This document shows, one piece after another, positions 1 to 64,000 of a stretch of DNA of 64,000 nucleotides; the stretch's first letter is position 1; each line of letters starts with the position of its first letter. Position numbers and translations under genes: made by a program. Origin of the DNA: Chloroflexota bacterium (lineage in GTDB: Bacteria; Chloroflexota; Anaerolineae; UBA4142); the NCBI GenBank assembly GCA_016219275.1, contig JACRBM010000016.1, positions 1-64,000 on the forward strand, given 5' to 3'. The notes under the pieces are model-generated. The model was not told the DNA's origin. It worked only from the letters and a program-made list of their open reading frames with translations, and did no database searches.

Positions 1-49
1 CGTGGACTTCACGCCGAGTTGGTTTGCGAACAGTTAAAGTGCGCGTCAT
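1..49 (-). CDS. 5' end of an unidentified gene leaving the window, possibly a transposase
   Basis: A reading frame starts with ATG at 49 and runs off the left edge after 16 codons (MTRTLTVRKPTRREVH). The start is supported by a perfect AGGAGG at 57-62, seven bases upstream, and by a TAGAAT -10-like box at 82-87. The short peptide is too small to assign a family. Because it lies beside repeated sequence and a truncated dehydrogenase, I infer it is the transposase or first gene of an inserted element. That inference needs the sequence to the left. Confidence 0.45.
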   Translation of the reverse strand, partial: MTRTLTVRKPTRREVH

Positions 50-81
50 GAGTGAACCTCCTGAATTGAAATGGTACACTC

Positions 82-135
82 ATTCTAACAGAGGTTATGT
101 GAAAATTACTCATATCGGTTATGTGAAATGACGGT
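82..135. mobile_element. Probable right end of an inserted transposon with two 12-bp direct repeats
   Basis: The 12-mer GGTTATGTGAAA occurs at 93-104 and again at 117-128, a period of 24 bases. The reading frame of the neighbouring alcohol dehydrogenase fragment stays family-like up to about base 137, then changes and stops at 119-121, inside the second repeat. This places a foreign end at about 130-137. Sub-terminal direct repeats are common at the ends of transposons. No terminal inverted repeat can be tested because the other end is outside the window. Confidence 0.45.
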
Positions 136-283
136 TAAGACTGCGCATGATCGTGTCGCCAATCGTCACGGTGGTTGCATGAACCTTGACCAATACTTCG
201 CGGTCCCTGGGTGTGGGCTTTTCCACTTTTTGCAGCCGTAGCACTTCTGGCGGACCGTATTTTGTGCAGACAATCGCTTTCAT
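119..283 (-). pseudogene. Truncated zinc-type alcohol dehydrogenase/quinone oxidoreductase, N-terminal fragment
   Basis: The frame begins [20 protein letters not shown] and continues with [22 protein letters not shown], the typical first beta strands of the MDR (zinc-type alcohol dehydrogenase or quinone reductase) superfamily. Only 54 residues remain of about 330. The last five (NRHFT) are not family-like and come from inserted DNA. The ATG overlaps the TGA of the upstream membrane gene by four bases, so it was once the translationally coupled last gene of that transcript. It cannot encode an active enzyme: the nucleotide-binding fold and metal ligands are missing. Confidence 0.75.
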
Positions 284-726
284 TTTCTCACACTCCCGTT
301 GAGTCTATCGTATAGATAGCCAATAACTATTCCAAGGGCGAGAATCCTTATTACGTTAAACATGGCGCCGATGAGGAAGTAATGCAGGGCATCACTCGTC
401 GGCGTGAGAAATTTTGCGGGAACTTCGATGAGCATTGTGAGAATGATTAGGACGATGAAGCTGAGGAGTACGGATTTTACAGTTGGATGCTTTGTCGGCA
501 TCTTATCAAAGAAACGAAGCAAGAAATAGCTGACGCAGAATCCGATCATCAGACCGCCGATCAAAGCTTCAAGAAGCATGGGGAGATAAGGAATCGAAAG
601 AGCAGTTCTATACTCCGCAGCGATGGGAGTCAGAGAAATTGCAAAGTTCGCCACCCAGAATCCTAATCCTCCTGTTACAGCCAATATTGTCATTTCTTTT
701 GATTGGGCCATCTTTTTCTGCTCCAT
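280..726 (-). CDS. Small four-helix membrane protein, unknown function
   Basis: A 148-residue protein starting [13 protein letters not shown] chose ATG 726 because GGAG lies just upstream in the end of the preceding gene; an in-frame start at 747 would overlap more. Four hydrophobic segments are visible at about residues 12-33, 47-72, 83-102 and 114-140, with short charged loops, so it is a polytopic inner-membrane protein. I recognise no catalytic motif. The start lies at the 3' end of the upstream DUF4386 gene, and its TGA overlaps the ATG of the dehydrogenase fragment, showing a tightly packed operon. Function is not assigned. Confidence 0.7.
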
Positions 727-727
727 T

Positions 728-1408
728 TTATTCCTGCTCCTTAACACCCTTAATCAACAGCCACAAAGTAAGTCCAAATTCCGCAATGAATCCAAGCGGG
801 TAGCTGACATAGGTTATTGCGTCGAAGCCGGGAAAAAGGAAGGGCTGAAGCGCCGTCATCAGCCAGAAAGCACAATGGATCATCAACACGATGCCCAATA
901 TCCTGGGAAGGAAGCCCGACTTGAAAACCAAATAGCCAAGCGGAAAGAGCCAAGCACCAAAAAATATCTGGGCGATGGTGAACCCATTTTTGTATAAATA
1001 CAGAGATAACATTGACAGTGCTTGCAGTTGATCGGTTTGGAATACCTTCAAGTAATCAGCGCCACTCAAAAGTAACGAGCTGGCAACTAGAAAAAGATCG
1101 CTAGAACATTCGATAGCGACACCCCCCAGGTTCAATAGCAAGAACAGCAGGGCAACGTTTTTATTCACCGGTTTTAATAACACGTACAAAGCCCAAGCCG
1201 TCAAAAGAAATAACACCGCCGAGATTAGATCGCTCACGAAGCCGACACGGAATTGCCACTCAGCAGCCATAATATTTTGGGCAGTTGCGGCGGCATCTCC
1301 GAATACAATGATTTTCGAACGACCAATCACATTCGCAAAGGCGTGAACTACGATGTAAATCAGATACAGGAACCCAGCTATTCTTGCGGTCTTGTTGCTT
1401 GTGTTCAT
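728..1408 (-). CDS. DUF4386 family membrane protein (copy 1)
   Basis: A 226-residue protein beginning MNTSNKTARIAGFLYLIYIV, the usual DUF4386 opening with polar N-terminus, RIAG and first helix. About six transmembrane helices follow, and the C-terminus is KEQE. DUF4386 proteins are integral membrane proteins of unknown function common in Chloroflexota, Bacteroidota and Firmicutes. AGGAGA precedes the ATG. The gene is one of three DUF4386 genes in 4 kb, all on the minus strand, so this is a local gene-family expansion. There is no evidence for a transported substrate or enzymatic activity. Confidence 0.8.
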   Translation of the reverse strand: MNTSNKTARIAGFLYLIYIVVHAFANVIGRSKIIVFGDAAATAQNIMAAEWQFRVGFVSDLISAVLFLLTAWALYVLLKPVNKNVALLFLLLNLGGVAIECSSDLFLVASSLLLSGADYLKVFQTDQLQALSMLSLYLYKNGFTIAQIFFGAWLFPLGYLVFKSGFLPRILGIVLMIHCAFWLMTALQPFLFPGFDAITYVSYPLGFIAEFGLTLWLLIKGVKEQE

Positions 1409-1426
1409 TTTTTCTCTCCTTTGATT

Positions 1427-1460
1427 TGAATAGGGAATAGCCCGACTGGCTAATGCCCAC
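1427..1460 (-). pseudogene. 3' remnant of another DUF4386-neighbour membrane gene
   Basis: The 34 bases here match 3523-3556 at 31 positions. At 3523-3556 they encode the C-terminal GLSGYSIFN of an intact gene; here the same frame reads SQSGYSLFK but is not attached to a gene body. It is best explained as the leftover 3' end of a second copy after deletion between tandem paralogues. Confidence 0.5.
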
Positions 1461-1465
1461 TTCGT

Positions 1466-2179
1466 TTAATCCCTTTTAGCAGACAGGGCAGCGATCGCCG
1501 ATGGATTGAATCCCTTCACGATCATCCAGACCGCAAAGACCATTTCCTGAATGGCAGTCGGGACCAATAATAGCCCTATTCCCTCACCGATTACTGGAGC
1601 CAAGTGCAACGGGCTAAACATGCTTACAATTTTGGCAAAGAAGTACAACACTGCGCCAATAAGACCCCAGCCGGACAGCCATCGCGGAATGAGCCGGGTT
1701 TGATAAAACAGGACGAAGATCATCAACGTACCGACGCTGAAAACGATTCCCCCGATCTGTTGGATCCAATCTCCTGCGGCGATGAGCGTAGAACCCAGTG
1801 TTTGAAAATTGGATGCATCGGCGGCTCCAGTCTTTCCATAGATCTCGCTAACGGTCAATAACAGGAACATACTGATCACCAGGAGCGTTTCGCATACTGC
1901 TTCAAGTACTCCCCTAAACAGGACTGACCCGAATGCCAGGACTTCATCATGCTTTTTAAAGATCGGGTACAACATAACCGGAACCATGGCGAGGGATAAT
2001 CCCATCAGCAAGACGAAGAGTGTTCCGATAATCCATTGGGTTTCACTTGCAGATACATTGAGCGGGTACGGCGAACCTGCCATGATCGGGGCGGTAACAA
2101 CACCGGCTAGGACACCGGAAGTTGTTCCAATGATGAATAGAATTCCAACAATCACAGCGGTCTTTTTGTTTGTTTCCAT
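1466..2179 (-). CDS. DUF4386 family membrane protein (copy 2)
   Basis: A 237-residue protein starting METNKKTAVIVGILFIIGTT, chosen because AAGGAG precedes this ATG. It has about six hydrophobic helices and family landmarks such as YPIFKKHDEVLAFG in the middle and SGWGLIGAVLYF late in the protein. It ends NPSAIAALSAKRD, nearly the same tail as copy 3 at 3955 (NPSAVASLSAKT), so the two are recent paralogues. Location is the cytoplasmic membrane; function is unknown. It lies in a minus-strand run with short spacers, each start having its own purine-rich ribosome site. Confidence 0.8.
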   Translation of the reverse strand: METNKKTAVIVGILFIIGTTSGVLAGVVTAPIMAGSPYPLNVSASETQWIIGTLFVLLMGLSLAMVPVMLYPIFKKHDEVLAFGSVLFRGVLEAVCETLLVISMFLLLTVSEIYGKTGAADASNFQTLGSTLIAAGDWIQQIGGIVFSVGTLMIFVLFYQTRLIPRWLSGWGLIGAVLYFFAKIVSMFSPLHLAPVIGEGIGLLLVPTAIQEMVFAVWMIVKGFNPSAIAALSAKRD

Positions 2180-2262
2180 TTTTTTCTCCTTGAGTAATAC
2201 CATACCTTCGCCAATCCATTCCTGAGTGAAGGGATGGTGTTTATTTGATTTTATTATTGGTC

Positions 2263-2691
2263 CTAACTTTCAGGGTTGGGCCATTTCCAAGCGTACCAAA
2301 CAACCAATAAGGCAAACACAAGTTGTGCGGTTGACCAAACTATCTCATAACCAGGGGATCGCAATACAAAACCTAAAACCCAAAAAGCAATAACAACCAT
2401 CGCATAGAATATGCCCATGATGCGGTTTGCCCAACGACTCACGGAAGACTTTAACGTCACGGTCAAGGCACTCATAAGAATGTGACCCACAAATATTATT
2501 GCCATTACTGACAATAGTTCGGGAGTTGCTACGATAGGTCCGTTATTCGCAAGTGAAGACTTTAGTACAGCCGGATCAGTTAAGCGGTACGTATCCCCAT
2601 TTAAACTACTTAACATTCCAGCTACCCATAGCACTGCAAGGATTATCCTCACATCTAGCGGATTTCTTGCGGTCTCTTTGGTTGTGTTCAT
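2263..2691 (-). CDS. DUF6326-like small membrane protein (copy 1)
   Basis: A 142-residue protein with four predicted helices. It opens with MNTTKETARN, very like the DUF4386 proteins beside it, and ends VVWYAWKWPNPES. The second copy at 2758 ends IIWFAWKWRSPEG, so the WYAWKW-type end is a shared signature. The family name is from memory of small four-helix proteins with an internal SLFIPG motif and is tentative. A function is not known; no catalytic residues are evident. It has a ribosome site (AAAAGGAG) and sits in the same minus-strand cluster. Confidence 0.6.
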   Translation of the reverse strand: MNTTKETARNPLDVRIILAVLWVAGMLSSLNGDTYRLTDPAVLKSSLANNGPIVATPELLSVMAIIFVGHILMSALTVTLKSSVSRWANRIMGIFYAMVVIAFWVLGFVLRSPGYEIVWSTAQLVFALLVVWYAWKWPNPES

Positions 2692-2757
2692 TTTTTGATC
2701 TCCTTTTTTGAACGATATGGATGTGTTTTTTATTTGACATCTGACGTATCTGCCGGG

Positions 2758-3162
2758 CTACCCTTCAGGGCTGCGCCACTTCCATGCAAACCAAATAATG
2801 CTCAGCAGGCAGATCACTTCAACCGTGGCGATGAAAATGTAGTGAGGATAGGATACTCCACCACCGACAACAAACGCAATCGTGATGATGCTCGTAATGA
2901 TGTTGACCCACCGATTCACGCCGTACTTCAATACGCGAGAAAGGATGATCATGACCGTTGAAATCTCCATCATGATTGCGCCACCTAGCATTAGTTGGGG
3001 AATCGGAGTTGCGCCTGCAGTTTTTGCCAATTCATCCGCCGCCCCAGGGATGAATAACGAAAGAATGTCTGCCATCAGCATGTTGAGCATGACAATGTCC
3101 CACAGGGTTGAGAGCAGAACTTGCGTGTCGATCTTTTTAGTCGGGGTTACGCGTGTGTTCAT
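2758..3162 (-). CDS. DUF6326-like small membrane protein (copy 2)
   Basis: A 134-residue four-helix membrane protein starting MNTRVTPTKKIDTQVLLSTL. The start at 3162 is fixed by AGGAGG a few bases upstream; a longer in-frame start at 3222 lacks one. The motif MADILSLFIPG near residue 30 and the FAWKW end match small DUF6326-type proteins. It is a divergent paralogue of the 2263-2691 gene. The role is unknown; pairing with DUF4386 genes suggests a locally expanded membrane-protein island rather than a pathway. Confidence 0.6.
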   Translation of the reverse strand: MNTRVTPTKKIDTQVLLSTLWDIVMLNMLMADILSLFIPGAADELAKTAGATPIPQLMLGGAIMMEISTVMIILSRVLKYGVNRWVNIITSIITIAFVVGGGVSYPHYIFIATVEVICLLSIIWFAWKWRSPEG

Positions 3163-3224
3163 TTTGATAGTCCTCCTGTTAAATGTTGTTGGTTGAAAAT
3201 TTGTTAGAAGACAATTGAGCATTG

Positions 3225-3371
3225 CTAGGATGTAAGCACAACGACACTCAAATTGACCACTCCTTCCTTCAGACTCATGATCGGCGGCGCGGGTGCGAGG
3301 TAGACAACGTTAATGGGAAAGATCGAGAAAGAGATGAGCAAGATCAATTTTCTTAAAGTTTGGCGCTTCAT
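3225..3371 (-). pseudogene. N-terminal fragment of a NapH/YccM-like membrane 4Fe-4S protein
   Basis: A 48-codon frame starts MKRQTLRKLILLISFSIFPI with AGGAG upstream. It continues with VVYLAPAPPIMSLKEGVVNLS before a stop. This is the usual first helix and periplasmic loop of polyferredoxin-type membrane proteins (NapH, NosR C-half, YccM). The later helices and all cysteine motifs are missing. The family call rests on the N-terminal pattern only. It was truncated like other genes in this block. Confidence 0.45.
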
Positions 3372-3474
3372 GATGAACTCCTATTCCGATTTTGCTCTAT
3401 CCCAAATGAATGCTGCCCCGGTACCGATTTGTTGGATTTGTGAGATTAAACCTTGGTTCATTTTGCAACTCCAT

Positions 3475-3527
3475 GTTGTGATTGATTTTGGTGTAAACAA
3501 GACGCTCACGCCAATTTACGATTGAAT
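3475..3527. repeat. Direct repeat A, copy 1 (about 50 bp)
   Basis: The segment resembles 4722-4774 over about 50 bases (GTTGTGATTGATTTTGG, then TAAACAAG, then ACGCC). The second copy forms the leader just upstream of a DUF4386 start codon. This copy overlaps the 3' end of the 3506-3943 gene. It marks the edge of a tandem duplication. Confidence 0.6.
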
Positions 3528-3943
3528 ATGGAATAGCCCGACAGGCCAATGCCCACAAGGTATAAAGCGCTCTGGACAACATTCACCTGCCAGCGACCAT
3601 GCCCAATATATGAGGAAGCGAAAAACGCCATCACTTCTATAAAGCCGATCACAAACACTAACATCCAGAAAGTCGCTTTTTGACCGGCGAGCAGGTTATT
3701 GCGGATGAGCGGCCACGTCAGCACCGAGATAACCAGCGAGCAAGAGTTGTACAGGATCGTGAAAGCATTGAGCGAAGCAATGGTCTTAGCACCAAGGCTG
3801 GCAATTTCAGCTTCTGAAAAAGAAGCAACCTGCAAAATTGGGGAGTCCTCTTTGAGAACGATGACATAGCACAATATGATAAAGGCGAGTATAAAGTTGA
3901 TGACGCACCATATTGAAAGAACGATCGAACCTTTTCTTAGCAT
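3506..3943 (-). CDS. Small four-helix membrane protein next to DUF4386
   Basis: A 145-residue protein starting MLRKGSIVLSIWCVINFILA. The ATG at 3943 is preceded by GGAGAAAGC; a much longer open frame upstream reads through the DUF4386 gene in another frame and is not real. Four hydrophobic segments and the end LSGYSIFNRKLA are visible. A remnant of a second copy of this end lies at 1427-1460. The start is 11 bases after the stop of the upstream DUF4386 gene, so the pair is one transcript. No function is recognised. Confidence 0.65.
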   Translation of the reverse strand: MLRKGSIVLSIWCVINFILAFIILCYVIVLKEDSPILQVASFSEAEIASLGAKTIASLNAFTILYNSCSLVISVLTWPLIRNNLLAGQKATFWMLVFVIGFIEVMAFFASSYIGHGRWQVNVVQSALYLVGIGLSGYSIFNRKLA

Positions 3944-3954
3944 TTTGCTTTCTC

Positions 3955-4707
3955 CTATGCCGCGCTCAAAAGCTCGTTCGTCGAAGTTTTCGCAGACAGA
4001 GAAGCGACCGCCGACGGATTGATCCCTTTTGCGATCAGCCAGACCGCCAAAACCAACTCCTGCGGGAGGATCACCATATTGAGAACAATTTGGATTGTCC
4101 CAGCCGGAGGAATGAGATGGAACATCACCAACAGAGCGCTGATGATGGTCCCTGTGATTCCAACCAGACCCCAAACGGTTATCCATCGAGGAACGAGTCT
4201 GAATTGATAGAAGACAACATAGTACATCAGGGCACCGATGCCGAAAGTCAACAGCATGGCCACATTATTAAACCAACCGATTCCTGTGTTGATCAGTACA
4301 TCTGCCGTCTGAAAGTACGATGACACCGGAGCCCCAGCTTTCACGAATTCCTGGCTTAGCGCTAATAGGACAACATAGAGGAGAGCGCCAACAACAGAGG
4401 TCATTCCCTCGATAACCCTGAATCCAGCCGCACCAAACGCCAGGCCTTCGTGGTATTTCTTCAGAATCGGATACAGCGCAAGTCCAATACCGGCACAGGC
4501 AATACCCATGATGAATTTAACCGCCGTGAAGATGATCATCTGTCCTTCATTTGTGGAAATCGCAGTCAGATGATCCGGAGCACTGACAGTGTTTAACGCT
4601 AGTGGCAGGCTCAGTAGGGCCGGAACCGTCCCCAAGATGAATAGCACGCCCACAACTGTTGCGGTCTTTCTGTCTGTCCCCTGGGGACTTGCTTTGGTCG
4701 TTTTCAT
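3955..4707 (-). CDS. DUF4386 family membrane protein (copy 3)
   Basis: A 250-residue protein starting MKTTKASPQGTDRKTATVVG with AAAAGGAG seven bases before the ATG. It has six or seven helices, the YPILKKYHEGLAFGAAGFR landmark after helix 3, and FRLVPRWITVWGLVG before the last helices. It is clearly paralogous to copy 2 (1466-2179), including the NPSAVASLSAKT end. It is the first gene of the run transcribed leftwards from about 4.75 kb. Membrane location is clear; function is unknown. Confidence 0.8.
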   Translation of the reverse strand: MKTTKASPQGTDRKTATVVGVLFILGTVPALLSLPLALNTVSAPDHLTAISTNEGQMIIFTAVKFIMGIACAGIGLALYPILKKYHEGLAFGAAGFRVIEGMTSVVGALLYVVLLALSQEFVKAGAPVSSYFQTADVLINTGIGWFNNVAMLLTFGIGALMYYVVFYQFRLVPRWITVWGLVGITGTIISALLVMFHLIPPAGTIQIVLNMVILPQELVLAVWLIAKGINPSAVASLSAKTSTNELLSAA

Positions 4708-4721
4708 TTTCTTCTCCTTTT

Positions 4722-4774
4722 GTTGTGATTGATTTTGGCGTAAACAAGCCGCCTACGCCTATTTATGATTTGAC
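4722..4774. repeat. Direct repeat A, copy 2 (leader of DUF4386 copy 3)
   Basis: This is the second copy of the segment described at 3475-3527. Here it forms the untranslated leader immediately upstream of the ribosome site of the 3955-4707 gene. It may hold the promoter of the array, but I see no convincing -35/-10 pair. Confidence 0.55.
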
Positions 4775-4784
4775 ATTTGACCGC

Positions 4785-5066
4785 TCACGCGTCTGCCTGG
4801 CTTGTCCCGAGCGTAGTCGGGGGGCCGGGTTCGACAGGACTGACCGAGACTAAGGGCATTCCTAAATCGCGCACTTTTTTTAGCAAGCCGTGCAACGCGG
4901 CTTGGTCAATCACGGGACCGGTTAAAAGCGTATCGCCATTGTCTTCCAGCGTGATAGTCAAGCCATCGAACCAATCTGTCCATTGGCTGTCCAGATGCCC
5001 CTTGATCCTGATCTGATAGATCATGGGGCGATTGGGGTCACTTTTGGAATCGAGTTTGTTTGACAT
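4785..5066 (-). CDS. Small conserved hypothetical protein with a repeat-derived C-terminus
   Basis: A 93-residue soluble protein starting MSNKLDSKSDPNRPMIYQIR. The core IKGHLDSQWTDWFDGLTITL, then GDTLLTGPVIDQAALHGLL, is a compact alpha/beta pattern. I recall similar small proteins beside LuxR regulators in Chloroflexota, but the function is unknown. The last dozen residues (PTTLGTSQADA) are encoded by a palindromic element (about 4800-4850) of the kind that also interrupts the MalT-like gene, so the natural C-terminus has been replaced or extended. It lies downstream of, and is probably co-transcribed with, the regulator at 5231-7984. Confidence 0.6.
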   Translation of the reverse strand: MSNKLDSKSDPNRPMIYQIRIKGHLDSQWTDWFDGLTITLEDNGDTLLTGPVIDQAALHGLLKKVRDLGMPLVSVSPVEPGPPTTLGTSQADA

Positions 5067-5230
5067 TTGCCTGTGCTCGTGGTGGCTCGTCAAAACAATT
5101 TGTGCCACTTGATGCACGGGTAACATACTCGGAATATGGTATTGCTGGCTAGATACTAAAGTATTGTTCGGAGGTATTGTTGTGAGGAGAGAGAGGGGAA
5201 ATTCTAAAGCAGAGTAATCTGAGTTTCGAG

Positions 5231-7984
5231 TTACAACAGACCTAGCTCGCGGGCGCGCGCTACGGCTTCAGTGCGATTGTGGACTTCTAGTTTGTCGAAG
5301 ATGATGCGGCTGTGTCCTTTAACCGTACTCAAGGCGAGGAAAAGTCGTTCGCCAATTTCACGATTCGAGAGTCCCTGGGCAATGAGTCGTAGAACTTCCA
5401 ATTCGCGTTGGCTCAATGCCTCGACCAAACCTTGGATCTTGGATCCTTCGATTTTGCTCAGGACAAGTTTTGGATTTTCGGCTGTTGTCGAGTGAAACGC
5501 GGCGAGCAGTTTCTCAAGGTAGACGCACAAATGCGGCGAGGTTTTCAAAATCGAAACTCGTAAATCCAAAATCATCAATCGCATCGGCGCGCCTTCATCC
5601 ACAAAGATACGCATATAGCCGCGCGGCTCGGCGAGCGTTAGCGCGCGTGACAATGCCGCCGGCACGCGATGGGTTTCCCCTTTCGCTTGTAAAGCCAGCG
5701 CCTGCAAGATCGCGATCTTGATCATCTCGTGGACCCAACCCGCCGATTCCGCCGCAGCCATCAGCCGGTCGAGCAACTGGAGCGCATCCGGTTGCATCCC
5801 GCGCGCAACCAGGACACGCGCCAGATTGATGTGGTGCAAGTCGTAGTGATAGCTGAGCGGATCGTTCACGGTCAGCCCGCTCTGCTCCACCCAGCGAACG
5901 ATCGCGTCCATATCCTCATCCGCCAGCCACAATCGCACGTGACAATCCTGCAACCAGCAAAAGACGAATGGATCTATCTTGACCCGGCGAGCGACCTCGT
6001 CCGCTTTTTGAATCGCCTCACGCGCGCCTTCTAAATCGTCCAAAGCCAGTCGCAAGCGCGCCAGGGTCACATAGCTATCGGTCAGGACATCCGCCTGACC
6101 CAACTGGATGCATTGATCCACCGCTTGAACAATCTGCTGGCTCGCCTTCTCCAAATCGTTTTGCTCGCGCAAGAGATCACCCAGCTTGACGTTGGCGAAT
6201 CCGGCAATCGGGAATTGCTCGCCGCCGGGACCGGTCGCTAGATCCAGCGCCTCGCGCAACGTTTCAAACGCGTCAGCGACCAACCCGCGTTTGACTTGCA
6301 TCATGCTCGTATAGCACGCGGCGGAAACTGCCAGCGCGCGCTGACCGTGCTTCAATCCGATTGTTTTCGCCAAATAGAAATGTTGCTGCGACGCCGCGCT
6401 ATTGCCCAAGCCCCAATACGCACCGCCCATCGCCACCGCGGCTTCGCACCGCATATGGTCCGCTTCGGGCAAGAGTTCGAGCGCCGTTTGCCCCATTTCA
6501 AGTACGCGCGGCAACGCCTCATCCGTCAGCGCGTGATGAGCACGAATGGCTGCGATGTGACCGGCAATATGCTTGCGCTCCTCATCGCTCAAGTTCCGGG
6601 TCGAGCTCTCCAACGCGAGTTCGGCGTTGCGAAGACTCTCCTCAACTTGCGCGCGCTGCCCGGTCCAATACCGCACCCAACCTTCGTAGACGCAGAGCCA
6701 CGGGCGCGTCCGAATCAGAGCGTGTGGCAATCGCTCCATCCATTTCTTGAGCAAGACCTGATTCATCTGAAGATTCAGTTCGTCGGCAAACTCGTCAATC
6801 AACGCCGCCACACGTTCCAAGTCTTGGCTCGCGAACGCGTGCCCCATCGCCTGCTCCACTAGTCCCGCGGCGCGATACCACTCGCTCGCGCGCTGATGGA
6901 GCACGGGCACTTGGGCAAGCCAAGTCAGTTCGAGACGCCGGCGCAGCAAATCTCTAAAGAGATGGTGATAGCGATACCAATGCCGTTCGCTATCCAAAGG
7001 GACGATGAACAGGTTGGCGTGTTCAAGATATTCCAGAGTGGCTTGACCGGAAACAGAAGAGTCTAGCAGAACCGCATCACACAGAGGACCGCACATGTGA
7101 TCGAGCATAGACGTACGTAACAGAAACTGTTGGACACTTTCGGATTGTTGTCCCAGAACTTGTTCAACCAAATAATCCATCACGAAACGATGACTGCCGG
7201 TGAAAGATTGGATAAAACGGGTGGTGTCATCCAGTCCCTGCATTGAAATCGCGGCGAGTTGCAAACCGGCGATCCATCCTTCAGTCCGCGTTTCCAATGC
7301 GGCAACGTCTTCGGCTGAAAGATTCAATCCCATCACACGATTGAGAAATTCGGGGGCTTCGGCTGGGGAGAAACGCAAATCGGCGGCGCGCAGCTCGGTC
7401 AGTTGACCCCGGACGCGTAACTGTGCCAGGGGCAATTGTGGGTCCTCACGCGTAGCGATGACGAGATGCATTTGCGGTGGTTGGTGCTCGATCAGAAAGG
7501 TGAGAGCATGGTCAACTAGTTTGGAATCAATAACATGGTAGTCGTCAAGAACAAGGACGAAACTCTGTCCTGACGCGAAGCGTGTCGAAGGGTTGTCCGG
7601 GCTGGGGGTGATTTCATTGAGCAGGGTTGTCAAGAGAAATTCGGGAGGCGGTGGCTGGGAAGATTGGAGCATGCCCAAGACGCTTTGTCCAATAGTCGGG
7701 GCAATCGTTTGCATAGCAGCGACGAGGTAAATCAGAAAGCGTGTGGTGTCGTTATCCCCTTCGTCCAGCGACAGCCAGGCAACGCGAAGCTTTGGTTCGC
7801 GGCGGTCGCAACCGGCGACCCATTCGCTAACCAGCGTGGTTTTACCAAAACCGGCGGGGGCAGAGATAAGGGTCAGTTTGTGGTGCAGACCTTCATTTAG
7901 TCGCTCGATCAAGCGGGGGCGGAGGACAACTTTAGGCTGAGCTGGGGGGATATAAAGTTTCGTGGCTAAAATTGATGTAGACAT
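5231..7984 (-). CDS. MalT-like ATP-dependent LuxR-family transcriptional regulator
   Basis: A 917-residue regulator. The P-loop (APAGFGKTT, about residue 42) and Walker B (LVLDDYHVID, about residue 145) form an STAND NTPase; a long helical TPR-like region follows (about 350-800). A C-terminal LuxR helix-turn-helix covers about 855-917 (LSQRELEVLRLIAQGLSNRE). MalT-type proteins bind an inducer, hydrolyse ATP, oligomerise and activate promoters. Two short in-frame segments look foreign: NPSTRFASGQS just before Walker B, and KLVLSKIEGSKIQG in the linker to the HTH. Both are translations of palindromic repeats. It may control the DUF4386 block downstream; the ligand is unknown. Confidence 0.9.
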   Translation of the reverse strand: MSTSILATKLYIPPAQPKVVLRPRLIERLNEGLHHKLTLISAPAGFGKTTLVSEWVAGCDRREPKLRVAWLSLDEGDNDTTRFLIYLVAAMQTIAPTIGQSVLGMLQSSQPPPPEFLLTTLLNEITPSPDNPSTRFASGQSFVLVLDDYHVIDSKLVDHALTFLIEHQPPQMHLVIATREDPQLPLAQLRVRGQLTELRAADLRFSPAEAPEFLNRVMGLNLSAEDVAALETRTEGWIAGLQLAAISMQGLDDTTRFIQSFTGSHRFVMDYLVEQVLGQQSESVQQFLLRTSMLDHMCGPLCDAVLLDSSVSGQATLEYLEHANLFIVPLDSERHWYRYHHLFRDLLRRRLELTWLAQVPVLHQRASEWYRAAGLVEQAMGHAFASQDLERVAALIDEFADELNLQMNQVLLKKWMERLPHALIRTRPWLCVYEGWVRYWTGQRAQVEESLRNAELALESSTRNLSDEERKHIAGHIAAIRAHHALTDEALPRVLEMGQTALELLPEADHMRCEAAVAMGGAYWGLGNSAASQQHFYLAKTIGLKHGQRALAVSAACYTSMMQVKRGLVADAFETLREALDLATGPGGEQFPIAGFANVKLGDLLREQNDLEKASQQIVQAVDQCIQLGQADVLTDSYVTLARLRLALDDLEGAREAIQKADEVARRVKIDPFVFCWLQDCHVRLWLADEDMDAIVRWVEQSGLTVNDPLSYHYDLHHINLARVLVARGMQPDALQLLDRLMAAAESAGWVHEMIKIAILQALALQAKGETHRVPAALSRALTLAEPRGYMRIFVDEGAPMRLMILDLRVSILKTSPHLCVYLEKLLAAFHSTTAENPKLVLSKIEGSKIQGLVEALSQRELEVLRLIAQGLSNREIGERLFLALSTVKGHSRIIFDKLEVHNRTEAVARARELGLL
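5440..5465. repeat. Palindromic repeat inserted in-frame in the MalT-like gene (site 2)
   Basis: TCCTTCGATTTTGCTCAGGA is a near-palindrome encoding the LSKIEGS part of the linker between the TPR region and the LuxR domain. The same TTCGA...CTCAGGACA type occurs elsewhere in this window. Confidence 0.5.
7571..7600. repeat. Palindromic repeat inserted in-frame in the MalT-like gene (site 1)
   Basis: CTTCGACACGCTTCGCGTCA, read on the minus strand, is a near-palindrome translated as PSTRFASGQ. It sits directly before the Walker B strand, where homologues usually have a short loop. A related element occurs at about 5440-5465 and at 4800-4850. Confidence 0.5.
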
Positions 7985-7990
7985 TGATCA

Positions 7991-8018
7991 ATTATAAAAC
8001 AAACACTCCAAAATTCAA
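7991..8018 (-). promoter_or_regulatory. Promoter of the MalT-like gene, apparently giving a leaderless mRNA
   Basis: On the minus strand TTGAAT (8013-8018) and TATAAT (7991-7996) are separated by 16 bases. Only six bases lie between the -10 box and the ATG at 7984, and no Shine-Dalgarno sequence is present. Transcription would begin at or next to the start codon. Confidence 0.5.
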
Positions 8019-8318
8019 AAAGCGGCAAAACCAAATGTCCCGTATGATCCGACCGGCGCGGCGCTCCGACTGAAATCAACATCGCAGCGGCGACAGTATT
8101 CATGGCGAATGGGTGATTTCCCATCCCAATCACCAGCCGCGCGGTCAATGTGACGGGCGGGGAGTTTACTAATTGTCCATTTGATGAATGCGATGTTAGA
8201 ACACCTGTTCGCGGTGACTTTTTGCGGCATTTTTCTACATCCCTTTACGAAAGTTTTCTAATGCAAGTAGACCACGCCCGTCCTGTAGAGTCCAATATGC
8301 CAAGAGTCAGGGGTTTTA
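8019..8318. other. Non-coding stretch between divergent regulators
   Basis: I see no credible gene here. Short open frames lack ribosome sites and family-like sequence. The two ends hold the promoters of the MalT-like and GntR genes. Confidence 0.5.
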
Positions 8319-8328
8319 TTGTATACAA
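8319..8328 (+). promoter_or_regulatory. GntR-type operator TTGTATACAA
   Basis: The perfect 10-bp palindrome TTGTATACAA lies ten bases upstream of the -35 box of the GntR gene. It fits the TNGTNNNACNA consensus recognised by FCD-type (FadR subfamily) GntR regulators, whose genes are commonly autoregulated. Confidence 0.6.
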
Positions 8329-8337
8329 AGATATATC

Positions 8338-8365
8338 TTGACATACGTAGGAATTCTTATATAAT
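8338..8365 (+). promoter_or_regulatory. Consensus sigma-70 promoter of the GntR operon
   Basis: TTGACA (8338-8343) and TATAAT (8360-8365), both perfect, are separated by 16 bases. The leader to the ATG at 8434 is about 60 bases. Confidence 0.75.
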
Positions 8366-8433
8366 AGAGATGTCGCTCGTCGTTTGAGCCATTCGTCATC
8401 CGCTGCATTTTGAAGGAAAGAGGATAGAATCCT

Positions 8434-9222
8434 ATGCCCCGCCAAGAACATAAGAACGCCAAGTCGCCTCGCCGCAAAACGAAAATGACTGACACGCCTC
8501 TAAGCGAAGAAGCCGGTCTGCCCCAAATCGCAAGTCAATTGCAGGTGCTCTATAAAAAGAACTCCCAGCGCGGTACGAATGTAGACATCGTCTATTGGAC
8601 GATTCGCGAAGCCATTCGAAGTGGGCTGGTCGTTTCGGGCACACATCTCACCGAACTCGATCTCGCCAGTGTGCTCCGCATCAGTCGCACGCCCATCCGC
8701 GAAGCGTTGCAGCGACTCGAGATGGAATACTTGCTGCAGAAATCGCCGCGCCGCGGTTTTGTTGTGCCAGTCCTCGCGCTGAACGATATTGTTGAAATCT
8801 TCGAGATCCGTGAAGCGCTCTTGGGACTGGCGGCACGCAGTGCCGCGCAACGCGCCACCCCCACCGAACTCGCGCTGATGGAACAAACCATCGTCCGCAT
8901 GGAACACACCTGCAACGCCGGCGATGTCGAAGGACTTTCGCAAGCCAGCGCCCAATTCCATCGCGCGATTGAACTCGCCGCCAAAAACCAGCGCTTGCAG
9001 AATTTGATCCGCCTCAATTCGGGACCACTGCCGTTGTACGAGTTCACCGATCCAGACCGATTTGCGCCGGCGGTCGACGAACATCGCGCCATCTTCGAAG
9101 CGATTGCCGCGCACAATGCCGACCTCGCCGAACGCCTCGCGCAGGAGCACAGCCGCAACGCGCTCAAGACGCAAACCCGCGCCGCCTCAATCACGGATGA
9201 TAGATTGTTGGGAAGCGAATAA
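8434..9222 (+). CDS. GntR family regulator, FCD (FadR) subfamily
   Basis: A 262-residue regulator. After a basic 20-residue start, the winged helix covers about residues 45-110 (SGLVVSGTHLTELDLASVLR, then SRTPIREALQRLE). The all-helical FCD ligand domain covers about 115-240, with the metal-binding pattern D...H (QFHRAIELAA) and the late EHRAIFEAI histidine. FCD members sense organic acids or amino-acid derivatives and usually repress neighbouring catabolic genes. The M20 hydrolase and peptide ABC genes follow within 32 bases, so this regulator likely controls them and itself through the TTGTATACAA site. ATG 8434 is used; M18 is a possible alternative. Confidence 0.9.
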   Translation: MPRQEHKNAKSPRRKTKMTDTPLSEEAGLPQIASQLQVLYKKNSQRGTNVDIVYWTIREAIRSGLVVSGTHLTELDLASVLRISRTPIREALQRLEMEYLLQKSPRRGFVVPVLALNDIVEIFEIREALLGLAARSAAQRATPTELALMEQTIVRMEHTCNAGDVEGLSQASAQFHRAIELAAKNQRLQNLIRLNSGPLPLYEFTDPDRFAPAVDEHRAIFEAIAAHNADLAERLAQEHSRNALKTQTRAASITDDRLLGSE

Positions 9223-9253
9223 GCGAGAACCCAATCTGAAATAGGGAGACCCG

Positions 9254-10438
9254 ATGATCAACCCTGCCGATCTGAAACGGCAAGCCATTGAAACCATTGA
9301 TACGATTCGCCCCGCGCTCGTTCAACTCAGCGAGACGATTCATGCCAATCCGGAACTCGCGTTCCAGGAACAAAAATCGGCGGCACTTTTGTGCGACGAA
9401 TTGGAAAAGCATGGATTCCAAGTGCAACGTGGAATCGGTGATCTGCCAACTGCTTTTCGCGCTGAATTGCGCGGCAAGCGCGCTGGTCCCACGATTGCCC
9501 TGCTCGCCGAATACGATGCGTTGCCAGACCTGGGTCACGCCTGTGGACACAATATCGTCTGCACTGCGGCTGTTGGCGCGGGCATCGCCCTGCATGGTTT
9601 GTGGAACGAATTACCTGGGAATGTAATCATCCTTGGCACACCCGCCGAAGAAGGCGGCAGCGGCAAAATTCATCTGCTCAAGCAGGGTGCATTCGACGGC
9701 GTGGACGCGACGATGCTTGTGCATCCCTCCGCGCGCACGATGGTTACGCGCGGTTCACTCGCGACGGTACGCTTGACGCTTGAATTTTTCGGCAAAGCCG
9801 CACACGCGGCAGCCGCGCCGGAAGATGGCATCAGCGCACTCGAAGCGTTACTCGCGGCGTTTCACAACATCAATGCTCTGCGCTTGCATTTGAAAGTGGA
9901 TGCGCGTATTCATGGCATCATCACACATGGCGGGACAGCCATCAACATCATTCCCGAATACGCCGCCGCCAAGTTCAGTCTGCGCGCGGCAAGCCAGACC
10001 TACCTCGAAGAAATTACCCAGCAGGTTATTCGATGCGCCCAGGCAGGCGCGATCGCGATCGGCGCTGAACTCAAACAAACTGTAGACGATGGTCTCGCCG
10101 AGATGATTCCCAATCGCGCGATGGGACGCGCGTTCGCCGACAACTGGCGCGCGATTGGCGTTGAAGTGTGCGAGCCGCGTCCACACGAACGGATGGGATC
10201 AACCGATCACGGAGATGTGAGCCAGGTCGTACCCTCGTTGCATCCTTACGTCGCCATTACGCCGGAAGGCACCGGCGGTCATACTGCCGCGTTTCGCCAA
10301 GCCGCCATTTCGCCAGCCGGTCATCTCGGAATGTTGAACGCGGCGAAAGCGTTGGCGCTGACGACGATAGATTTGCTGTGCGATGACAACTTGATGCAGG
10401 AAGTGAAATCGGAATTTGCCGCGCTGTCGCGGAAATAA
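9254..10438 (+). CDS. M20 family metallopeptidase / amidohydrolase
   Basis: A 394-residue cytoplasmic hydrolase of the M20D type (aminoacylase, hippurate or p-aminobenzoyl-glutamate hydrolase group). Visible are the metal-binding GHACGHN near residue 95, the general-base pair EEGGSGK near 134, and the late ligand region STDHGDVSQVVPSLHPYVAI near 315-335. A dimerisation domain lies between. It would remove an acyl group or split a peptide-like amide from a substrate imported by the ABC system just downstream (24-base spacer). AGGGAG precedes the ATG. The exact substrate cannot be read from the sequence. Confidence 0.88.
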   Translation: MINPADLKRQAIETIDTIRPALVQLSETIHANPELAFQEQKSAALLCDELEKHGFQVQRGIGDLPTAFRAELRGKRAGPTIALLAEYDALPDLGHACGHNIVCTAAVGAGIALHGLWNELPGNVIILGTPAEEGGSGKIHLLKQGAFDGVDATMLVHPSARTMVTRGSLATVRLTLEFFGKAAHAAAAPEDGISALEALLAAFHNINALRLHLKVDARIHGIITHGGTAINIIPEYAAAKFSLRAASQTYLEEITQQVIRCAQAGAIAIGAELKQTVDDGLAEMIPNRAMGRAFADNWRAIGVEVCEPRPHERMGSTDHGDVSQVVPSLHPYVAITPEGTGGHTAAFRQAAISPAGHLGMLNAAKALALTTIDLLCDDNLMQEVKSEFAALSRK

Positions 10439-10461
10439 GAAATCTCAAGAGGAGAAAAACG

Positions 10462-12303
10462 ATGTTGTCCAAATCCATTCAACTGTTGCTGAGTGTGACT
10501 CTGCTCGTTCTAGTTGCCATCGCGTGCGCGCCTGCCGCACCAACTCAAGCGCCAGCCGCGACGACCGCGCCAACCCAAGCCGCTGCCCCGAGCGTGTCAA
10601 CTCAATCCAGCGCGACGAGCGCGCCGACGAAGGCAGCCGTCGCAACGACCGCGCCCGTCGCCGTACCGACCCAGGCGGCAGCAACACCCAAGCGCGGCGG
10701 GACCGTCACTATCGCGTACAGCCAGGAACCGCCCACACTCAATCACTATATCGGCACCACGTCGGCAATGTGGAGCATCAACGCGATGATTCTCGAAGGG
10801 CTAGTGACTTTGGACCCGGATGGCAATTTCATTCCGAACCTCGCCGAGACGCTGCCGACTAAAGAGAATGGTGGCGTCTCCGACGACGGCAAGACGATTA
10901 CGTTCAAACATAGAAAAGGCGTCAAGTGGTCGGATGGCACAGCGTTTACGTGCGACGACGTCGTCTTTACCTGGAAAGCGGTCATGACAAAAGAAAGCGG
11001 CGCGGCATCCACAGTCGGCTGGACCGATTTGGATTCGATCACGTGTCCTGACGCAGATACGACCGTTGCCAAATTCAAGAACCTCTATTCGCCTTTTCTC
11101 GCGCTCTTTCGCAACCCGATCATGCCCAAGAGCGCGGGCGATCCGGCGAACATGCAAAAGTGGCCGTACAACCGCAAACCGATTGGTACCGGTCCCTTTC
11201 AAGTCCAAGAATGGGCATCCGCCGATCACATCACGCTCGTCCGCAACGCGAACTATCGCGACGCGACAGCGGGCAAACCGTACCTCGACAGCATCATCGT
11301 CAAATTCGTTCCCAGTGTGGACGTGGGTCTGAATTTGCTTAAGAGCGGTCAAGTGGACGTGATGTGGAACTTGAGCGAAGCGGTCCTCCCGACCGTCGAA
11401 AAAATGCCGGGCATCAAGTTCGTCTCCAAGGCATCCACCAGTTCCGAGCGTCTCGTCCTCAATCTTGCGGATCCGAAAATTGATGCGACGCCGGACCCGC
11501 TCAACAATCCGCATCCCATCCTCGGCGATCTGCGCGTGCGCCAAGCGATGCAGCTCGCGATCAACAAGCAACAGATCGTTGACACCTTGCTCTTTGGCAA
11601 AGCATCAGTGGCAACTTCCGACGTACACGCCGGATGGGCGACTTGCGAATTAAAGTCAAGCGAATTCAGTTTGGACAAGGCGAAACAATTGCTCACCGAG
11701 GCGGGCTGGGTGCCCGGCACAGATAGCATTCGCGTTTCGAAAGGCGCGAAATTTGTGAAGGACGGCACGCGACTGCGCTTGAAATATCAAACGACAAGCG
11801 GCGACAAACTGCGCGAGGATACGCAACAGCTCATCCTCGATCAGCTCAAGCAAATTGGCGTCGAGGTGTACATCGAGAATGTGCCGTCCGATGTCCTGTT
11901 CGGCACGTGGGCGAGCGGCGCAGTCCGCCGCCACGGTCAATTCGACATCATCCAGTTCTCGCCCAATCCCGACATCGCCGACCCGCACTCGCACATGTAC
12001 CAATACTATGATTCCGCGATGATGCCCACGGCGGCGAATAAGGGTGCCGGCGCAAACTATTCCCGCTGGGTCAACAAGGATGCCGACAAAGCCATCGAGC
12101 AAGCTGGCGGCATTCTCGATCTCAAACTGCGGCACGACCTGTACTGCCAGAGCGCGCAGTTGATCGCGAACGAACTGCCGGTGATTTTCCTTTACAATCG
12201 CTCCGCTTCGAGTGGATACTCGGAGCGACTGCAAAACTATGTCGGCTACAACGCCTCGAACCCAGACTTTGGCGCGAACGCCGCGAATTGGTGGCTCAAG
12301 TAG
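10462..12303 (+). CDS. Peptide/nickel-type ABC transporter substrate-binding lipoprotein
   Basis: A 613-residue extracellular solute-binding protein, family 5 (DppA/OppA type). A lipoprotein signal ends in the lipobox AIAC at about residue 22, followed by an Ala/Pro/Thr-rich linker of about 55 residues, typical of Chloroflexota lipoproteins. The binding fold starts with KRGGTVTIAYSQEPPTLNHY and contains DGKTITFKHRKGVKWSDGTA. Dipeptide, oligopeptide or glutathione-like ligands are usual for this family. AAGAGGAG precedes the ATG. It is the first transport gene of the operon. Confidence 0.92.
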   Translation: MLSKSIQLLLSVTLLVLVAIACAPAAPTQAPAATTAPTQAAAPSVSTQSSATSAPTKAAVATTAPVAVPTQAAATPKRGGTVTIAYSQEPPTLNHYIGTTSAMWSINAMILEGLVTLDPDGNFIPNLAETLPTKENGGVSDDGKTITFKHRKGVKWSDGTAFTCDDVVFTWKAVMTKESGAASTVGWTDLDSITCPDADTTVAKFKNLYSPFLALFRNPIMPKSAGDPANMQKWPYNRKPIGTGPFQVQEWASADHITLVRNANYRDATAGKPYLDSIIVKFVPSVDVGLNLLKSGQVDVMWNLSEAVLPTVEKMPGIKFVSKASTSSERLVLNLADPKIDATPDPLNNPHPILGDLRVRQAMQLAINKQQIVDTLLFGKASVATSDVHAGWATCELKSSEFSLDKAKQLLTEAGWVPGTDSIRVSKGAKFVKDGTRLRLKYQTTSGDKLREDTQQLILDQLKQIGVEVYIENVPSDVLFGTWASGAVRRHGQFDIIQFSPNPDIADPHSHMYQYYDSAMMPTAANKGAGANYSRWVNKDADKAIEQAGGILDLKLRHDLYCQSAQLIANELPVIFLYNRSASSGYSERLQNYVGYNASNPDFGANAANWWLK

Positions 12304-12314
12304 TTTGTTAGTTG

Positions 12315-12362
12315 GATAGTTGAATCGTTGGATAGTTTTCACTATCCAACGATTCAACTATC
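12315..12362. repeat. Spacer hairpin 1: perfect 22-bp inverted repeat
   Basis: Arms 12315-12336 and 12341-12362 are exact reverse complements around a TTTC loop. The arms are built of the repeated words TTGGATAGT and TTGAATCG. It fills the gap between the binding-protein and permease genes, ending 14 bases before the permease ATG. It has no T-run, so it is not a classical terminator. Confidence 0.9.
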
Positions 12363-12375
12363 GCACGATTCAACT

Positions 12376-13383
12376 ATGACGCGATATATCATCCGACGCC
12401 TCTTGCAAGCGATCCCGGTTTTATTTGTCGTCAGCGTTCTGGTCTTCTCGTTGATCCAGGTCGCGCCTAATAATCCGCTTGCCGTTTATCAGAACAATCC
12501 CGACATCTCGCCGGAAGACCTGGAGCGGCTCGCCGAGCAGTACGGTCTGAATGATCCACTGCCGGTCAAGTATCTCAAATGGCTGAGTCAGACGTTGCGC
12601 GGCGATTGGGGCGAATCGCTCATGACCCATCGCCCGGTATTCGACGAGATTGCCGAGCGCCTCCCGAATACGCTGTATCTTTCCATCACGGCTTTTGTGA
12701 TCTCGCTGATTGTTTCCATTCCGATTGGTGTTGTCTCAGCCGTACGACAGTACTCGTGGTTCGATCACATCACGACAACGCTTGCGTTCATGGGACACTC
12801 CGTTCCGGTCTTTTGGTTCGGTCTTTTGTTGATCATCATCTTTTCGGTGAATTTGCAAAACCCGTTGGCGGGCACGTTTCTGTTTCCGCATCCCGCGCCG
12901 CTGCCACTCTTTCCTGGGGGCGGAATGGTTACGTTGGGGCGAGACGCGCCGCCGCCGCTCGTTGACCGTCTATGGCATCTCGTGCTACCGGTCGCAATGC
13001 TCTCCGTCGTCCAACTTCCACAACACGTCCGCTACATGCGCGCGGGCATGCTCGATGTGCTCAAGATGGATTTCATTCGCACTGCGCGCGGCAAAGGTCT
13101 CGGCGAGCGCGTCGTGACTTATAAACATGCGATGAAGAATGCCGCGATTCCGCTGGTCACGATCATCGCGCTCGAAATCCCCATACTTTTCAACGGCGCG
13201 TTATTTACGGAAACGATTTTTTCTTGGCCCGGCATGGGACGACTTTTCTTCGATCACGCCCAACGGGGCGACTATCCCGTGTTGATGGGCATCCTCATGT
13301 TGAGCGCGACATTGATCGTCGTCTTTAACCTCGTGGCGGATGTCGCCTATGCTTTTCTCGATCCCAGGATTCGGTACGACTAA
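12376..13383 (+). CDS. Peptide ABC transporter permease, DppB type
   Basis: A 335-residue inner-membrane permease starting MTRYIIRRLLQAIPVLFVVS, the usual DppB/OppB opening. Six helices and the EAA-loop region TARGKGLGERVVTYKHAMKN (about residues 235-255) that docks the ATPase are present. I take ATG 12376, since an upstream in-frame ATG lies in the hairpin. Its stop overlaps the ATG of the next permease by one base (TAATG), so the two are translationally coupled. Confidence 0.92.
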   Translation: MTRYIIRRLLQAIPVLFVVSVLVFSLIQVAPNNPLAVYQNNPDISPEDLERLAEQYGLNDPLPVKYLKWLSQTLRGDWGESLMTHRPVFDEIAERLPNTLYLSITAFVISLIVSIPIGVVSAVRQYSWFDHITTTLAFMGHSVPVFWFGLLLIIIFSVNLQNPLAGTFLFPHPAPLPLFPGGGMVTLGRDAPPPLVDRLWHLVLPVAMLSVVQLPQHVRYMRAGMLDVLKMDFIRTARGKGLGERVVTYKHAMKNAAIPLVTIIALEIPILFNGALFTETIFSWPGMGRLFFDHAQRGDYPVLMGILMLSATLIVVFNLVADVAYAFLDPRIRYD

Positions 13384-14306
13384 TGGCACAACTCACTTCG
13401 ACTCGCGATCTGCATGTAGGACCAAAAAACTCGGCGCGGTACGATACGCTCTTTTCGATTGCATGGCGACATTTCCGCAGGCATCGTCCCGCGCTTGCCG
13501 GCGTCGCTGTCCTGGCTTTGCTCATCCTCAGCGCGATTGCCGTGCCGATCATTACGAACTACGACGCGACTAAAACGCGCGTCGTCGAGAAATATCAAGC
13601 GCCTTCGCTCCAACATCCGATGGGCACCGATGGCTTGGGGCGCGATGTCTTGATTCGCTCGATGGATGGCGGACGCATTTCACTGCTCATTGGGCTGACC
13701 GCGATGTTGCTCGCGGTGGTCATCGGCACGAGTGTGGGTGCGCTCGCTGGTTTCTACGGCGGCGTGGTTGACAACCTCTTGATGCGTGTGGCGGATATTA
13801 TGCTGACACTCCCGACGCTCTTCGTCGCGATCTTGCTCACGCAATTGCTCCGCGCCGGAGTGATTCCATTTCTGAGCAGTGGCTTTGTACCGATCGTCCT
13901 CGTCATTGGCGCAACTTCGTGGATGAGCGTCTCGCGGCTCGTGCGCGCGTCGTACCTTTCGATCAAGGAGCAGGAATACATTCAAGCCGCCCGCGCGGCA
14001 GGTGCGCCGAACTGGCGCATCATCATTAAGCATATTCTACCCAACGCGCTGAGTCCCATCATTGTCGCGGCGACGCTTCGGGTAGGCGCGGCGATCATCA
14101 CGGAATCCGGGTTGAGCTACCTGGGTTTCGGCGTGCAACCGCCCACACCGACCTGGGGCAATATGTTGCGGAACGCGCAATCCGAAATGGACTATGCGCC
14201 GTGGACGGCTGTCTTCCCTGGACTGTTCATCTTCCTCACCGTCATCGCCGTCAATTACATCGGGGATGGTTTGCGCGACGCCTTGGACCCACATCATGTC
14301 GCGTGA
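13383..14306 (+). CDS. Peptide ABC transporter permease, DppC type
   Basis: A 307-residue permease with a cytoplasmic N-terminus and a first helix at about residue 40. The DppC hallmark MGTDGLGRDVLIRSMDGGR lies near residue 80, and the EAA-loop AARAAGAPNWRIIIKHILPN near 200. It forms the channel with the DppB-type partner. No ATP-binding DppD/DppF genes follow: the next DNA is transposon debris. The ATPases must be encoded elsewhere, be shared with another transporter, or have been lost. Confidence 0.92.
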   Translation: MAQLTSTRDLHVGPKNSARYDTLFSIAWRHFRRHRPALAGVAVLALLILSAIAVPIITNYDATKTRVVEKYQAPSLQHPMGTDGLGRDVLIRSMDGGRISLLIGLTAMLLAVVIGTSVGALAGFYGGVVDNLLMRVADIMLTLPTLFVAILLTQLLRAGVIPFLSSGFVPIVLVIGATSWMSVSRLVRASYLSIKEQEYIQAARAAGAPNWRIIIKHILPNALSPIIVAATLRVGAAIITESGLSYLGFGVQPPTPTWGNMLRNAQSEMDYAPWTAVFPGLFIFLTVIAVNYIGDGLRDALDPHHVA

Positions 14307-14444
14307 TATTTGTTCAGTAATCGTTATCTGCCTGTAGAGAGGCATTGGCAAACCGAATGAGGATTTGCCGGCGAGCATTCGATACTCGTCGAACCCGCGA
14401 TCAGAGATGACGCGAGCCAATTTCAATTGGGTGTGTTTCATTTG

Positions 14445-14741
14445 AGTTGAAAGTCTGGTCTCTCTCTAGTAAAGTGTGTTTGCCAGAACCACTTCACGAG
14501 AGAAACCATGACTTCCAACTCACAGGAGATTATACACGATATTCGTGCTGAGTTTGAAAAGATGATCAATTTCGTTACAGGTGAACAGGCTCGCACCGCC
14601 CCCGCCAACCAAATTGAGCGCGGGCTGTTCAAGCTACTGATCCGTCTGGGGGCAAAGCTGTTGAGGCTGTTCTTTGTTATGCGCTCCCAGGCCTGCTCAC
14701 GCGAGACACTGCAAACGGCCGAGGGTCAAAATCTATATTAG
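14445..14741 (+). pseudogene. ISKra4-type transposase remnant, N-terminal part
   Basis: ATG 14508 opens MTSNSQEIIHDIRAEFEKMI and continues with GLFKLLIRLGAKLLRLFFVM for about 70 residues. This matches the start of the intact transposase at 18598 (QQLRADFEKLL, then LFRQVLRLGFKLLQLF). The family-like part ends near residue 68, where the next inserted element starts at 14741. It is a truncated copy of a different ISKra4 relative, not of the intact element in this window, because the leader sequences differ. Confidence 0.7.
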
Positions 14742-15207
14742 CAATACCGCAAAACTCACTTGGGCACGTCGTCCGCTGGGAGCATTTTCCAGCGACGCGC
14801 CAAGTCTTTGAGTTGAGCCTTGGATTGTTTGGCTGAGTGTGTATGCATCCGAAACCGACGCCGATGCGTGCGCACTCGTTGTTGTTCTTGCACGAATTCT
14901 TGCGGCGCGACCTGGGTTAGCGCATAAAGTATCTCGCGCAGGGTGCTGGGACCAGGAATCAATTCCCAGGCACCACTCCGTTTATCGGTCATCGTTTGAA
15001 TCGTTTTGCGTCCGTTGACATAGGGCAAGTCCACCAGTGGTGCATGGCATTGGAGACGGGTTGTCAATTCACATGGATAAATCGTTGGCGTCGTATGGTA
15101 TATTGTCTTTGGGGTTCTCATGGGCTGCTCTGTCTGTGGTAGGATGGAGGCAGTCTGCCATGAGAACCTCATTTGTCAAATCCCAGAGTGACTTTTGCGG
15201 TATTGCG
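14741..15207. mobile_element. Small element (467 bp) with 20-bp inverted ends
   Basis: GCAATACCGCAAAACTCACT at 14741-14760 and AGTGACTTTTGCGGTATTGC at 15188-15207 are reverse complements at 19 of 20 positions, and pairing continues with a shared TGGG/CCCA just inside. The left end cuts the ISKra4 remnant. The interior holds one minus-strand frame. It may be an IS shortened by deletion or a non-autonomous element. Confidence 0.6.
14756..15121 (-). CDS. Unidentified ORF inside the 467-bp element, possible transposase fragment
   Basis: A 121-residue frame starting MRTPKTIYHTTPTIYPCELT. It has a basic, arginine/glutamine-rich C-terminal half (FVQEQQRVRTHRRRFRMHTH) as in DNA-binding or transposase tails. 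It ends almost at the left inverted repeat, the usual place for a transposase stop. I do not recognise the family, and no DDE motif is visible, so it would be incomplete if a transposase. No clear ribosome site precedes it. Confidence 0.35.
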   Translation of the reverse strand: MRTPKTIYHTTPTIYPCELTTRLQCHAPLVDLPYVNGRKTIQTMTDKRSGAWELIPGPSTLREILYALTQVAPQEFVQEQQRVRTHRRRFRMHTHSAKQSKAQLKDLARRWKMLPADDVPK

Positions 15208-15354
15208 AAAATTGCCATTGTGGATATCACGCCGTGTGTGTCTACACAAATTAATCTATGCTGCCTCAAAGGCGTTGAATTATCAGATGCCGCCAAGCAC
15301 TTTGTGCTATGTGCAGAATCTCACAGAACAAGTTTGGGTCTGTTGAGTAAACAA
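15208..15354. other. Non-coding remnant stretch before icd
   Basis: A plus-strand frame starting at ATG 15161 could give 70 residues (MRTSFVKSQSDFCGIAKIAI and onward), but it has weak support and no family-like sequence. The rest shows nothing recognisable. Confidence 0.4.
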
Positions 15355-15379
15355 GAAACGCCTACTAAGTAGGCGTTTC
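15355..15379. terminator. Hairpin with 12-bp stem, possible terminator
   Basis: GAAACGCCTACT (15355-15366) and AGTAGGCGTTTC (15368-15379) are perfect inverted arms around one base. There is no T-run, so Rho-independent termination is uncertain. It lies 90 bases beyond the 3' end of icd. Confidence 0.45.
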
Positions 15380-15470
15380 ATGACTAGGAAGGGTATTGGG
15401 GATATCGATTGCTTTGGTAGTAAGGGACAACTTCAATTGTCAAAATCTCTGTCCGCTCATGCCGAAGCAA

Positions 15471-16769
15471 TCACATGCGTGCAATCAGCGCGTCGCCAAA
15501 CTCACTGCATTTGACTTTGGTTGCTGTCTCCATCAAGCGCGCGAAATCGTACGTCACGATTTTTTCGCTGATGGTCGCGTCCATCGATTTGAGGATCAGG
15601 TCGGCTGCTTCGATCCAGCCCATATGCCGAAACATCATTTCGCCGGAAAGGATCACTGACCCAGGATTCACCACATCGAGGTCAGCGTATTTAGGCGCGG
15701 TTCCGTGGGTGGCTTCGAAAACGGCGTGACCGGTGACATAGTTGATATTACCACCCGGCGCAATACCGATGCCACCAATTTGCGCGGCGACGGCGTCGGA
15801 TTCGTAATCGCCGTTGAGATTCAATGTCGCGATAACATCGAATTCATCGGGGCGCGTGAGGAATTGTTGTAAGGCAATATCGGCAATCACATCCTTGATG
15901 AGTAGTTTGCCTTTTGCCAGTTCCGTTTTTTGCTCGGCGTTCGCCGCCTCCTCGCCTTTAAAGTCTTTGGTGCGGTTCCACTGTTCCCAGGTGTAAACCC
16001 GGTCACCGAATTCACGTTCCGCCAGCGCATAGCCCCAATTGCGAAATGCGCCTTCGGTGTATTTCATGATGTTGCCTTTATGCACCAACGTCACGTTTTT
16101 ACGGTGATTGGCGAGCGCGTAATGGATTGCCGCGCGCACCAATCGCTCAGTGCCTTCTTGCGAAACCGGCTTGACACCGATACCCGACGTTTCGGGGAAG
16201 CGAATCTTGGCATACTCTGCCGGGAAATTCTCCTTGAAGAATTGGAGGAATTTCTTAACCTGTTCAGTCCCGGCTTCAAATTCTATCCCCGCATAAATGT
16301 CTTCCGTGTTTTCACGGAAGAAAACGATATTAACTTTTTCGGGATGCTTGACCGGCGAGGGCACACCATTGAACCAGCGCACGGGTCGCAAGCAGACGTA
16401 CAAATCGAGCAATTGCCGAAGCGCAACATTCAACGAACGAATGCCACCGCCGACGGGTGTGGTGAGCGGACCTTTAATGCCGATCAAATATTCACGGAAC
16501 GCCTCGACGGTTTCATCGGGAAGCCAGGAACCGAAAAGCTTGAACGGCTTTTCGCCCGCATAAACTTCCATCCATTTGATTTGACGTTTGCCGCGATATG
16601 CCTTTTGCACAGCGGCATCCATCACACGAACACTCGCGCGCCAAATGTCACGACCCGTTCCATCCCCTTCGATAAAGGGAATGATGGGATTGTCCGGCAC
16701 ATGCAATTTGCCGTTCTGGATCGTGATCTTGACACCGTCAGTCGGGGGAATGGGTTTGGGGCTAGGCAT
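15471..16769 (-). CDS. icd: NADP-dependent isocitrate dehydrogenase
   Basis: A 432-residue TCA-cycle enzyme converting isocitrate to 2-oxoglutarate and CO2. Family marks are FIEGDGTG near residue 33, [13 protein letters not shown] near 155, [11 protein letters not shown] near 230, [20 protein letters not shown] near 308 and HGTAPKYA near 345. The KY pair of HGTAPKYA and the later TYDFARLM (Tyr and Arg) correspond to the NADP-specifying residues of the E. coli enzyme, so NADP is predicted. Length is close to the 416 residues of E. coli. AGGAGA precedes the ATG. It stands alone between mobile debris. Confidence 0.95.
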
Positions 16770-16785
16770 AGGAACATCTCCTGTT

Positions 16786-16815
16786 AGAATAAAACATCGA
16801 CTTGCTTTTTATCAA
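16786..16815 (-). promoter_or_regulatory. Probable icd promoter
   Basis: On the minus strand TTGATA (16810-16815) and TATTCT (16786-16791) are separated by 18 bases. The start codon at 16769 follows with room only for a short leader holding the AGGAGA ribosome site. Confidence 0.4.
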
Positions 16816-17016
16816 TCACGAGTTATTATCCCCCGAATTTGGAATTTTAGCAAGTCAAAAGCACACATCAAGCAGAATGCAAAAAGGCGGCTACGTTCAT
16901 GGCTCCGCTTCTCATTGGTCATCATTTTCTTTTGATCATTTCTGCGGCTCGATTCCTGTACTTGGCGAATTTCCTTCGCTGAACTTTCAGCGAGCGTACT
17001 CCTTCTTGCCATCTTC
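16816..17016. other. Spacer without recognisable gene
   Basis: No frame with a ribosome site or family-like sequence was seen. A short stem (CAGCGAAGG and nearby complement) near 16975-16990 is too small to interpret. Confidence 0.4.
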
Positions 17017-17127
17017 TTACGCATCACTGCCGGACGTATCGTTGACGACGATGACCGGAAAACCGTCTACTCCCAAGATTCCCTGTGGATCCCAGCGTGT
17101 CTTGAGTCCTTGCATCAAATCGAATCG
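17017..17127 (-). pseudogene. C-terminal fragment of a gene cut by the ISKra4 element, possibly an FAD-linked oxidase
   Basis: Directly at the left end of the insertion sequence, the minus strand reads FDLMQGLKTRWDPQGILGVD and then FPVIVVNDTSGSDA before a TAA. LMxxLKxxxDPxGIL is the usual C-terminal helix of FAD-linked oxidases (GlcD/gulonolactone-oxidase type). The upstream part is not found beyond the right end of the IS, so more than a simple insertion happened. The family call is tentative. Confidence 0.4.
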
Positions 17128-18735
17128 GTGTGACTAAAATCAGTTGATTTCAAGTTGTTGGACATGATGAAGCCAGCGCGTGTTCATTGGTGTGCCGTAC
17201 AGTTTTTTGTGCTGTTGCTTGCGTCGGTACTCATGGAACGCTTCCCAATCATCGTTCTCATTCACCGCACGCAAAGCTAATAATGCACCGGCACCCGAGA
17301 GCGTCCAACGCATTCCAGAGAGTTCCATACGATCTTTGACCAAATGTCGGCAAGTTCCCTCGACCACACCCGTGCCGATTGGCCAACCGTGTCGTAGGTA
17401 GTCGGCATAATCCATGTATTCGGTGTTGCGGCGTAAATAGTTGGCGACCTGACCCAGCACTTTTCCAACCGAACTACTTTTCGGCAAGTCACTGGCTTCT
17501 TTCTCTAACCGCTGAATCACACGGTCCGTATGACTGAACAGAATATCCTGCATCTGGGTTTCGACCCAGGTCGCGCGCGTTGCCTCCGTTTCGCCGTAGA
17601 GCGCGGCGCCCGCTTTCCAAAGATGTTCATCCACATGGATGATGTCCAGCACCAAAGTGAACCCGAGCAGTTTGGCGCGCATGTGCTTTTGCAAGGATTC
17701 CGCGCCGTCGGTCAACGCCACGCGTGCGAATGTGAGAACCCGCGCGGCGGCGCACCCATGCCGCCAGCCGTTTGAACGCCGCGTCTTTCCCGTCCAAGCT
17801 AGCGAAGACTTGCTTGTGACAAGGTGCTGGTCGTTGTGGTGGAGCGATGCCTTTCTTGAACAAGGCGTTGACCACATCTTGGGGCGTCCGCCGATAGGGT
17901 GCGATGGTGTAAATGGCTATCGCAATGGTCTCTTTTATGCGGGTCTTTTTGTCGCCTTTGCTCAGGCGCGCTTTGGGCGAGAGCGTTTCCCGGCGCACCA
18001 TGGGCACGCCCTTGCCATCGGCTTGTGCGACCAAGATGTGCTCTTTTTCGGTGGGAAGAAATTTCGGCCGCTGGCGATAGAAGGCTTTCACGGTTTGGCT
18101 GTGTTCGGCGACCTGGGTTTCCAAAGCCAATTCGGGTACGCTCAAGCCCAATAAGCGCGCGAGCACTTGCAAGCTTTTATCGTAGGCGCTGTCCACTGCC
18201 AATAGTTCGGTACTCTCCATCAGCAGGTCGGAATAGCAGCGCTGCGGCAGGCTCATGGCTTGGTCGAGCGGGCACACGCCGGGTTGCCCAGCCGTGTAGA
18301 AATAGGCGCGCGCAAAACTTAATTTGCCAAAGATCGAAAAGTAGTCAATCGGTTTCTGCGAATGGTAGGGCAGTCGAGTCTTGCCCACGCCGGGCTGGGA
18401 CGCGTGAGTTTCGGCTTGGACGCGGGTGGTCACAAATAGTTGGAGCAATTTGAAACCGAGCCGCAACACTTGGCGAAACAAACTGCGTTCCATTTGGTTG
18501 AGCGTAACAGTCTGGGACTGAGACCCTGTGACCAAGCCGAGCAACTTCTCGAAGTCCGCTCGCAATTGCTGAATCATTTGAGTTGAAGTGAGAGACATAC
18601 GACGCCTTCTGGGAATACGTATCTTGTTCAACCCTATCATCCCAGAAGAACGCTTTTCTTTCAACTCAATATATGAATGTCCACACTGATGTGCCCTTGA
18701 GATACTTTGCGCCAATCAACTGATTTTAGTCACAC
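17128..18735 (-). mobile_element. Complete ISKra4-family insertion sequence, 1608 bp
   Basis: The ends are exact 22-bp inverted repeats (17128-17149 and 18714-18735), each beginning GTGTGACTAAAATCAG from outside. One transposase gene reads leftwards and ends 12 bases from the left tip. No adjacent target-site duplication is evident: flanks GAATCG and CCAAAT differ, although ATCAAAT occurs near both sides. Confidence 0.88.
17140..18598 (-). pseudogene. ISKra4-family transposase interrupted by one frameshift
   Basis: The N-terminal part begins MSLTSTQMIQQLRADFEKLL at 18598 and runs to about 17760 (up to FASLDGKDAAFKRLAAW). The C-terminal part, in another frame, continues with ARVLTFARVALTDGAESLQK and LVLDIIHVDEHLWKAG and ends at 17140 with QQLEIN. 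Joined, they give about 486 residues, a normal ISKra4 length. The shift lies at about 17750-17775, in a GC-rich run with no obvious A or T slippery heptamer, so a mutation is more likely than programmed frameshifting. The perfect terminal repeats nevertheless suggest recent movement. Confidence 0.8.
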
Positions 18736-18829
18736 CCAAATCAAATGACCGATAGACAAAATGAGCGAATCAAGGGTTATATTGACTCGCTAAAGAATTT
18801 ATTAGATCAACTGTAACATCTAAATCTTG

Positions 18830-19641
18830 TGTGGCTTCAGAATTGTCATTAACTGTTGCACTGGGGGTGCTGAAAATTTTGGCGCGACGGTGGACGCGGA
18901 AACCTGGGAGCACAATGTTTCGGCGTTGTTGTTCGGTTGGATGGTAGATGCACATCGCCGCGCGAATGTCCCGTTCAGCAAAAGCAACTTGTTCAAGGAA
19001 GAACTGCCTTCAAGTCGTTACTCGCACACGTGCTCAAGTTACTCGACGGCTATGGTGCAGATATTCACCTCTTGCGCGCCGTCGAATTGGCATGGTCGGA
19101 CGCGACACTCAAAACGTTGAGCGATGACCTAGACCTGGTTTCCGCACGCGCATTGCCCGTCGTCACGCTCCGCGCATCCACCGCGCCAGCGACTGCATCT
19201 GACGCGCAATCCTATCGTTTCAAAGTGAGTTATCGCCGCGCCGAGGATGTTTGGTTCATTATCGAAACATCTGCCACGCACACACTAGATAATTTGCATT
19301 ACGCGATTATTGACGCCGCCGATTTCGACGACGATCACTTGCACACGTTCTTCTTGAGCGGGCGCGTCTGGAACAAGGCAACCGAATACGGTCACGGCGA
19401 CGCGCGCCATTTGAGCGCGATCCCAATTGGCAATCTGCATCTGCGACTGAAACAACGTTTTCGGTACCTTTTCGATTTTGGCGATCAACACGAATTCGAC
19501 GTTCAATTGATCGAGACAAGTCCCGAACCATCGCGCGTACCGCGTCCGCGTCCGCGCATCGTCGAGCCGCACGGCACGATGCCAGCGCAATACCCAAACT
19601 GGGACGATGAATCGGAAGACATAGAGGAGGAAGATAAATGA
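18830..19641 (+). pseudogene. Frameshifted protein with pRiA4b ORF-3-like domain (IS1096 TnpR passenger type)
   Basis: The last half (about 19180-19560) reads YRFKVSYRRAEDVWFIIETS and later RFRYLFDFGDQHEFDVQLIE, the hallmark of the plasmid pRiA4b ORF-3-like domain (PF07929), and ends with an acidic tail. The beginning is in a different frame: NVSALLFGWMVDAHRRANVP from 18910, then shift at about 18995 into FKSLLAHVLKLLDGYGADIH. So the gene has one frameshift and no clear start codon in the first frame. Its position next to an IS fits loss after transposition. Confidence 0.65.
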
Positions 19642-19710
19642 ACCTCGCCCCCGGAGATGCGTGACTATCCTTCAAATTTTTTCTCGCCTTGCCAAAACTA
19701 CCATTGCGCA

Positions 19711-19745
19711 AAAACACAATGCCGACCTCACTCCCAGGTCGGCAT
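19711..19745 (-). terminator. Rho-independent terminator of the small LuxR gene
   Basis: ATGCCGACCT (19719-19728) and AGGTCGGCAT (19736-19745) form a 10-bp stem with a 7-base loop. Read on the minus strand, TGTGTTTTTG follows the stem, giving a short T-run 30 bases past the 19777 stop. Confidence 0.7.
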
Positions 19746-19776
19746 GCGCGGAAAAGCAGATGCCACAGCGTGGTGG

Positions 19777-20064
19777 CTATTGCGCGTTGTACCTGGCTTG
19801 CACCAACTGCACCGCGAGTTCCGTGCGCGAGCGCGTGCCGGTTTTGACAAAGACCTTGGTCAGGATGTTCTTGACCGTCTTGTCGCTGATGGTGAGTTGA
19901 TATGCGATTTCCTTATTGCTTGCGCCGGTCGCAACGAGCGCGGCGATTTCGCGTTCGCGGCGGGTTAGGATCGAATGATTTTCCATCACCGGTAAATGTC
20001 CTTTCGAGATTCCTGAATCTTTGTATGTAGCTGGCGCATTGCCTGATATCGCGGCAACAGCCAA
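19777..20064 (-). CDS. Small LuxR-type helix-turn-helix protein
   Basis: A 95-residue protein that is almost only a LuxR/FixJ DNA-binding domain. LTRREREIAALVATGASNKE begins near residue 33, then IAYQLTISDKTVKNILTKVF and the dimerisation helix to the end. No receiver or sensor domain precedes it: the first 30 residues are a short non-helical lead. It may be a truncated response regulator or a stand-alone GerE-like regulator. It lies 61 bases downstream of the C25 peptidase gene in the same direction and may be in that transcript. A terminator follows. Confidence 0.75.
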   Translation of the reverse strand: MAVAAISGNAPATYKDSGISKGHLPVMENHSILTRREREIAALVATGASNKEIAYQLTISDKTVKNILTKVFVKTGTRSRTELAVQLVQARYNAQ

Positions 20065-20124
20065 AAGCGCGACCAGGTATCATGCTGCCGCAAAATCCGC
20101 AAACCCATTTCGGAAGGATCTCAG

Positions 20125-23100
20125 TTACCGAACTATCATCGGCAAATAGATGTTCGGAGCCGGCAAATAAAGCCGCGACGCCGGATCACCGAGCAACGTG
20201 AAGGTATCCAATAGATCATGATTTGCGCCGCCGCTGTTTACCCAAAGATACATTTTCCCGGCAATCGCCGCTGGACCAATCTCGCGTATGCGGTCGCGAA
20301 AAACCGCTTGGAAGAATCCGCGATTGAGATAGTCGTGACCGCTTGCCACACCCAGACCGCTTGCCGACCAACTCGCCAACGCGCCGCCGCCGGCAAGACG
20401 AACATTCTTTTCGGCTAAACTGGGCACGCCGGGAAAATGAAAATATCCATCGTAGCATGTCATCGCGAGAAACACCGGCAGTTTGTTCTGGTTGGTCAAC
20501 GCGGGCAGGTCTGCTACACCGAACAATTGTTCCCCCGCCCAAAACTGGATCGCGCTGTGCCCCAAGTAATTCACGATTAGTCGCCCGTCGTTGATTGCCG
20601 CCAGGATTCCGTTTTTCGTCGCCGTGTTCGTGGGATAAGCCGAATATGCCAGCGCGCATTGCGGATAGGTTTGGGAATTACATGGATTAAAATAGATTCG
20701 ATCAACCGTCAGGGTGGATGGCACATAGTTCGAGTTGCCCGCGATTTGATCAGACAAGTTCCAAAAATTTCCGGCATTATCCAGCGTCCCATTCGTTTGG
20801 TACGCATTGTCGCTGACGAATGTAATCGTGGAGCGCCAAGCGCCGCCGGGTGCATTTTGCTCGTAACCCAGGATTTTGTTGACCATCGTCGCGACATCTG
20901 CCGCGCTGTCCGCCGGCAGTCGTCCAATCGCCATGCTGGGAAGCGCGTTGGTCGCGTTGAACGCGACCAACCGATTGTCGCTCGCGGTTTCGCCCGCCCA
21001 GGGGTCTACAAATCGCAAGTACGGCGGAATAAAGTTCGGTTCGCCAAAGCCATAGTTGTTTTTGAAATCAAAGTTGCCGTCGCCGACGAGAAGTACGTAT
21101 GCGGGCGCGGGCGATTGCCAGTTGGTGTACGCCCATTGCAGAAAATCATGGATCGCCTGCGCGTCCATCAGCCCATCGCTGAATTCGTCGTAGACATCCT
21201 GCACATCTACGATTTTGACGCGCATCCCTTGCGCGGTGCGAAAGGTCGCAAGCGGTTGAATGTTGGGTATAAAATCGCCATACGCGATAATGATGTAATC
21301 CGCGCCGTTGCTCGCGTTGCGTAAATCGGAAGGCGAATCCAACGCGATGCTCGCCGGCGATTTGAACTGCGCGGTTGTCAACGCGAGATACGTGCGCGGC
21401 GCTGTGAGCGTGTCCGCGAATTGAAATGTGTAATTTAAGCCGGCTGATGATACCGTCGCGTTCGTAATCTGCGCCACGTCGAAGGGATTCGTAATGTCGA
21501 ATCCTTGGATGGTCGGCAAAGTAAAACCGTTCACTTGATATTGCCATGCGCCGGTTGCCGTTTGCCCGAAACGCCGCGTGTCGCCGATCGCGGTCAGCGT
21601 GCCGGCGTAGCCCACGTCATAATGGTTGATGTCAATCCTATTCGGCGACGGCAAGGATTCTTTGATTCGAATGGTGTTTGTGATGGCATCGAGATAGTTC
21701 TGGGGAAAGTTAAACGCGGCGACGCGCTCGACATTTCCATTCCAGGTCGTATCGTCCAAGAGATGTCCATTGATGTACGTGAGCGTCTGGTGGTCACTCG
21801 CGCTAAAGCCCGCGATGCGAATTTGGAGTGTCGCCGTGAATAAGCCACTCGCAAGGTTCGGCAGCGCAAACGCATAATCCACCGAAGTGGGATCGCCATT
21901 GTGATCCGGGTCATACGGATTGGGCGCACTGAGCCAATACCAGTGATCGCTGTCTTCCGCGCGTGGCAAGTAAGGAATGTACTGCCAGTCCTTCTCCAAA
22001 TGGACACTGGCGGTAAAGGTCGTCACCAGTGTTCCCGTTCCGCTTCCATCGCGTTGCGTCATTCGCTTGCCCGCCGCGCCGCCAAAAGTGAACCAGTAGA
22101 TATTTGTGTTCGTGTATTTCGTGCGCGCTGCTTGTCCATAGAACAAGACAACGTCGCCGCCATCGCAATGACCGTCGTCCTGTCCCAGGACTTGTATCGC
22201 GATTTCATTTCCTTGTTTGAATATCTTCAGCGTGCGCGGATCGAGCGTCGTGAGATTGATGCCCGCGTTCGCGAACTGGGCACAGGTGATTTGATAGATG
22301 CCATCGTCGCTCACGGCGATCTTGTACCAGGGACCGGCGGCGTTGACCTGGGTCGCCCTAGGCGGTCTCACGGCTTGGGTCGGTTTGGCTCGACTCCGCC
22401 AATTCTTCGCCGACGAATAGTTGACGATAGAACGCGCTAACATCGGCTCGAAGAAACCTTCGTTGATCGGTTGACCCAGCATCGATGAACGCGCGCCGCC
22501 AGGGTACGTAAAAGTCAGTTCCACGCGCAGGCGGCGATGAAAAATCAGTTGACGCGACGCCGCGTTGTATTGAAGCGGTGCGAACTCGATTAACGCATAG
22601 CGTTGACTGCGCCAAGTTCCAAACGAGACGAGGCGAACTGTACTCGCAGGATAAACCTGGCTCGTGGAATAAGCAGAGCTATCTGGGATAAACGCGCGTC
22701 CCAGGTAGCGCGGCAGGGTCTGGGTCGGATCGAATTGAACCTGGGTCGTCGGCGCGGGCAGAGACGGATGCGCAAGCACATCGTTGCGTGTTTCGTCGCC
22801 GACGAGACGCAGAGCAACATCTGCGCCCGCGGGAATTCCGACGAGTGTGCCTTTGATCGGAAGTTGTGGTTTGCCGGGCGCATTGGTTTGTCCCAGGTCG
22901 GAGATTGCCAGCGCGATGAATCTGGAGTTGCCAACAGTTTCCACGCGCGAATCGTAGCTGGAGATAACAAGTTCCAAGATGACATGGTTCGCGTCGGACG
23001 CGATTACATTCAACTGCGCTGAAGATGCCGCATTTGCAGACGAACTTGAAACAAAAAATATTCCCATACTAAAGCCAATGGCAACCACGGCATACACCAA

Positions 23101-23160
23101 CCATTGTTTCCAGCGAATCTTCACTGCGCCCGACCTGTGTGCACATTCATCTACAGACAT
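20125..23160 (-). CDS. Secreted C25 (gingipain-like) cysteine peptidase
   Basis: A 1011-residue exported protein. A basic start and hydrophobic segment (about residues 19-45, WLVYAVVAIGFSMGIFF, then SANA) give a signal sequence. Around 200 residues of beta-rich pro-domain follow. The C25 caspase-like domain includes YVLLVGDGNFDFKN near 690, IGRLPADSAADVATMVNKIL near 745, the catalytic histidine in NYLGHS near 868 and the catalytic cysteine in LAMTCYDGYF near 901. It ends LYLPAPNIYLPMIVR, a tail also like that of the propeller protein downstream (VFIPLIKK). Its start overlaps the PqqD-like gene by 10 bases. It is likely a secreted protease acting on proteins or partners of this cluster. Confidence 0.88.
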   Translation of the reverse strand: MSVDECAHRSGAVKIRWKQWLVYAVVAIGFSMGIFFVSSSSANAASSAQLNVIASDANHVILELVISSYDSRVETVGNSRFIALAISDLGQTNAPGKPQLPIKGTLVGIPAGADVALRLVGDETRNDVLAHPSLPAPTTQVQFDPTQTLPRYLGRAFIPDSSAYSTSQVYPASTVRLVSFGTWRSQRYALIEFAPLQYNAASRQLIFHRRLRVELTFTYPGGARSSMLGQPINEGFFEPMLARSIVNYSSAKNWRSRAKPTQAVRPPRATQVNAAGPWYKIAVSDDGIYQITCAQFANAGINLTTLDPRTLKIFKQGNEIAIQVLGQDDGHCDGGDVVLFYGQAARTKYTNTNIYWFTFGGAAGKRMTQRDGSGTGTLVTTFTASVHLEKDWQYIPYLPRAEDSDHWYWLSAPNPYDPDHNGDPTSVDYAFALPNLASGLFTATLQIRIAGFSASDHQTLTYINGHLLDDTTWNGNVERVAAFNFPQNYLDAITNTIRIKESLPSPNRIDINHYDVGYAGTLTAIGDTRRFGQTATGAWQYQVNGFTLPTIQGFDITNPFDVAQITNATVSSAGLNYTFQFADTLTAPRTYLALTTAQFKSPASIALDSPSDLRNASNGADYIIIAYGDFIPNIQPLATFRTAQGMRVKIVDVQDVYDEFSDGLMDAQAIHDFLQWAYTNWQSPAPAYVLLVGDGNFDFKNNYGFGEPNFIPPYLRFVDPWAGETASDNRLVAFNATNALPSMAIGRLPADSAADVATMVNKILGYEQNAPGGAWRSTITFVSDNAYQTNGTLDNAGNFWNLSDQIAGNSNYVPSTLTVDRIYFNPCNSQTYPQCALAYSAYPTNTATKNGILAAINDGRLIVNYLGHSAIQFWAGEQLFGVADLPALTNQNKLPVFLAMTCYDGYFHFPGVPSLAEKNVRLAGGGALASWSASGLGVASGHDYLNRGFFQAVFRDRIREIGPAAIAGKMYLWVNSGGANHDLLDTFTLLGDPASRLYLPAPNIYLPMIVR

Positions 23161-23621
23161 TGTCCGGTGGTCTGATTGATAATGCCTGAACAGCAGGGAC
23201 GGCTAGCGGTTGGGTATTCACCCGGGAGGGCACAGCCGCCCGCCTGCGCCGGCGTCGGCGCGACAATAGAGGCGATGATTGGCACGGTGATTGTCGTGGC
23301 GACTAACCCCGCTCGCTTTATAAACTCCCGTCGAGTGATGCGCGCTAATTCGTCCGGCAAAGTAATCGGCGTTTGCAACAAATGTTGCTTGTCGAGTTGC
23401 CCAAGACCATACCACACCACTTGCGGGTCCATTGCCAACAATCGCGCAATGTCCGAGATAGAGTGTTTACCGTCACAGTGTTTCCAGATAATCGCGGCGG
23501 TCGGGTTCAAGCAATGCGCGGCGTTTCGCTCGTGGTCATAGACCATCGTTTCGCCATCCAAGTCTTCGACATCCAGCCCTGCCACGCGAGCATCGGGCAA
23601 AATTGATTCGCTTGTGTTCAT
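23151..23621 (-). CDS. PqqD-like domain fused to a Tat signal and a cysteine-rich tail
   Basis: A 156-residue protein of unusual build. Residues 1-90 are a PqqD-like winged helix (MVYDHERNAAHCLNPTAAII, then the ISDIARLL helix). Residues 93-125 are a twin-arginine-type segment (TRREFIKRAGLVATTITVPI followed by PTPAQA). The last 30 residues form a tail with five cysteines (GGCALPGEYPTASRPCC and GQCL). PqqD proteins normally deliver RiPP precursor peptides to radical-SAM or other enzymes. Here the PqqD domain precedes the Tat motif in the same chain, which would place the tail outside the cell. The stop overlaps the peptidase start and the upstream kinase-like gene ends one base away. Confidence 0.8.
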   Translation of the reverse strand: MNTSESILPDARVAGLDVEDLDGETMVYDHERNAAHCLNPTAAIIWKHCDGKHSISDIARLLAMDPQVVWYGLGQLDKQHLLQTPITLPDELARITRREFIKRAGLVATTITVPIIASIVAPTPAQAGGCALPGEYPTASRPCCSGIINQTTGQCL

Positions 23622-23622
23622 A

Positions 23623-24453
23623 TTACCTCCAGGATGAATACTTGTTCAGAATTGAATCTACGACGTGCCTCGCTTCGCCGCGCGCGCTTTTGAGCACCGG
23701 CGCGCGCGTGACGATCTGTCGAAAGATGGGCAACATCTGCGCGGGCTTGCTACGCGCCGCGATCGTGTGGGCAACCAGCGCGAGCGCGCCATGCCCAGGC
23801 GAAAGTCGTTGCGGTCGCCACTGCGCGCGCGCGCGATATTCGCTCACCAAAATCATACCGACGGGTAATGGCGCGTCGCCGGCTTGACCGCCGAAATGTT
23901 CGACAGGATAATTGTTGGCGCGTCCATCGAGTCCATCGCGCACCGACAGCCATTTCGGATATGGATGCACGCGCCCGCGCGCATCGAACACGGCGTACTC
24001 GTCCGAATAGTAGGTTGCCCCGGCGCGCACGAACTCGGCGACGAGCGTGGTCTTGCCGCTCATGCTTCGCCCTGGGATGACGATGGCTTGCCCTTGCCAG
24101 CCCACCACTCCCGCATGAACAAACAGTCTGCGGTGCGCGTGCTCGGCGACATACCGTTGCAAGTCCGCTTCGAACGCGATGAGTAGATCGCTCACAGTTA
24201 GGGAGCGCGCGAGTTGCGTGTGATCGCCGTAGAACAAATTGAAATGCCGGATTCGCGACGACAGACTCGGCTTTCCCAGGATGAGCGAATAAAGTCGGTC
24301 AACAATGAGCGAGTTCATCGGCTTGCGCCGCGGCGGCAGGCACGCATCAATTTGTTGGAGTGCCTGCGGCGCGTTCGTCCGAATTCCAATCCGAACTCCA
24401 TGACTCACAAAAGCCATGCTTGCCACCCAGTCCAGGGTGTCCAACTTTTTCAT
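23623..24453 (-). CDS. HPr-kinase-like (HprK-related) protein
   Basis: A 276-residue protein with HprK-type C-terminal fold. The P-loop VIPGRSMSGKTTLVAEFVRA lies near residue 130, then YYSDEYAVFD near 150 matches the second conserved region. The N-terminal half has the LFVHAGVVGWQGQAIV lead-in of HprK-related proteins. Such proteins occur with PqqD and sulfotransferase or lasso-type biosynthetic clusters, where their substrate is mostly unknown. It probably phosphorylates a serine or a peptide of this cluster, possibly the adjacent PqqD-Tat protein (inference). It is first of a tight three-gene operon with that protein and the C25 peptidase. Confidence 0.75.
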   Translation of the reverse strand: MKKLDTLDWVASMAFVSHGVRIGIRTNAPQALQQIDACLPPRRKPMNSLIVDRLYSLILGKPSLSSRIRHFNLFYGDHTQLARSLTVSDLLIAFEADLQRYVAEHAHRRLFVHAGVVGWQGQAIVIPGRSMSGKTTLVAEFVRAGATYYSDEYAVFDARGRVHPYPKWLSVRDGLDGRANNYPVEHFGGQAGDAPLPVGMILVSEYRARAQWRPQRLSPGHGALALVAHTIAARSKPAQMLPIFRQIVTRAPVLKSARGEARHVVDSILNKYSSWR

Positions 24454-24760
24454 TCAAGTCGTTTGCCGCTTGAGGCGCGGCATGTTCTCGATGGACAAGC
24501 GGATTACCTTTCAAAAAAGTGCCGAGTAAGACGTAATTCGTAATTGGTAATTGGTAATTACGTTTTACGCCTCCACTGAAAAAACAAAACCTTACCGCAA
24601 AGACGCGAAGAACGCAAGTTTTTTTATTATTTTTCAGGTTTTACTTAGCGTCCTTTGCGTCTTCGCGGTTCGATCCAACCTTTCTTCAGACGAGTCGTTT
24701 TACGTTTCACGTTTCACGCATGACGTACCACTTTGTGTATTCCAACGAAAGGATTGCCGG
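24454..24760. other. Spacer of 307 bp holding two quasi-palindromic repeats
   Basis: No gene is seen. At 24534-24563 a GTAATTGGTAATTGGTAATTAC-like word run folds on itself. At 24595-24668 a 21-base inverted repeat (CCGCAAAGACGCGAAGAACG pairing with the run ending CTTTGCGTCTTCGCGG, imperfect) surrounds an AT-rich loop. The latter lies just past the 3' end of the propeller gene and could end its transcript. Confidence 0.6.
24595..24668. repeat. Spacer hairpin 2 (CGCAAAGACGCGAAG word)
   Basis: Arms 24595-24615 and 24648-24668 are nearly perfect reverse complements with a 32-base AT-rich loop. A word-related element with perfect arms is found at 30673-30758, but with a different base composition (GCAGAGACGCGGAG). 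Confidence 0.75.
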
Positions 24761-27700
24761 TTATTTCTTGATGAGAGGTATAAACACCGGAATCGTTCCG
24801 CGTGGCATCGCGGTTGTGATCGGACCATACGTCGTCCGCGCGCCATTCCGCGCGATTTCGACGAGACGGTATTGCGCCGTTTGTCCTTCAGGAACCGACG
24901 TGTCTCTCACGGAATAGAGCGCCCCGCCCCCCGCGCCTTTCGCGGGAATGAACGCGCCGACCGGCGAAAAGGTCTTGCCATCCAACGCGCGTTCGAGTTG
25001 AAAACCGGACGTATCCACTTCCGTCATGGTTTGCCATTCGACCGTAATCCCCGTCGCATCCGGTTTGGCTTCCAAGCGCGCGAGTGTAACTGCCGTTGGC
25101 GTGTTAGGACCGATTCCAAAGGTCGAGAACGAGGACACACTGGCTTGGACATAGACCCCATTCGCATCACTGCCGCCCGTGCCAGAAATTTTTTCCCAAC
25201 CGGTACTGCTGTTGCAATGGAAGATCGCCAAGTTGTATGGACTTGATGTTGTGTTTCCATTTGCCTCATTCGGGTTGCTGGCGGAAAAGTACAGCCGCAT
25301 CGTATATGTTCCGCCTACCTGCTGTGGTACGATGTCGAACAACTTCAAGACCGGAGTTCCAGACAACGTAGTTGTTCCACAAGTCGTTGGTTGGAGATTC
25401 GACGTAACGGTCACCGCCGTCGTCCAAAGACTAACTCCTGCCGTTTTGGTCAGTAGCACTGCATCGCGATTCCGGGCATCCTTGAATGTCCAGGTGTTAT
25501 AGTTGATGATATACTGGGACGGCGTTTCGCGGCGCAGTTTGCCATTCTGAATGAACTGGGTACAACTGCCGCCGGTGGCGGCGCTGATAAAGTCATCCGT
25601 CACGTCCACCGTGGTGTTGGCGTTGATGGTGATATTGCAGAAAGCGAGTGTGCCTTCGGTTTGGGTTGGCAAATTCACCGTGACGACGCCGTTCTTGGCA
25701 AAGACGACTGTGCCGGTGCCGGCGTTCCAAGTTCCGCTTGTGGTCCAGTTCCCATTCACAGTCAGCGTCGAACTGCCAGCATTCCAGGTTCCACTAGAGA
25801 GATTGAAATCATTGATTGTTAGTGTCGAACTATTCGCGTTCCAGGTTCCGCCATAGAGATTCATATTACCGGCGGTCATCGTCCAACTGTTGGCATTCCA
25901 GGTGGTGCCGTTGTACAGAGACACATCGCTCGTGGTGATATTACCAACCACATTCAGCGTCACATTCTTGTTGACGGTTACACTTTCCGAATAAGTTCCG
26001 GCGTAGACGGTTACTGTTCCGCCGGTCCTGACATTGTTCATCGCTTCGTTAATCGTCGCGTAGCAGGGTATGTTACCGCCGCACACCAAATCGTCATCGG
26101 CATATACATTTGTTTGCGTCGGTGGGGTAAGGTCCGCGGTCCATGCGCCGCGTCCATGGGTGCCAGCAATCAACACGGTTGTACCAGTACTGTTTCCGCC
26201 GCCCATCCATTGCAAGTCCTCCACAGCAACGTTGGCAGGACCATCGCCGTTGCGCCCGGTTCCGGTGGGCACATTCCAGGTCGCGCCCGTATCTACGCTG
26301 GCAAAGATACCAATCTCGGTGCCAACATAAAGCCAGGCACTGTTGCTGGGATTGATCGCCACTGCATAGATTGGTACTTGCGGCAGATTGCTGGTGATGC
26401 TGGTCCAAGTTGTCCCGCCATCCGTTGTACGCCAGAGGCGATTTGTACCAAAGCCGTTAAATCCCACATAGACGATACTGCTATTGTTCTTATCAATCGC
26501 GATACTGCCTATCTGCGTCCCAGGATTATTTGCGCCGATATTTGTATCGACGCGCGTCCAGGTTGGCGTGGTACTTGTCCCATTCGTCGTCATGTAAATT
26601 TGGCTGTTTTTGTGACCCACCCAAATCACGTTCGAGTTGCTCGGTGCAATGGCGATTGCATTGATTCCACTACCAATCGAAGACTTAATCGCCGTCCATT
26701 GCGGACCACCTGTCAGACTGTTATAGACGTACGGCGTCCGAACATCGTTGCTAACCCAGAGCGAAAGGTCGCCTACGAAAAGCCGATTGGCGTTATTAGG
26801 ATCGAGCAGGATAGGCGCAATGAAACTACCTACCCTATTGCACGCGTCGTCAATCCGATACGGTGCCGCGCGGCAAGTCCAGGCACTACCGTCCCAATAG
26901 GTCCCCCAAATGGAATCTGAATCACCCACTCCACCAGTGTCGGAGCGATGCACTTGACCGTAGATATACTCATTGTAGAGGTAATTAGGATTCGTCGGAT
27001 CAGCGGCGGACTTGCCACCATCACCACCACTAAAAAAGGTCCAAGCATTGGCTCCGCCGGCAGGAGTGTACACCGTTGCCCCATTATCCTGACTGCCGCC
27101 GATCAAGACACCGTTGTTGTTGCCTGCGACGCCGTAGAATTGCGTAATGCCCAGGTTGTTGTTCATATAGACCCAACCCAGGTTCATATCCGCATTCGTC
27201 CCAGCCGTGGTGATATCGGCGGTATAGTACATGCCTCCATCGTTGCCATTGAGCAGGGCGAGGTTAGAGCCGGGTATAGATACAAGCGCGTGATGATCGG
27301 CATGGGGTGAGGGTGGGTTTCTATAATGCCATGAATAACCCCAGTAAGCGATCTTGGTAAACGTCGCTCCACCGTCAGTGGACTTGTACATATCCACACC
27401 GGCGACGACGACAAAGTTCGGGTCGTCTGGTTTCACCCAAATCGCGTTGTCGTAATCGCCTTGAGTAGCCAGTAACTGCTGACCCGTGTTCACGCGGGTG
27501 TAGGTATGTCCACCATCCGTACTCTTGTACACGTCACCCGAGTTTTGATTCACACTGGCATAAACGATGGAGGGATTACTGGGCGAGTATGCCAGCTCAA
27601 CGCGTCCAGAGATGGCGGGAGTGAAGGTCGCGGCTGCCCAGCCAGATGCACCGCCACCTGTCGTATACCAAGAGTAACCGACCGCGCCAGCCACGGCGTT

Positions 27701-28480
27701 ATTGCTGTTCGTCGGGTCAAATTTTACATCCCGCCAGCTAGTGGTCACGCGTCGCGTCCAAGAAGTGCCGCCATCGGTACTGTGATAGAGACCGGTGCCG
27801 GTCGCCGCCAGCAGATTTGCGCCATTTTGTGAGATAGCGAGCCGGTTCACAAAATACCACTGATCGTTGTTCGTGCTGGTGAGTTGGGTCCAGGTGGTAC
27901 CACCGTCCGTACTCTTGAAAACCCCTGCCCCGCGAAAGCCGGTGCCCGAGGTTTCACCCGTGCCGGCGTACATCACGTTGGCGTTGGTCGGATCCACGAT
28001 CAAACTACTGATCCCCAGGTTCGCCATCCAATCGTCAATCGACGACCAAGTGGTGCTGGTCGAACAGCAGTTGGTTGTCTTCCAGAGACCGCCAGAGACA
28101 CTGCCGATAAATACAGTACTGGCACTGAGCGGCAGAATCGAGCGGATACGCCCGCCAACATTGCTTGGACCAGCAAAAGTCCAACTCACATTATCAATGC
28201 CGGCTACGCGTGGCGCACGCGCGTGCTGTTGCACCATGGACTTGCGCGTGTTCAGCGCATTGATGAGCGCACCATCGGGAATCTGTCCGCTCTTGTCTTT
28301 CATCTGATCAAAGCGCCATTGAAAGTATTCCTCAATGGTCGCGGCTTCGTTTTCTTCTCCTTGCTCGACGGATTGCGCGTTCCATACGGCAGAATTCGAG
28401 AACGCGAAGAACAACCCGCCCATAATCGTCAATAGGACAAAAAGGATTCGCCGATTGGTTAAGGAAAACAGCTTGGACAT
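24761..28480 (-). CDS. Giant secreted Asp-box (sortilin/VPS10-like) beta-propeller protein
   Basis: A 1239-residue exported protein with a signal/anchor helix at about residues 9-30. From about 95 to 800 there are many Asp-box repeats (STDGGTTWTQL, STDGGTSWTRR, STDGGHTYTRV, TTDGGTTWTSI), the BNR/sortilin ten-bladed type. Residues about 820-960 are a short right-handed solenoid with repeats GTWNANSWTMTAGNMNLYG and GTWNAGSSTLTVNGNW. A C-terminal FN3-like domain starts ITVEWQTMTEVDTSGFQLER near 1145 and ends VFIPLIKK. Such proteins bind surfaces, glycans or partner proteins; no enzyme motif was seen. It lies downstream of the small inhibitor-like lipoprotein in one transcript. Confidence 0.85.
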   Translation of the reverse strand: MSKLFSLTNRRILFVLLTIMGGLFFAFSNSAVWNAQSVEQGEENEAATIEEYFQWRFDQMKDKSGQIPDGALINALNTRKSMVQQHARAPRVAGIDNVSWTFAGPSNVGGRIRSILPLSASTVFIGSVSGGLWKTTNCCSTSTTWSSIDDWMANLGISSLIVDPTNANVMYAGTGETSGTGFRGAGVFKSTDGGTTWTQLTSTNNDQWYFVNRLAISQNGANLLAATGTGLYHSTDGGTSWTRRVTTSWRDVKFDPTNSNNAVAGAVGYSWYTTGGGASGWAAATFTPAISGRVELAYSPSNPSIVYASVNQNSGDVYKSTDGGHTYTRVNTGQQLLATQGDYDNAIWVKPDDPNFVVVAGVDMYKSTDGGATFTKIAYWGYSWHYRNPPSPHADHHALVSIPGSNLALLNGNDGGMYYTADITTAGTNADMNLGWVYMNNNLGITQFYGVAGNNNGVLIGGSQDNGATVYTPAGGANAWTFFSGGDGGKSAADPTNPNYLYNEYIYGQVHRSDTGGVGDSDSIWGTYWDGSAWTCRAAPYRIDDACNRVGSFIAPILLDPNNANRLFVGDLSLWVSNDVRTPYVYNSLTGGPQWTAIKSSIGSGINAIAIAPSNSNVIWVGHKNSQIYMTTNGTSTTPTWTRVDTNIGANNPGTQIGSIAIDKNNSSIVYVGFNGFGTNRLWRTTDGGTTWTSITSNLPQVPIYAVAINPSNSAWLYVGTEIGIFASVDTGATWNVPTGTGRNGDGPANVAVEDLQWMGGGNSTGTTVLIAGTHGRGAWTADLTPPTQTNVYADDDLVCGGNIPCYATINEAMNNVRTGGTVTVYAGTYSESVTVNKNVTLNVVGNITTSDVSLYNGTTWNANSWTMTAGNMNLYGGTWNANSSTLTINDFNLSSGTWNAGSSTLTVNGNWTTSGTWNAGTGTVVFAKNGVVTVNLPTQTEGTLAFCNITINANTTVDVTDDFISAATGGSCTQFIQNGKLRRETPSQYIINYNTWTFKDARNRDAVLLTKTAGVSLWTTAVTVTSNLQPTTCGTTTLSGTPVLKLFDIVPQQVGGTYTMRLYFSASNPNEANGNTTSSPYNLAIFHCNSSTGWEKISGTGGSDANGVYVQASVSSFSTFGIGPNTPTAVTLARLEAKPDATGITVEWQTMTEVDTSGFQLERALDGKTFSPVGAFIPAKGAGGGALYSVRDTSVPEGQTAQYRLVEIARNGARTTYGPITTAMPRGTIPVFIPLIKK

Positions 28481-28527
28481 GGAGTATTCTCCCTTTTTGA
28501 TTTAGAGACGCTGATTATTGACCGTCC

Positions 28528-29037
28528 TTATGGGACGGCTTGGATTGGAAATACCCAGCGAACAATGTTCGGCGGACAGGGCGTGCCGCCCGGACACGGC
28601 GGCGGGATACTTTCCAAAACAATCTCGGTGTGACCCGCCGCAATCACGCGGAAAAACCAACCGCTCGCGCCCGGTTTCTTCATCTTTTCCGGCAGTGTGA
28701 GCGCGAGCAAGACTTGATCATAATAGTTGACGTTCCATTCATAGCCGGGAAAATCCACGACATTGATAATCTGTCCCACCTTAACCGTCGTCGCGATCTG
28801 ATGGTGTGACTCTGTGAGCACCACATCGGCGCGAATGGTCGTCGCTATTGGGGTCACAGCAATTGGAGTTGGCGAAGCAGATGCCGGCGATGCGCTACCT
28901 GGAACACGCGTTGCCGCCGCGGTCGGCGTCGCACTCGCGGGAACGGTTGGCGTAGCACACGCGCCAAGCAGCAACAATGCCACCCACCAAACGATTATCG
29001 CTTTGCCATTTCCCTCGATCCGCTTGACCTTATCCAT
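28528..29037 (-). CDS. Lipoprotein with a chagasin-like (I42) inhibitor fold
   Basis: A 169-residue lipoprotein: helix AIIVWWVALLLLGAC with the lipobox cysteine near residue 27, then a 45-residue Ala/Thr/Pro/Ser linker. The 90-residue C-terminal domain has VGQIINVVDFPGYEWNVNYY, GASGWFFRVIAAGHTEIVLE and a final IVRWVFPIQ. The order of these three loops (PGYEW, then G-x-G-W-x-F, then a W-containing end) resembles chagasin-type inhibitors of cysteine peptidases. The resemblance is from memory and weak in places. If right, it would be a natural counterpart of the C25 cysteine peptidase encoded 5 kb downstream. Confidence 0.5.
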   Translation of the reverse strand: MDKVKRIEGNGKAIIVWWVALLLLGACATPTVPASATPTAAATRVPGSASPASASPTPIAVTPIATTIRADVVLTESHHQIATTVKVGQIINVVDFPGYEWNVNYYDQVLLALTLPEKMKKPGASGWFFRVIAAGHTEIVLESIPPPCPGGTPCPPNIVRWVFPIQAVP

Positions 29038-29260
29038 CGCGCCCCAGTTGGTTTTGCACCGCAGGTTTTGATTTAGCCGCTATTTCACATTCGCCAAACT
29101 CGGTTTGCAGGAACTGAACCAGCGCATCTAAATTGGGAAACGAATAATAATCGCCGGTCATCGTGCTTTGCACCGATGCCACCCAGGTGTGCCGGTTTTC
29201 CGTCTGCATCCGGCGAAGTCGCAACAGGAACGAGGCATAACGTGGCTTGGAATCCAACAT
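29030..29260 (-). CDS. Small hypothetical protein, first gene of the propeller transcript
   Basis: A 76-residue protein starting MLDSKPRYASFLLRLRRMQT. I chose ATG 29260 because AGAGGAG lies upstream and a longer frame lacks a site. The pattern WVASVQSTMTGDYYSFPNLD, then LVQFLQTEFG, is a short beta-alpha unit, like proteins that bind nothing known. I recall the same kind of small protein beside secreted proteins in Chloroflexota. Its last codons overlap the lipoprotein start. Function is not assigned. Confidence 0.6.
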   Translation of the reverse strand: MLDSKPRYASFLLRLRRMQTENRHTWVASVQSTMTGDYYSFPNLDALVQFLQTEFGECEIAAKSKPAVQNQLGRDG

Positions 29261-29299
29261 GCTAAATGATCTCCTCTTGTGTAACAACATACACTAGCC

Positions 29300-29327
29300 C
29301 TATCACGAAATTATCACCGGTCATCAC
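29300..29327 (-). promoter_or_regulatory. Triple GTGATA array, copy 1, upstream of the propeller operon
   Basis: On the minus strand the three units GTGATG, GTGATA and GTGATA start 10 and 11 bases apart, on the same helical face. A -10-like TATGTT (29286-29291) follows after eight bases. The same 28 bases are found at 32639-32666 before the ABC operon. It lies at the -35 region, the usual place of an activator site. Confidence 0.65.
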
Positions 29328-30631
29328 TGTCCCACATCGCCTTGATTCAGCCGAAAGTATTCCTGGGTCTGGCTCGCCGCCGAGCGGATGGCATCATTCA
29401 CGGAAGCGTCGCCGTAGAACGCGCGTTTGATTTCTTGATTGAGTGCATCCTCGATGTCGAGCCAGGTCGTCATGATCGGCACGCGGCGAATGTGCGGCGC
29501 CATGTCCAAATAAACGCGATTGCTCGCCGGCGCAAGCTTCGAACTGAGGAACAACGGCGATTCGGCGACGGACTTGAGCGACGGTACGGTGCGCCCCGAA
29601 GCAACAATGATTTTCTGTCCCTCACTGCTGTTGGCGAATTCGACGAATGCCCACGCCGCCGATTTATTCTTTGAATCGCGGGCGATGCAATAGCCATCGC
29701 TGTGCAACATCGTCGCGACATTATTGTCGCCCGGCAGCGGCGCGATGTCCCACTCGAAATCTTTGATCGTGTCGCGCAATTCAGGCGTGATGGAGCGACT
29801 CTGCAAAAGCATACCTAACGTGCCGTGCTGAAATCGCGATTGAGATTTTTCGGTTGCCTCGTCGGCTTTGGAGGGAACGACATGTTCCTTCACTTGGAGA
29901 TTCACAAACCATTGAAACGCTTCGCGCGACGGGACCGAATCCAGCGCGAGTCGCACCGGCTTGTTGAGATCGTCAACCAACTCGCCGCCGTGCGCCCAGA
30001 TAAAAGGCGCGAGTCGCAATGCGACGGGGTCAACGCCCAAGCCGTACTGCACGACCTTGCCGTTCGCCGATTTGGTCAACGCGCGCGCGGCGCTGAGAAA
30101 ATCATTCCACGTCCAGTTGCTTTTGGGGAACGGAACGTTCGCGGCGGTAAATAATTTCTTGTTGTAATAAACTTGGAGCGACGACAAATTTTGGGGAAGG
30201 CAGTATTGCTTGCCCTTGAACTTGAACGCGTCGAGCGCGACGGAATAGAAATCGGCTGGCTCGATGACCTGGCTCTCCGCGATAAATCCATCCACTGGTT
30301 CGAGCACGCCTTTGATCGCGAACTGACCAAAGCGGCGATAGTTAATCAGGAATACATCGGGCGGCGTCTTGGCGGCGAAATCGGCGGCGAGGCGTTTCAA
30401 GAATTGCGCGCTGTCGGGAACGTTGTTGATCGTGACCTTGATGTTGGGTTGAACCTTGGCGAACGCGTCAACGAGTTGCTGATAGCCCGCCGCTCCTTCC
30501 GGCGTATCACTCAGCACCAGCACAATCTCACCTTTGGGCGCGCCGGGTACGGCAGAAATTGCCGTTGAAGCGACAGGCGCGCACGCGACCATCGCGCAGA
30601 CGAACAGTAAAAACAGAATCGTTCTTTTCAT
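29324..30631 (-). CDS. Sugar ABC transporter substrate-binding lipoprotein
   Basis: A 435-residue family 1 solute-binding protein. The lipobox VAC is at about residue 17. KGEIVLVLSDTPEGAAGYQQ starts the fold, DVFLINYRRFGQFAIKGVLE is typical near 95, and SEGQKIIVASGRTVPSLKSV near 340 is a family landmark. It captures a carbohydrate or similar solute outside the cell and hands it to the two permeases encoded upstream in the same minus-strand operon. The ligand cannot be told. A separate 30.6-30.8 kb hairpin lies between this and the permease genes. Confidence 0.92.
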   Translation of the reverse strand: MKRTILFLLFVCAMVACAPVASTAISAVPGAPKGEIVLVLSDTPEGAAGYQQLVDAFAKVQPNIKVTINNVPDSAQFLKRLAADFAAKTPPDVFLINYRRFGQFAIKGVLEPVDGFIAESQVIEPADFYSVALDAFKFKGKQYCLPQNLSSLQVYYNKKLFTAANVPFPKSNWTWNDFLSAARALTKSANGKVVQYGLGVDPVALRLAPFIWAHGGELVDDLNKPVRLALDSVPSREAFQWFVNLQVKEHVVPSKADEATEKSQSRFQHGTLGMLLQSRSITPELRDTIKDFEWDIAPLPGDNNVATMLHSDGYCIARDSKNKSAAWAFVEFANSSEGQKIIVASGRTVPSLKSVAESPLFLSSKLAPASNRVYLDMAPHIRRVPIMTTWLDIEDALNQEIKRAFYGDASVNDAIRSAASQTQEYFRLNQGDVGQ

Positions 30632-30672
30632 TGTGTTATTCCATGAGCGCGCATTGCTGCCGCGAATTTTGA

Positions 30673-30758
30673 TTTCACCGCAGAGACGCGGAGGACGCTG
30701 AGTTTTTCTATATGAATTTCTCCGCGCCCTCTGCGCTCTCCGCGTCTCTGCGGTGAAA
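30673..30758. repeat. Spacer hairpin 3: perfect 21-bp inverted repeat
   Basis: Arms 30673-30693 and 30738-30758 are exact reverse complements (TTTCACCGCAGAGACGCGGA). The 44-base loop contains degenerate copies of the same word (GACGCTGAG, CTCTGCGCTCTC). It lies between permease and binding-protein genes. Confidence 0.9.
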
Positions 30759-30782
30759 TTTTATGAGTCATAGCCAAATGAG

Positions 30783-31715
30783 TTACGTTCGATTTTGCTT
30801 TGTCGTGCGGACGGTTCGCACGAGTTCGATCTGCTCTTGCAAAAAGAAGCGTTGCGCGAATGCAAAGAGCAGGACGATCGGCGCGACCATAATGACCGAC
30901 GCCGCCATCAACACGGGATAGTTGGAGTGCGCCAGTTGTTGCAATGTTTGGAGTCCGACGGGCAAGGTATAATTCGACGGCGAGCGAAGGTACAACAACG
31001 GACTGACGTAATCGTTCCAAAAGAACGTGAATGCCAGCATCGCCACCGTGATCACACACGGCACTGCCGAAGGCAGCGCAATCGAATACCAAATCCGCAA
31101 TGGGCTTGCGCCCTCGACCTGCGCTGATTCGTACACATCACGCGAGACGCGCAAGAACGCGAGATAGAAAAGCAAAACGTAGAACGGACTCGCACCCATC
31201 AACGCCGGAGCGATCAACGTTGCGAACGAATCAATCCAGCCCAGTTGGACAAAGAACAGGAATCGCGGGATCCAAACCGTCGGCGGCGGCACGAGCAACC
31301 ACGCGAGGCACAGCCCGAACAAGAATACCTGGGCGCGCTTGGACAACTGCGACATGGCGAACCCAGCCCAGGATGCGGTCACCACCGTGAGTGGGACGGC
31401 GAACACAACGACGACCAAGGAATTCAAAAGAAATCTGCCGAGCGGCACATAGCGATTGAGCGCGAATAAATAATTCTCCAACGCAAACGGTGGCGCAAAA
31501 AATTCCAGACGATTCGGCGGAGGCACGGTAGTCGGTCGGAGGGAATATGAGAGCATCCAGACGAGCGGGAAAGCGAAAACGATGACGAGCGCGCCGAGCC
31601 ACGCCCAGGTGATTAATCTCCGAGACAGTCGGAGAGACCGACAGAAACCTGGTTTCTCGAAGAAACCTGGTTTCTGCGCCCGTACGAATAAATTGCTACC
31701 GTCGTGTTTCATCAT
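30783..31715 (-). CDS. Sugar ABC transporter permease, MalG type
   Basis: A 310-residue permease with six helices. The MalG-like EAA loop is VEGASPLRIWYSIALPSAVP near residue 210. The N-terminus carries QKPGFFEKPGFCRSLRLSRR, encoded by direct copies of a GAAACCTGGTTTCT word, a repeat that also occurs as a spacer element in related genomes. Its ATG overlaps the TGA of the upstream permease by four bases (ATGA). With the partner at 31712 it forms the membrane pore. No MalK ATPase gene is present, which is common for systems sharing one ATPase. Confidence 0.9.
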   Translation of the reverse strand: MMKHDGSNLFVRAQKPGFFEKPGFCRSLRLSRRLITWAWLGALVIVFAFPLVWMLSYSLRPTTVPPPNRLEFFAPPFALENYLFALNRYVPLGRFLLNSLVVVVFAVPLTVVTASWAGFAMSQLSKRAQVFLFGLCLAWLLVPPPTVWIPRFLFFVQLGWIDSFATLIAPALMGASPFYVLLFYLAFLRVSRDVYESAQVEGASPLRIWYSIALPSAVPCVITVAMLAFTFFWNDYVSPLLYLRSPSNYTLPVGLQTLQQLAHSNYPVLMAASVIMVAPIVLLFAFAQRFFLQEQIELVRTVRTTKQNRT

Positions 31716-32590
31716 TCTGGGTCCGCGAGGAGTGACTGCATGCCGATGTACACCGCCGTCACCAGGTACAGGATGATTGTCCCTGCCGCGCCATAGCCAT
31801 ATCGGAACAAACCGAACGACTCGTCAACGATATAGTGGGGCAAGAAAAAAGTCGCATAGTACGGACCGGTTTCCGTCGTAATGAGTCCGGGCACGAACGT
31901 TCCTTGAAACGAAAGCGCAGTATCGCGAAACGAAAGCAAAAACAGCGCGGGCGCTATGAGCGGCAATACGATTCGGCGAAAAATCTGGAACCGATTCGCG
32001 CCATCAAGCGCGGCAGATTCAAACAGTTCGCGTGGAATCGTTTGCAGCATTGCCAACATCAACACAAACCCTTCGCCGAGTTGAAACAACCACATGACCA
32101 CGATGGAACCGCGCGCGGTCAACGGCTCTTGCAGCCAGGCAACACTGGGCAAACCCATCGCGTTGAGCGCAAGGTTGAGCGGTCCAAATCCTGGGTTGAG
32201 AATGAGAAGCCAAACCATCGCGTACGCGACTTCGGGGATGATCGTCGGCAAGTAAACCGTGGCGCGCGCGATTTCAAACGCGCGTCCGCTTTTATTCAAC
32301 GCAAGCGCAAGGAGGAACGCGCCAGCCACGCGTAAGGGCACCGCAATCGCGCCAAACCACAGCGAATTGTAGAGCGCGCGTTTAGAGCGCGGATCGGCAA
32401 AGAAATTCTGAAAGTTGGCAAAATCATTCCACCGAGGCGGGGAAAAAATATCGTACTGCGCGAACGCCAGTCCAATCGTTACAAAGACGGGAACGAGCAC
32501 AAGCAATGCGCCCACGATGAGAAAAGGCGCGAGCAAGAGACGCAATTGCCACTTGTAGGAAAATAACCGAAGCGAGCGGGAAAGATGCAT
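31712..32590 (-). CDS. Sugar ABC transporter permease, MalF type
   Basis: A 292-residue permease starting MHLSRSLRLFSYKWQLRLLL. I chose ATG 32590 over one 39 bases upstream, because the upstream one lies within 15 bases of the promoter-like region. The EAA-type loop is AALDGANRFQIFRRIVLPLI near residue 200. Six helices follow the usual spacing. It is the first gene of the ABC operon and is divergent from the SARP-like regulator at 32830. Confidence 0.88.
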   Translation of the reverse strand: MHLSRSLRLFSYKWQLRLLLAPFLIVGALLVLVPVFVTIGLAFAQYDIFSPPRWNDFANFQNFFADPRSKRALYNSLWFGAIAVPLRVAGAFLLALALNKSGRAFEIARATVYLPTIIPEVAYAMVWLLILNPGFGPLNLALNAMGLPSVAWLQEPLTARGSIVVMWLFQLGEGFVLMLAMLQTIPRELFESAALDGANRFQIFRRIVLPLIAPALFLLSFRDTALSFQGTFVPGLITTETGPYYATFFLPHYIVDESFGLFRYGYGAAGTIILYLVTAVYIGMQSLLADPE

Positions 32591-32638
32591 AGAACACCAG
32601 TTGGCGCGATGAATGTCGGCGGACAGCATACACCGGCG

Positions 32639-32666
32639 CTATCACGAAATTATCACCGGTCATCAC
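32639..32666 (-). promoter_or_regulatory. Triple GTGATA array, copy 2, upstream of the ABC operon
   Basis: It is identical over 28 bases to 29300-29327. On the minus strand a TATGCT -10-like box (32625-32630) follows after eight bases. It lies between this promoter and the divergent promoter of the SARP-like gene at 32680. Confidence 0.65.
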
Positions 32667-32679
32667 GGGGCAATTGAAT

Positions 32680-32708
32680 TTGACAGGAGAACTTGCTCCG
32701 CGTATGAT
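32680..32708 (+). promoter_or_regulatory. Promoter of the SARP-like regulator gene
   Basis: TTGACA (32680-32685) and TATGAT (32703-32708) are separated by 17 bases. The leader to ATG 32830 is about 115 bases. Confidence 0.65.
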
Positions 32709-32829
32709 TCGTCGCGCTTGCGCCCAGAACCGAAGATGAATCGGAATACGCGTCGGGTTTGGATAATTGGAGCGATCAGCGTCGAGACCCTCCAATTCCC
32801 GCGCGGCTGAACTGATACAGGAACATGCA

Positions 32830-35800
32830 ATGCCCCATCTCTCGCTCTCTCTGCTAGGCGGTTTCCAAGTACGCTTGAATGGCGAACAACTAACCGCGTT
32901 TGGCAGCGACAAGGTTCGCGCGCTCCTTGCTTTCTTGGCGGTCGAATCCGCTCGCCCCCATCGCCGCGCCGAATTGGGCGCGATGCTTTGGCACAACCTG
33001 CCCGAAAAAAAAGCCGCCCACAATCTAAGTCAGACCTTGCTTCGGCTACGCAACGCCCTCCGCGAGCAAGCGAGCGCGCGTCGTTCCTCGCGCCAACCGT
33101 TCTTGTTGATCACCAACCAGGACGTTCAGTTCAATCCTCTTTCCGACTACAAGCTCGACGTTGCCCTATTCGACCAACTGCTCCAAGCACACCGGCAACA
33201 CCAACACCAAAACGCGGCAACCTGTGCGGTCTGTATGCAATGGTTGCATCAAGCCACCAATCTCTATCGCGGCGACTTGCTCGCCGGTTTCTTTGTCCGC
33301 GACAGTCTCGGCTTTGAAGAGTGGCGACTCGCGCGGCAAGAAGCACTGCACCGGCAAATGCTGGAAGCGCTTGCCCAGTTGACCGCCGATCATGAGCGGC
33401 GCGGCGAGTACGAGCAAGTCAAGAATTATGCGCGGCGTCAGGTGACGCTTGAGCCATGGGGTGAACAGGCATATTTACAATTGATGCGCGCGCTGGTCCG
33501 CACTGGTCAACCCGCGGCGGCGCTGGAACAGTACGAGACCTACCGAAACATACTTGCGGCGGAATTGGAAATCGAGCCTTCCGCCGAAGCGACCGCGCTG
33601 TACGCGGAAATCAAAGGCGCGGAGAGCACGCGACCCGGCAACAAGGAGACGCGGCAGAGCGATGGGGACCCGCTCGGGGCGCAAGGGGAACGGCGACAGG
33701 TAACCGTGGTAGTGTGTGGACACGCAAATGTGGACATAAGGCGTGATCCTGAAACATTGCACGAACATTTGTCATTTTGCCGGCATCACTGCGAGAGCAC
33801 CCTCAGCCGGTTCGGCGGCTATCGAATGCGGCGGCAAGGTGACAAGTGCTTGATCCTTTTTGGATACCCGCAAGCATTGGAGGATGCTCCGCGCCGCGCC
33901 GTAGACGCCGGACTCGCAATGGCAAAGACGTTGGAAGGCAACCGCGCCGTATCCATCGGGATTCATACGGACGTGATGATTGTGGGCGAGCGACGCGGGC
34001 AGCGATTGGAGGACCGCGACCTGTTTGGCGACGCGCCCAATCGCGCGCGCGCCTGCCAGAGCCAAGCAGAACCTGGCGCGGTCCTAATAACGGAAGAAGC
34101 CGCGCGACTAGTGCGCGGTTGGTTTGACTACGAGCCGTTGGAGATACAAGGAGCGGCGGGACTCAGTCAACCGACGCAAGTCTACCTGGTGCGCGGGCGA
34201 AGCGGAGCGCAAAGCCGGCTCGAATGGCTCGCGCAGACTCGCTGCCTCACTGCTTTTATCGGTCGCGAACCGGAACTGGATCAATTGATGGCTTGCCGAA
34301 ATCAGGCTCGGCGTGGTCACGGGCAGATTGTCCTCGTCAGCGGTGAACCGGGTATTGGCAAATCGCGGCTGTTGTTCGAACTCAAAGCACGATTCCTGGA
34401 ACAGCACCCAGACCGGCAAACCATCTCCGCCCAAGGCACGCCGATCTGGGTGGAGAGTCGTTGCTCGCCCTATTTTCAAAACACGAGTTTGTATCCGATC
34501 ATCACTCTGCTCGAACAAATGCTCGGCTTTGAGACGGATGACAGTCTTGAGGTCAAACATGACAAGCTCTCGCTCACACTCGCGCGCTATGACTTGGTCT
34601 CCTCCGCCGAATGGCTTTTGTCGCTCTTGCTTGGACTGCCCACCAATCCGCCTGCGCCACAAACGATCACCGCGGCACAGCGCGAACGGATGCGCGAAAT
34701 TTTTGTCGCGCTACTGAAAAAGCAGTCCGCCACATTTCCTCTGGTATTGGTGATCGAGGATTTGCATTGGAGCGATCCCTCCACAATCGAATGGCTCAAC
34801 CATACCTTCGATTCACTCGCCGCCATTCCCTGTTTCGCACTGCTTACTTTTCGTCCCAGTTTCGCTCCGCCTTGGTTGCCGCGCGAACACCTGGTTCGGC
34901 TCGCCCTTGGACCTCTAAACGCGAACCAGACGATGCAGATGGTATCGTCTCTCATCGGCGATGCGAGTTCCTTGCGCGACGAGGTTCGCCAGCGCATCGT
35001 CACCCAAACCGACGGCATCCCGCTCTTTGTCGAAGAACTGACCGAAGCGCTAATCGAAGATCAGAATTTGAAGGTTGCGCTCCCCGCGACTCTGCGCGAC
35101 TCGCTGATGGCGCGCCTCGATCATGTGGGCGCGGCGAAAGAAACCGCTCTGTGGGCGGCGACCCTGGGTCGCGATTTTTCCTACCCTGTTCTACACGCCG
35201 TCGCGCCATTTGACGAACGGCGATTGCAAAGCGACCTAGCCCGGCTCATAGACGCGGGACTGGTCTATCCGCAGAACCAGGTGGCGTATAGCTTCAAGCA
35301 TGGTCTGGTGCAGGAAGCGGCGTATGCCTCGTTGCTCACGCGCACACGCCAAGATTATCACCGGCGAATCGCCGAGACCCTGGAAACGCGCTTTCCCAAA
35401 ACAGCCGAAACCCAGCCCGAAGTCTTGGCGCACCACTATGCCAATGCGGGTTTGCCAACCCAGGCGATTGACTATTGGTTGCGCGCGGGCGAGCAGGCGA
35501 CTGAGCACGGCGCGACGCAAGAAGCCAAAGTCTTCTTCGATCGCGCGTTGGAACAGATCGAACCAACCGACCGAGAGCGGCGCTGGCGCGCGCTGTACGG
35601 GCGAGAGACCGTACTCAATTTGCGCGAGGTGCGCGCGGCGCAGAAGAAGGATATCGAAGCGTTGCTGGAATTGGCTGATGCCTGTGAGAATGATGACTGG
35701 CGGGCGCAGGCATTTCGGCGGCAGGCGCAGTATGCCGCGCGCATGAATGATCACCAGTTAATGCTACGAGCAAGCGAAGCGGCAATCGTTGCGGCAGTGC

Positions 35801-36753
35801 GGGCGGGAGATCATGTGATCGAGGTGCAAATGCTGTCTGGTAAGGCGCAGGCGCTGACTCGCCTCAAGCAATGGAATGCCGCGCGCGAGGCAGTTGAAGA
35901 CACTCTGGCAAAACTGCCCGGGGTTGCGGATGAGGGAGTCCAAGCCGGTGTTCTTGTTGGCATAGCGGTTTACTTTGCTGATGCAGGCGATCTGTCTCGC
36001 GCTTTGCTGTTCATGCAGCAGAGCAGGGAGACGGTGCGGCGCATGGGCGATCGTTACCGAGAGAGTCGGTTCAATGTAAACGTCGGGATTCTTTCTGCCC
36101 AGTTGGGCGACTGGGCTGATGCTCGCGCCGCGTTTGAGGAAGGACTGGCTCTTGCTGAATCTCTGGGCGACCTGGCTTCGCAGACCACGTACAGATACAA
36201 TCTGAGCCACGTGTATTGGCAAAGTGGCGACCGGGACCGGGCGCGTGCAATTGGAGAGCAAGCGCTGCTAGAACTCAGGACGACGGGCTATCGAACACAC
36301 AGTCTGGCGGTCTGCCTAACTCATCTAGGATTTATCCTTGAAGATGCGGGTGATTATGCCGCCGCCGCGGCGTACCTGGCAGAAGCCCGCGCCGTGTATG
36401 CCAGTGTGGGTGCGAAACCGCGGGGGACAAATGTGCAGGCGGTGGAAGCGCGCTGCATGCTAAAGCAGGGGCAGCGAGAGCAAGCACAGCAATTGGCGGC
36501 TGAAGTATGGGCATATCTGCGTGAACGTGGCAGCGATAGGGTAGACAATCCATCCAGAGCGTACTTGTGCGTAGCAGATGTAGCGAGCGTAATCGAGATT
36601 CCAGGTCTATCGCCACGCGAAGTGATCGAAGCGGGTTACCGCGATCTAATGCAGCGCGCCGAGAAGATCAGCGATGCCGAATGGCGTCAATCGTTTCTTG
36701 AAAATGTAAACGAGAACCGGGCGATTATGGAACGATGGAAGAAGATGCAGTAA
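32830..36753 (+). CDS. SARP/BTAD regulator with degenerate cyclase, AAA ATPase and TPR domains
   Basis: A 1307-residue regulator starting MPHLSLSLLGGFQVRLNGEQ at 32830 (AGGAA upstream). Domain order: OmpR-type winged helix and BTAD (about 1-250); class III cyclase homology (about 265-430); AAA_16/STAND ATPase with Walker A SGEPGIGKSRL near 503 and Walker B LVLVIEDLHWSD near 640; TPR repeats to the end. The first cyclase metal Asp is replaced (VVVCGHANVD in place of the usual FAD), so nucleotide cyclisation is unlikely. Such proteins integrate signals and activate nearby genes. It is divergent from the sugar ABC operon and the best candidate to read the GTGATA arrays. Confidence 0.9.
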   Translation: MPHLSLSLLGGFQVRLNGEQLTAFGSDKVRALLAFLAVESARPHRRAELGAMLWHNLPEKKAAHNLSQTLLRLRNALREQASARRSSRQPFLLITNQDVQFNPLSDYKLDVALFDQLLQAHRQHQHQNAATCAVCMQWLHQATNLYRGDLLAGFFVRDSLGFEEWRLARQEALHRQMLEALAQLTADHERRGEYEQVKNYARRQVTLEPWGEQAYLQLMRALVRTGQPAAALEQYETYRNILAAELEIEPSAEATALYAEIKGAESTRPGNKETRQSDGDPLGAQGERRQVTVVVCGHANVDIRRDPETLHEHLSFCRHHCESTLSRFGGYRMRRQGDKCLILFGYPQALEDAPRRAVDAGLAMAKTLEGNRAVSIGIHTDVMIVGERRGQRLEDRDLFGDAPNRARACQSQAEPGAVLITEEAARLVRGWFDYEPLEIQGAAGLSQPTQVYLVRGRSGAQSRLEWLAQTRCLTAFIGREPELDQLMACRNQARRGHGQIVLVSGEPGIGKSRLLFELKARFLEQHPDRQTISAQGTPIWVESRCSPYFQNTSLYPIITLLEQMLGFETDDSLEVKHDKLSLTLARYDLVSSAEWLLSLLLGLPTNPPAPQTITAAQRERMREIFVALLKKQSATFPLVLVIEDLHWSDPSTIEWLNHTFDSLAAIPCFALLTFRPSFAPPWLPREHLVRLALGPLNANQTMQMVSSLIGDASSLRDEVRQRIVTQTDGIPLFVEELTEALIEDQNLKVALPATLRDSLMARLDHVGAAKETALWAATLGRDFSYPVLHAVAPFDERRLQSDLARLIDAGLVYPQNQVAYSFKHGLVQEAAYASLLTRTRQDYHRRIAETLETRFPKTAETQPEVLAHHYANAGLPTQAIDYWLRAGEQATEHGATQEAKVFFDRALEQIEPTDRERRWRALYGRETVLNLREVRAAQKKDIEALLELADACENDDWRAQAFRRQAQYAARMNDHQLMLRASEAAIVAAVRAGDHVIEVQMLSGKAQALTRLKQWNAAREAVEDTLAKLPGVADEGVQAGVLVGIAVYFADAGDLSRALLFMQQSRETVRRMGDRYRESRFNVNVGILSAQLGDWADARAAFEEGLALAESLGDLASQTTYRYNLSHVYWQSGDRDRARAIGEQALLELRTTGYRTHSLAVCLTHLGFILEDAGDYAAAAAYLAEARAVYASVGAKPRGTNVQAVEARCMLKQGQREQAQQLAAEVWAYLRERGSDRVDNPSRAYLCVADVASVIEIPGLSPREVIEAGYRDLMQRAEKISDAEWRQSFLENVNENRAIMERWKKMQ

Positions 36754-36987
36754 AAAATTACTGCTGATTTTCTGATGACGCGTAGAACAGTTCAATCTCT
36801 TTTCGTTCCATGTTCAAGCGTTGCCCCATTCTTGCGCCATGTGATTTTGATTGGTAGCACCCTACCGAGTCAGGGTTCACCACATCGTAAACCCAACCAA
36901 ACGGCTCAAAGCCACCTGGGATGCAGATGATTTACCGAAGATGCTGTCTGGTCAAGATGCGATTGCCTATTCCACCGCAAGTCCAGT
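36754..36987. other. Spacer without recognisable gene
   Basis: A short plus-strand stretch (ATWDADDLPKMLSGQDAIAY, near 36915-36975) looks like part of an old coding region but has no start and no known family. Nothing else was seen. Confidence 0.35.
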
Positions 36988-37015
36988 TTGACAAGGATAG
37001 TAATCCGGGTATACT
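36988..37015 (+). promoter_or_regulatory. Promoter of the cold-shock gene
   Basis: TTGACA (36988-36993) and TATACT (37010-37015) are separated by 16 bases. The transcript would carry a leader of about 130 bases, a length typical of temperature-regulated cspA-type leaders. Confidence 0.65.
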
Positions 37016-37150
37016 AGGGTCAGTACGGAACAGCAAATTCTGAGCCTGGTGAGCACTAAGTCTCTGGTAGGAAATGCCGCAGAGCCGAGGTGCTTTTTCT
37101 TTTTCTCGAATTGCGAGTCCCGGAAGATTTCCACGAAAGGAGCCAAGAAA

Positions 37151-37369
37151 ATGGCTGATCGAGTGACTGGAACGGTTAAATGGTTCAATGCGGCAAAGGG
37201 GTACGGGTTCATCTCTCACGAAGGGAACAAGGATCTGTTTGTTCACTTTTCCGAAATTCAGGATGCGGGCGATGGCTATCGCAGCTTGAACGAGGGTGAC
37301 CGAGTCGAATTCACCGTTGGTGAAAGTCCCAAGGGTCCCCAAGCAACGAACGTCACCAAAGCGAGCTAA
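37151..37369 (+). CDS. Cold-shock domain protein
   Basis: A 72-residue OB-fold RNA-binding protein starting [20 protein letters not shown]. The RNP1 motif KGYGFI and RNP2 motif LFVHF are intact. Such proteins bind single-stranded RNA or DNA and melt secondary structure. ATG 37151 is preceded by AAAGGAG; a longer frame from 37049 is the leader. The gene has its own promoter and terminator. Given the many hairpin-rich spacers in this genome an RNA chaperone may matter more than usual, but that is speculation. Confidence 0.92.
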
Positions 37370-37475
37370 CCCTCGTCGGTGAGAGGCGGCTTCACGATTC
37401 TACTGCTATGATCGAAGAAGAATAAAGCAATTATTCGCTCAGAGAAACGCGCGGCAAGTTGTGAATACGTTAGTA

Positions 37476-37517
37476 AAACAGGCAGGACTGCAAGTCCTGC
37501 CTGTTTATTTATTTATT
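37476..37517 (+). terminator. Terminator-like hairpin after the cold-shock gene
   Basis: AAACAGGCAGGACT (37476-37489) and AGTCCTGCCTGTTT (37493-37506) are perfect 14-base arms around GCA, followed by ATTTATTTATT. The distance of about 100 bases from the stop is a little long. Confidence 0.7.
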
Positions 37518-37684
37518 AAAACGCTGGATTGGCGCACGACACGGCATCTTCAAAATTCCGATGGACGCGCCCACGACGACCCGTGTGAAGGTTCCCTTAC
37601 GTCGGGCGTTACTATCGCGATCCCGAATCAAACAACGCGGCGCTGTGCCGATTGGGTGTGCGTCAAGTTTTTGGGTGGTGAAAA

Positions 37685-37744
37685 AACCTTGCGAAGGTTG
37701 AACGGCAATCCTATTTGAATTGTCGTCAAAACCTTCGCAAGGTT
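37685..37744. repeat. Paired AACCTTGCGAAGGTT elements
   Basis: AACCTTGCGAAGGTT at 37685-37699 and its exact reverse complement at 37730-37744 form a 15-bp inverted pair, and each arm is itself nearly palindromic. The spacer from 37507 to 37788 holds nothing else that I recognise. Confidence 0.8.
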
Positions 37745-37788
37745 GAGTGTTCCAAGATTTTGACGGACACCCTTGCCGATTGGGAGAA

Positions 37789-37817
37789 TTGACAAACGCC
37801 CATGGGTGTGTTAGTAT
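37789..37817 (+). promoter_or_regulatory. Promoter of the ArsR-rhodanese gene
   Basis: TTGACA (37789-37794) and TAGTAT (37812-37817) are separated by 17 bases. Transcription would start near 37824, inside the operator palindrome described next. Confidence 0.75.
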
Positions 37818-37835
37818 TCAATAAATCTATTGAAT
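37816..37835 (+). promoter_or_regulatory. ArsR-type operator overlapping the -10 box
   Basis: ATTCAATA (37816-37823) and TATTGAAT (37828-37835) are perfect inverted arms around AATC. The 20-base palindrome covers the promoter -10 edge and transcription start, an arrangement for repression by the ArsR-family protein encoded 19 bases downstream. Similar AT-rich palindromes are bound by SqrR/BigR-type sulfide sensors. Confidence 0.75.
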
Positions 37836-37853
37836 ATCAAAAGGAGCGTCTTG

Positions 37854-38534
37854 ATGCCCCACGCGAAAACAGGAGTGCATCACTCCAAGCGCGAATTGTA
37901 TCGCCTCTTTGCGCGCATTGCCGCGGCGATGGCGAACCCCCATCGCCTGGAACTGCTTGACCTGCTGGCGCAAGGTTCGCGCACCGTCGAAGACTTGGCG
38001 CGCGAAGCGAACCTGAGCATCGCGAACGCGTCGCAACATCTGCAACGGCTTAAACGCGCGCGCTTGGTGATGGATGAGCGACAAGGCTTGTACATTCGCT
38101 ATCGTATTTCCGATCCCTTGGTGACTCAATTGTGGCTCCAAGTTCGCACCGTCGCCGAACAGCAACTCGATCAAGTGAGCAGCACCCTCGACGCTTACCG
38201 CGCGCGCCGGCACGAGTTCAAACGCGTATCGCTAGATGATCTCCGTGTGCGTTTGCAAAATGGGTCTGCGGTTCTGCTCGACGTTCGCCCGACGGCTGAG
38301 TATGTGGCAGGTCATTTGCCCAAGGCGGTCTCGATTCCACTCGATGAACTTGAACGACGGCTGAACGAATTGCCGCGCCGTCGTACCATCATTGCCTATT
38401 GTCGCGGTCCGTACTGCGTTCTGGCGGATGAGGCAGCGGAGAAATTAGTTCGCAAAGGATTTCGCGTGGCGCGCTTGGAAGAAGGCGTGCACGAGTGGCA
38501 GCAAGCGGGCTACTCGCTTGCGTTTGTCGAATAG
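37854..38534 (+). CDS. ArsR-family regulator fused to a rhodanese domain
   Basis: A 226-residue fusion. The winged helix covers about residues 15-95 (MANPHRLELLDLLAQGSRTV, then ANASQHLQRLKRARLV). A rhodanese domain covers about 125-222 with the active loop YCRGPYCVLADEA near 182. The rhodanese cysteine could carry a persulfide, so the protein probably senses reactive sulfur and releases its operator when persulfidated. ATG 37854 is used because AAAAGGAG lies upstream; a TTG start at 37830 would lie inside the operator. It opens the sulfur gene cluster and is 15 bases from the next gene. Confidence 0.9.
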   Translation: MPHAKTGVHHSKRELYRLFARIAAAMANPHRLELLDLLAQGSRTVEDLAREANLSIANASQHLQRLKRARLVMDERQGLYIRYRISDPLVTQLWLQVRTVAEQQLDQVSSTLDAYRARRHEFKRVSLDDLRVRLQNGSAVLLDVRPTAEYVAGHLPKAVSIPLDELERRLNELPRRRTIIAYCRGPYCVLADEAAEKLVRKGFRVARLEEGVHEWQQAGYSLAFVE

Positions 38535-38549
38535 CGCGGAGGTTACTCC

Positions 38550-39938
38550 ATGCTCATCAAACAAGTCGTGGATGAAAATCTCGGCAACTCGTCCTATCTC
38601 GTCGCATCTGAACAAACACGGCAAGCCGTCGTGATTGACGCCGAGCGCGATATTGATCGCTACGTCCGCATTGCTGAAGGATTAGGTCTGCATTTGACGC
38701 ACGCGCTCGACACACACTTGCACGCCGATTTCGTTTCGGGCGCGCGCGAACTCGCCGCGCAGTACGCCGTCACGATTGGCGCAAGTGCAGATTCAAATCT
38801 CGCATTTGATTACCTGCGGTTGAAGGAAGGCGACGCGCTCTCGCTCGGCGATGTGAAACTCGGCGTCCTCGCGACGCCAGGACACACGCCCGAACACATC
38901 AGTTTCGCTTTGATTGAAGAGAAGCGCACGGAACCTACCGCGTTGTTCACCGGCGGCGCGCTCATCGTCGGCGGCGCGGCGCGCACGGATCTGCTGGGGC
39001 ATCATATCACACGACCGCTGACGCGCTTGTCGTACAAGACGATTCACGAAAAATTGTTGCGCTATCCCGACGACGTTGCAGTTTATCCAACGCACGGTGC
39101 GGGATCGTTTTGCAACGCGCTGTCGAGTCCAGATCGCGCGAGCACGATTGGACGCGAGCGACAAGCGAATCCACTCACGCGCGCAACATCGGAAGAAGAA
39201 TTCATCGCGCAAGCACTCGGCAATCTACCCTCGTATCCGATCTATTTCAATTATCTGCGTGCCGTCAATCAACTCGGCACGAAAGTGTTGGACGGCATTC
39301 CGATCCTGGAACCTCTCTCGCCGCGCCAAGTGCGCGAGCACATGGCGCAAGGTAGCATCGTCGTGGACACGCGCACGCCGCGCGAATTTGCGTCGGGGCA
39401 TATTCCCAACTCATTCGGCATTTCCCTCGCGTCGCCGCTCAGCACCTGGGCGGGCTGGGTGTTGCCCTTTCGCGCGCCGATCATTTTGATCGGGGATGAT
39501 TCCACCGCGCGCGAGGATGCCGTGCGTCAACTCATTCGCATCGGTTATGACGACTTGCGCGGCTATCTCGACGGCGGCATCGCGGCATGGCAAGCGGAAG
39601 CGTTGACTGTAACGCGCGTGCCCGTAATTTCGGTCGAAGAATTTCACTCTGCGTACGCGCGCGGCAATGCGCTGCGTGCGCTCGACGTGCGGCAAGATGC
39701 GGAATGGCGCGCGGGACATTTGCCGCGCGCCATTCACATCGAAGGCGGACGTTTGCCGTTTGGCGACCTGCCCATCGCAAAAGATGAACCGCTCGTCATT
39801 CACTGCGGCCACAGCGACCGCTCGGCGGTGGCGATTTCTGTGTTGGAACGACGCGGGTATCGCGACTTGCGATTGTTGTACGGCGGCTTTAGTGCGTGGT
39901 CAAGCGCGGGCTATCCTGTGGTGCGGGGCGATGCCTAA
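38550..39938 (+). CDS. Metallo-beta-lactamase-fold protein with two rhodanese domains (persulfide dioxygenase-like)
   Basis: A 462-residue protein. The MBL domain (about 1-245) has THLHADFVSG and GHTPEHISF with a later YPTHGAGSFC, the one-iron pattern of ETHE1/persulfide dioxygenases. Rhodanese 1 (about 255-355) lacks the active cysteine: its loop region reads ILIGDDSTARED. Rhodanese 2 (about 360-460) has VIHCGHSDRSAV with the cysteine. It would oxidise glutathione- or LMW-persulfides to sulfite, or pass sulfur to carriers such as TusA. It starts 15 bases after the ArsR-rhodanese gene and its end overlaps the MFS start by eight bases. Confidence 0.9.
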   Translation: MLIKQVVDENLGNSSYLVASEQTRQAVVIDAERDIDRYVRIAEGLGLHLTHALDTHLHADFVSGARELAAQYAVTIGASADSNLAFDYLRLKEGDALSLGDVKLGVLATPGHTPEHISFALIEEKRTEPTALFTGGALIVGGAARTDLLGHHITRPLTRLSYKTIHEKLLRYPDDVAVYPTHGAGSFCNALSSPDRASTIGRERQANPLTRATSEEEFIAQALGNLPSYPIYFNYLRAVNQLGTKVLDGIPILEPLSPRQVREHMAQGSIVVDTRTPREFASGHIPNSFGISLASPLSTWAGWVLPFRAPIILIGDDSTAREDAVRQLIRIGYDDLRGYLDGGIAAWQAEALTVTRVPVISVEEFHSAYARGNALRALDVRQDAEWRAGHLPRAIHIEGGRLPFGDLPIAKDEPLVIHCGHSDRSAVAISVLERRGYRDLRLLYGGFSAWSSAGYPVVRGDA

Positions 39939-41262
39939 ACCCATCGCGCTCGGCTTGCGCGCAAACTGGGAACAGTTCGCGCTCCTCGTCATCGTCAACG
40001 CGTTCGTCGGCGCGATGGTCGGATTGGAACGCACTATCGTTCCGCTGATCGCCGTGCAAGATTTCGGACTCGTTGCGCGCTCGGTCATTCTTTCGTTCCT
40101 TGTCAGTTTCGGCATCGTCAAAGCATTTGCCAATTTGCTGGCGGGACGATTCTCCGATCGCATCGGGCGCAAGCGGATTCTCGTCGCCGGTTGGCTCGCG
40201 GGATTGCCGGTGCCATTTCTCCTCATTCTCGCGCCGAGCTGGGGCTGGATCGTTTTCGCGAATGTGCTCCTGGGAATCAATCAAGGTCTGTGTTGGTCTA
40301 CCACCGTCATTATGAAGATTGATCTCGTTGGACCCAAACAACGCGGACTCGCGATGGGGCTGAACGAATTCGCGGGTTACGTCGCCGTCTCGCTCTCCGC
40401 ATTCGGCACGGGTTATCTCGCCGCCCACTTTGGTTTGCGTCCCGCGCCGTTTCTCCCAGGCATCGCGTTCGCCACACTGGGTTTGTTGCTTTCGCTCTTC
40501 TTCGTCCGCGAAACGCGTGGACACGCGCGGCATGAGGCAATACTCGTTCCCGCAGTTCCCTCAGTTCCTTCATTTCCAAGCGAAGGGAAAAAAGGAACTG
40601 AGGGAACTGCGGGAACTCAAAAGAAATCTTTTGCAGAGATTCTATTGCTGACGAGTTGGCGCGACCGTGCGCTCTTTGCCGCGAGTCAAGCCGGGATGAT
40701 AAACAATCTCAACGACGGGATGGTGTGGGGGCTTGTGCCGATTTTTCTCGCGGGCGCAGGACTATCACTCGAACAAATCGGAATCATCGCCGGCATTTAT
40801 CCTGGGGTGTGGGGCATCAGTCAACTGTTCACGGGCGCGCTTTCGGATCGCTGGGGACGCAAGTGGATGATCGTCGCGGGGATGTGGGTGCAAGCCATCG
40901 GCATCGCGCTGTTTGTCATCGGCAAAGCATTCGCAGTCTGGCTCGGCGGCGCGATTCTGCTCGGCATCGGCACCGCGCTCGTTTATCCGACGTTGCTCGC
41001 CGCCGTATCCGATGTCGCGCATCCCGATTGGCGCGCGACGGCGGTCGGCGTTTATCGTTTGTGGCGCGATGGCGGGTACGCGATAGGTGCGCTGCTGTCA
41101 GGATTGCTGGCAGATTGGCTCGGCATTCCGATTGCGATTGCCGCGATTGGCGCGTTGACTTTTTTTTCAGGCGTAATCGTCGCCGGGGTGATGTATGAAA
41201 CCTTGCCCGCGCGACAGAAGACTGTACCCTCAGCGAACCCCAATTCATTGAAAGTGATTTAG
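39931..41262 (+). CDS. Major facilitator superfamily transporter
   Basis: A 443-residue protein of 12 helices with MFS signatures GRFSDRIGRKRILVAGW near residue 75 and GALSDRWGRKWMIVAGMW near 305. I start at ATG 39931, which overlaps the upstream gene; a start 264 bases earlier is in another gene. The central cytoplasmic loop between helices 6 and 7 (about residues 205-230, VPAVPSVPSFPSEGKKG) is encoded by a perfect 25-bp inverted repeat, an unusual invasion of spacer-type repeat into coding DNA. The substrate is unknown; position suggests a sulfur compound or sulfite exporter. Confidence 0.88.
   Translation: MPKPIALGLRANWEQFALLVIVNAFVGAMVGLERTIVPLIAVQDFGLVARSVILSFLVSFGIVKAFANLLAGRFSDRIGRKRILVAGWLAGLPVPFLLILAPSWGWIVFANVLLGINQGLCWSTTVIMKIDLVGPKQRGLAMGLNEFAGYVAVSLSAFGTGYLAAHFGLRPAPFLPGIAFATLGLLLSLFFVRETRGHARHEAILVPAVPSVPSFPSEGKKGTEGTAGTQKKSFAEILLLTSWRDRALFAASQAGMINNLNDGMVWGLVPIFLAGAGLSLEQIGIIAGIYPGVWGISQLFTGALSDRWGRKWMIVAGMWVQAIGIALFVIGKAFAVWLGGAILLGIGTALVYPTLLAAVSDVAHPDWRATAVGVYRLWRDGGYAIGALLSGLLADWLGIPIAIAAIGALTFFSGVIVAGVMYETLPARQKTVPSANPNSLKVI
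40546..40616. repeat. Perfect 25-bp inverted repeat inside the MFS gene
   Basis: Arms 40546-40570 and 40592-40616 are exact reverse complements (first 20 bases GTTCCCGCAGTTCCCTCAGT) around 21 bases. The words are the same CAGTTCC/TTCCC type seen in the 51648-51681 and 63195-63268 spacers. It keeps the reading frame open. Confidence 0.92.
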
Positions 41263-41268
41263 GTTGCG

Positions 41269-42525
41269 ATGTTGCGCCGTTTCCTTCAAGCGTATTTCGC
41301 GTTCACCGCGCGCATCGGCGTGAGCGCCGACGATAGCGAGGAATTACGCCTCCAAAAATCGCTGATGACGAGCGTCAGCCCCGCGATCATCTTGGCGGGA
41401 ACTGTCTGGAGCATGATGTACTTTGCATTCGGTGAACCGATCGCCGGAATTATTCCAGGGAGTTATGCCGCCTTGTCCGTCCTGAGCATTTTCGTTTTTG
41501 CGCGGCGACGCGATTATGCGCGTTTTCGTTTCACGCAATTGTTGCTGATTTTGCTCCTGCCGTTTCTGCTCCAGATCGCGCTGGGTGGGTTTATCAATTC
41601 GAGCGCGGTGATCCTGTGGTCGTTGATTTGCCCGATTGGTGCGCTCATTTTCGCGGGACCGCGGCAAGCCGTACGTTGGTTTGCGCTTTATCTGTTGCTG
41701 GTCGTGATCAGCGGTTTTCTCCAGACGTACCTGCGGACGACGAACAATCTCTCGTCATCCCTGGTCATTACTTTCTTCGTGTTGAATGTGGGCGCGATTT
41801 CCGCGATTGTGTTCGCGCTGTTAATTTTCTTCATCAACCAAAAAGATATCGCCTACAAACTTTTAGGCGCGGAACGGGAGAAATCAGAGAATCTCCTGCT
41901 CAACATCCTGCCCAAGGAGATTGCGGAGATTCTGAAAAACCAGGGTGGGACGATTGCCGATCATTACGACCAGGTTAGTATCTTGTTTGCCGACTTGGTC
42001 AACTTCACACCCCTCGCCGCCGAATTGTCGCCGCGGGACATGGTTGGATTGCTCAATCAGGTTTTTTCCCACTTTGATTCGCTCGTTGACCAATGCGGCG
42101 TGGAAAAGATCGAAACGGTGGGCGATGAGTACATGGCAGCGTGCGGCGTACCGCGACCGAACGCCCAGCATGCCCAATCCGTCGCGCGGTTGGCGCTCGA
42201 GATGGGCGCGTACATGGCAAGCATTCCACCGCGCTTTGGAAGGCGCTTGGAGATTCGCATCGGGATTCATTCGGGTCCGATTGTCGCGGGTGTGATTGGG
42301 CGCAAGAAATTCGCGTTTGAATTGTTCGGCGACACGGTAAACACGGCAAATCGAATGCAGTCGCATGGCGTTCCTGGGAAGATTCAAATCACGCGCGCGA
42401 CGTACGAACTCCTCAAGGATGAATTCATTTGTGAGCCGCGCGGCAAGGTGATGATCAAGGGAAAGGGCGAGATGGAGACCTGGTTTCTGGTGGACACCAA
42501 GCCCGGTGTGGTTGAACTGAAATAG
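41269..42525 (+). CDS. Membrane adenylate cyclase, class III
   Basis: A 418-residue protein. Six helices in two groups (about residues 30-190) precede a HAMP-less coiled link and the class III cyclase domain (about 230-400). Metal-binding Asp are in LFADLVNFTP and VGDEYMA. The specificity pair is Lys in VEKIETVGDEYM and Asp in FELFGDTVNTANRMQ, which indicates ATP rather than GTP. So it makes cAMP in response to a membrane signal. The gene is six bases after the MFS gene, in the sulfur cluster, suggesting that sulfur or membrane redox state adjusts cAMP (inference). Confidence 0.88.
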   Translation: MLRRFLQAYFAFTARIGVSADDSEELRLQKSLMTSVSPAIILAGTVWSMMYFAFGEPIAGIIPGSYAALSVLSIFVFARRRDYARFRFTQLLLILLLPFLLQIALGGFINSSAVILWSLICPIGALIFAGPRQAVRWFALYLLLVVISGFLQTYLRTTNNLSSSLVITFFVLNVGAISAIVFALLIFFINQKDIAYKLLGAEREKSENLLLNILPKEIAEILKNQGGTIADHYDQVSILFADLVNFTPLAAELSPRDMVGLLNQVFSHFDSLVDQCGVEKIETVGDEYMAACGVPRPNAQHAQSVARLALEMGAYMASIPPRFGRRLEIRIGIHSGPIVAGVIGRKKFAFELFGDTVNTANRMQSHGVPGKIQITRATYELLKDEFICEPRGKVMIKGKGEMETWFLVDTKPGVVELK

Positions 42526-42537
42526 GATGAGAAAAAA

Positions 42538-42888
42538 ATGACAGCAACCCTGGATGATCTCTTGAAAATTGACGGCGTCACTGTTGCATTTGAATTCACC
42601 CCCGATGGAAAATGTACGGATTACAAGGCGAAGAAGAATGTGTCGCCGGAGATGGCGGCGATGATCGCTCGGTTTTGCGCGTTGGTCACGATGACATTCG
42701 AGACGCTGGCGCAATCATTCACCGCGCTCAGCGAGGACAATTGGATACCCGAGCATGGATGGATGTATTCGGGAGGCGATTACACGGTCGTTCTGGGCAA
42801 GGGCGGCTATTGGGGTGTGTTTGTCGAAACGGCGAAAGCGAACTGGGAAGAATTACTCCCGCTCATGTCCGCTCAATCGGTTGCCTAG
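42538..42888 (+). CDS. DUF2173 family protein
   Basis: A 116-residue protein with the DUF2173 pattern: MTATLDDLLKIDGVTVAFEF, PDGKCTDYK, and a late YTVVLGKGGYWGVFVE. I recall DUF2173 proteins beside sulfur-oxidation genes in acidophiles and other sHdr organisms, with roadblock-like folds. No catalytic residues are known. It starts 12 bases after the cyclase stop. The 42889-42979 spacer ahead of the DsrE-like gene has no structure that I could read. Confidence 0.7.
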   Translation: MTATLDDLLKIDGVTVAFEFTPDGKCTDYKAKKNVSPEMAAMIARFCALVTMTFETLAQSFTALSEDNWIPEHGWMYSGGDYTVVLGKGGYWGVFVETAKANWEELLPLMSAQSVA

Positions 42889-42979
42889 TCTTACCTGTGG
42901 TACCATCGTCGCACAGGCACGGGATTGTGCGACAGGCGATACAATCATCACTTTCCAAAGGAGGAACCGAAGAACGAGG

Positions 42980-43333
42980 ATGAAAACATTGACCTTGTTT
43001 CTGACGACGACGCCGTATGCGTACGAGAACACGCACACGGCAATCGAACTCGCGCGCGCCGCGCTTGACCAGGGTTACGCGGTCAACCTGTTCGCCTCGG
43101 CGGATGGCGTGCACAATTTTTCGCGCGACCAAAATCCAAAAGGTCTGCCGCACGCCGGCAAGGAATTCGCCGAACTCATGGCGCGCGGCTTGCATGTCGA
43201 ATTGTGCGGGACGTGTCTGAACTTTCGCGGCATTGGCGCAGACGATTTTTTGCCTGGTGCGGAACCGAGTTCGATGAAACGATTGTTTGGCTTGATGAAA
43301 TCGAGCGATGTGTTCATTACGCTGGGGGGTTGA
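42980..43333 (+). CDS. DsrE-family sulfur-relay protein (TusD-like)
   Basis: A 117-residue DsrE-fold protein with MKTLTLFLTTTPYAYENTHT at the start and two cysteines in HVELCGTCLNFRGIGAD near residues 75-78. The first cysteine matches the sulfur-carrying cysteine of the DsrE/TusD family. It is the first of three neighbouring DsrE/F/H-type genes. It could form a hexamer with the next two, as DsrEFH does, and shuttle sulfane sulfur to TusA. AGGA precedes the ATG and the next gene begins three bases after its stop. Confidence 0.8.
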   Translation: MKTLTLFLTTTPYAYENTHTAIELARAALDQGYAVNLFASADGVHNFSRDQNPKGLPHAGKEFAELMARGLHVELCGTCLNFRGIGADDFLPGAEPSSMKRLFGLMKSSDVFITLGG

Positions 43334-43336
43334 GAA

Positions 43337-43702
43337 ATGACGACAAAGAATTCACTGGCGATTTTGATTCGCCGTCCGCCGTACGGTCAGATTCACGCGG
43401 CGGAGGCAATCCGACATATGGGCGGCGCGCTCGGCGATGGCATTCAAACGAATGTGCTCTTGGTAGACGATGGTGTGTACCTTGCGCGCGGCGGGCAGGA
43501 TGCGGGTAACACGGGGATCACTTCGCTCGCCGAGCCACTGACGAAAGGCATCGCGAAAGGTACGCGCGTGTACATGCATGTTCCATCCGCCCAAGCACGC
43601 GGATTGTTGAATGATCCGCAGGTATTACCAGGGGTGGATTGCATTGACGATGACGGTCTCGCGCGTCTTGTGTTGGCGAGTGAAATAGTCATGGTGTATT
43701 GA
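43337..43702 (+). CDS. DsrF-like protein
   Basis: A 121-residue DsrE/F-fold protein, starting MTTKNSLAILIRRPPYGQIH. It has the family pattern HAAEAIRHMGGALGDGIQTN and VDDGVYLARGGQDAGNTG. There is one cysteine (GVDCIDDDG, near residue 100), not at the usual carrier position. It probably forms a complex with the DsrE-like and DsrH-like partners. The short spacer of four bases suggests one polycistron. Confidence 0.75.
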   Translation: MTTKNSLAILIRRPPYGQIHAAEAIRHMGGALGDGIQTNVLLVDDGVYLARGGQDAGNTGITSLAEPLTKGIAKGTRVYMHVPSAQARGLLNDPQVLPGVDCIDDDGLARLVLASEIVMVY

Positions 43703-43744
43703 AGTTGGATGTTAGAGATTAGAGATTGGAGGTTAGAGCCAACG
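43703..43744. repeat. Spacer word-repeat (GTTAGAGATTAGAGATTGGAG)
   Basis: The 42-base gap holds the repeated words TTAGAGATTAG, TTGGAGG and TTAGAG. It lacks a clear inverted partner, so it resembles one arm of the hairpins in other spacers. GAGG lies in it as ribosome site for the following ATG. Confidence 0.55.
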
Positions 43745-44062
43745 ATGGATACTGTGTTGATGCTTGTTAACAGCGCACCATCCAGCGTGAACGCCCAACG
43801 CGCTTGGCAGTTGACGCGCACGTTCCACGAACAAGGACAAGCCGTGTCGCTATTTCTTGCGCAAGATGGCGTTCTCGCGGCGCTCCAGGGCGAAACCGCA
43901 TTGCGCGAACTGCCACACGAAATTGCCTGCTATGCGTTGAGCGAGGACTTGTACCTGCGCGGATTCACGCCGCGCCAAGTGCGCGAGCAGATTCAGGTTG
44001 TGGAGTACGCGCGACTGGTGGATTTGTTCGATCAGCACACGCGTGTGATCGGCGCGCTGTGA
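43745..44062 (+). CDS. DsrH/DsrE-like protein, third member
   Basis: A 105-residue DsrE-fold protein, starting MDTVLMLVNSAPSSVNAQRA. The landmark CYALSEDLYLRGFTPRQVRE (cysteine near residue 61) is typical of DsrE-like third subunits. I use ATG 43745; a start at 43709 falls inside the repeat. With the two upstream genes it likely forms a sulfur-transfer complex. The order DsrE-, DsrF-, DsrH-like is the same as in dsr operons, but no dsrAB genes are visible in the window. Confidence 0.75.
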   Translation: MDTVLMLVNSAPSSVNAQRAWQLTRTFHEQGQAVSLFLAQDGVLAALQGETALRELPHEIACYALSEDLYLRGFTPRQVREQIQVVEYARLVDLFDQHTRVIGAL

Positions 44063-44124
44063 GTTGTGAGCACTGATAAAACTTGACTCGCCGAAGCCGG
44101 CGAGATTCCAAGAAGGAGAAGCCG

Positions 44125-45363
44125 ATGAGTGGCAAAACGATTTTGATTTTGGGCGGCGGTGTGGGCGGCTTGGTCGCAGCAAACGAGTTGCGGCAACGAT
44201 TGCCCCGCCAGCATCGCATCGTGCTCGTGGAGAAAAACGCGCAGCACGCGTTCGCGCCGTCTTTTTTGTGGTTGATGACGGGCGACCGTCAGCCCGCGCA
44301 AATCACGCGCGAGGTGCGGCAACTCGTGCGCCCTGGTGTCGAAGTCGTGATCGACGCGGCGCGCGCGATTGACTTGGCGAGTCAGCGTGTTGAGACGAGC
44401 ACACAAACACTGAACTACGATTACCTCATCGTCGCGCTTGGCGCGGAACTCGCGCCTGAAGCCATCCCTGGCTTGGATACGGCACACACGTATTACACAA
44501 TCGAGGGCGCGACAAAATTGCGCAATGCGTTGCAGCAATTCGATGGTGGAACCATCGCGGTGGTCGTGAGCGCACTGCCCTACAAATGTCCCGGCGCGCC
44601 GCACGAAGGCGCGATGCTCATCGCCGATTCGTTTCGGCGGCGCGGCATCCGCGACAAGGTCGCGGTGCATCTCTTCACTCCCGAGCCACAACCGATGCCC
44701 GTCGCGGGTCCCGCGCTCGGCGATGCCGTTCGCCAAATGCTCGATTCTCAAGGAATCGTCTTTCATGCCTTGCGCAAACTAACCTCTGTCAATCCTCAAA
44801 CGCGCGAATTGTTTTTCGAAAACCAAGCGTCGTTCAAATACGATATGCTCGTCGCGATTCCTCCGCATCGCGGTCCGCGCTTGGCGCGCGAGGCGGGTCT
44901 GGCGAACGAAGCCGGTTGGATTCCAGTTGATCGCGCGACGCTGGCGACGAAATACGAAAATGTTTTCGCGTTGGGCGATGTCACGGCGATCTCCATCCCT
45001 GGTCGTTGGAAACCCGATGTGCCATTGATGTTGCCGAAGGCAGGCGTGTTCGCGCACGCACAGGCAGAAGTTGTCGCGCGGCGCATCGCAGCGGAGGTCG
45101 CGGGCGCGCGTGCTCAGGATTCGTTCTACGGGCATGGCTATTGCATGTTGGAGGCGGGCGAAAGCATCGCGGGGTTTGCGTTTGGCAATTTTTTCGGTGA
45201 ACCATCTCCGCAGGTCGAACTGCGCCGATTGGGCAAAGCGTGGCACTGGGGCAAGATTCTGTTCGAGCAGTGGTGGCTCACGCCCTATGGCGCCCAACGC
45301 GTGTTGTTGGGCTGGACACTGGATTTGGCTAGCAAGACCCTTGGGATTCCAGGGATCGTGTGA
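44125..45363 (+). CDS. Sulfide:quinone oxidoreductase / FCSD-like flavoprotein
   Basis: A 412-residue FAD oxidoreductase beginning MSGKTILILGGGVGGLVAAN (FAD P-loop). PYKCPGAPHEGAMLI near residue 154 has the conserved cysteine of SQR and FCSD proteins, and a second cysteine lies in GYCMLEAGES near 340. LGDVTAIS near 285 is the usual second FAD site. The tail ends with a Trp-rich amphipathic segment WHWGKILFEQWWLTP, a probable membrane-surface anchor as in SQR. It would oxidise sulfide to sulfane sulfur and pass electrons to quinone. AAGGAG precedes ATG 44125, in the DsrE cluster. Confidence 0.85.
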   Translation: MSGKTILILGGGVGGLVAANELRQRLPRQHRIVLVEKNAQHAFAPSFLWLMTGDRQPAQITREVRQLVRPGVEVVIDAARAIDLASQRVETSTQTLNYDYLIVALGAELAPEAIPGLDTAHTYYTIEGATKLRNALQQFDGGTIAVVVSALPYKCPGAPHEGAMLIADSFRRRGIRDKVAVHLFTPEPQPMPVAGPALGDAVRQMLDSQGIVFHALRKLTSVNPQTRELFFENQASFKYDMLVAIPPHRGPRLAREAGLANEAGWIPVDRATLATKYENVFALGDVTAISIPGRWKPDVPLMLPKAGVFAHAQAEVVARRIAAEVAGARAQDSFYGHGYCMLEAGESIAGFAFGNFFGEPSPQVELRRLGKAWHWGKILFEQWWLTPYGAQRVLLGWTLDLASKTLGIPGIV

Positions 45364-45394
45364 ATGTCTTGTGTCTTCTGTTCAAAAACATCAG

Positions 45395-45440
45395 ACTTGC
45401 CAAGTCCGTGAGACCTGAGTCTCGGCAAGTTTCTTCCCTT
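45395..45440 (+). terminator. Bulged hairpin after the SQR-like gene
   Basis: ACTTGCC (45395-45401) pairs with GGCAAGT (45424-45430), and GAGAC with GTCTC inside, with a bulge, followed by TTCTTCCCTT. It may end the first sulfur transcript. The spacer of 264 bases to the next gene holds otherwise only a promoter. Confidence 0.45.
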
Positions 45441-45529
45441 ACACACGCCACCCGCAGCTTGACACGCACAACGTCGCAATGACAGACCGGCGCGACTTTG
45501 ACAAAGCCCTCACATTCATCTCAGGTGTC

Positions 45530-45558
45530 TTGCGTGAACAGTAAAGCTATGTTATCAT
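45530..45558 (+). promoter_or_regulatory. Probable promoter of the histidine kinase gene
   Basis: TTGCGT (45530-45535) and TATCAT (45553-45558) are separated by 17 bases, 70 bases upstream of the start codon. Both boxes deviate in one or two bases from consensus. Confidence 0.4.
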
Positions 45559-45627
45559 TTGAAAAAATCGAGCACTTCATTGCCGCCCCCGGGAATCGGA
45601 ATGCACAGATGAGGAAGGGCGCATTCA

Positions 45628-47376
45628 ATGCTCAAGCGATGGCTGAAACGGACTGCCGATGAACAAACCGTTTTTCTCTTTTTGCTGAGTTATCGTTGGC
45701 TCAGTCTCCTGCCGCCTTTATTGGCGCTTGGGTTGGCAACCGAGACGGATCCGAATATCCACTGGGTCTTTCTCGCCGCGTTCGTGGACAATTTCTTCCT
45801 CACCGTTTTTTATCCGCGCGTCAATCGCCTCGTCACTCATTTTCCAATCGTCTTTGGTATAGACCTGGTCATTGTCGCGGTATTCATCGCGCTGACCGGC
45901 AACGTGTCCAGTCTGTACTACCTGTACGCGCTCAGTCCACTCCTTGCCGCCGCGTTCTTCTTCCAGATGCGCGGCGCATTGTTGACCGCTTCGGCGCTGA
46001 CGATTTTTTACGGTCTGACCGCGCTCCCTAACTTTTCACCGGCAGACCTCCTGCGCGTCCTGACGCAGATTATCAGTTTCTATCTTATCGCGATGCTCTT
46101 TGGGTACGCGTCCATCCTGATGAATCATATCCGCGAGGATCGCGCGTTGTTGGCGCGCAATAACGCGATCCTCGAACGCACCAATCGCGAACTCGAATCT
46201 ATTCACAACCTGGCGTTGATGATGCAGTCCTCCGCCGTAGATGTCGCCGATGTGCAAGAGATCGTTCTGACGACGATTACGAACGCGATGGGTTTTGAAC
46301 GCGCGACCTTGGCGCTCGTTGACCCCGAACGGAATACGCTGATCGGCTGGCTGATGCATCGCCGGGATGAAGGCGCGCAAACACCCGCAGGATTATTTCA
46401 CACTACGGAAATTCCTCTCGATCACGATGCCGGCGTTCTCGCACGAGTCACGGTCGAACGCAAGCCCGCCTACGTTGCCGATGGGCTACCGCCGACGAAT
46501 GATCCAGCCATGAATCAACGGTTGGGGTTTAAACAGTACGCGATCTTGCCGTTGTACATGCGCGATCATCCGGTCGGCGTCCTGGTGGTGGATAATCCAG
46601 GAAGCGGCGCGCCGATCAGTCCGGAAAGTATTCGCTCGCTCGAATCGGTCGCGGAACACGCGGCAATTGCGCTCGGCTCGACCAAGTTGTGTATCGAGCG
46701 CGCGCAACGACTCGCGGTGGAAGAAGAACGCAATCGCATCGCGATGGAGATTCACGACACGGCTTCGCAGTCGTTGTTCGGGATCGTCTACACGCTTGAC
46801 GGTTGTATCAAATTATTGCCCGCGCAATCTGCCCAGGTGCAAACGGAACTGGTCGCGCTGCGTGATGTCGCCGCGCGGACGCTCAGTGACTTACGGCGTT
46901 CCCTTTTCAATATCTGGGACGGCGCGTTAAGCGAGATGGATTTCAATACCGAGATCATGGCGTATCTGCAAAAACTCGGACCACCCAAGTCGCTCGCCGT
47001 CCAAGTCGAGGTCAAGGGTACGTTCAATCTGCTCGCGGCGAGCGTCCGCAAAAATGTTTTGCGCATCGCGCAAGAAGGATTGGCAAACGTCGTCAAACAT
47101 TCTGGCGCAACCCGCGCCGTCGTGACGCTCGACTTGCAGAGTCAACCGCCGCATCTTGTGGTGGAAGATAATGGATGCGGCTTTGAAGCGCATGAAACTG
47201 GAACGTCCCACACCGGCTTTGGCTTGACGAGCATGCGCGAACGCGCGCACGCCATCGGCGGCGATGTGCAAATTCAAAGCCACGCCCAAACCGGCACGCG
47301 GATCGAGGTGCAGTTGCATAATTGCGTCCCCCTCGCGCCAGAGAAAGAACCCAATGCGAATCCTACTTGCGGATGA
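45628..47376 (+). CDS. Membrane GAF sensor histidine kinase, NarL-type partner
   Basis: A 582-residue kinase. Five or six helices (about residues 20-170, MASE-like) precede a GAF domain (about 200-360). The phospho-accepting histidine is in RIAMEIHDTASQSLFGIVYT near 375, the HisKA_3 type, and the HATPase region contains VVEDNGCGFEAHE near 515 and GFGLTSMRERAHA near 530. It would detect a signal at or near the membrane and phosphorylate the response regulator whose gene overlaps it by 23 bases. Being between the two sulfur gene groups, it likely controls them. Confidence 0.92.
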   Translation: MLKRWLKRTADEQTVFLFLLSYRWLSLLPPLLALGLATETDPNIHWVFLAAFVDNFFLTVFYPRVNRLVTHFPIVFGIDLVIVAVFIALTGNVSSLYYLYALSPLLAAAFFFQMRGALLTASALTIFYGLTALPNFSPADLLRVLTQIISFYLIAMLFGYASILMNHIREDRALLARNNAILERTNRELESIHNLALMMQSSAVDVADVQEIVLTTITNAMGFERATLALVDPERNTLIGWLMHRRDEGAQTPAGLFHTTEIPLDHDAGVLARVTVERKPAYVADGLPPTNDPAMNQRLGFKQYAILPLYMRDHPVGVLVVDNPGSGAPISPESIRSLESVAEHAAIALGSTKLCIERAQRLAVEEERNRIAMEIHDTASQSLFGIVYTLDGCIKLLPAQSAQVQTELVALRDVAARTLSDLRRSLFNIWDGALSEMDFNTEIMAYLQKLGPPKSLAVQVEVKGTFNLLAASVRKNVLRIAQEGLANVVKHSGATRAVVTLDLQSQPPHLVVEDNGCGFEAHETGTSHTGFGLTSMRERAHAIGGDVQIQSHAQTGTRIEVQLHNCVPLAPEKEPNANPTCG

Positions 47377-47998
47377 TCACCAGGTCGTACGTCGCGGACT
47401 GCAAATGGTGCTCAGTCTCGAAAAAGATTTCGAAATTGTCGGCGAAGCCAGTACGGGGGGCGAAGCCGTCACGCGCGCCAAAGAACTCGCGCCCGATTTG
47501 ATTCTGATGGATTTGAAAATGCCGGGCTTGAGCGGAAGCGCGGCGGCGCGTAAAATCAAGAGTGCGCTGCCGCACACGCGCGTGCTCATCTTGACCGGCG
47601 TTGAAAACGAAGCGGAGATCATCCAAGCGATGGATGCCGGCGCGGATGGGTATATCCTGAAAGACGTCAGCCCGGAGGAATTGACCCGGGCGATTCGCGC
47701 GATTGGCGCGGGAGAAACATATCTACAACCGGATTTGACCAAGCGGATGATCCAACGAATGCGGGACGCGCGCGCGCGCCCACAGCCCCCCAAACAATTC
47801 GCGCTGACCTCGCGCGAATGTGAAATTCTGCAAGCGATGGCATCCAGCGCGACGTATCGCGAAATCGCGACCCAGTTATCTATCAGCGAAGAAACCGTCA
47901 AGACTCATGCGAAAAATATCTTGGCGAAACTGGAGCAACCGAATCGCACGCAAGCGGTGATGGTTGCCTTACGCGAAGGACTGATCGCGCTGAACTGA
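47354..47998 (+). CDS. NarL/FixJ response regulator
   Basis: A 214-residue regulator. The receiver domain (about 1-120) has the acidic pair in LLADDHQVV, the phospho-Asp in LILMDLKMPG near residue 54, and the Lys in YILKDVSPE. The LuxR helix-turn-helix is LTSRECEILQAMASSATYRE, then LSISEETVKTHAKNILAKLE. Its start lies in the last 23 bases of the kinase gene, a coupled pair. The strong terminator follows at 48023. Confidence 0.93.
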   Translation: MRILLADDHQVVRRGLQMVLSLEKDFEIVGEASTGGEAVTRAKELAPDLILMDLKMPGLSGSAAARKIKSALPHTRVLILTGVENEAEIIQAMDAGADGYILKDVSPEELTRAIRAIGAGETYLQPDLTKRMIQRMRDARARPQPPKQFALTSRECEILQAMASSATYREIATQLSISEETVKTHAKNILAKLEQPNRTQAVMVALREGLIALN

Positions 47999-48022
47999 AC
48001 CAAGAAACTCGATCAACTCGAA

Positions 48023-48070
48023 ATCCCCCCGCAGGGTGAGACATCTCACCCTGCGGGGGGATGTATTTTT
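48023..48070 (+). terminator. Strong Rho-independent terminator
   Basis: Two perfect 19-base arms (48023-48041 and 48044-48062; first arm ATCCCCCCGCAGGGTGAGA) surround CA, followed by GTATTTTTG. This separates the two-component system from the sHdr operon. I see only weak promoter-like boxes (TAGAAT near 48084) before the TusA gene. Confidence 0.92.
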
Positions 48071-48126
48071 GTCGCGGCTAGCTTAGAATTCGAGCGTCAC
48101 AGTACGCCCCAGGAAAAGGAGGAGAC

Positions 48127-48369
48127 ATGGCGACGATTCTCGAAGCGGATCGCGTGCTCGATTGTAAAGGGATGCTCTGCCCGATGCCGATCGTCAAAAT
48201 TAGCAAAGAGGTCAAAGCTGCGCAAATCGGTCAAGTCATCAAAATGATCGCGACAGATAAAGGCGCGCCCGCGGATATGCAAGCCTGGTCGCGTCAAACC
48301 GGCAATGAACTGCTCGACTCGCACGAAGAGAACGGCACGTTCATTTTTTTTATTCGGCGAACCAAATAG
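48127..48369 (+). CDS. tusA: TusA-family sulfur carrier
   Basis: An 80-residue protein of the TusA/SirA fold. DCKGMLCPMPIVKISKEV near residue 12-29 has the invariant CPxP motif (Cys at 18). It binds sulfur as persulfide and gives it to acceptors. In sulfur oxidisers TusA feeds persulfide to the sHdr complex and exchanges it with DsrE proteins. AAAGGAGGAG precedes the ATG. It is the first gene of the long sHdr operon that runs to the right end of the window. Confidence 0.93.
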   Translation: MATILEADRVLDCKGMLCPMPIVKISKEVKAAQIGQVIKMIATDKGAPADMQAWSRQTGNELLDSHEENGTFIFFIRRTK

Positions 48370-48467
48370 TCAGTTGTCGAGTAGTCCAATCGTCGAATCG
48401 GCAGTGAGTTTTTCGACTACGCGACTACATGACTATCTGACTAGCTGACGAAAGCAGGAGGATTACC
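48370..48467. repeat. Spacer hairpin 4 (GTCGAGTAGTC / GACTACGCGACTAC)
   Basis: The first half (TCAGTTGTCGAGTAGTC) and the second (GACTACGCGACTACATGACT, then CTGACTAGCTGAC) are imperfect complements built of repeated words. The element ends at the AGGAGG ribosome site of the next gene. Confidence 0.75.
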
Positions 48468-48989
48468 ATGTCCAAGTCTGATCCAAACGCACCGCGCCGC
48501 TTGGCGCTGATTGCGAGCCGCGGAACGCTCGATTATGCGTACCCACCTTTTATTCTCGCCACGGCTGCCGGCGCGATGGGCTGGGAGGTCGGCGTCTTTT
48601 TCACGTTCTATGGCTTGCCGCTCCTCTTGAAAGACATTGGCGCGGCGGTGTCTCCGTTGGGCAACCCAGCCATGCCGATGAAAATGCCGTTCGGTCCGGA
48701 AGGATTTCAAAATATCAGTTGGCCCATTCCAACCGCAATGATGTCCGTCCCTGGTTTCAATGCGCTCGCTACGACCCTGATGAAACAAACCTTCAAGAAC
48801 AAGGGCGTTGCCTCCATTCCCGAACTGCGCGCGATGGCGATTGAGTTGGATGTGAAATTGATCGCTTGCCAGATGACCATGGATGTTTTCGGTTTCAAAA
48901 AGGAAGACTTTGTTCCGGAATCGAGCATCGGCGGCGCGGCGACGTTTCTCGAATACGCGGCAGACGCGGATGTGCAACTCTTTGTATGA
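48468..48989 (+). CDS. DsrE3A-like sulfur-transfer protein
   Basis: A 173-residue DsrE-fold protein with the carrier region LDVKLIACQMTMDVFGFKKE near residue 128-147, in which the cysteine is the sulfur-bearing residue of DsrE3A-type proteins. It contains FTFYGLPLLLKDIG and a middle proline-rich loop. In sHdr clusters DsrE3A transfers sulfur between rhodanese, TusA and the sHdr complex. AGGAGG precedes the ATG. Confidence 0.85.
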   Translation: MSKSDPNAPRRLALIASRGTLDYAYPPFILATAAGAMGWEVGVFFTFYGLPLLLKDIGAAVSPLGNPAMPMKMPFGPEGFQNISWPIPTAMMSVPGFNALATTLMKQTFKNKGVASIPELRAMAIELDVKLIACQMTMDVFGFKKEDFVPESSIGGAATFLEYAADADVQLFV

Positions 48990-49094
48990 TGGTACGCCGG
49001 TAGACCAGCATACAGGTATACAGGTAAACCAGGATACCGTCGCACGATTGGATACATATCTACATGTTTACTTGTTTACTTCCATTGGAGACCC
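48990..49094. repeat. Spacer word-repeat 5 (ACAGGTATACAGGTAAACC)
   Basis: Words GGTACGCCGGTAGACC, ATACAGGTATACAGG and the TTTACTTGTTTACTTCC run form a degenerate quasi-palindrome. It ends a few bases before the ribosome site of the next DsrE gene. Confidence 0.6.
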
Positions 49095-49478
49095 ATGAGC
49101 GACGACACAAAAAAAATTCTCTACGTTCAGACACACGGATGCGATGACCCCGCACGCGCCGCGACGCCGTTCTATCTCGCGTCCACCGCCGCCGCGATGG
49201 ACATCGAAGTGGGCATTTACTTTACGATGAAAGGTCCCACGCTCTTGAAAAAAGGCGTGCCGGAAACCTTGCAGATTCCGCGCGCGGCGGGCGGCGGCGC
49301 GCGTTTGCGCCATTTCATTGACCAAGCCGTTGACCTCGGCGTGAAACTCTACGTCTGTCAACCCAGTCTCGATCTGCACGGGTACGTCGTCGAAGACCTG
49401 ATCGAAGGTGTGCAAATGATCGGCGGCGCGGCGTTCAACGATATGGCGCTCGAAGCGGACGCGGTGATCGCGTTCTGA
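49095..49478 (+). CDS. Second DsrE-family protein of the sHdr operon
   Basis: A 127-residue DsrE-fold protein starting MSDDTKKILYVQTHGCDDPA. The carrier region VKLYVCQPSLDLHGY is near residue 82 with a cysteine at the same place as in DsrE3A. The protein is shorter and lacks the middle proline loop of its neighbour, so it is a different DsrE3 type (DsrE3B or related). TTGGAG precedes the ATG. Together with TusA it likely delivers sulfur to the sHdr complex. Confidence 0.82.
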   Translation: MSDDTKKILYVQTHGCDDPARAATPFYLASTAAAMDIEVGIYFTMKGPTLLKKGVPETLQIPRAAGGGARLRHFIDQAVDLGVKLYVCQPSLDLHGYVVEDLIEGVQMIGGAAFNDMALEADAVIAF

Positions 49479-49567
49479 TTTCGGAAATTGGAAGTTGGAA
49501 ATTGGAAACTAGAAATGTCGTTTCCAATCTCTAACTTCCAACCTCCAATTTCCAACCCGGAGGACTT
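49479..49567. repeat. Spacer hairpin 6 (GGAAATTGGAAGTTGG word)
   Basis: The first arm (GGAAATTGGAAGTTGG and following GAAATTGGAAAC) and the second (GTTTCCAATCTC, then AACTTCCAACCTCCAATTTC) are imperfect complements. The arms consist of tandem copies of TTGGAAA or TTCCAA. Confidence 0.8.
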
Positions 49568-50263
49568 GTGGCTTATCGCGATAATTCCAAATACGCCGAC
49601 GTTCCGCAAGAAACGAAACAACAACTTTTCGATCAAGTGAAAGCGGACGAGCGCTATAACGATTATCTCTACGGATGCTACGAATGCGGCATCTGTGTTT
49701 CCGCGTGTCCGAGCGCGCGCTTTTACGATTACAGCCCGCGCGTCATCGCGCAAACAATGGCGCGCGAAGACATTGATCGCTTTTACGAAATCCTCGCGGA
49801 CGACATTTGGAATTGCGCGCAATGTTTTTCATGCGTCCGTTGCCCGCGCCAAAATAATCCGGGTGGTCTCGTCACGCTCATCCGCGAAGTCGCCGTCCGC
49901 AACGGTTTGAAAGAAACGCGCGAAGTGTTGCAGGGTTATAGCCGCGTCATTTACAAGGTGATGCTCAAAGGCAACCAGGTCTCGCCCGATATGTTGCGCC
50001 CAGACTTTTTTCCGGATTGGGGACCCTGGGTCAAACAGTTCAGCGACAATATGCGCGAGTGGCGTCTGGCGATTCCAACGGAAACGATGCGCGGCGTGAC
50101 CGACGCGGCGTGGAAGACGGATGCCAAGACCTTGCGCGAACTCTATTACATCTGGTATTCGACCGGCAATCTCGATCTTATCAAAGAAGTTGACCCTGGC
50201 TTGCACGACCTCATCGCCGAAGTCGTCGAAGAAGAATTGGCGGAGACCGAGTGGATGGAGTAA
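49568..50263 (+). CDS. shdrC1: sHdr complex iron-sulfur subunit HdrC1
   Basis: A 231-residue protein with GTG start (GAGGAC upstream). Two [4Fe-4S] motifs CYECGICVSACPS (near residue 37) and CAQCFSCVRCPRQ (near 82) are of the HdrC type. It transfers electrons between HdrA and HdrB subunits in the sulfur-oxidising heterodisulfide reductase-like complex. A long C-terminal helical part ends EEELAETEWME. The gene order TusA-DsrE3-HdrC1-HdrB1-HdrA-hypothetical-HdrC2-HdrB2 is the hallmark of sHdr. Confidence 0.9.
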   Translation: MAYRDNSKYADVPQETKQQLFDQVKADERYNDYLYGCYECGICVSACPSARFYDYSPRVIAQTMAREDIDRFYEILADDIWNCAQCFSCVRCPRQNNPGGLVTLIREVAVRNGLKETREVLQGYSRVIYKVMLKGNQVSPDMLRPDFFPDWGPWVKQFSDNMREWRLAIPTETMRGVTDAAWKTDAKTLRELYYIWYSTGNLDLIKEVDPGLHDLIAEVVEEELAETEWME

Positions 50264-50393
50264 ATGGAAGTTGGATGTTGGAAATTAGCAGTTGGAAATT
50301 GGGGGATAGATGTTGGACGGCGTGGAAACGACGTTTCCAATTTCCAATCTCCAACATCTAACCTCCAACTTCCAGCACCGATAGGAGCAAGCA
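50264..50393. repeat. Spacer hairpin 7 (TTGGAAATTAGCAGTTGG word)
   Basis: A 130-base hairpin-forming spacer of word repeats GTTGGATGTTGGAAATTAG and complement CCAATTTCCAATCTCC, ending at the AGGAGC ribosome site of HdrB1. Confidence 0.8.
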
Positions 50394-51632
50394 ATGAAAA
50401 CCGCAACCGTAGACCTGGATCAAATCAAGGCGCGCAAAGCGCAAATCTTTCCACGCGATCCCAATGATGCCCCGACTCACGACATGCGCGAGGAATTGTT
50501 CGAACTCGAGCACAAGGGTGAGATCATCGTCCAGCGCGTGCCCGAACCCTACGTCGAGGTGCTGACCAAGTTCGGGCGCACGAAAAAAATTCCGATTCAG
50601 AAAACCTGGCATCACAAATCGTGCGGACAATGCGGTCACATCCCCGGTTATTCGACCTCGATCTTTTGGCTGCATCGTCAACTCGGATTAGATTTCATTG
50701 ACCCTACCGATCAAACCTCCTGCACGGGTTGGAACTATTACGCGTCCGCCACTTCGAACGCGGTCGCGCAAGCCGCGGTGATGATGCGCAACTTTGCCGC
50801 CGCGTACGAAACCGGTTATTTTCCCACGATTCATTGCGGCACGTCGTTCGGTCATTACAAGGAAGCGCGCGAGCAACTCGTCAAGCATCAGGATTTGCGC
50901 GACGGTGTGCGCCGCGTCCTCGACAAAATCGGCAAGCCGCTCGTCATCCCCGAAGAAATCGTCCACTATAGCGAGTGGATGCACGCATTGCGAAACGAAT
51001 TTGCAAAACGCCAGGTCTTTGATCTAAGCAACATAACCGCGTGTGTGCATCCGGCGTGCCACTATCACAAAATCGTTCCCGAAGACGCGATTTATGATTG
51101 GGAAATTTTCGGTGGACAGCGTACCGCGACCGTGACCGGACTCATCCAGGCGCTCGGCGCGACGCCAGCGGATTACTCGACCTGGTTCGATTGTTGCGGG
51201 TTCGGTTTTCGCCACGTCCTGGTGCAGCGCGATTTTACCCGCTCGTTCGCGGTTCAGCGTAAGATCGAAGTGATGATCATGGAGGCGAATCCGGATGTCG
51301 TCATTACGCACGACACCGGTTGCGTGACGACGCTCGACAAGAGTCAGTTTTCCGGCAAGGCGCACAATTTCAAAGTCGGCGTACCGGTCTTGTCCGACGC
51401 GCAACTCGCCGCGCTCGCGATGGGCGCGCATCCGTTTCGCGTTCTGCAACTGCATTGGCACTCGGCGGATTGGCGTCCCTTGCTCGACAAGATTGGTTTG
51501 GATTGGAAACCGTACTGGCAAGAGTTCGAAGACGACCTCGCGAAAATTCGGCGCGGCGAAAAAGAAGGCGTGACCTGGGCAGATTCCGATACGCCGATTC
51601 GTCAACGCGAAAATGTACCGACGACAGTGTGA
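50394..51632 (+). CDS. shdrB1: sHdr complex subunit HdrB1 (CCG-type)
   Basis: A 412-residue protein. The first CCG-like half has KSCGQCGHIPGYST near 80 and TSCTGWNYYAS near 108. The second half has ACVHPACHYHK near 218, FDCCGFGFRHV near 265 and DTGCVTTLDKSQFS near 306. These cysteines coordinate noncubane iron-sulfur clusters in HdrB. In sHdr the subunit may host the substrate site where sulfur on LbpA is oxidised. It is longer than typical methanogen HdrB (about 300) because of an N-terminal extension of about 70 residues. AGGAGC precedes the ATG. Confidence 0.88.
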   Translation: MKTATVDLDQIKARKAQIFPRDPNDAPTHDMREELFELEHKGEIIVQRVPEPYVEVLTKFGRTKKIPIQKTWHHKSCGQCGHIPGYSTSIFWLHRQLGLDFIDPTDQTSCTGWNYYASATSNAVAQAAVMMRNFAAAYETGYFPTIHCGTSFGHYKEAREQLVKHQDLRDGVRRVLDKIGKPLVIPEEIVHYSEWMHALRNEFAKRQVFDLSNITACVHPACHYHKIVPEDAIYDWEIFGGQRTATVTGLIQALGATPADYSTWFDCCGFGFRHVLVQRDFTRSFAVQRKIEVMIMEANPDVVITHDTGCVTTLDKSQFSGKAHNFKVGVPVLSDAQLAALAMGAHPFRVLQLHWHSADWRPLLDKIGLDWKPYWQEFEDDLAKIRRGEKEGVTWADSDTPIRQRENVPTTV

Positions 51633-51647
51633 AATGATTTCCTTTGA

Positions 51648-51681
51648 TTCCCTCATTTCCCTTTGAAAGGAAATGAGGGAA
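51648..51681. repeat. Spacer hairpin 8: perfect 13-bp arms
   Basis: TTCCCTCATTTCC (51648-51660) and GGAAATGAGGGAA (51669-51681) are exact reverse complements around CTTTGAAA. It lies in the 88-base HdrB1-HdrA spacer. Confidence 0.9.
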
Positions 51682-51720
51682 GTCAGAGAACTCGGTTGAA
51701 CTTGCGGAGAAGGAGACGAC

Positions 51721-52776
51721 ATGGCAAACAATCGCGTGTTGATTATCGGCGGCGGACCGGCGGGGCTGGAAGCCGCGCACAATGTAGCCGACCTGGGATT
51801 GACGGCGGTGCTCGTCGAGAAACGCGAGCGTCTCGGCGGCACGCCGATTAGCGCGCAGTACGCCGCGCTCACGCACGGTTTTCGCGATGCGGAAGAAGCG
51901 TTCGACGAGATGATCGCGCGCATCACTCAGCACACCCATGTTGAAATGCATTTGAATTCACGCGTGGTCGGCGTGGAAGGCAAAGCCGGCGATTTTCGCG
52001 TCAGGGTCGAGAACCATCATGGCGCGCACACGATGGATGTCGGCGCGATCATCGTCGCGACCGGGTTCGATCATTTCGATCCGGCGCGCGAGACGCAAAT
52101 TTACAATTACTATGAGTACCCCGATGTAATCACCATCGCCGATCTCGAACCGATGCTGAAAGCCAAACAGGTCGTGCGCCGTTCGAACGGCGCGTTGCCG
52201 GAACGCGTCTGCTTTATTCAATGCGTCGGCTCGCGCGACCGGCAGATCGGCAACGAGTACTGCTCCAAAGTGTGTTGCGGCATCGCGTCCAAACAGGCGA
52301 TTGAGATCAAGCAACTCGTTCCATCGTGCAAGGTGTTTATCTTTTACATTGACATGCGGATGTACGGTTATTGGGAAAACGAAATCTATTGGCCCGCACA
52401 GGAAAAATACAAAGTGAATTACATCAAAGGCATCGTCACCGAAGTGATTCAAAAGGGCGACAAACTTTTGGTGCGCGGTGAAGACACGACGATGGGTCGT
52501 CCGATGGAAGTGACGATGGATTTGGTTGTCCTCTCCGTTGGCATGGAACCGAGCAAGGGCACAAAGGAAGTCGCCCAAGTCCTGGGTTTGAAGCAGAACA
52601 AGTTCGGGTTTATTGATGTGCCGCACGAGTCGCTCGATCCGACCGCGACTTCGATTCCCGGAATTTTTGTCGCCGGCGCGGCGGCGGGTCCGAAAGATTT
52701 GGATGACACGATTTCGATGGCGGGTCTCGCGTCGTTGCGCGCCATAACCGCCGCGCGAAAATCACACAGCAATTAA
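51721..52776 (+). CDS. shdrA: sHdr complex flavoprotein HdrA
   Basis: A 351-residue FAD protein, the short sHdrA type rather than the 650-residue methanogen HdrA. RVLIIGGGPAGLEAAHNVAD is the FAD Rossmann start. RVCFIQCVGSRDRQIGNEYC (near 165) and SKVCCGIASKQ hold the cysteines of its single non-standard FeS cluster. GIFVAGAAAGPKDLDDTISM near 310 is the second FAD region. It is the electron hub of the complex. GGAGAAGGAG precedes the ATG. Confidence 0.92.
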   Translation: MANNRVLIIGGGPAGLEAAHNVADLGLTAVLVEKRERLGGTPISAQYAALTHGFRDAEEAFDEMIARITQHTHVEMHLNSRVVGVEGKAGDFRVRVENHHGAHTMDVGAIIVATGFDHFDPARETQIYNYYEYPDVITIADLEPMLKAKQVVRRSNGALPERVCFIQCVGSRDRQIGNEYCSKVCCGIASKQAIEIKQLVPSCKVFIFYIDMRMYGYWENEIYWPAQEKYKVNYIKGIVTEVIQKGDKLLVRGEDTTMGRPMEVTMDLVVLSVGMEPSKGTKEVAQVLGLKQNKFGFIDVPHESLDPTATSIPGIFVAGAAAGPKDLDDTISMAGLASLRAITAARKSHSN

Positions 52777-52785
52777 GGTGAAGGA

Positions 52786-53559
52786 ATGCCTGCCGTCGTC
52801 GAACCAGAACTGCGCGAATATCTTCAAGACGCGCTTGAGACAATCGAGTGGAGCGAACTGCAACCGATCGTTCAGGAACTAGGCGAGAAAAGCCAACGCG
52901 CTCAACTTTTTCTGCGCGCGCCAGAACGTGTCGAATCGCTTGCGGCTCAAGATATCGAATCGCTGTTGAGGATGATTTCAGTCACGCGCCGCCATCGCGA
53001 TCAAGTATGGAATGTCGCGGATAACGGCGCATTCAAAAACGCATTGACATCACTTTTGCACGGACACGAGCAAGACCTGGGTGTACGCATCAATCAATTT
53101 CTGGCGGAGACCCAGGCGATCAACCAAGGCAAAGGTGTTGAACTTGCCGGCGAACTATTGCACTTGTCTTTTCCCGAACGCTATTGGCTGTGGAGCCGCT
53201 GGATGTACAGTCCTGAATCGCGCACCGGCGTTTTGCCTCTGCTCCTCGACGGCGACAAGGAACTACACGGCGACTCGCCCGGTCAAATGTATCTGCGCGT
53301 GGGGCGCGCCATCGTGATGGTCACCGAAGTCGAAGATGCCAAGTGGCTTTTTCGCGGCGGCTTGTCCACGACTTTGCAAGATCGCCCGTTCGCGATTGAT
53401 ACTTTTCTCGCGACGACATACGCGGCATATTTGTACGGCGTCACCGCCTGGCGGCTCACGCGCGAGTTCCACAAAGTTCTGCCGCCGTTGCCGCGTTTGG
53501 TGCGCCGGATGCTGGGACTAAAAATCAGTCCACAGTCGCCAGTCGCCAGTCAACAGTAA
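52786..53559 (+). CDS. sHdr-associated hypothetical protein (hyp)
   Basis: A 257-residue helical protein between HdrA and HdrC2, exactly where sHdr clusters carry a conserved gene of unknown function. It has no cysteine motif. Landmarks are LSFPERYWLWSRWMYSPESR near residue 125 and FRGGLSTTLQDRPFAIDTFL near 185. The final SPQSPVASQQ is encoded by the beginning of spacer repeat 9, so the repeat has grown into the gene end. It starts nine bases after the HdrA stop and has a weak site (AAGGTGAAGG). Confidence 0.8.
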   Translation: MPAVVEPELREYLQDALETIEWSELQPIVQELGEKSQRAQLFLRAPERVESLAAQDIESLLRMISVTRRHRDQVWNVADNGAFKNALTSLLHGHEQDLGVRINQFLAETQAINQGKGVELAGELLHLSFPERYWLWSRWMYSPESRTGVLPLLLDGDKELHGDSPGQMYLRVGRAIVMVTEVEDAKWLFRGGLSTTLQDRPFAIDTFLATTYAAYLYGVTAWRLTREFHKVLPPLPRLVRRMLGLKISPQSPVASQQ

Positions 53560-53597
53560 TGAATTTACTGGCGACTGTTGACTGACGACTGGCGACC
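53530..53597. repeat. Spacer hairpin 9 (CAGTCGCCAGTC word)
   Basis: GTCGCCAGTCGCCAGTCAAC and then AGTAA pair with TTACTGGCGACTGTTGACTG and ACGACTGGCGAC. The arms are near-perfect complements built of tandem GTCGCCA words, and the 3' end of the upstream gene lies in the first arm. Confidence 0.85.
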
Positions 53598-53615
53598 CTC
53601 CTCAAGGAGAACGAA

Positions 53616-54890
53616 ATGCCTCAAAGCGTAAAAGCCACTCCTATCGAAAAAGAAAATATCGTCGTTGACGGAGTAGATATTTCCGGGCAGTGGAATCGGA
53701 TGTTTGAACAGCGCGTGATTTTTCAGTACACGCCGGAAAACATCGAAGAGATTGCCGCACTGGATGGCGGCGAGTCGCTGGCGTACTGCTATCAATGCGC
53801 GAAATGCATCGGCGTTTGTCCGGTGGACATCGTCGGCGATTACGGACCGCGCAAAATTTATCGCAAGGCGCAAACGGGCACGGTGCTCGTTGACTCGCCG
53901 GACTTGTGGCTCTGCACGACGTGCCAAAATTGTGTGCGCGTGTGTCCCAAACAAGTGGATATGATCAAGATCATGCCCGCCGTGCGCGAAGTCGCGGTGA
54001 ACAAGGGCACGGTGCCGCCGGAATTGCAAAAGGCATTCGAGAACACCGGGCGCTATGGCAATCCGCTCGGCGAGAATCCGCGCAAGCGCGCTGATTGGAC
54101 AAAAGACGCCGGCGTGCCGGTCGCGATTATGGCGCAAGCCAAGCGCGCGGTGGACGTGTTGTGGTACGTCAGCACCTATACCTCGTATCATCAACGCGGC
54201 AAGGACGCGGCGCGCGCGATGGCACGCGTGTTCACCGCGCTCGGTGTGGACTTTGGAATTCTCGGCGCGGAAGAAAAAGACGACGGCGATTCGCAGCGGC
54301 TCGCGGGTGAAAAGGGTTTGTTCGAAATGCTCGCGGAACAAAACATCGCGACGTTCGCCAAGTACGCATTCAACAAACTCGTCGTCACGGGTCCGCACGA
54401 ATTCAACGCATTCAAGAATTTATACCCGCAGTACAACGGCAATTACGACGTGTCGCATTACACGCAATTCCTCGCGCCGAGGGCGGATAAACTCAAACCC
54501 TTGTTCAAGAAATCGCTGAACAAAAAAGTAACGTTCCACGATCCGTGCTACCTGGGTCGGCATAACGGCGAGTACGACGCGCCGCGCGATTTGTTGCGCG
54601 CGATTCCCGGCGTCGAACTCATCGAGATGCCGCGCAATCGCGCGAACGGTTATTGTTGCGGCGGCGGCGGCGGCGGCATGTGGCTCGATTCGTTCACGCG
54701 CGATCACACGACGATGCGTCTCTCGGACCGCCGCGTCATCGAAGCCGTCGAAACCGGCGCGGACATTCTCGCGGTCTGCTGTCCATTCGAGGTGTCGCGA
54801 TTCGAGGATGCGGTGAAGGCGACGGGCAACGAGGGCAAACTGATCGTGCGCGACATTATCGAGTTGGTAGACGAAGCGATGCGTGGGTAA
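53616..54890 (+). CDS. shdrC2B2: sHdrC2-B2 fusion (HdrD-like) subunit
   Basis: A 424-residue protein that joins HdrC and HdrB in one chain. HdrC part: CYQCAKCIGVCPVDIVG near residue 57 and CTTCQNCVRVCPKQVD near 103. HdrB part: VTFHDPCYLGRHN near 308, GYCCGGGGGGMW near 345 and AVCCPFEVSRFEDA near 388, the complete CCG domain. In most described sHdr clusters HdrC2 and HdrB2 are two genes; a fused gene has the HdrD layout. It is highly similar to the C-terminal half of the membrane protein at 56853. It would shuttle electrons away from HdrA. AAGGAGAACG precedes the ATG. Confidence 0.9.
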   Translation: MPQSVKATPIEKENIVVDGVDISGQWNRMFEQRVIFQYTPENIEEIAALDGGESLAYCYQCAKCIGVCPVDIVGDYGPRKIYRKAQTGTVLVDSPDLWLCTTCQNCVRVCPKQVDMIKIMPAVREVAVNKGTVPPELQKAFENTGRYGNPLGENPRKRADWTKDAGVPVAIMAQAKRAVDVLWYVSTYTSYHQRGKDAARAMARVFTALGVDFGILGAEEKDDGDSQRLAGEKGLFEMLAEQNIATFAKYAFNKLVVTGPHEFNAFKNLYPQYNGNYDVSHYTQFLAPRADKLKPLFKKSLNKKVTFHDPCYLGRHNGEYDAPRDLLRAIPGVELIEMPRNRANGYCCGGGGGGMWLDSFTRDHTTMRLSDRRVIEAVETGADILAVCCPFEVSRFEDAVKATGNEGKLIVRDIIELVDEAMRG

Positions 54891-54972
54891 ATTCGAAATT
54901 CGAAATTCGAAATTCACGTTCTATCGTCCGAATTACGAATTACGAATTTAGAATTCCGAATCCGGAGGTCTT
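54891..54972. repeat. Spacer hairpin 10 (AAATTCGAAATTCG word)
   Basis: AAATTCGAAATTCGAAATTC and ACGAATTACGAATTTAGAATT are imperfect complementary runs around a short core (CGTTCTATCGTCC). It ends at GGAGG of the next start. Confidence 0.8.
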
Positions 54973-55740
54973 GTGAATATCATAGTGTGTATCCGCCAAG
55001 TTCCCGACCTGATCGAAGAACTCGAACTGAACGACGATAGTACCGGGTTGAATCGCGAGTATTTGAAACTGGGTGTCAACGAGTTTGACGATTGGGCGCT
55101 CGAACAAGCGTTGCTGTTGAAAGAACAACACGGCGGCACGGTGACGTGTCTCGCGCTCGATACGCCGGACGTGGACAACACGCTGTTCACTTGCTACGCC
55201 AAGGGCGCGGACAAGGCGATTAAAATCGAAGGCGACTTTGCGAACGGCGCGACGAGCCACCAAGCCGCGAAACTTTTTGCCGATGCGATCAAGCCGCTGC
55301 CGCACGATTTGATTCTGACCGGCGTGCAATCGGTCGAAGACCTGGATGGGCAGGTCGGCGTTTTGCTCGCGACGTATCTCGGCGTCCCGCACGTCAGCGT
55401 CATCACCGGCGTTCAAGTGAATAGCAGGGTCGCAGTCGTGCGCAAAGAATACGCGGGTGGGCTACTCGCGGAATTTGAAGTGGACTTGCCGGCGGTGCTC
55501 GGCATTCAAGCCGCCAAGCAAGCGCCGCGTTACGCGCCGATCTCCAAAGTGCGCGCAATGATGAAGGAAAAGAAAATTGAGACGAGCATTTCCCGCGATG
55601 GCACAGTAGACGCCGGCATCGCGATTCGCCGGCTGTTCAAACCGGAAAATGGTAAACACGCGGAGATGATCGAGGGCGACGCGGACGCGGTGGCGGCGCG
55701 GGTTGTCGAAATTCTGAAAGAGCGTGGATTGGTCAAGTAA
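54973..55740 (+). CDS. etfB: Electron transfer flavoprotein beta subunit
   Basis: A 255-residue protein (GTG start with GGAGG upstream). MNIIVCIRQVPDLIEELELN at the start, NEFDDWALEQALLLKEQHGG near residue 35 and the ILTGVQSVEDLDGQVGVLLA stretch near 112 are EtfB landmarks. It forms a heterodimer with the next gene product and binds AMP or a second FAD. In this operon it could collect electrons from the sHdr complex. Location inside an sHdr operon is not usual for canonical beta-oxidation. Confidence 0.92.
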   Translation: MNIIVCIRQVPDLIEELELNDDSTGLNREYLKLGVNEFDDWALEQALLLKEQHGGTVTCLALDTPDVDNTLFTCYAKGADKAIKIEGDFANGATSHQAAKLFADAIKPLPHDLILTGVQSVEDLDGQVGVLLATYLGVPHVSVITGVQVNSRVAVVRKEYAGGLLAEFEVDLPAVLGIQAAKQAPRYAPISKVRAMMKEKKIETSISRDGTVDAGIAIRRLFKPENGKHAEMIEGDADAVAARVVEILKERGLVK

Positions 55741-55809
55741 AGCGAATGGCGAATCGCGGATTGCGAATTGCGTACTTCGGTTCGCAATTCGCGCCACGGA
55801 GAACTCACA
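55741..55809. repeat. Spacer hairpin 11 (GCGAATTGCG)
   Basis: GCGAATTGCG (55763-55772) and CGCAATTCGC (55783-55792) are perfect 10-base arms around a 10-base loop, preceded by further GCGAATnGCG words. Confidence 0.85.
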
Positions 55810-56769
55810 ATGTCAAACGACGTTTTCGTCGTCGTCGAACACTTGAAAGGCAAAATCGGCGACATTACTTTTGAGATGCTGGGCAAGGCGCGCGAGATCG
55901 CGGACGCGCTTGGCGGCAAACTCAATGCGGTGCTCATCGGCGATGCGCTGCTCGCCGCGCAACTCGGTAAAGCCGACGCGGTGCTGCACATCGGCGAACC
56001 GATGCTCGCGAATTTCACGCCGATCGCGCACAAGAACGCGCTTGCGGAATTGATTCGCGCGCGCGCGCCGCGCGTCGTAATGATCGCGAACACCTCGATG
56101 GGGATGGACCTCGCCGCGAGCGTGTCGGTATCGCTCGACCTCCCGCTCGTCGCGTATTGCAAGAACGTGCGCGTCGAGGATGGAAAAATCATTGCGACCG
56201 CGCAACTGTACGGCGGCAAACTGCTCGCGGACGCCGAAGCGACGGGCGACCAGGTGATCGTTTCGATTCTCGCCGGCTCATTCAGCGCGGACGCGGGACG
56301 CGGCGCGGGCGCGCCCGTCGTCGAACAAGTTTCTGTGACGACGAACGATGGCGGCGTGCGCTTCAAGCAACTCATCGAACCCGAAGCGGCGGACGTGGAC
56401 ATTACCAAGCAAGAGATTCTCGTCAGCGTTGGGCGCGGCATTCAGAACGCGGACAATCTTCCGTTGGTCGAAGAACTCGCCGCGGCATTGGGCGGCGCGT
56501 TGTCCGCATCGCGACCGATTGTGGACAATGGCTGGTTGCCGAAATCGCGTCAGGTCGGCAAATCGGGACAGACCGTCAAACCGAAAATGTATTTCATGGT
56601 CGGCATCAGCGGCGCGCCGGAACATCTCGAAGGAATGCGCGACGCCGGTCTCATCATCGCGATCAACACCGATGCCAACGCGCCGATTTTCGACGTCGCG
56701 CATTACGGCATCACTGCCGATTTGTTCGATGTCGTGCCGGCATTGACGGAGAAGATCAAGTCGCAGTGA
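55810..56769 (+). CDS. etfA: Electron transfer flavoprotein alpha subunit
   Basis: A 319-residue protein starting MSNDVFVVVEHLKGKIGDIT. The FAD-binding C-terminal domain reads RQVGKSGQTVKPKMYFMVGI near residue 258 and IIAINTDANAPIFDVAHYGI near 290. These are the canonical EtfA motifs. It forms a heterodimer with EtfB and holds FAD. ATG 55810 is chosen because GGAGAACTC is just upstream. No sign of the bifurcating-type extra domain is visible. Confidence 0.93.
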   Translation: MSNDVFVVVEHLKGKIGDITFEMLGKAREIADALGGKLNAVLIGDALLAAQLGKADAVLHIGEPMLANFTPIAHKNALAELIRARAPRVVMIANTSMGMDLAASVSVSLDLPLVAYCKNVRVEDGKIIATAQLYGGKLLADAEATGDQVIVSILAGSFSADAGRGAGAPVVEQVSVTTNDGGVRFKQLIEPEAADVDITKQEILVSVGRGIQNADNLPLVEELAAALGGALSASRPIVDNGWLPKSRQVGKSGQTVKPKMYFMVGISGAPEHLEGMRDAGLIIAINTDANAPIFDVAHYGITADLFDVVPALTEKIKSQ

Positions 56770-56852
56770 ACAGTGTTCAGTGTTCAGTATTCAGTGAGCA
56801 AAGGATCGCGTAAACTGAATACCGAACACTGGATACTGATGACGGAGTTTCG
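56770..56852. repeat. Spacer hairpin 12 (CAGTGTTCAGTGTTCAG word)
   Basis: GTGAACAGTGTTCAGTGTTC and then AGTATTCAGT pair with ACTGAATACCGAACACTGG and ATACTGAT. Imperfect arms around AGCAAAGGATCGCGTAA. Confidence 0.8.
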
Positions 56853-58949
56853 ATGCTCACGTATCCTGAAAAAATCGCGTTCCTCATCTTCGCCGCGGTG
56901 ATGCTAACCTGGTCGGGCGTGTACGCGTTCCGCATCGTGCGCGCGATTGGACGCGGGCGCGGTCGTCCCGATTGGCAACACATTCGCGCGACATTGCGCG
57001 AGCGCCTCCTCGCGCAACTCCTCGTCGTCGGCACGAATCTGCCGGTGTTTTTTCAACGCCCACTCGTCGGCGTTTTTCACTTTATGATTTTCGCCGGCTT
57101 TTCATTTTATTTTCTGGTCAATGTGTTCGACGCCGCCGCCGGTTATTTTTCCGAATTTGAAACGATCCGGTCCGGCGATCTCGCGCGGCTCTTTAGCATT
57201 TACGACCTCGCCGCCGATTTGTTGAGCGTCGGCGCGCTGACCGGCATGGTCGCGCTGTTGATCCGCCGATTCATCCGCCGCGATCCCGCGTTCAACTTTC
57301 GCGCGAACGTTTTGCTGAATGAGCACGTGCGCGCCGGCGCGATTCATTTCGATTCGCTCACGGTCGGCATTTTCATTCTATTGCACGTCGGCTCGCGCTG
57401 GCTCGGGCGCGGCATGCAAATCGCCGCGAACGGGCAGAGCAATTGGCTCGAACCCACGGCGAGTCTCGCGGCGATTCCGCTTGCGCAGTTGCCCGCGCCG
57501 GTTTTGCAGATCGGCATTCACGTTACGTGGTGGAGCGCGCTCGGTTTGATTCTGCTCTTCTTTCCGTACTTTGTCCGCTCGAAACACATTCACATTTTCT
57601 TCGCGCCGCTCAATTGGTTTTTCTTCCGCGACCGTCCGGTCGCGACGACCGAGGAAGACGGCGCGGGCGCCAAGCATTTGCAGGATTTGACCTGGCATCA
57701 AGTGATGGACTCGTACGCGTGCATCATGTGCAATCGCTGTCAGGATGCGTGCCCGGCATACGCCGCTGGCACATCACTCTCGCCCGCCGCGCTCGAAATC
57801 AACAAACGCTATTACCTCAATCAGCACCTTGCGGATTTCGTTGGCGGTAAATCGTCGCCGCCGCTCTGGGAGTTTGCGATTTCGAAAGAAGCCGCGTGGG
57901 CGTGCACGACGTGCGGCGCGTGCGTCGAAGTGTGCCCGGTCGGCAACACGCCGATGGTGGACATTATTGATATTCGCCGCGCGCTCATCGCCGAAGGCGA
58001 CACGCTTGACGCGAATCTGCAAAAGTCGTTAGAGAATCTTTCCAAGCAGGGCAACTCGTTCGGACAATCATCGCGCACGCGCGCGAAATGGACGCAAGCG
58101 CTCGATTTCAAAATCAAGGACGCGCGCAAAGAACAAGTGGACTATCTTTGGTTTGTCGGCGATTTCGCGTCGTTCGATCCGCGCGGGCAAGAATCCTCGC
58201 GCTTGTTCGCGCGCGTGCTGCGTCAAGCCGGTGTGGATTTCGGAATTCTGCACGAAGCGGAATGGAATTCCGGCAACGACGTGCGCCGCGCCGGGGAAGA
58301 AGGTTTGTTCGAGATGCTCGCGGAGCACAACGTCGCCGCGATTAGCCAAGCGAAATTTCGCGAAGGGATTATCACGACCGATCCGCACACGTTGAACGCA
58401 CTGCGCTTTGAGTACGCCAAACTGGGACAAACCTACCAGGTCGCGCATTACACGCGCACGATTGAGTATCTATTGCGCGAAGAAAAAATCAAGTTCGCGC
58501 GCGCGCTCAAATATCGCGTCACGTACCACGACCCGTGTTACCTGGGTCGCTACAATCGCGCGTTCGACGCGCCGCGTTATATTCTCGAACGGCTCGGCGT
58601 CGAATTGATCGAGATGCCGCGCAATCGCGCCAACTCGTTTTGCTGCGGCGCGGGCGGCGGTCAGATTTGGAAAGGCGCGGGCGTGCCCGGCGAAAAACCG
58701 GCGGAGAATCGTATCCGCGAAGCATTGACCGCGCTGGCAAACCCAGATCGCAAAGACGTTCCGCTCTTTATCGTCGCGTGTCCGAAAGATGTCGCGATGT
58801 ACACCGACGCGGTGAAAACCTCCGGGAACGAAGGCAAGATCATCGTCAAGGACATTATCGAACTCGTTGGCGAGGCGATGGAATTAAAACCTGGGACTCT
58901 ACCTGCCAAACCCATTGCGACGCCCATCGCGGAAAAGGTGGCGGCATGA
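56853..58949 (+). CDS. EMO-like membrane FeS oxidoreductase (NarI-type helices, HdrC, HdrB-like CCG)
   Basis: A 698-residue protein. About five helices with conserved histidines (residues 5-255, NarI/HmeC-like) would bind heme b. Two [4Fe-4S] motifs follow: CIMCNRCQDACPAYA near 290 and CTTCGACVEVCPVGN near 351. The C-terminal CCG domain has YHDPCYLGRYN near 560, SFCCGAGGG near 597 and VACPKDVAMY near 640. This build is that of EMO, the Etf:(methyl)menaquinone oxidoreductases next to etfAB. It likely accepts electrons from EtfAB and reduces quinone. Its CCG half closely matches the sHdrC2-B2 fusion. The start is preceded by CGGAG. Confidence 0.88.
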   Translation: MLTYPEKIAFLIFAAVMLTWSGVYAFRIVRAIGRGRGRPDWQHIRATLRERLLAQLLVVGTNLPVFFQRPLVGVFHFMIFAGFSFYFLVNVFDAAAGYFSEFETIRSGDLARLFSIYDLAADLLSVGALTGMVALLIRRFIRRDPAFNFRANVLLNEHVRAGAIHFDSLTVGIFILLHVGSRWLGRGMQIAANGQSNWLEPTASLAAIPLAQLPAPVLQIGIHVTWWSALGLILLFFPYFVRSKHIHIFFAPLNWFFFRDRPVATTEEDGAGAKHLQDLTWHQVMDSYACIMCNRCQDACPAYAAGTSLSPAALEINKRYYLNQHLADFVGGKSSPPLWEFAISKEAAWACTTCGACVEVCPVGNTPMVDIIDIRRALIAEGDTLDANLQKSLENLSKQGNSFGQSSRTRAKWTQALDFKIKDARKEQVDYLWFVGDFASFDPRGQESSRLFARVLRQAGVDFGILHEAEWNSGNDVRRAGEEGLFEMLAEHNVAAISQAKFREGIITTDPHTLNALRFEYAKLGQTYQVAHYTRTIEYLLREEKIKFARALKYRVTYHDPCYLGRYNRAFDAPRYILERLGVELIEMPRNRANSFCCGAGGGQIWKGAGVPGEKPAENRIREALTALANPDRKDVPLFIVACPKDVAMYTDAVKTSGNEGKIIVKDIIELVGEAMELKPGTLPAKPIATPIAEKVAA

Positions 58950-59452
58950 GCGATCCGACGAACGAACTCGTTGACGGTTTGTGGGCGCGTCTTCGCAATG
59001 TGCTCATCGCACTCGATCGCATTGATCGCCTGGACAGCGCGACCGATTTCGTCGGCTGGGTCGAGGCGTTTCAGCGCGACGACGCGCAAATCGAAACGAC
59101 GACGCGCGATTGGCTGTTGCGCGCGCTGCGTGTCGCGTGCGATCCGCTCAATTACCAGGTTCTACGTGCGCTCGAAAAATCGGATGGACAGAGCATTGCC
59201 GCGTTGATGCGCGCGACGAATCTCGCGCGCGTCGAGTTGACCGAACGCGTCAAGGAACTCGCGCAAACCGGGTTTGTCGCGCAAGACCTGGAAACGGAAA
59301 CCGTGCAAGCCACGCGCGCGGCGGCGGGCATCGTCGCGTGGATCGAATCGCTCCGCGCGCAAATCGCCGCACGCGCGCAAGCCGGATTGACAAAAGATAA
59401 TCCCGTACCGATAATATCCGCGAGACGATTTTCCAAGGAGGGAAAACCATGA
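58946..59452 (+). CDS. Small winged-helix-like protein between EMO and LbpA
   Basis: A 168-residue protein starting MSDPTNELVDGLWARLRNVL. ATG 58946 overlaps the TGA of the EMO gene (ATGA) and its own TGA overlaps the LbpA1 ATG (59449-59452), so it is translationally coupled on both sides. Middle and C-terminal parts (VACDPLNYQVLRALEKSDGQ, then IAALMRATNLARVELTERVK, then LAQTGFVAQDLE) look like an ArsR/MarR-type winged helix. No DNA-binding partner site can be shown. I do not recognise the family as part of described sHdr clusters. It may be a regulator or an assembly factor. Confidence 0.75.
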   Translation: MSDPTNELVDGLWARLRNVLIALDRIDRLDSATDFVGWVEAFQRDDAQIETTTRDWLLRALRVACDPLNYQVLRALEKSDGQSIAALMRATNLARVELTERVKELAQTGFVAQDLETETVQATRAAAGIVAWIESLRAQIAARAQAGLTKDNPVPIISARRFSKEGKP

Positions 59453-59886
59453 GCACGGTACGCGGATGCAACCTTCCCGAAGATTTGCATTACCTGGTCG
59501 AAAAGCACGTGTGGGTGCGCCCCGAGTCGGATGGCGCTGTGACGGTGGGCATCACCGATGTCGCGCAACATCTCGCGCGCAAACTCGTTTCCGCGACGGT
59601 CAAGAAAACGACCAAGCCGATCGAGAAAGGCAAAAGCGTCGCAACGCTCGAAAGCGGCAAGTGGGTCGGTCCGGTTGCCGCGCCGGTCACCGGCGAAATC
59701 GTCGCGTCGAATGACGCGGTGATGAAAACGCCATCGCTCATCAACGACGATCCGTACGGCGCGGGTTGGATCGTACGGATGAAGCCGACGAACTGGGACG
59801 CGGACAAAGCCGCGCTCGTGACCGGCGCAGATGGCGTTGCGGCGTATCAAGCGTTTATGGAAAAAGAAGGAATCAAGTGTGAGTGA
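59449..59886 (+). CDS. lbpA1: Lipoate-binding protein LbpA, copy 1
   Basis: A 145-residue GcvH-like protein. The lipoyl-lysine motif LESGKWVGP has its lysine near residue 71. EDLHYLVEKHVWVRPESDG and VTVGITDVAQHLA near 12-45 match the LbpA family, which carries sulfur intermediates for sHdr rather than glycine cleavage. The lipoyl arm likely delivers bound sulfur to sHdrB1 for oxidation to sulfite. ATG overlaps the upstream TGA. Confidence 0.92.
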   Translation: MSTVRGCNLPEDLHYLVEKHVWVRPESDGAVTVGITDVAQHLARKLVSATVKKTTKPIEKGKSVATLESGKWVGPVAAPVTGEIVASNDAVMKTPSLINDDPYGAGWIVRMKPTNWDADKAALVTGADGVAAYQAFMEKEGIKCE

Positions 59887-59895
59887 AAGACAAAC

Positions 59896-59971
59896 GTGCC
59901 AAAGATGCCCTAGTCCTGATTTCGGTACATTACTCATTTGGCGCGTTTGCCATCCTTGGCATCTTTGGCAC
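59896..59971. repeat. Spacer hairpin 13: perfect 14-bp arms
   Basis: GTGCCAAAGATGCC (59896-59909) and GGCATCTTTGGCAC (59958-59971) are exact complements. More GGCAT/TTGGC words lie between and after. It fills the LbpA1-LbpA2 gap. Confidence 0.9.
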
Positions 59972-59988
59972 ATTTGGCATATTTGACC

Positions 59989-60441
59989 ATGAACGTCTAT
60001 CGCGGTTGCGCGTTTCCCGAAGATTTGTTTTACAACGTCGAGCACGATGTATGGGTGCGTTTTGATGACGCTGGCACGGCGACGTGCGGCATGACCGACC
60101 CCGCGCAGACGCGGTGCGGCAAATTGATTCACATCCAATTTCGCGCGACTGGGAAAACGTTCGCGCGCGGCAAGGCGTTGGCGACGATTGAAAGCGGCAA
60201 GTGGGTCGGTCCGTTTCCCGCGCCGCTGTCGTGCGAACTGGTCGCGACGAATCAATCCGCGTTCGCGCGCGATGTGCTGATCGCGAATCGCGATCCGTAC
60301 GTCGCGGGCTGGCTCGTCAAAATTCGACCGACGAACCTGGAAGCCGAGCGCGCGTTTCTCGTTGATGCCGCCGCCGCGTTCGCCGCGTATCAAAAGAAGA
60401 TCGAAGAATTGAAGATCAATTGTATGCGGTGCATAGACTAA
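59989..60441 (+). CDS. lbpA2: Lipoate-binding protein LbpA, copy 2
   Basis: A 150-residue second LbpA starting MNVYRGCAFPEDLFYNVEHD, with the same lysine motif (IESGKWVGP, Lys near residue 71). ATG 59989 has no good ribosome site: the hairpin spacer runs to 18 bases upstream, so a longer start is possible. Sequence differs greatly from copy 1 outside the motif and has more cysteines (TATCGMTDPAQTRCGK, INCMRCID). Two LbpA genes next to each other occur in some sHdr clusters; they may serve different partners. Confidence 0.88.
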   Translation: MNVYRGCAFPEDLFYNVEHDVWVRFDDAGTATCGMTDPAQTRCGKLIHIQFRATGKTFARGKALATIESGKWVGPFPAPLSCELVATNQSAFARDVLIANRDPYVAGWLVKIRPTNLEAERAFLVDAAAAFAAYQKKIEELKINCMRCID

Positions 60442-60447
60442 CCAATT

Positions 60448-60488
60448 ACCAATTACCAATTACTAATAACCAGTAATTGGTAATTGGT
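60448..60488. repeat. Spacer hairpin 14: perfect 17-bp arms
   Basis: ACCAATTACCAATTACT (60448-60464) and AGTAATTGGTAATTGGT (60472-60488) are exact complements around AATAACC. The spacer ends 15 bases before the next start. Confidence 0.92.
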
Positions 60489-60503
60489 AAATATGAGGTT
60501 GCC

Positions 60504-61580
60504 ATGAACACGATCCGTCTGCTCGATCTGCAACTCGTTCCCCCCGTTCGTTCGCAAACGATTTACCACGCGATTGCGTACGCCCTCGATGCGGATTCGC
60601 CCGACACGATCATCCTCGTCGGACCGACCGAGCCGTACGTGTGCATCGGCTTTCATCAGGAACTGGAAAAAGAAGTGGATGTCGAGTATTGTCGCGCGCA
60701 CGGCTTGCCGATGTTTCGACGCGAAGTCGGCGGCGGCGCGGTGTACCTCGACCAGAACCAGGTCTTTACGCAATGGATTTTCCATCGCAACGTGTTGCCC
60801 GCCGACCTCGGCGAACGCTTTGCGTTGTACATCAAGCCGCTCGTCGAAACGTACAAGGCGCTTGGTATCACCGCGAACTATCGCCCGATCAACGATATTC
60901 ACGTGCAAGGCAAAAAGATTGGCGGCACCGGCGCGGCGCAGATGGGCGACGCCGAAGTCGTCGTCGGCTCGCTGATGTTCGATTTCAATTTCGAGTTGAT
61001 GGCGCAAGTATTGAAGGTATCATCCGAGAAAATGCGCGACAAGATTTTTCAATCGCTCAACGAATACATGACGACGATGACGCGCCAACTCGGTCACATG
61101 CCCGACCGCGGCGCGGTCGTCAAAATTTATCTCGCGCAAATCGAAGCCGCGCTCGGACGCAAAATCGTGCCAGGCGAACCGACCGCGCGCGAACTCGCGA
61201 TTGCCGACGAACTCGATCGAAAATTTGCGACCGATGAGTGGCTATATCAAAAAGGCGGCTTGCGCCAAGTCGGCGTCAAGATTCACGAGGATGTGCGCGT
61301 GATCGAAGCCGCGCACAAAGCGCCGGGTGGTCTCATCCGCGTGACCGCGCGTGTGCGCGAGGGTCGCATTGACGACCTCACACTCTCCGGCGATTTCACA
61401 ATGATGCCCAAGTTCGCACCGGGCGCGCTCGAACTGGCGCTGCGCGGCACGGCACTCGATCCGAACGCGATCAAGACGCGCACCGAAGAAGTCTATCGCA
61501 CGCTGGCGATCCAATCACCGGGCATGACCGTGGACGATCTGACCAACGCGGTGATGCTTCTCAATCAACCAGTCCAATGA
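60504..61580 (+). CDS. sHdr-type lipoate-protein ligase (sLpl)
   Basis: A 358-residue ligase starting MNTIRLLDLQLVPPVRSQTI. FRREVGGGAVYLD near residue 72 and VQGKKIGGTGAAQMG near 135 are the lipoate/ATP-binding motifs of LplA-type enzymes. The C-terminal accessory domain (about 250-350) is fused, as in sLpl(AB). It would attach lipoate or octanoate to the LbpA lysines. I use ATG 60504; an upstream in-frame ATG lies in the hairpin. The dedicated lipoyl synthases (LipS1/LipS2) described in other sHdr clusters are not in the window. Confidence 0.9.
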   Translation: MNTIRLLDLQLVPPVRSQTIYHAIAYALDADSPDTIILVGPTEPYVCIGFHQELEKEVDVEYCRAHGLPMFRREVGGGAVYLDQNQVFTQWIFHRNVLPADLGERFALYIKPLVETYKALGITANYRPINDIHVQGKKIGGTGAAQMGDAEVVVGSLMFDFNFELMAQVLKVSSEKMRDKIFQSLNEYMTTMTRQLGHMPDRGAVVKIYLAQIEAALGRKIVPGEPTARELAIADELDRKFATDEWLYQKGGLRQVGVKIHEDVRVIEAAHKAPGGLIRVTARVREGRIDDLTLSGDFTMMPKFAPGALELALRGTALDPNAIKTRTEEVYRTLAIQSPGMTVDDLTNAVMLLNQPVQ

Positions 61581-61602
61581 GCGAAATGGTGGCGGAGAGT
61601 AG

Positions 61603-63183
61603 ATGAAATACGCCAAGATCATTGACAATCGCAAGTGCATCGGTTGTCATGCGTGCAGTGTCGCGTGCAAGGAAGAGAACCAGGTGCCGCTCGGCGTGTT
61701 TCGCACCTGGGTCAAGTACATCGAAAAGGGCAAGTTCCCAAACACGCGCCGGTATTTCCAGGTCACGCGTTGCAATCAGTGCGAGAATCCGCCGTGCGTC
61801 CGCATCTGTCCGACCGGCGCGATGTATCAGCGAACCGATGGCATCGTCGAATTCAACGCCGAGCATTGTATTGCGTGCAAGGCGTGTTTGCAAGCGTGTC
61901 CGTACGATGCGATCTACGTTGACCCTGAGACGCACACCGCGGCGAAATGCCATTTCTGCGCGCATCGCCTCGAACGAAATTTGGAACCGGCGTGCGTGAT
62001 CGTTTGCCCCGAACGCGCGATCATCGTCGGCGACATGGACAATCCCAGGTCTGAAGTTTCGCGGCTCCTCGCGCGCGAGCAGGTTTCGGTACGCAAACCG
62101 GAGCAGGGTACGAATCCAAAATTATTTTACATTGACGGCGAAGCGGCATCGCTCAATCCGCTCGCGGCGGCGCGCCCGCCAACCTGGATGTGGGCGGATG
62201 TGGGCGCATCGGCGTATGGCGGAAACGGTTCGGAGAGCGGACCGATTCATCACGGCGGCGCGTACGCCGGCGCGTTAACGCAAACCGTTTACGATGTGCC
62301 ACACGAAATTCCCTGGGGCTGGAAAGTCTCGACGTACTTGTGGACCAAATCCATCGGCGCGGGCGCGTTCTTCGTGCCGGCGTTGTTCCTGGGATTTGGA
62401 ATGCCGCTACCCAATGCGTTCGCCGCGCTTGCCGCGTTCCTCTCGCTCGTGTTCATCGGCATCACGACCTTTTTCCTCGTCTGGGATTTGAAGCAACCGC
62501 GCCGCTTTCTGAAAATCGTGTTGCGTCCGCAGTTGCGTTCGTGGCTCGCGCGCGGCGCGTTCATCTTGATGGGATTTTCCGCACTAGGGGGGCTGTGGTT
62601 CCTCGCGAGCGCGGCGCAAGAACCGGTCGTGCGCGAAACAATTGCGCTGCCCCTGGATTGGCTCACGCAAACGCAAAACGCGTTGACGTTTCCCGCCGCG
62701 TTCCTCGCGATCTTTTCCGCGATCTATTCGGCGTTTCTCTTTTCGCAAGCCGAGGGTCGCGATCTGTGGCAGTCGCCGCCGCTCGCGCTCAATCTGTTCT
62801 TGCATGCCGGGGCGGCGGGCAGCGGCGCATTGTTGATCGCCGCGATGTTCGGCGTGTTGCCGGTGTCGGCAATGACTCTGCTTGTCTGGGCATTCGTCGT
62901 CAGTCTCGCCGCGCTCATCGCCACGCAAATCCTCGCCGACTTTGCGATTCCGCCGGCGACGACGAACGCGCGACACGGACATGATCTGATGATCCACGGA
63001 TATTACGGCGCGTTCTTTTGGGGCGGCATCGCGGCGGAGTCCATCGGATTGGCGCTGGCAATCATCGCGCTTGCCACGTCCGCGGCGCTCGCGAGCGCGA
63101 TCGGTGGAGTGTGCGCGCTCGCCGGATTGTATGCGGTTCTGCACGCGTGGGTGCAAGCCGGGCAGAGGGCGCCGAATTCGTAG
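61603..63183 (+). CDS. SoeB-SoeC fusion: 4Fe-4S protein joined to NrfD/DmsC-type membrane anchor
   Basis: A 526-residue fusion. The N-terminal ferredoxin half has four [4Fe-4S] motifs (CIGCHACSVACKEENQ near residue 13, CNQCENPPCVRICPTGA near 57, CIACKACLQACPYDA near 92, CHFCAHRLERNLEPAC near 117). The C-terminal half has about eight helices (235-520) of the DmsC/NrfD type. It would carry electrons from the Mo subunit to quinone. In described SoeABC and DmsABC/PsrABC systems these are two genes. GGAGAGTAG precedes the ATG. Confidence 0.9.
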   Translation: MKYAKIIDNRKCIGCHACSVACKEENQVPLGVFRTWVKYIEKGKFPNTRRYFQVTRCNQCENPPCVRICPTGAMYQRTDGIVEFNAEHCIACKACLQACPYDAIYVDPETHTAAKCHFCAHRLERNLEPACVIVCPERAIIVGDMDNPRSEVSRLLAREQVSVRKPEQGTNPKLFYIDGEAASLNPLAAARPPTWMWADVGASAYGGNGSESGPIHHGGAYAGALTQTVYDVPHEIPWGWKVSTYLWTKSIGAGAFFVPALFLGFGMPLPNAFAALAAFLSLVFIGITTFFLVWDLKQPRRFLKIVLRPQLRSWLARGAFILMGFSALGGLWFLASAAQEPVVRETIALPLDWLTQTQNALTFPAAFLAIFSAIYSAFLFSQAEGRDLWQSPPLALNLFLHAGAAGSGALLIAAMFGVLPVSAMTLLVWAFVVSLAALIATQILADFAIPPATTNARHGHDLMIHGYYGAFFWGGIAAESIGLALAIIALATSAALASAIGGVCALAGLYAVLHAWVQAGQRAPNS

Positions 63184-63194
63184 AAAGAAGAATG

Positions 63195-63268
63195 GAGGGT
63201 ACTGAGGGAAATAAGGGAAATAAAGGAATCACATTCCCTCAGTTCCTTCATTTCCCTCATTTCCCTCG
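63195..63268. repeat. Spacer hairpin 15 (GAGGGAAATAAGGGAAAT word)
   Basis: GAGGGAAATAAGGGAAATAA and the run TTCCCTCAGTTCCTTCATTT plus CCCTCATTTCCCTCG are complementary around ATCACA. It lies between the SoeBC and SoeA genes. Confidence 0.85.
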
Positions 63269-63285
63269 AATGGTTGAGGTAATCA

Positions 63286-64000
63286 ATGACTACAACGGGC
63301 GTTGCGCTTGATTTTGTGACAGCGAAACCAGAACTCGCCGCGTATCCGCCGGTCGAACAGTGGGACGATTGGATGGAGTACGAGTCCACCGATTGGCCCC
63401 GCCGCGTGGAAAAACATTACATGCTTGTGCCGACCGTCTGCTTTAACTGCGAATCCGGTTGCGGTTTGCTCGCGTACATTGATAAAGCGACGATGCAAGT
63501 CCGCAAGTTCGAAGGCAATCCCGAACATCCTGGGTCGCGCGGGCGCAATTGCGCGAAGGGTCCGGCGACATACAGCCAGGTCACTGATCCCGAACGGATT
63601 TTGTTTCCACTGAAACGCGCGGGCAAGCGCGGCGAAGGCAAATGGGAACGCGTGACCTGGGATCAAGTGCTCGACGACATTGGCGGACGCATTCGTAAAG
63701 CGTTAATCGAAGGACGGCGCAACGAGATCATGTATCACGTCGGTCGCCCCGGACACGACGGTTACATGGATCGCGTGTTGCAGGCGTGGGGCATTGACGG
63801 ACACAATTCGCACACGAACGTTTGCTCGTCGGCGGCGCGGCTCGGCTATTCATTGTGGCATGGCTTTGATCGTCCCTCGCCCGACCACGCGAACGCGCGA
63901 TTCATTCTTCTGATCTCGTCGCATCTCGAAACCGGGCACTATTTCAATCCGCACGCGCAGCGCATCATCGAAGCGAAAATGCGCGGTGCGAAAATCGCGG
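63286..64000 (+). CDS. Molybdopterin oxidoreductase, SoeA-like, 5' part (runs off the window)
   Basis: The first 238 residues start MTTTGVALDFVTAKPELAAY. There is no twin-arginine signal, so the enzyme should face the cytoplasm, as SoeA does and unlike PsrA/PhsA. The [4Fe-4S] motif VPTVCFNCESGCGLLAY is near residue 52 and NCAKG near 88. Later NEIMYHVGRPGHDGYMD, CSSAARLGYSLW and FILLISSHLETGH are DMSO-reductase family landmarks for bis-MGD binding. GAGG precedes ATG 63286; a start at 63268 is out of frame. It likely oxidises sulfite made by sHdr to sulfate, but substrate remains unproven. Confidence 0.85.
   Translation, partial: MTTTGVALDFVTAKPELAAYPPVEQWDDWMEYESTDWPRRVEKHYMLVPTVCFNCESGCGLLAYIDKATMQVRKFEGNPEHPGSRGRNCAKGPATYSQVTDPERILFPLKRAGKRGEGKWERVTWDQVLDDIGGRIRKALIEGRRNEIMYHVGRPGHDGYMDRVLQAWGIDGHNSHTNVCSSAARLGYSLWHGFDRPSPDHANARFILLISSHLETGHYFNPHAQRIIEAKMRGAKIA

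Follow-up and report, generated by a model that had tools for sequence, protein, structure and literature searches.

The closest known system to the locus described here is the family of linear polyphosphorylated peptides (LPP; Popov et al. 2026, PMC13381572), found in Bacillota, in which the phosphosite is a Ser near the N-terminus of the core (S3). In precursors guided by an RRE, Ser is phosphorylated by the kinases LppK and PadeK (PMC13381572, PMC9266682), and PsmN, annotated as a nucleotidyltransferase, adds hexoses (PMC9266682). Both LPP and paeninodins have been described as restricted to Bacillota. Known RREs are separate or enzyme-fused domains that recognise the leader in trans. Phosphorylated lasso pathways carry a PqqD-like B1 RRE. 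Proteusin (NHLP/Nif11) precursors likewise have a folded domain as the leader of a core that varies (PMC10858898). Their leaders go back to nitrile hydratase or Nif11 instead of an RRE, and proteusins are not known to be exported by Tat.

We analysed a window of 64,000 nucleotides of a Chloroflexota genome, in which an earlier sequence-only reading had proposed a three-gene export or peptide-maturation system. All three genes were found on the minus strand where that reading had placed them: an HprK-like kinase gene (23623-24453, 276 aa, protein P0002), a gene encoding a PqqD/RRE domain, a Tat signal and a Cys tail (23151-23621, 156 aa, protein P0001) and a gingipain/PorU-like C25 peptidase gene (20125-23160, 1011 aa). 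The first two are separated by 1 base and the last two overlap by 10 bases, as had been claimed; this overlap hinges on the chosen C25 start, an alternative GTG at codon 13, after an AGG-rich stretch, giving zero overlap. P0002 has the PEPCK/HprK-P fold, as identified by a fold search against the PDB with its AF2 model (pLDDT 91), and P-loop, His and Asp motifs are present; searching PDB sequences with an HprK profile gave zero matches. The conserved residues are H113, the Walker-A GRSMSGKT (residues 128-135, 24049-24072, minus strand; no variation at G133 or K134 in alignment A3) and S150-D151-E152. P0002 scored under the cut-offs both of HprK_rel_A (TIGR04352; 7e-16, 58.1 bits, cut-off 200) and of the HPr(Ser) kinase equivalog TIGR00679 (11.4 bits, cut-off 240). 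Its best identity (55%) was to an acidobacterial protein and it falls outside the other Chloroflexota clades; support for a transfer from Acidobacteriota was too weak to claim one.

The PqqD/RRE domain of P0001 (residues ~1-93, 23343-23621, minus strand) is predicted to be cytoplasmic and matched PF05402 at 2.8e-7 and 31.2 bits (cut-off 23.4). It is followed by a twin-arginine signal (residues 94-127, ARITRREFIKR...APTPAQA, 23241-23342, minus strand) in which R97, R98 and P122 are invariant, with predicted cleavage after A127. The Tat model TIGR01409 scored 13.8 on the window protein alone, under its cut-off of 16.7; the features of a Tat substrate (twin Arg, hydrophobic core, A-x-A site) are nonetheless present, and the genome encodes TatC (7e-57). 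The topology proposed earlier, PqqD domain inside and tail outside, matches what the Tat signal predicts. The remaining 29 residues (23154-23240, minus strand; GGCALPGEYPTASRPCCSGIINQTTGQCL) form the variable tail, predicted to be exported. The sequence-only reading had counted five cysteines in the tail; the exported part has four (130, 143, 144, 155), and two further Cys (37, 49) lie inside the PqqD domain.

This fusion is kept across 94 catalogued proteins carrying a PqqD/RRE domain, a twin-arginine signal and a hypervariable tail, ruling out two genes joined by a gene-call artefact. The RR pair was invariant in 25/25 and 31/31 aligned relatives. In a predicted model of one relative, the PqqD domain superposed on the lasso RRE TbiB1 (5v1v, target TM 0.75) and showed the bbb-aaa winged-helix order, with strands at 17-21, 25-30 and 35-40 followed by helices at 41-49, 56-67 and 74-86. 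The tails differ sharply from this chassis. In tandem cyanobacterial copies, chassis DNA was 76-100% identical and the tails were unrelated from the signal cleavage site onward. Cys made up 12.6% of tails against 1.4% of the chassis, and only 5/86 Cys-bearing tails had an odd Cys count. A knottin pattern (six Cys, C-C-CC-C-C) was found in 40/94 tails against 3.5 in shuffles, and by fold comparison the predicted structure of one relative's tail could be modelled onto knottins; the window tail, with four Cys only, is outside this pattern, and some other tails are Cys-poor repeats or Gly-rich. Hypervariable tails, swapped on a conserved chassis, fit a cargo better than a functional domain.

Like LPP, the PqqD-Tat family combines an HprK-like kinase, an NTP transferase and an RRE with a precursor whose N-terminal part is conserved and whose C-terminus is highly variable; the leader is removed by a signal-peptidase-type enzyme in LPP and is predicted to be so here. 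The differences concern how these parts are assembled. In LPP the RRE is a protein of its own that recognises a leader with a YxxP motif, cleavage falls to a dedicated SipW-like peptidase and export to an MsbA-like exporter, whereas in the PqqD-Tat family one reading frame joins the RRE to a Tat signal and the substrate tail. By their composition most of these tails are rich in disulfides, and the family is spread over at least nine other phyla, in contrast to the Bacillota LPP. By inspection, the LPP leader motif YxxPxVLxHQxIxFETxxS was absent from P0001 and listed relatives, and no SipW-like peptidase or MsbA-like exporter was recognised by eye among neighbouring window ORFs. The phosphorylated lasso peptides (paeninodin/pseudomycoidin, PMC9266682) also share an HprK-like kinase (PadeK, PsmK) and a nucleotidyltransferase (PsmN), but our family has RRE and substrate in one chain and no separate short lasso precursor; in the PqqD-Tat loci inspected, no lasso cyclase or B2 protease was recognised. 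Judged by model names, the SynChlorMet cassette (ScmC/ScmD) and HPr-rel-A (NCBIfam) also pair HprK-like with PqqD-like proteins; the scores in the window were far under the cut-offs, 30 (cut-off 100) and 58 (cut-off 200) respectively, and their PqqD models lack a Tat tail.

The computation establishes the architecture, the conservation of the chassis against the hypervariability of tails, HprK co-occurrence, gene order, the C25 association and the folds, whereas we infer that the kinase acts on the tail, that a sugar or nucleotide is transferred, that export depends on Tat, where cleavage falls and what the tail does. We lean slightly towards a RiPP-like pathway with an RRE in cis, cytosolic modification by the HprK-like enzyme, Tat export and release by signal peptidase. 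The middle protein would be a ribosomal precursor carrying its own recognition element, its N-terminal PqqD/RRE domain being a putative handle for cytosolic tailoring enzymes, foremost the HprK-like kinase, joined in most loci by an NTP_transf_5 enzyme. The C-terminal tail would be modified, most likely at a Ser/Thr that nearly all members have around +2 of the mature tail. The loaded chain would then leave via Tat, and signal peptidase would cleave at A-x-A, so that the PqqD domain and signal are retained while the tail, small and in many cases rich in disulfides, is set free. The secreted C25 peptidase may be an external accessory whose substrate is the target of the tail or a competing protein, or it may trim further. 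Ser or Thr occupied tail position +2 in 64% of members, compared with 20% for control signal peptides; 14/14 Cys-poor tails also had one inside +1 to +4. The window tail has Gly at +2 and, on its sequence, lacks the likely phosphosite of the family. NTP_transf_5 (PF14907) is the usual next gene to the HprK/PqqD-Tat pair in most relatives; the window operon has none, copies being located elsewhere in the same genome. Because of the Gly at +2 and this missing gene, the window's copy could have degenerated, or its modification could take place elsewhere.

In place of a modified cargo, the same parts could form an export checkpoint in cis, in which the PqqD domain masks the Tat signal like a REMP-type chaperone until the HprK-like enzyme phosphorylates that domain, rather than the tail, and so permits export. 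The PqqD domain directly adjoins the RR motif in all members, and the kinase is present even with Cys-poor repeat or Gly-rich tails, as such a switch would have it. We nevertheless consider it unlikely: the +2 Ser/Thr is conserved within an otherwise hypervariable segment, NTP_transf_5 has no evident part in such a switch, and in LPP and lasso pathways HprK, NTP_transf_5 and RRE together have been documented to modify substrates.

The chain might also remain uncleaved as a membrane-anchored adaptor, its tail serving in redox chemistry or in binding, in the periplasm or outside the cell, while its PqqD domain recruits another peptide in trans. RREs normally act in trans (PMC7470986), and the window tail is short, with its four Cys only. 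However, tails that are swapped on a conserved chassis look like cargo, A-x-A-type (signal-peptidase-type) sites were found in 94/102 members, and several genomes have many PqqD-Tat genes with a single HprK-like gene. We regard the adaptor as distinctly unlikely.

The sequence-only reading had assigned release of the tail to the secreted C25 peptidase, acting on a chain phosphorylated by the HprK-like protein. The window enzyme, with a Sec-type signal peptide, matched PF01364 Peptidase_C25 (4e-92) and Propeptide_C25, and its dyad (H868, 20557-20559; C902, 20455-20457; segment 20455-20559, minus strand) lined up with its His and Cys counterparts in gingipain R (1cvr). It thus shares catalytic domain, propeptide domain and dyad with gingipains and PorU of family C25, but differs in its Chloroflexota host, in the link of its gene to the RRE/HprK system and in its PorU score (314 bits, under the cut-off of 420). 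Its C-terminus is IYLPMIVR; a search of its own genome for T9SS SprA gave no match, but the control also gave none. C25 is a recurrent accessory partner of the PqqD-Tat system: 15/38 C25 genes had a PqqD-Tat gene no more than 6 kb away, against 0.18 expected, and in related Anaerolineae C25 is immediately downstream. Apparent separate Tat-tail micro-genes beside C25 (G237:C203, C439) proved to be PqqD-Tat genes truncated at contig ends. This partnership speaks for the proposed release by C25, but C25 above cut-off was missing from 16/34 genomes with the system, and a releasing C25 protease is unneeded because nearly every member has an ordinary signal-peptidase-type site, signal peptidase alone being sufficient. 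Characterised gingipains cut at Lys or Arg. Neither residue occurred in 9/13 tails beside C25 (4/446 residues in tails near C25 vs 210/3960), a scarcity that is confounded with tail type and is not itself a C25 effect; selection by C25 was rejected as its explanation, the depletion vanishing when tails of at most 35 aa were compared. Tail release by C25 thus appears improbable.

Neighbours brought together by chance, with no functional link, can be practically dismissed: gene order and co-occurrence are conserved over at least nine phyla, proximity likewise rules out random neighbours in other genomes, and we found no point in support. Among class genomes, 13 had both the HprK subfamily and PqqD-Tat, 1 PqqD-Tat only, 3 HprK only and 282 neither, the subfamily thus being present in 13/14 PqqD-Tat carriers against 3/285 others (Fisher 4e-19, the genomes not being independent). 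PqqD-Tat was present in 34/34 HprK genomes of a further set across many phyla; the HprK-like enzyme is a standing partner of the family. The 80 loci retrieved by HprK alone had a full PqqD-Tat gene nearby in 48 cases and an NTP_transf_5 gene in 54. Of HprK genomes without an adjacent PqqD-Tat gene, ~19/24 carried one elsewhere, this set overlapping with that of 34; in two HprK genomes (G176, G093) only a stand-alone PqqD was seen.

The literature search, which covered sources other than subscription journals, found no description of a PqqD-Tat fusion and no tested precedent for an RRE in the same chain as the substrate it would serve. This widespread bacterial system is apparently undescribed so far. 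The sequence-only reading finds partial support: the three genes do form a genuine system, which proves to be conserved, but its tail release by C25 is unsupported or unneeded, it miscounted the Cys, and it missed NTP_transf_5 and the hypervariability of tails. We give even weight, for and against, to the view that it represents a ribosomal peptide pathway of a new class in at least nine phyla, in which the RRE lies within the precursor and also acts as a Tat leader that is disposed of, one kinase would serve many swappable cores per genome, and modified disulfide-knotted mini-proteins would be exported by Tat. If true, this would explain part of a large class of over-length PF05402 proteins that lack annotation: 21% of proteins with PF05402 exceed the size of a discrete RRE without having another domain (PMC12710340). 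RiPP precursor searching would also change, because precursor finders seek short peptides near an RRE, here welded to the substrate and discarded during Tat export. The family would offer a secretion chassis that is modular by nature and has a sharply defined point for swapping, link HprK-like kinases and NTP_transf_5 enzymes of unknown role with concrete substrates in Acidobacteriota, Chloroflexota, Gemmatimonadota, Cyanobacteriota and other phyla, and give a functional context to C25 peptidases outside Bacteroidota.

Three minus-strand genes lie together in the window: an HprK-like gene (24453-23623), whose product has the PEPCK/HprK kinase fold, a gene fusing a PqqD/RRE domain, a twin-arginine signal and a tail (PqqD-Tat, 23621-23151), and, 3' of it, a gene for a peptidase of family C25 (PF01364; 23160-20125). 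The order proposed by the sequence-only reading and the 1-base gap after the HprK-like gene were borne out, and the 10-base overlap between the last two genes holds if C25 starts at its ATG. The tail had been read as carrying five cysteines; after A127, the predicted A-x-A cleavage site, the exported part is expected to be GGCALPGEYPTASRPCCSGIINQTTGQCL, 29 residues with four cysteines. The window's genome (6.16 Mb, 98% complete) encodes TatC; full-length PqqD-Tat and this HprK subfamily are each represented in it by one gene. The HprK-like gene is directly preceded, on its own strand, by one for a large secreted BNR/sortilin-repeat protein (PF15902, 24761-28480). By eye, C25 is directly followed, again on that strand, by a LuxR-type helix-turn-helix ORF of 95 aa (19777-20064). 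Transposase-like ORFs that overlap or are frameshifted, likewise recognised by eye, lie just 3' of the operon (17140-18715) and may have contributed to its movement.

A protein search across 298 genomes of the window's class found full-length PqqD-Tat homologues in about twelve others. In the computed alignment the PqqD domain is conserved, the RR pair is invariant and the hydrophobic stretch closes with APxPAxA, beyond which the tails share almost nothing. With HprK protein as the sole bait, a wider set of loci was drawn from genomes in GTDB. These contained PqqD-Tat genes in Acidobacteriota, Gemmatimonadota, Chloroflexota, Armatimonadota, Abditibacteriota, Cyanobacteriota, Pseudomonadota (Rhizobiales), Myxococcota, Calditrichota and Rokuibacteriota, one of them on a Gemmatirosa plasmid. 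NCBIfam holds no model for the architecture, and members score below cut-off on its PqqD models. RRE surveys list many over-length PF05402 proteins lacking annotation (PMC12710340); no description of the fusion or its operon was found in the literature searched.

Like the architecture, the gene associations were computed. In the class sample, 13 genomes had both HprK-like and PqqD-Tat genes, one PqqD-Tat only, three HprK only and 282 neither; in one of the three (G269) an apparent PqqD-Tat tail is cut by a contig end. The sequence-only reading had suggested looking for PqqD-Tat-tail proteins next to HprK-like genes. Of 80 HprK loci fetched, 48 include a complete PqqD-Tat gene, which in 42 of them is downstream on the same strand. 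Where the HprK locus lacked one (24 genomes), about 19 carried full-length copies elsewhere, often with NTP_transf_5 next after them, and PqqD-Tat was present in 34/34 genomes of a further HprK set partly overlapping the 24. A gene for NTP_transf_5 (PF14907, confirmed) occurs in 54/80 HprK loci. In some genomes a lone HprK-like gene accompanies several PqqD-Tat genes at scattered sites (five in genome G155), consistent with one HprK-like enzyme acting on many substrates. Across the subfamily the His, P-loop and SDE motifs are kept, and the model of the window protein (pLDDT 91) matches PEPCK and HPr kinase/phosphatase folds.

The PqqD-Tat tail behaves as cargo. Among 94 catalogued proteins its median length is 37 residues, and its cysteine share is 12.6%, versus 1.4% in the chassis preceding it. 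Cysteine counts are almost always even (odd in only 5 of 86 cysteine-bearing tails), and the knottin pattern C-C-CC-C-C occurs in 40/94 tails, versus an average of 3.5 and at most 9 after shuffling. In the AlphaFold2 model of an acidobacterial member, L123 (pLDDT 88 overall and about 90 in the tail), the first part matches TbiB1, a lasso RRE (5v1v, target TM 0.75), and the tail can be superposed on the knottins 5fzv (0.4 Å over 25 residues) and 1hvw (0.8 Å, 44% identity), the knottin matches being short, with E-values near 2. The window tail aligns to the six-cysteine frame minus the second and fifth cysteines, the same reduced pattern as in an Armatimonadota member (L175). Tandem copies in Okeania (L159) and Richelia (L168) are 76-100% identical in DNA as far as the end of the signal, after which identity falls to background, as if cores had been swapped there. 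Near-identical chassis DNA with unrelated tails was seen in the cyanobacterial genes at L159 6831-8350, L168 6849-8146 and L165 6831-7481. Elsewhere Thr/Pro-rich, collagen-like GATGAT or Gly-rich tails replace cysteine-rich ones (loci L067, L063, L072-L074, L076, L078, L079, L081, L105).

The C25 partner is not universal, being above cut-off in 18/34 HprK genomes; of 38 C25 genes, 15 have a PqqD-Tat gene no more than 6 kb away, versus 0.18 expected. It is directly downstream of PqqD-Tat in related Anaerolineae and between HprK and PqqD-Tat in a Calditrichota locus (L184). The window C25 has the gingipain His and Cys. More distant modules, in other families of the class, combine an HprK-like gene of ~390 aa, C25 and a stand-alone PqqD, sometimes with NTP_transf_5 (L089, L090, L107-L110); a third module has radical SAM/SPASM, PqqD, a kinase-like protein, NTP_transf_5, C25 and large secreted proteins (L082-L084, on contigs C58 and C89 of the window's genome G000, and L102). 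A short C-terminal motif resembling [FY]-L-P-x-[IV]-x-[KR] recurs in secreted Chloroflexota proteins (IYLPMIVR, VFIPLIKK, KFYFPLISR). Similar endings occur in the window C25 (20125-23160) and BNR-repeat (24761-28480) proteins and at L083, L084, L090, L092, L093, L102, L106 and L109. They close 13 of 622 ORFs of at least 250 aa, versus 1/622 at a position 20 residues earlier, and may serve as a C-terminal sorting signal.

Both HprK-like kinases and enzymes annotated as nucleotidyltransferases are known to tailor RRE-guided peptides: PadeK, of phosphorylated lasso peptides, and LppK, of the linear polyphosphorylated peptides (LPP) of Bacillota, phosphorylate a precursor Ser; PsmN attaches hexoses to phospho-Ser (PMC9266682, PMC13381572). 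The LPP phosphosite is Ser3 of the core. Among PqqD-Tat proteins, 64% as parsed have Ser/Thr at position +2 of the mature tail, versus 20% in control signal peptides. The few members without Ser/Thr in the first four tail residues are mostly shifted by the site parser, and cysteine-poor tails likewise have Ser/Thr near their start. Because of these known enzymes and the +2 residue, we propose that the tail would be modified in the cytosol with the cis-RRE as guide, the modified chain exported by Tat and the tail released by signal peptidase, C25 acting as a putative extracellular accessory. The window member is atypical, with four cysteines, no +2 Ser/Thr, no adjacent NTP_transf_5 and Gly-Gly (23235-23240) ahead of the first cysteine, a place taken by Ser or Thr in nearly all relatives; the general mechanism therefore rests mostly on relatives. 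The enzymes of the system are of a known kind, and its substrate design, with the RRE in cis, a Tat signal and hypervariable, often knottin-like tails, is new as far as could be checked.
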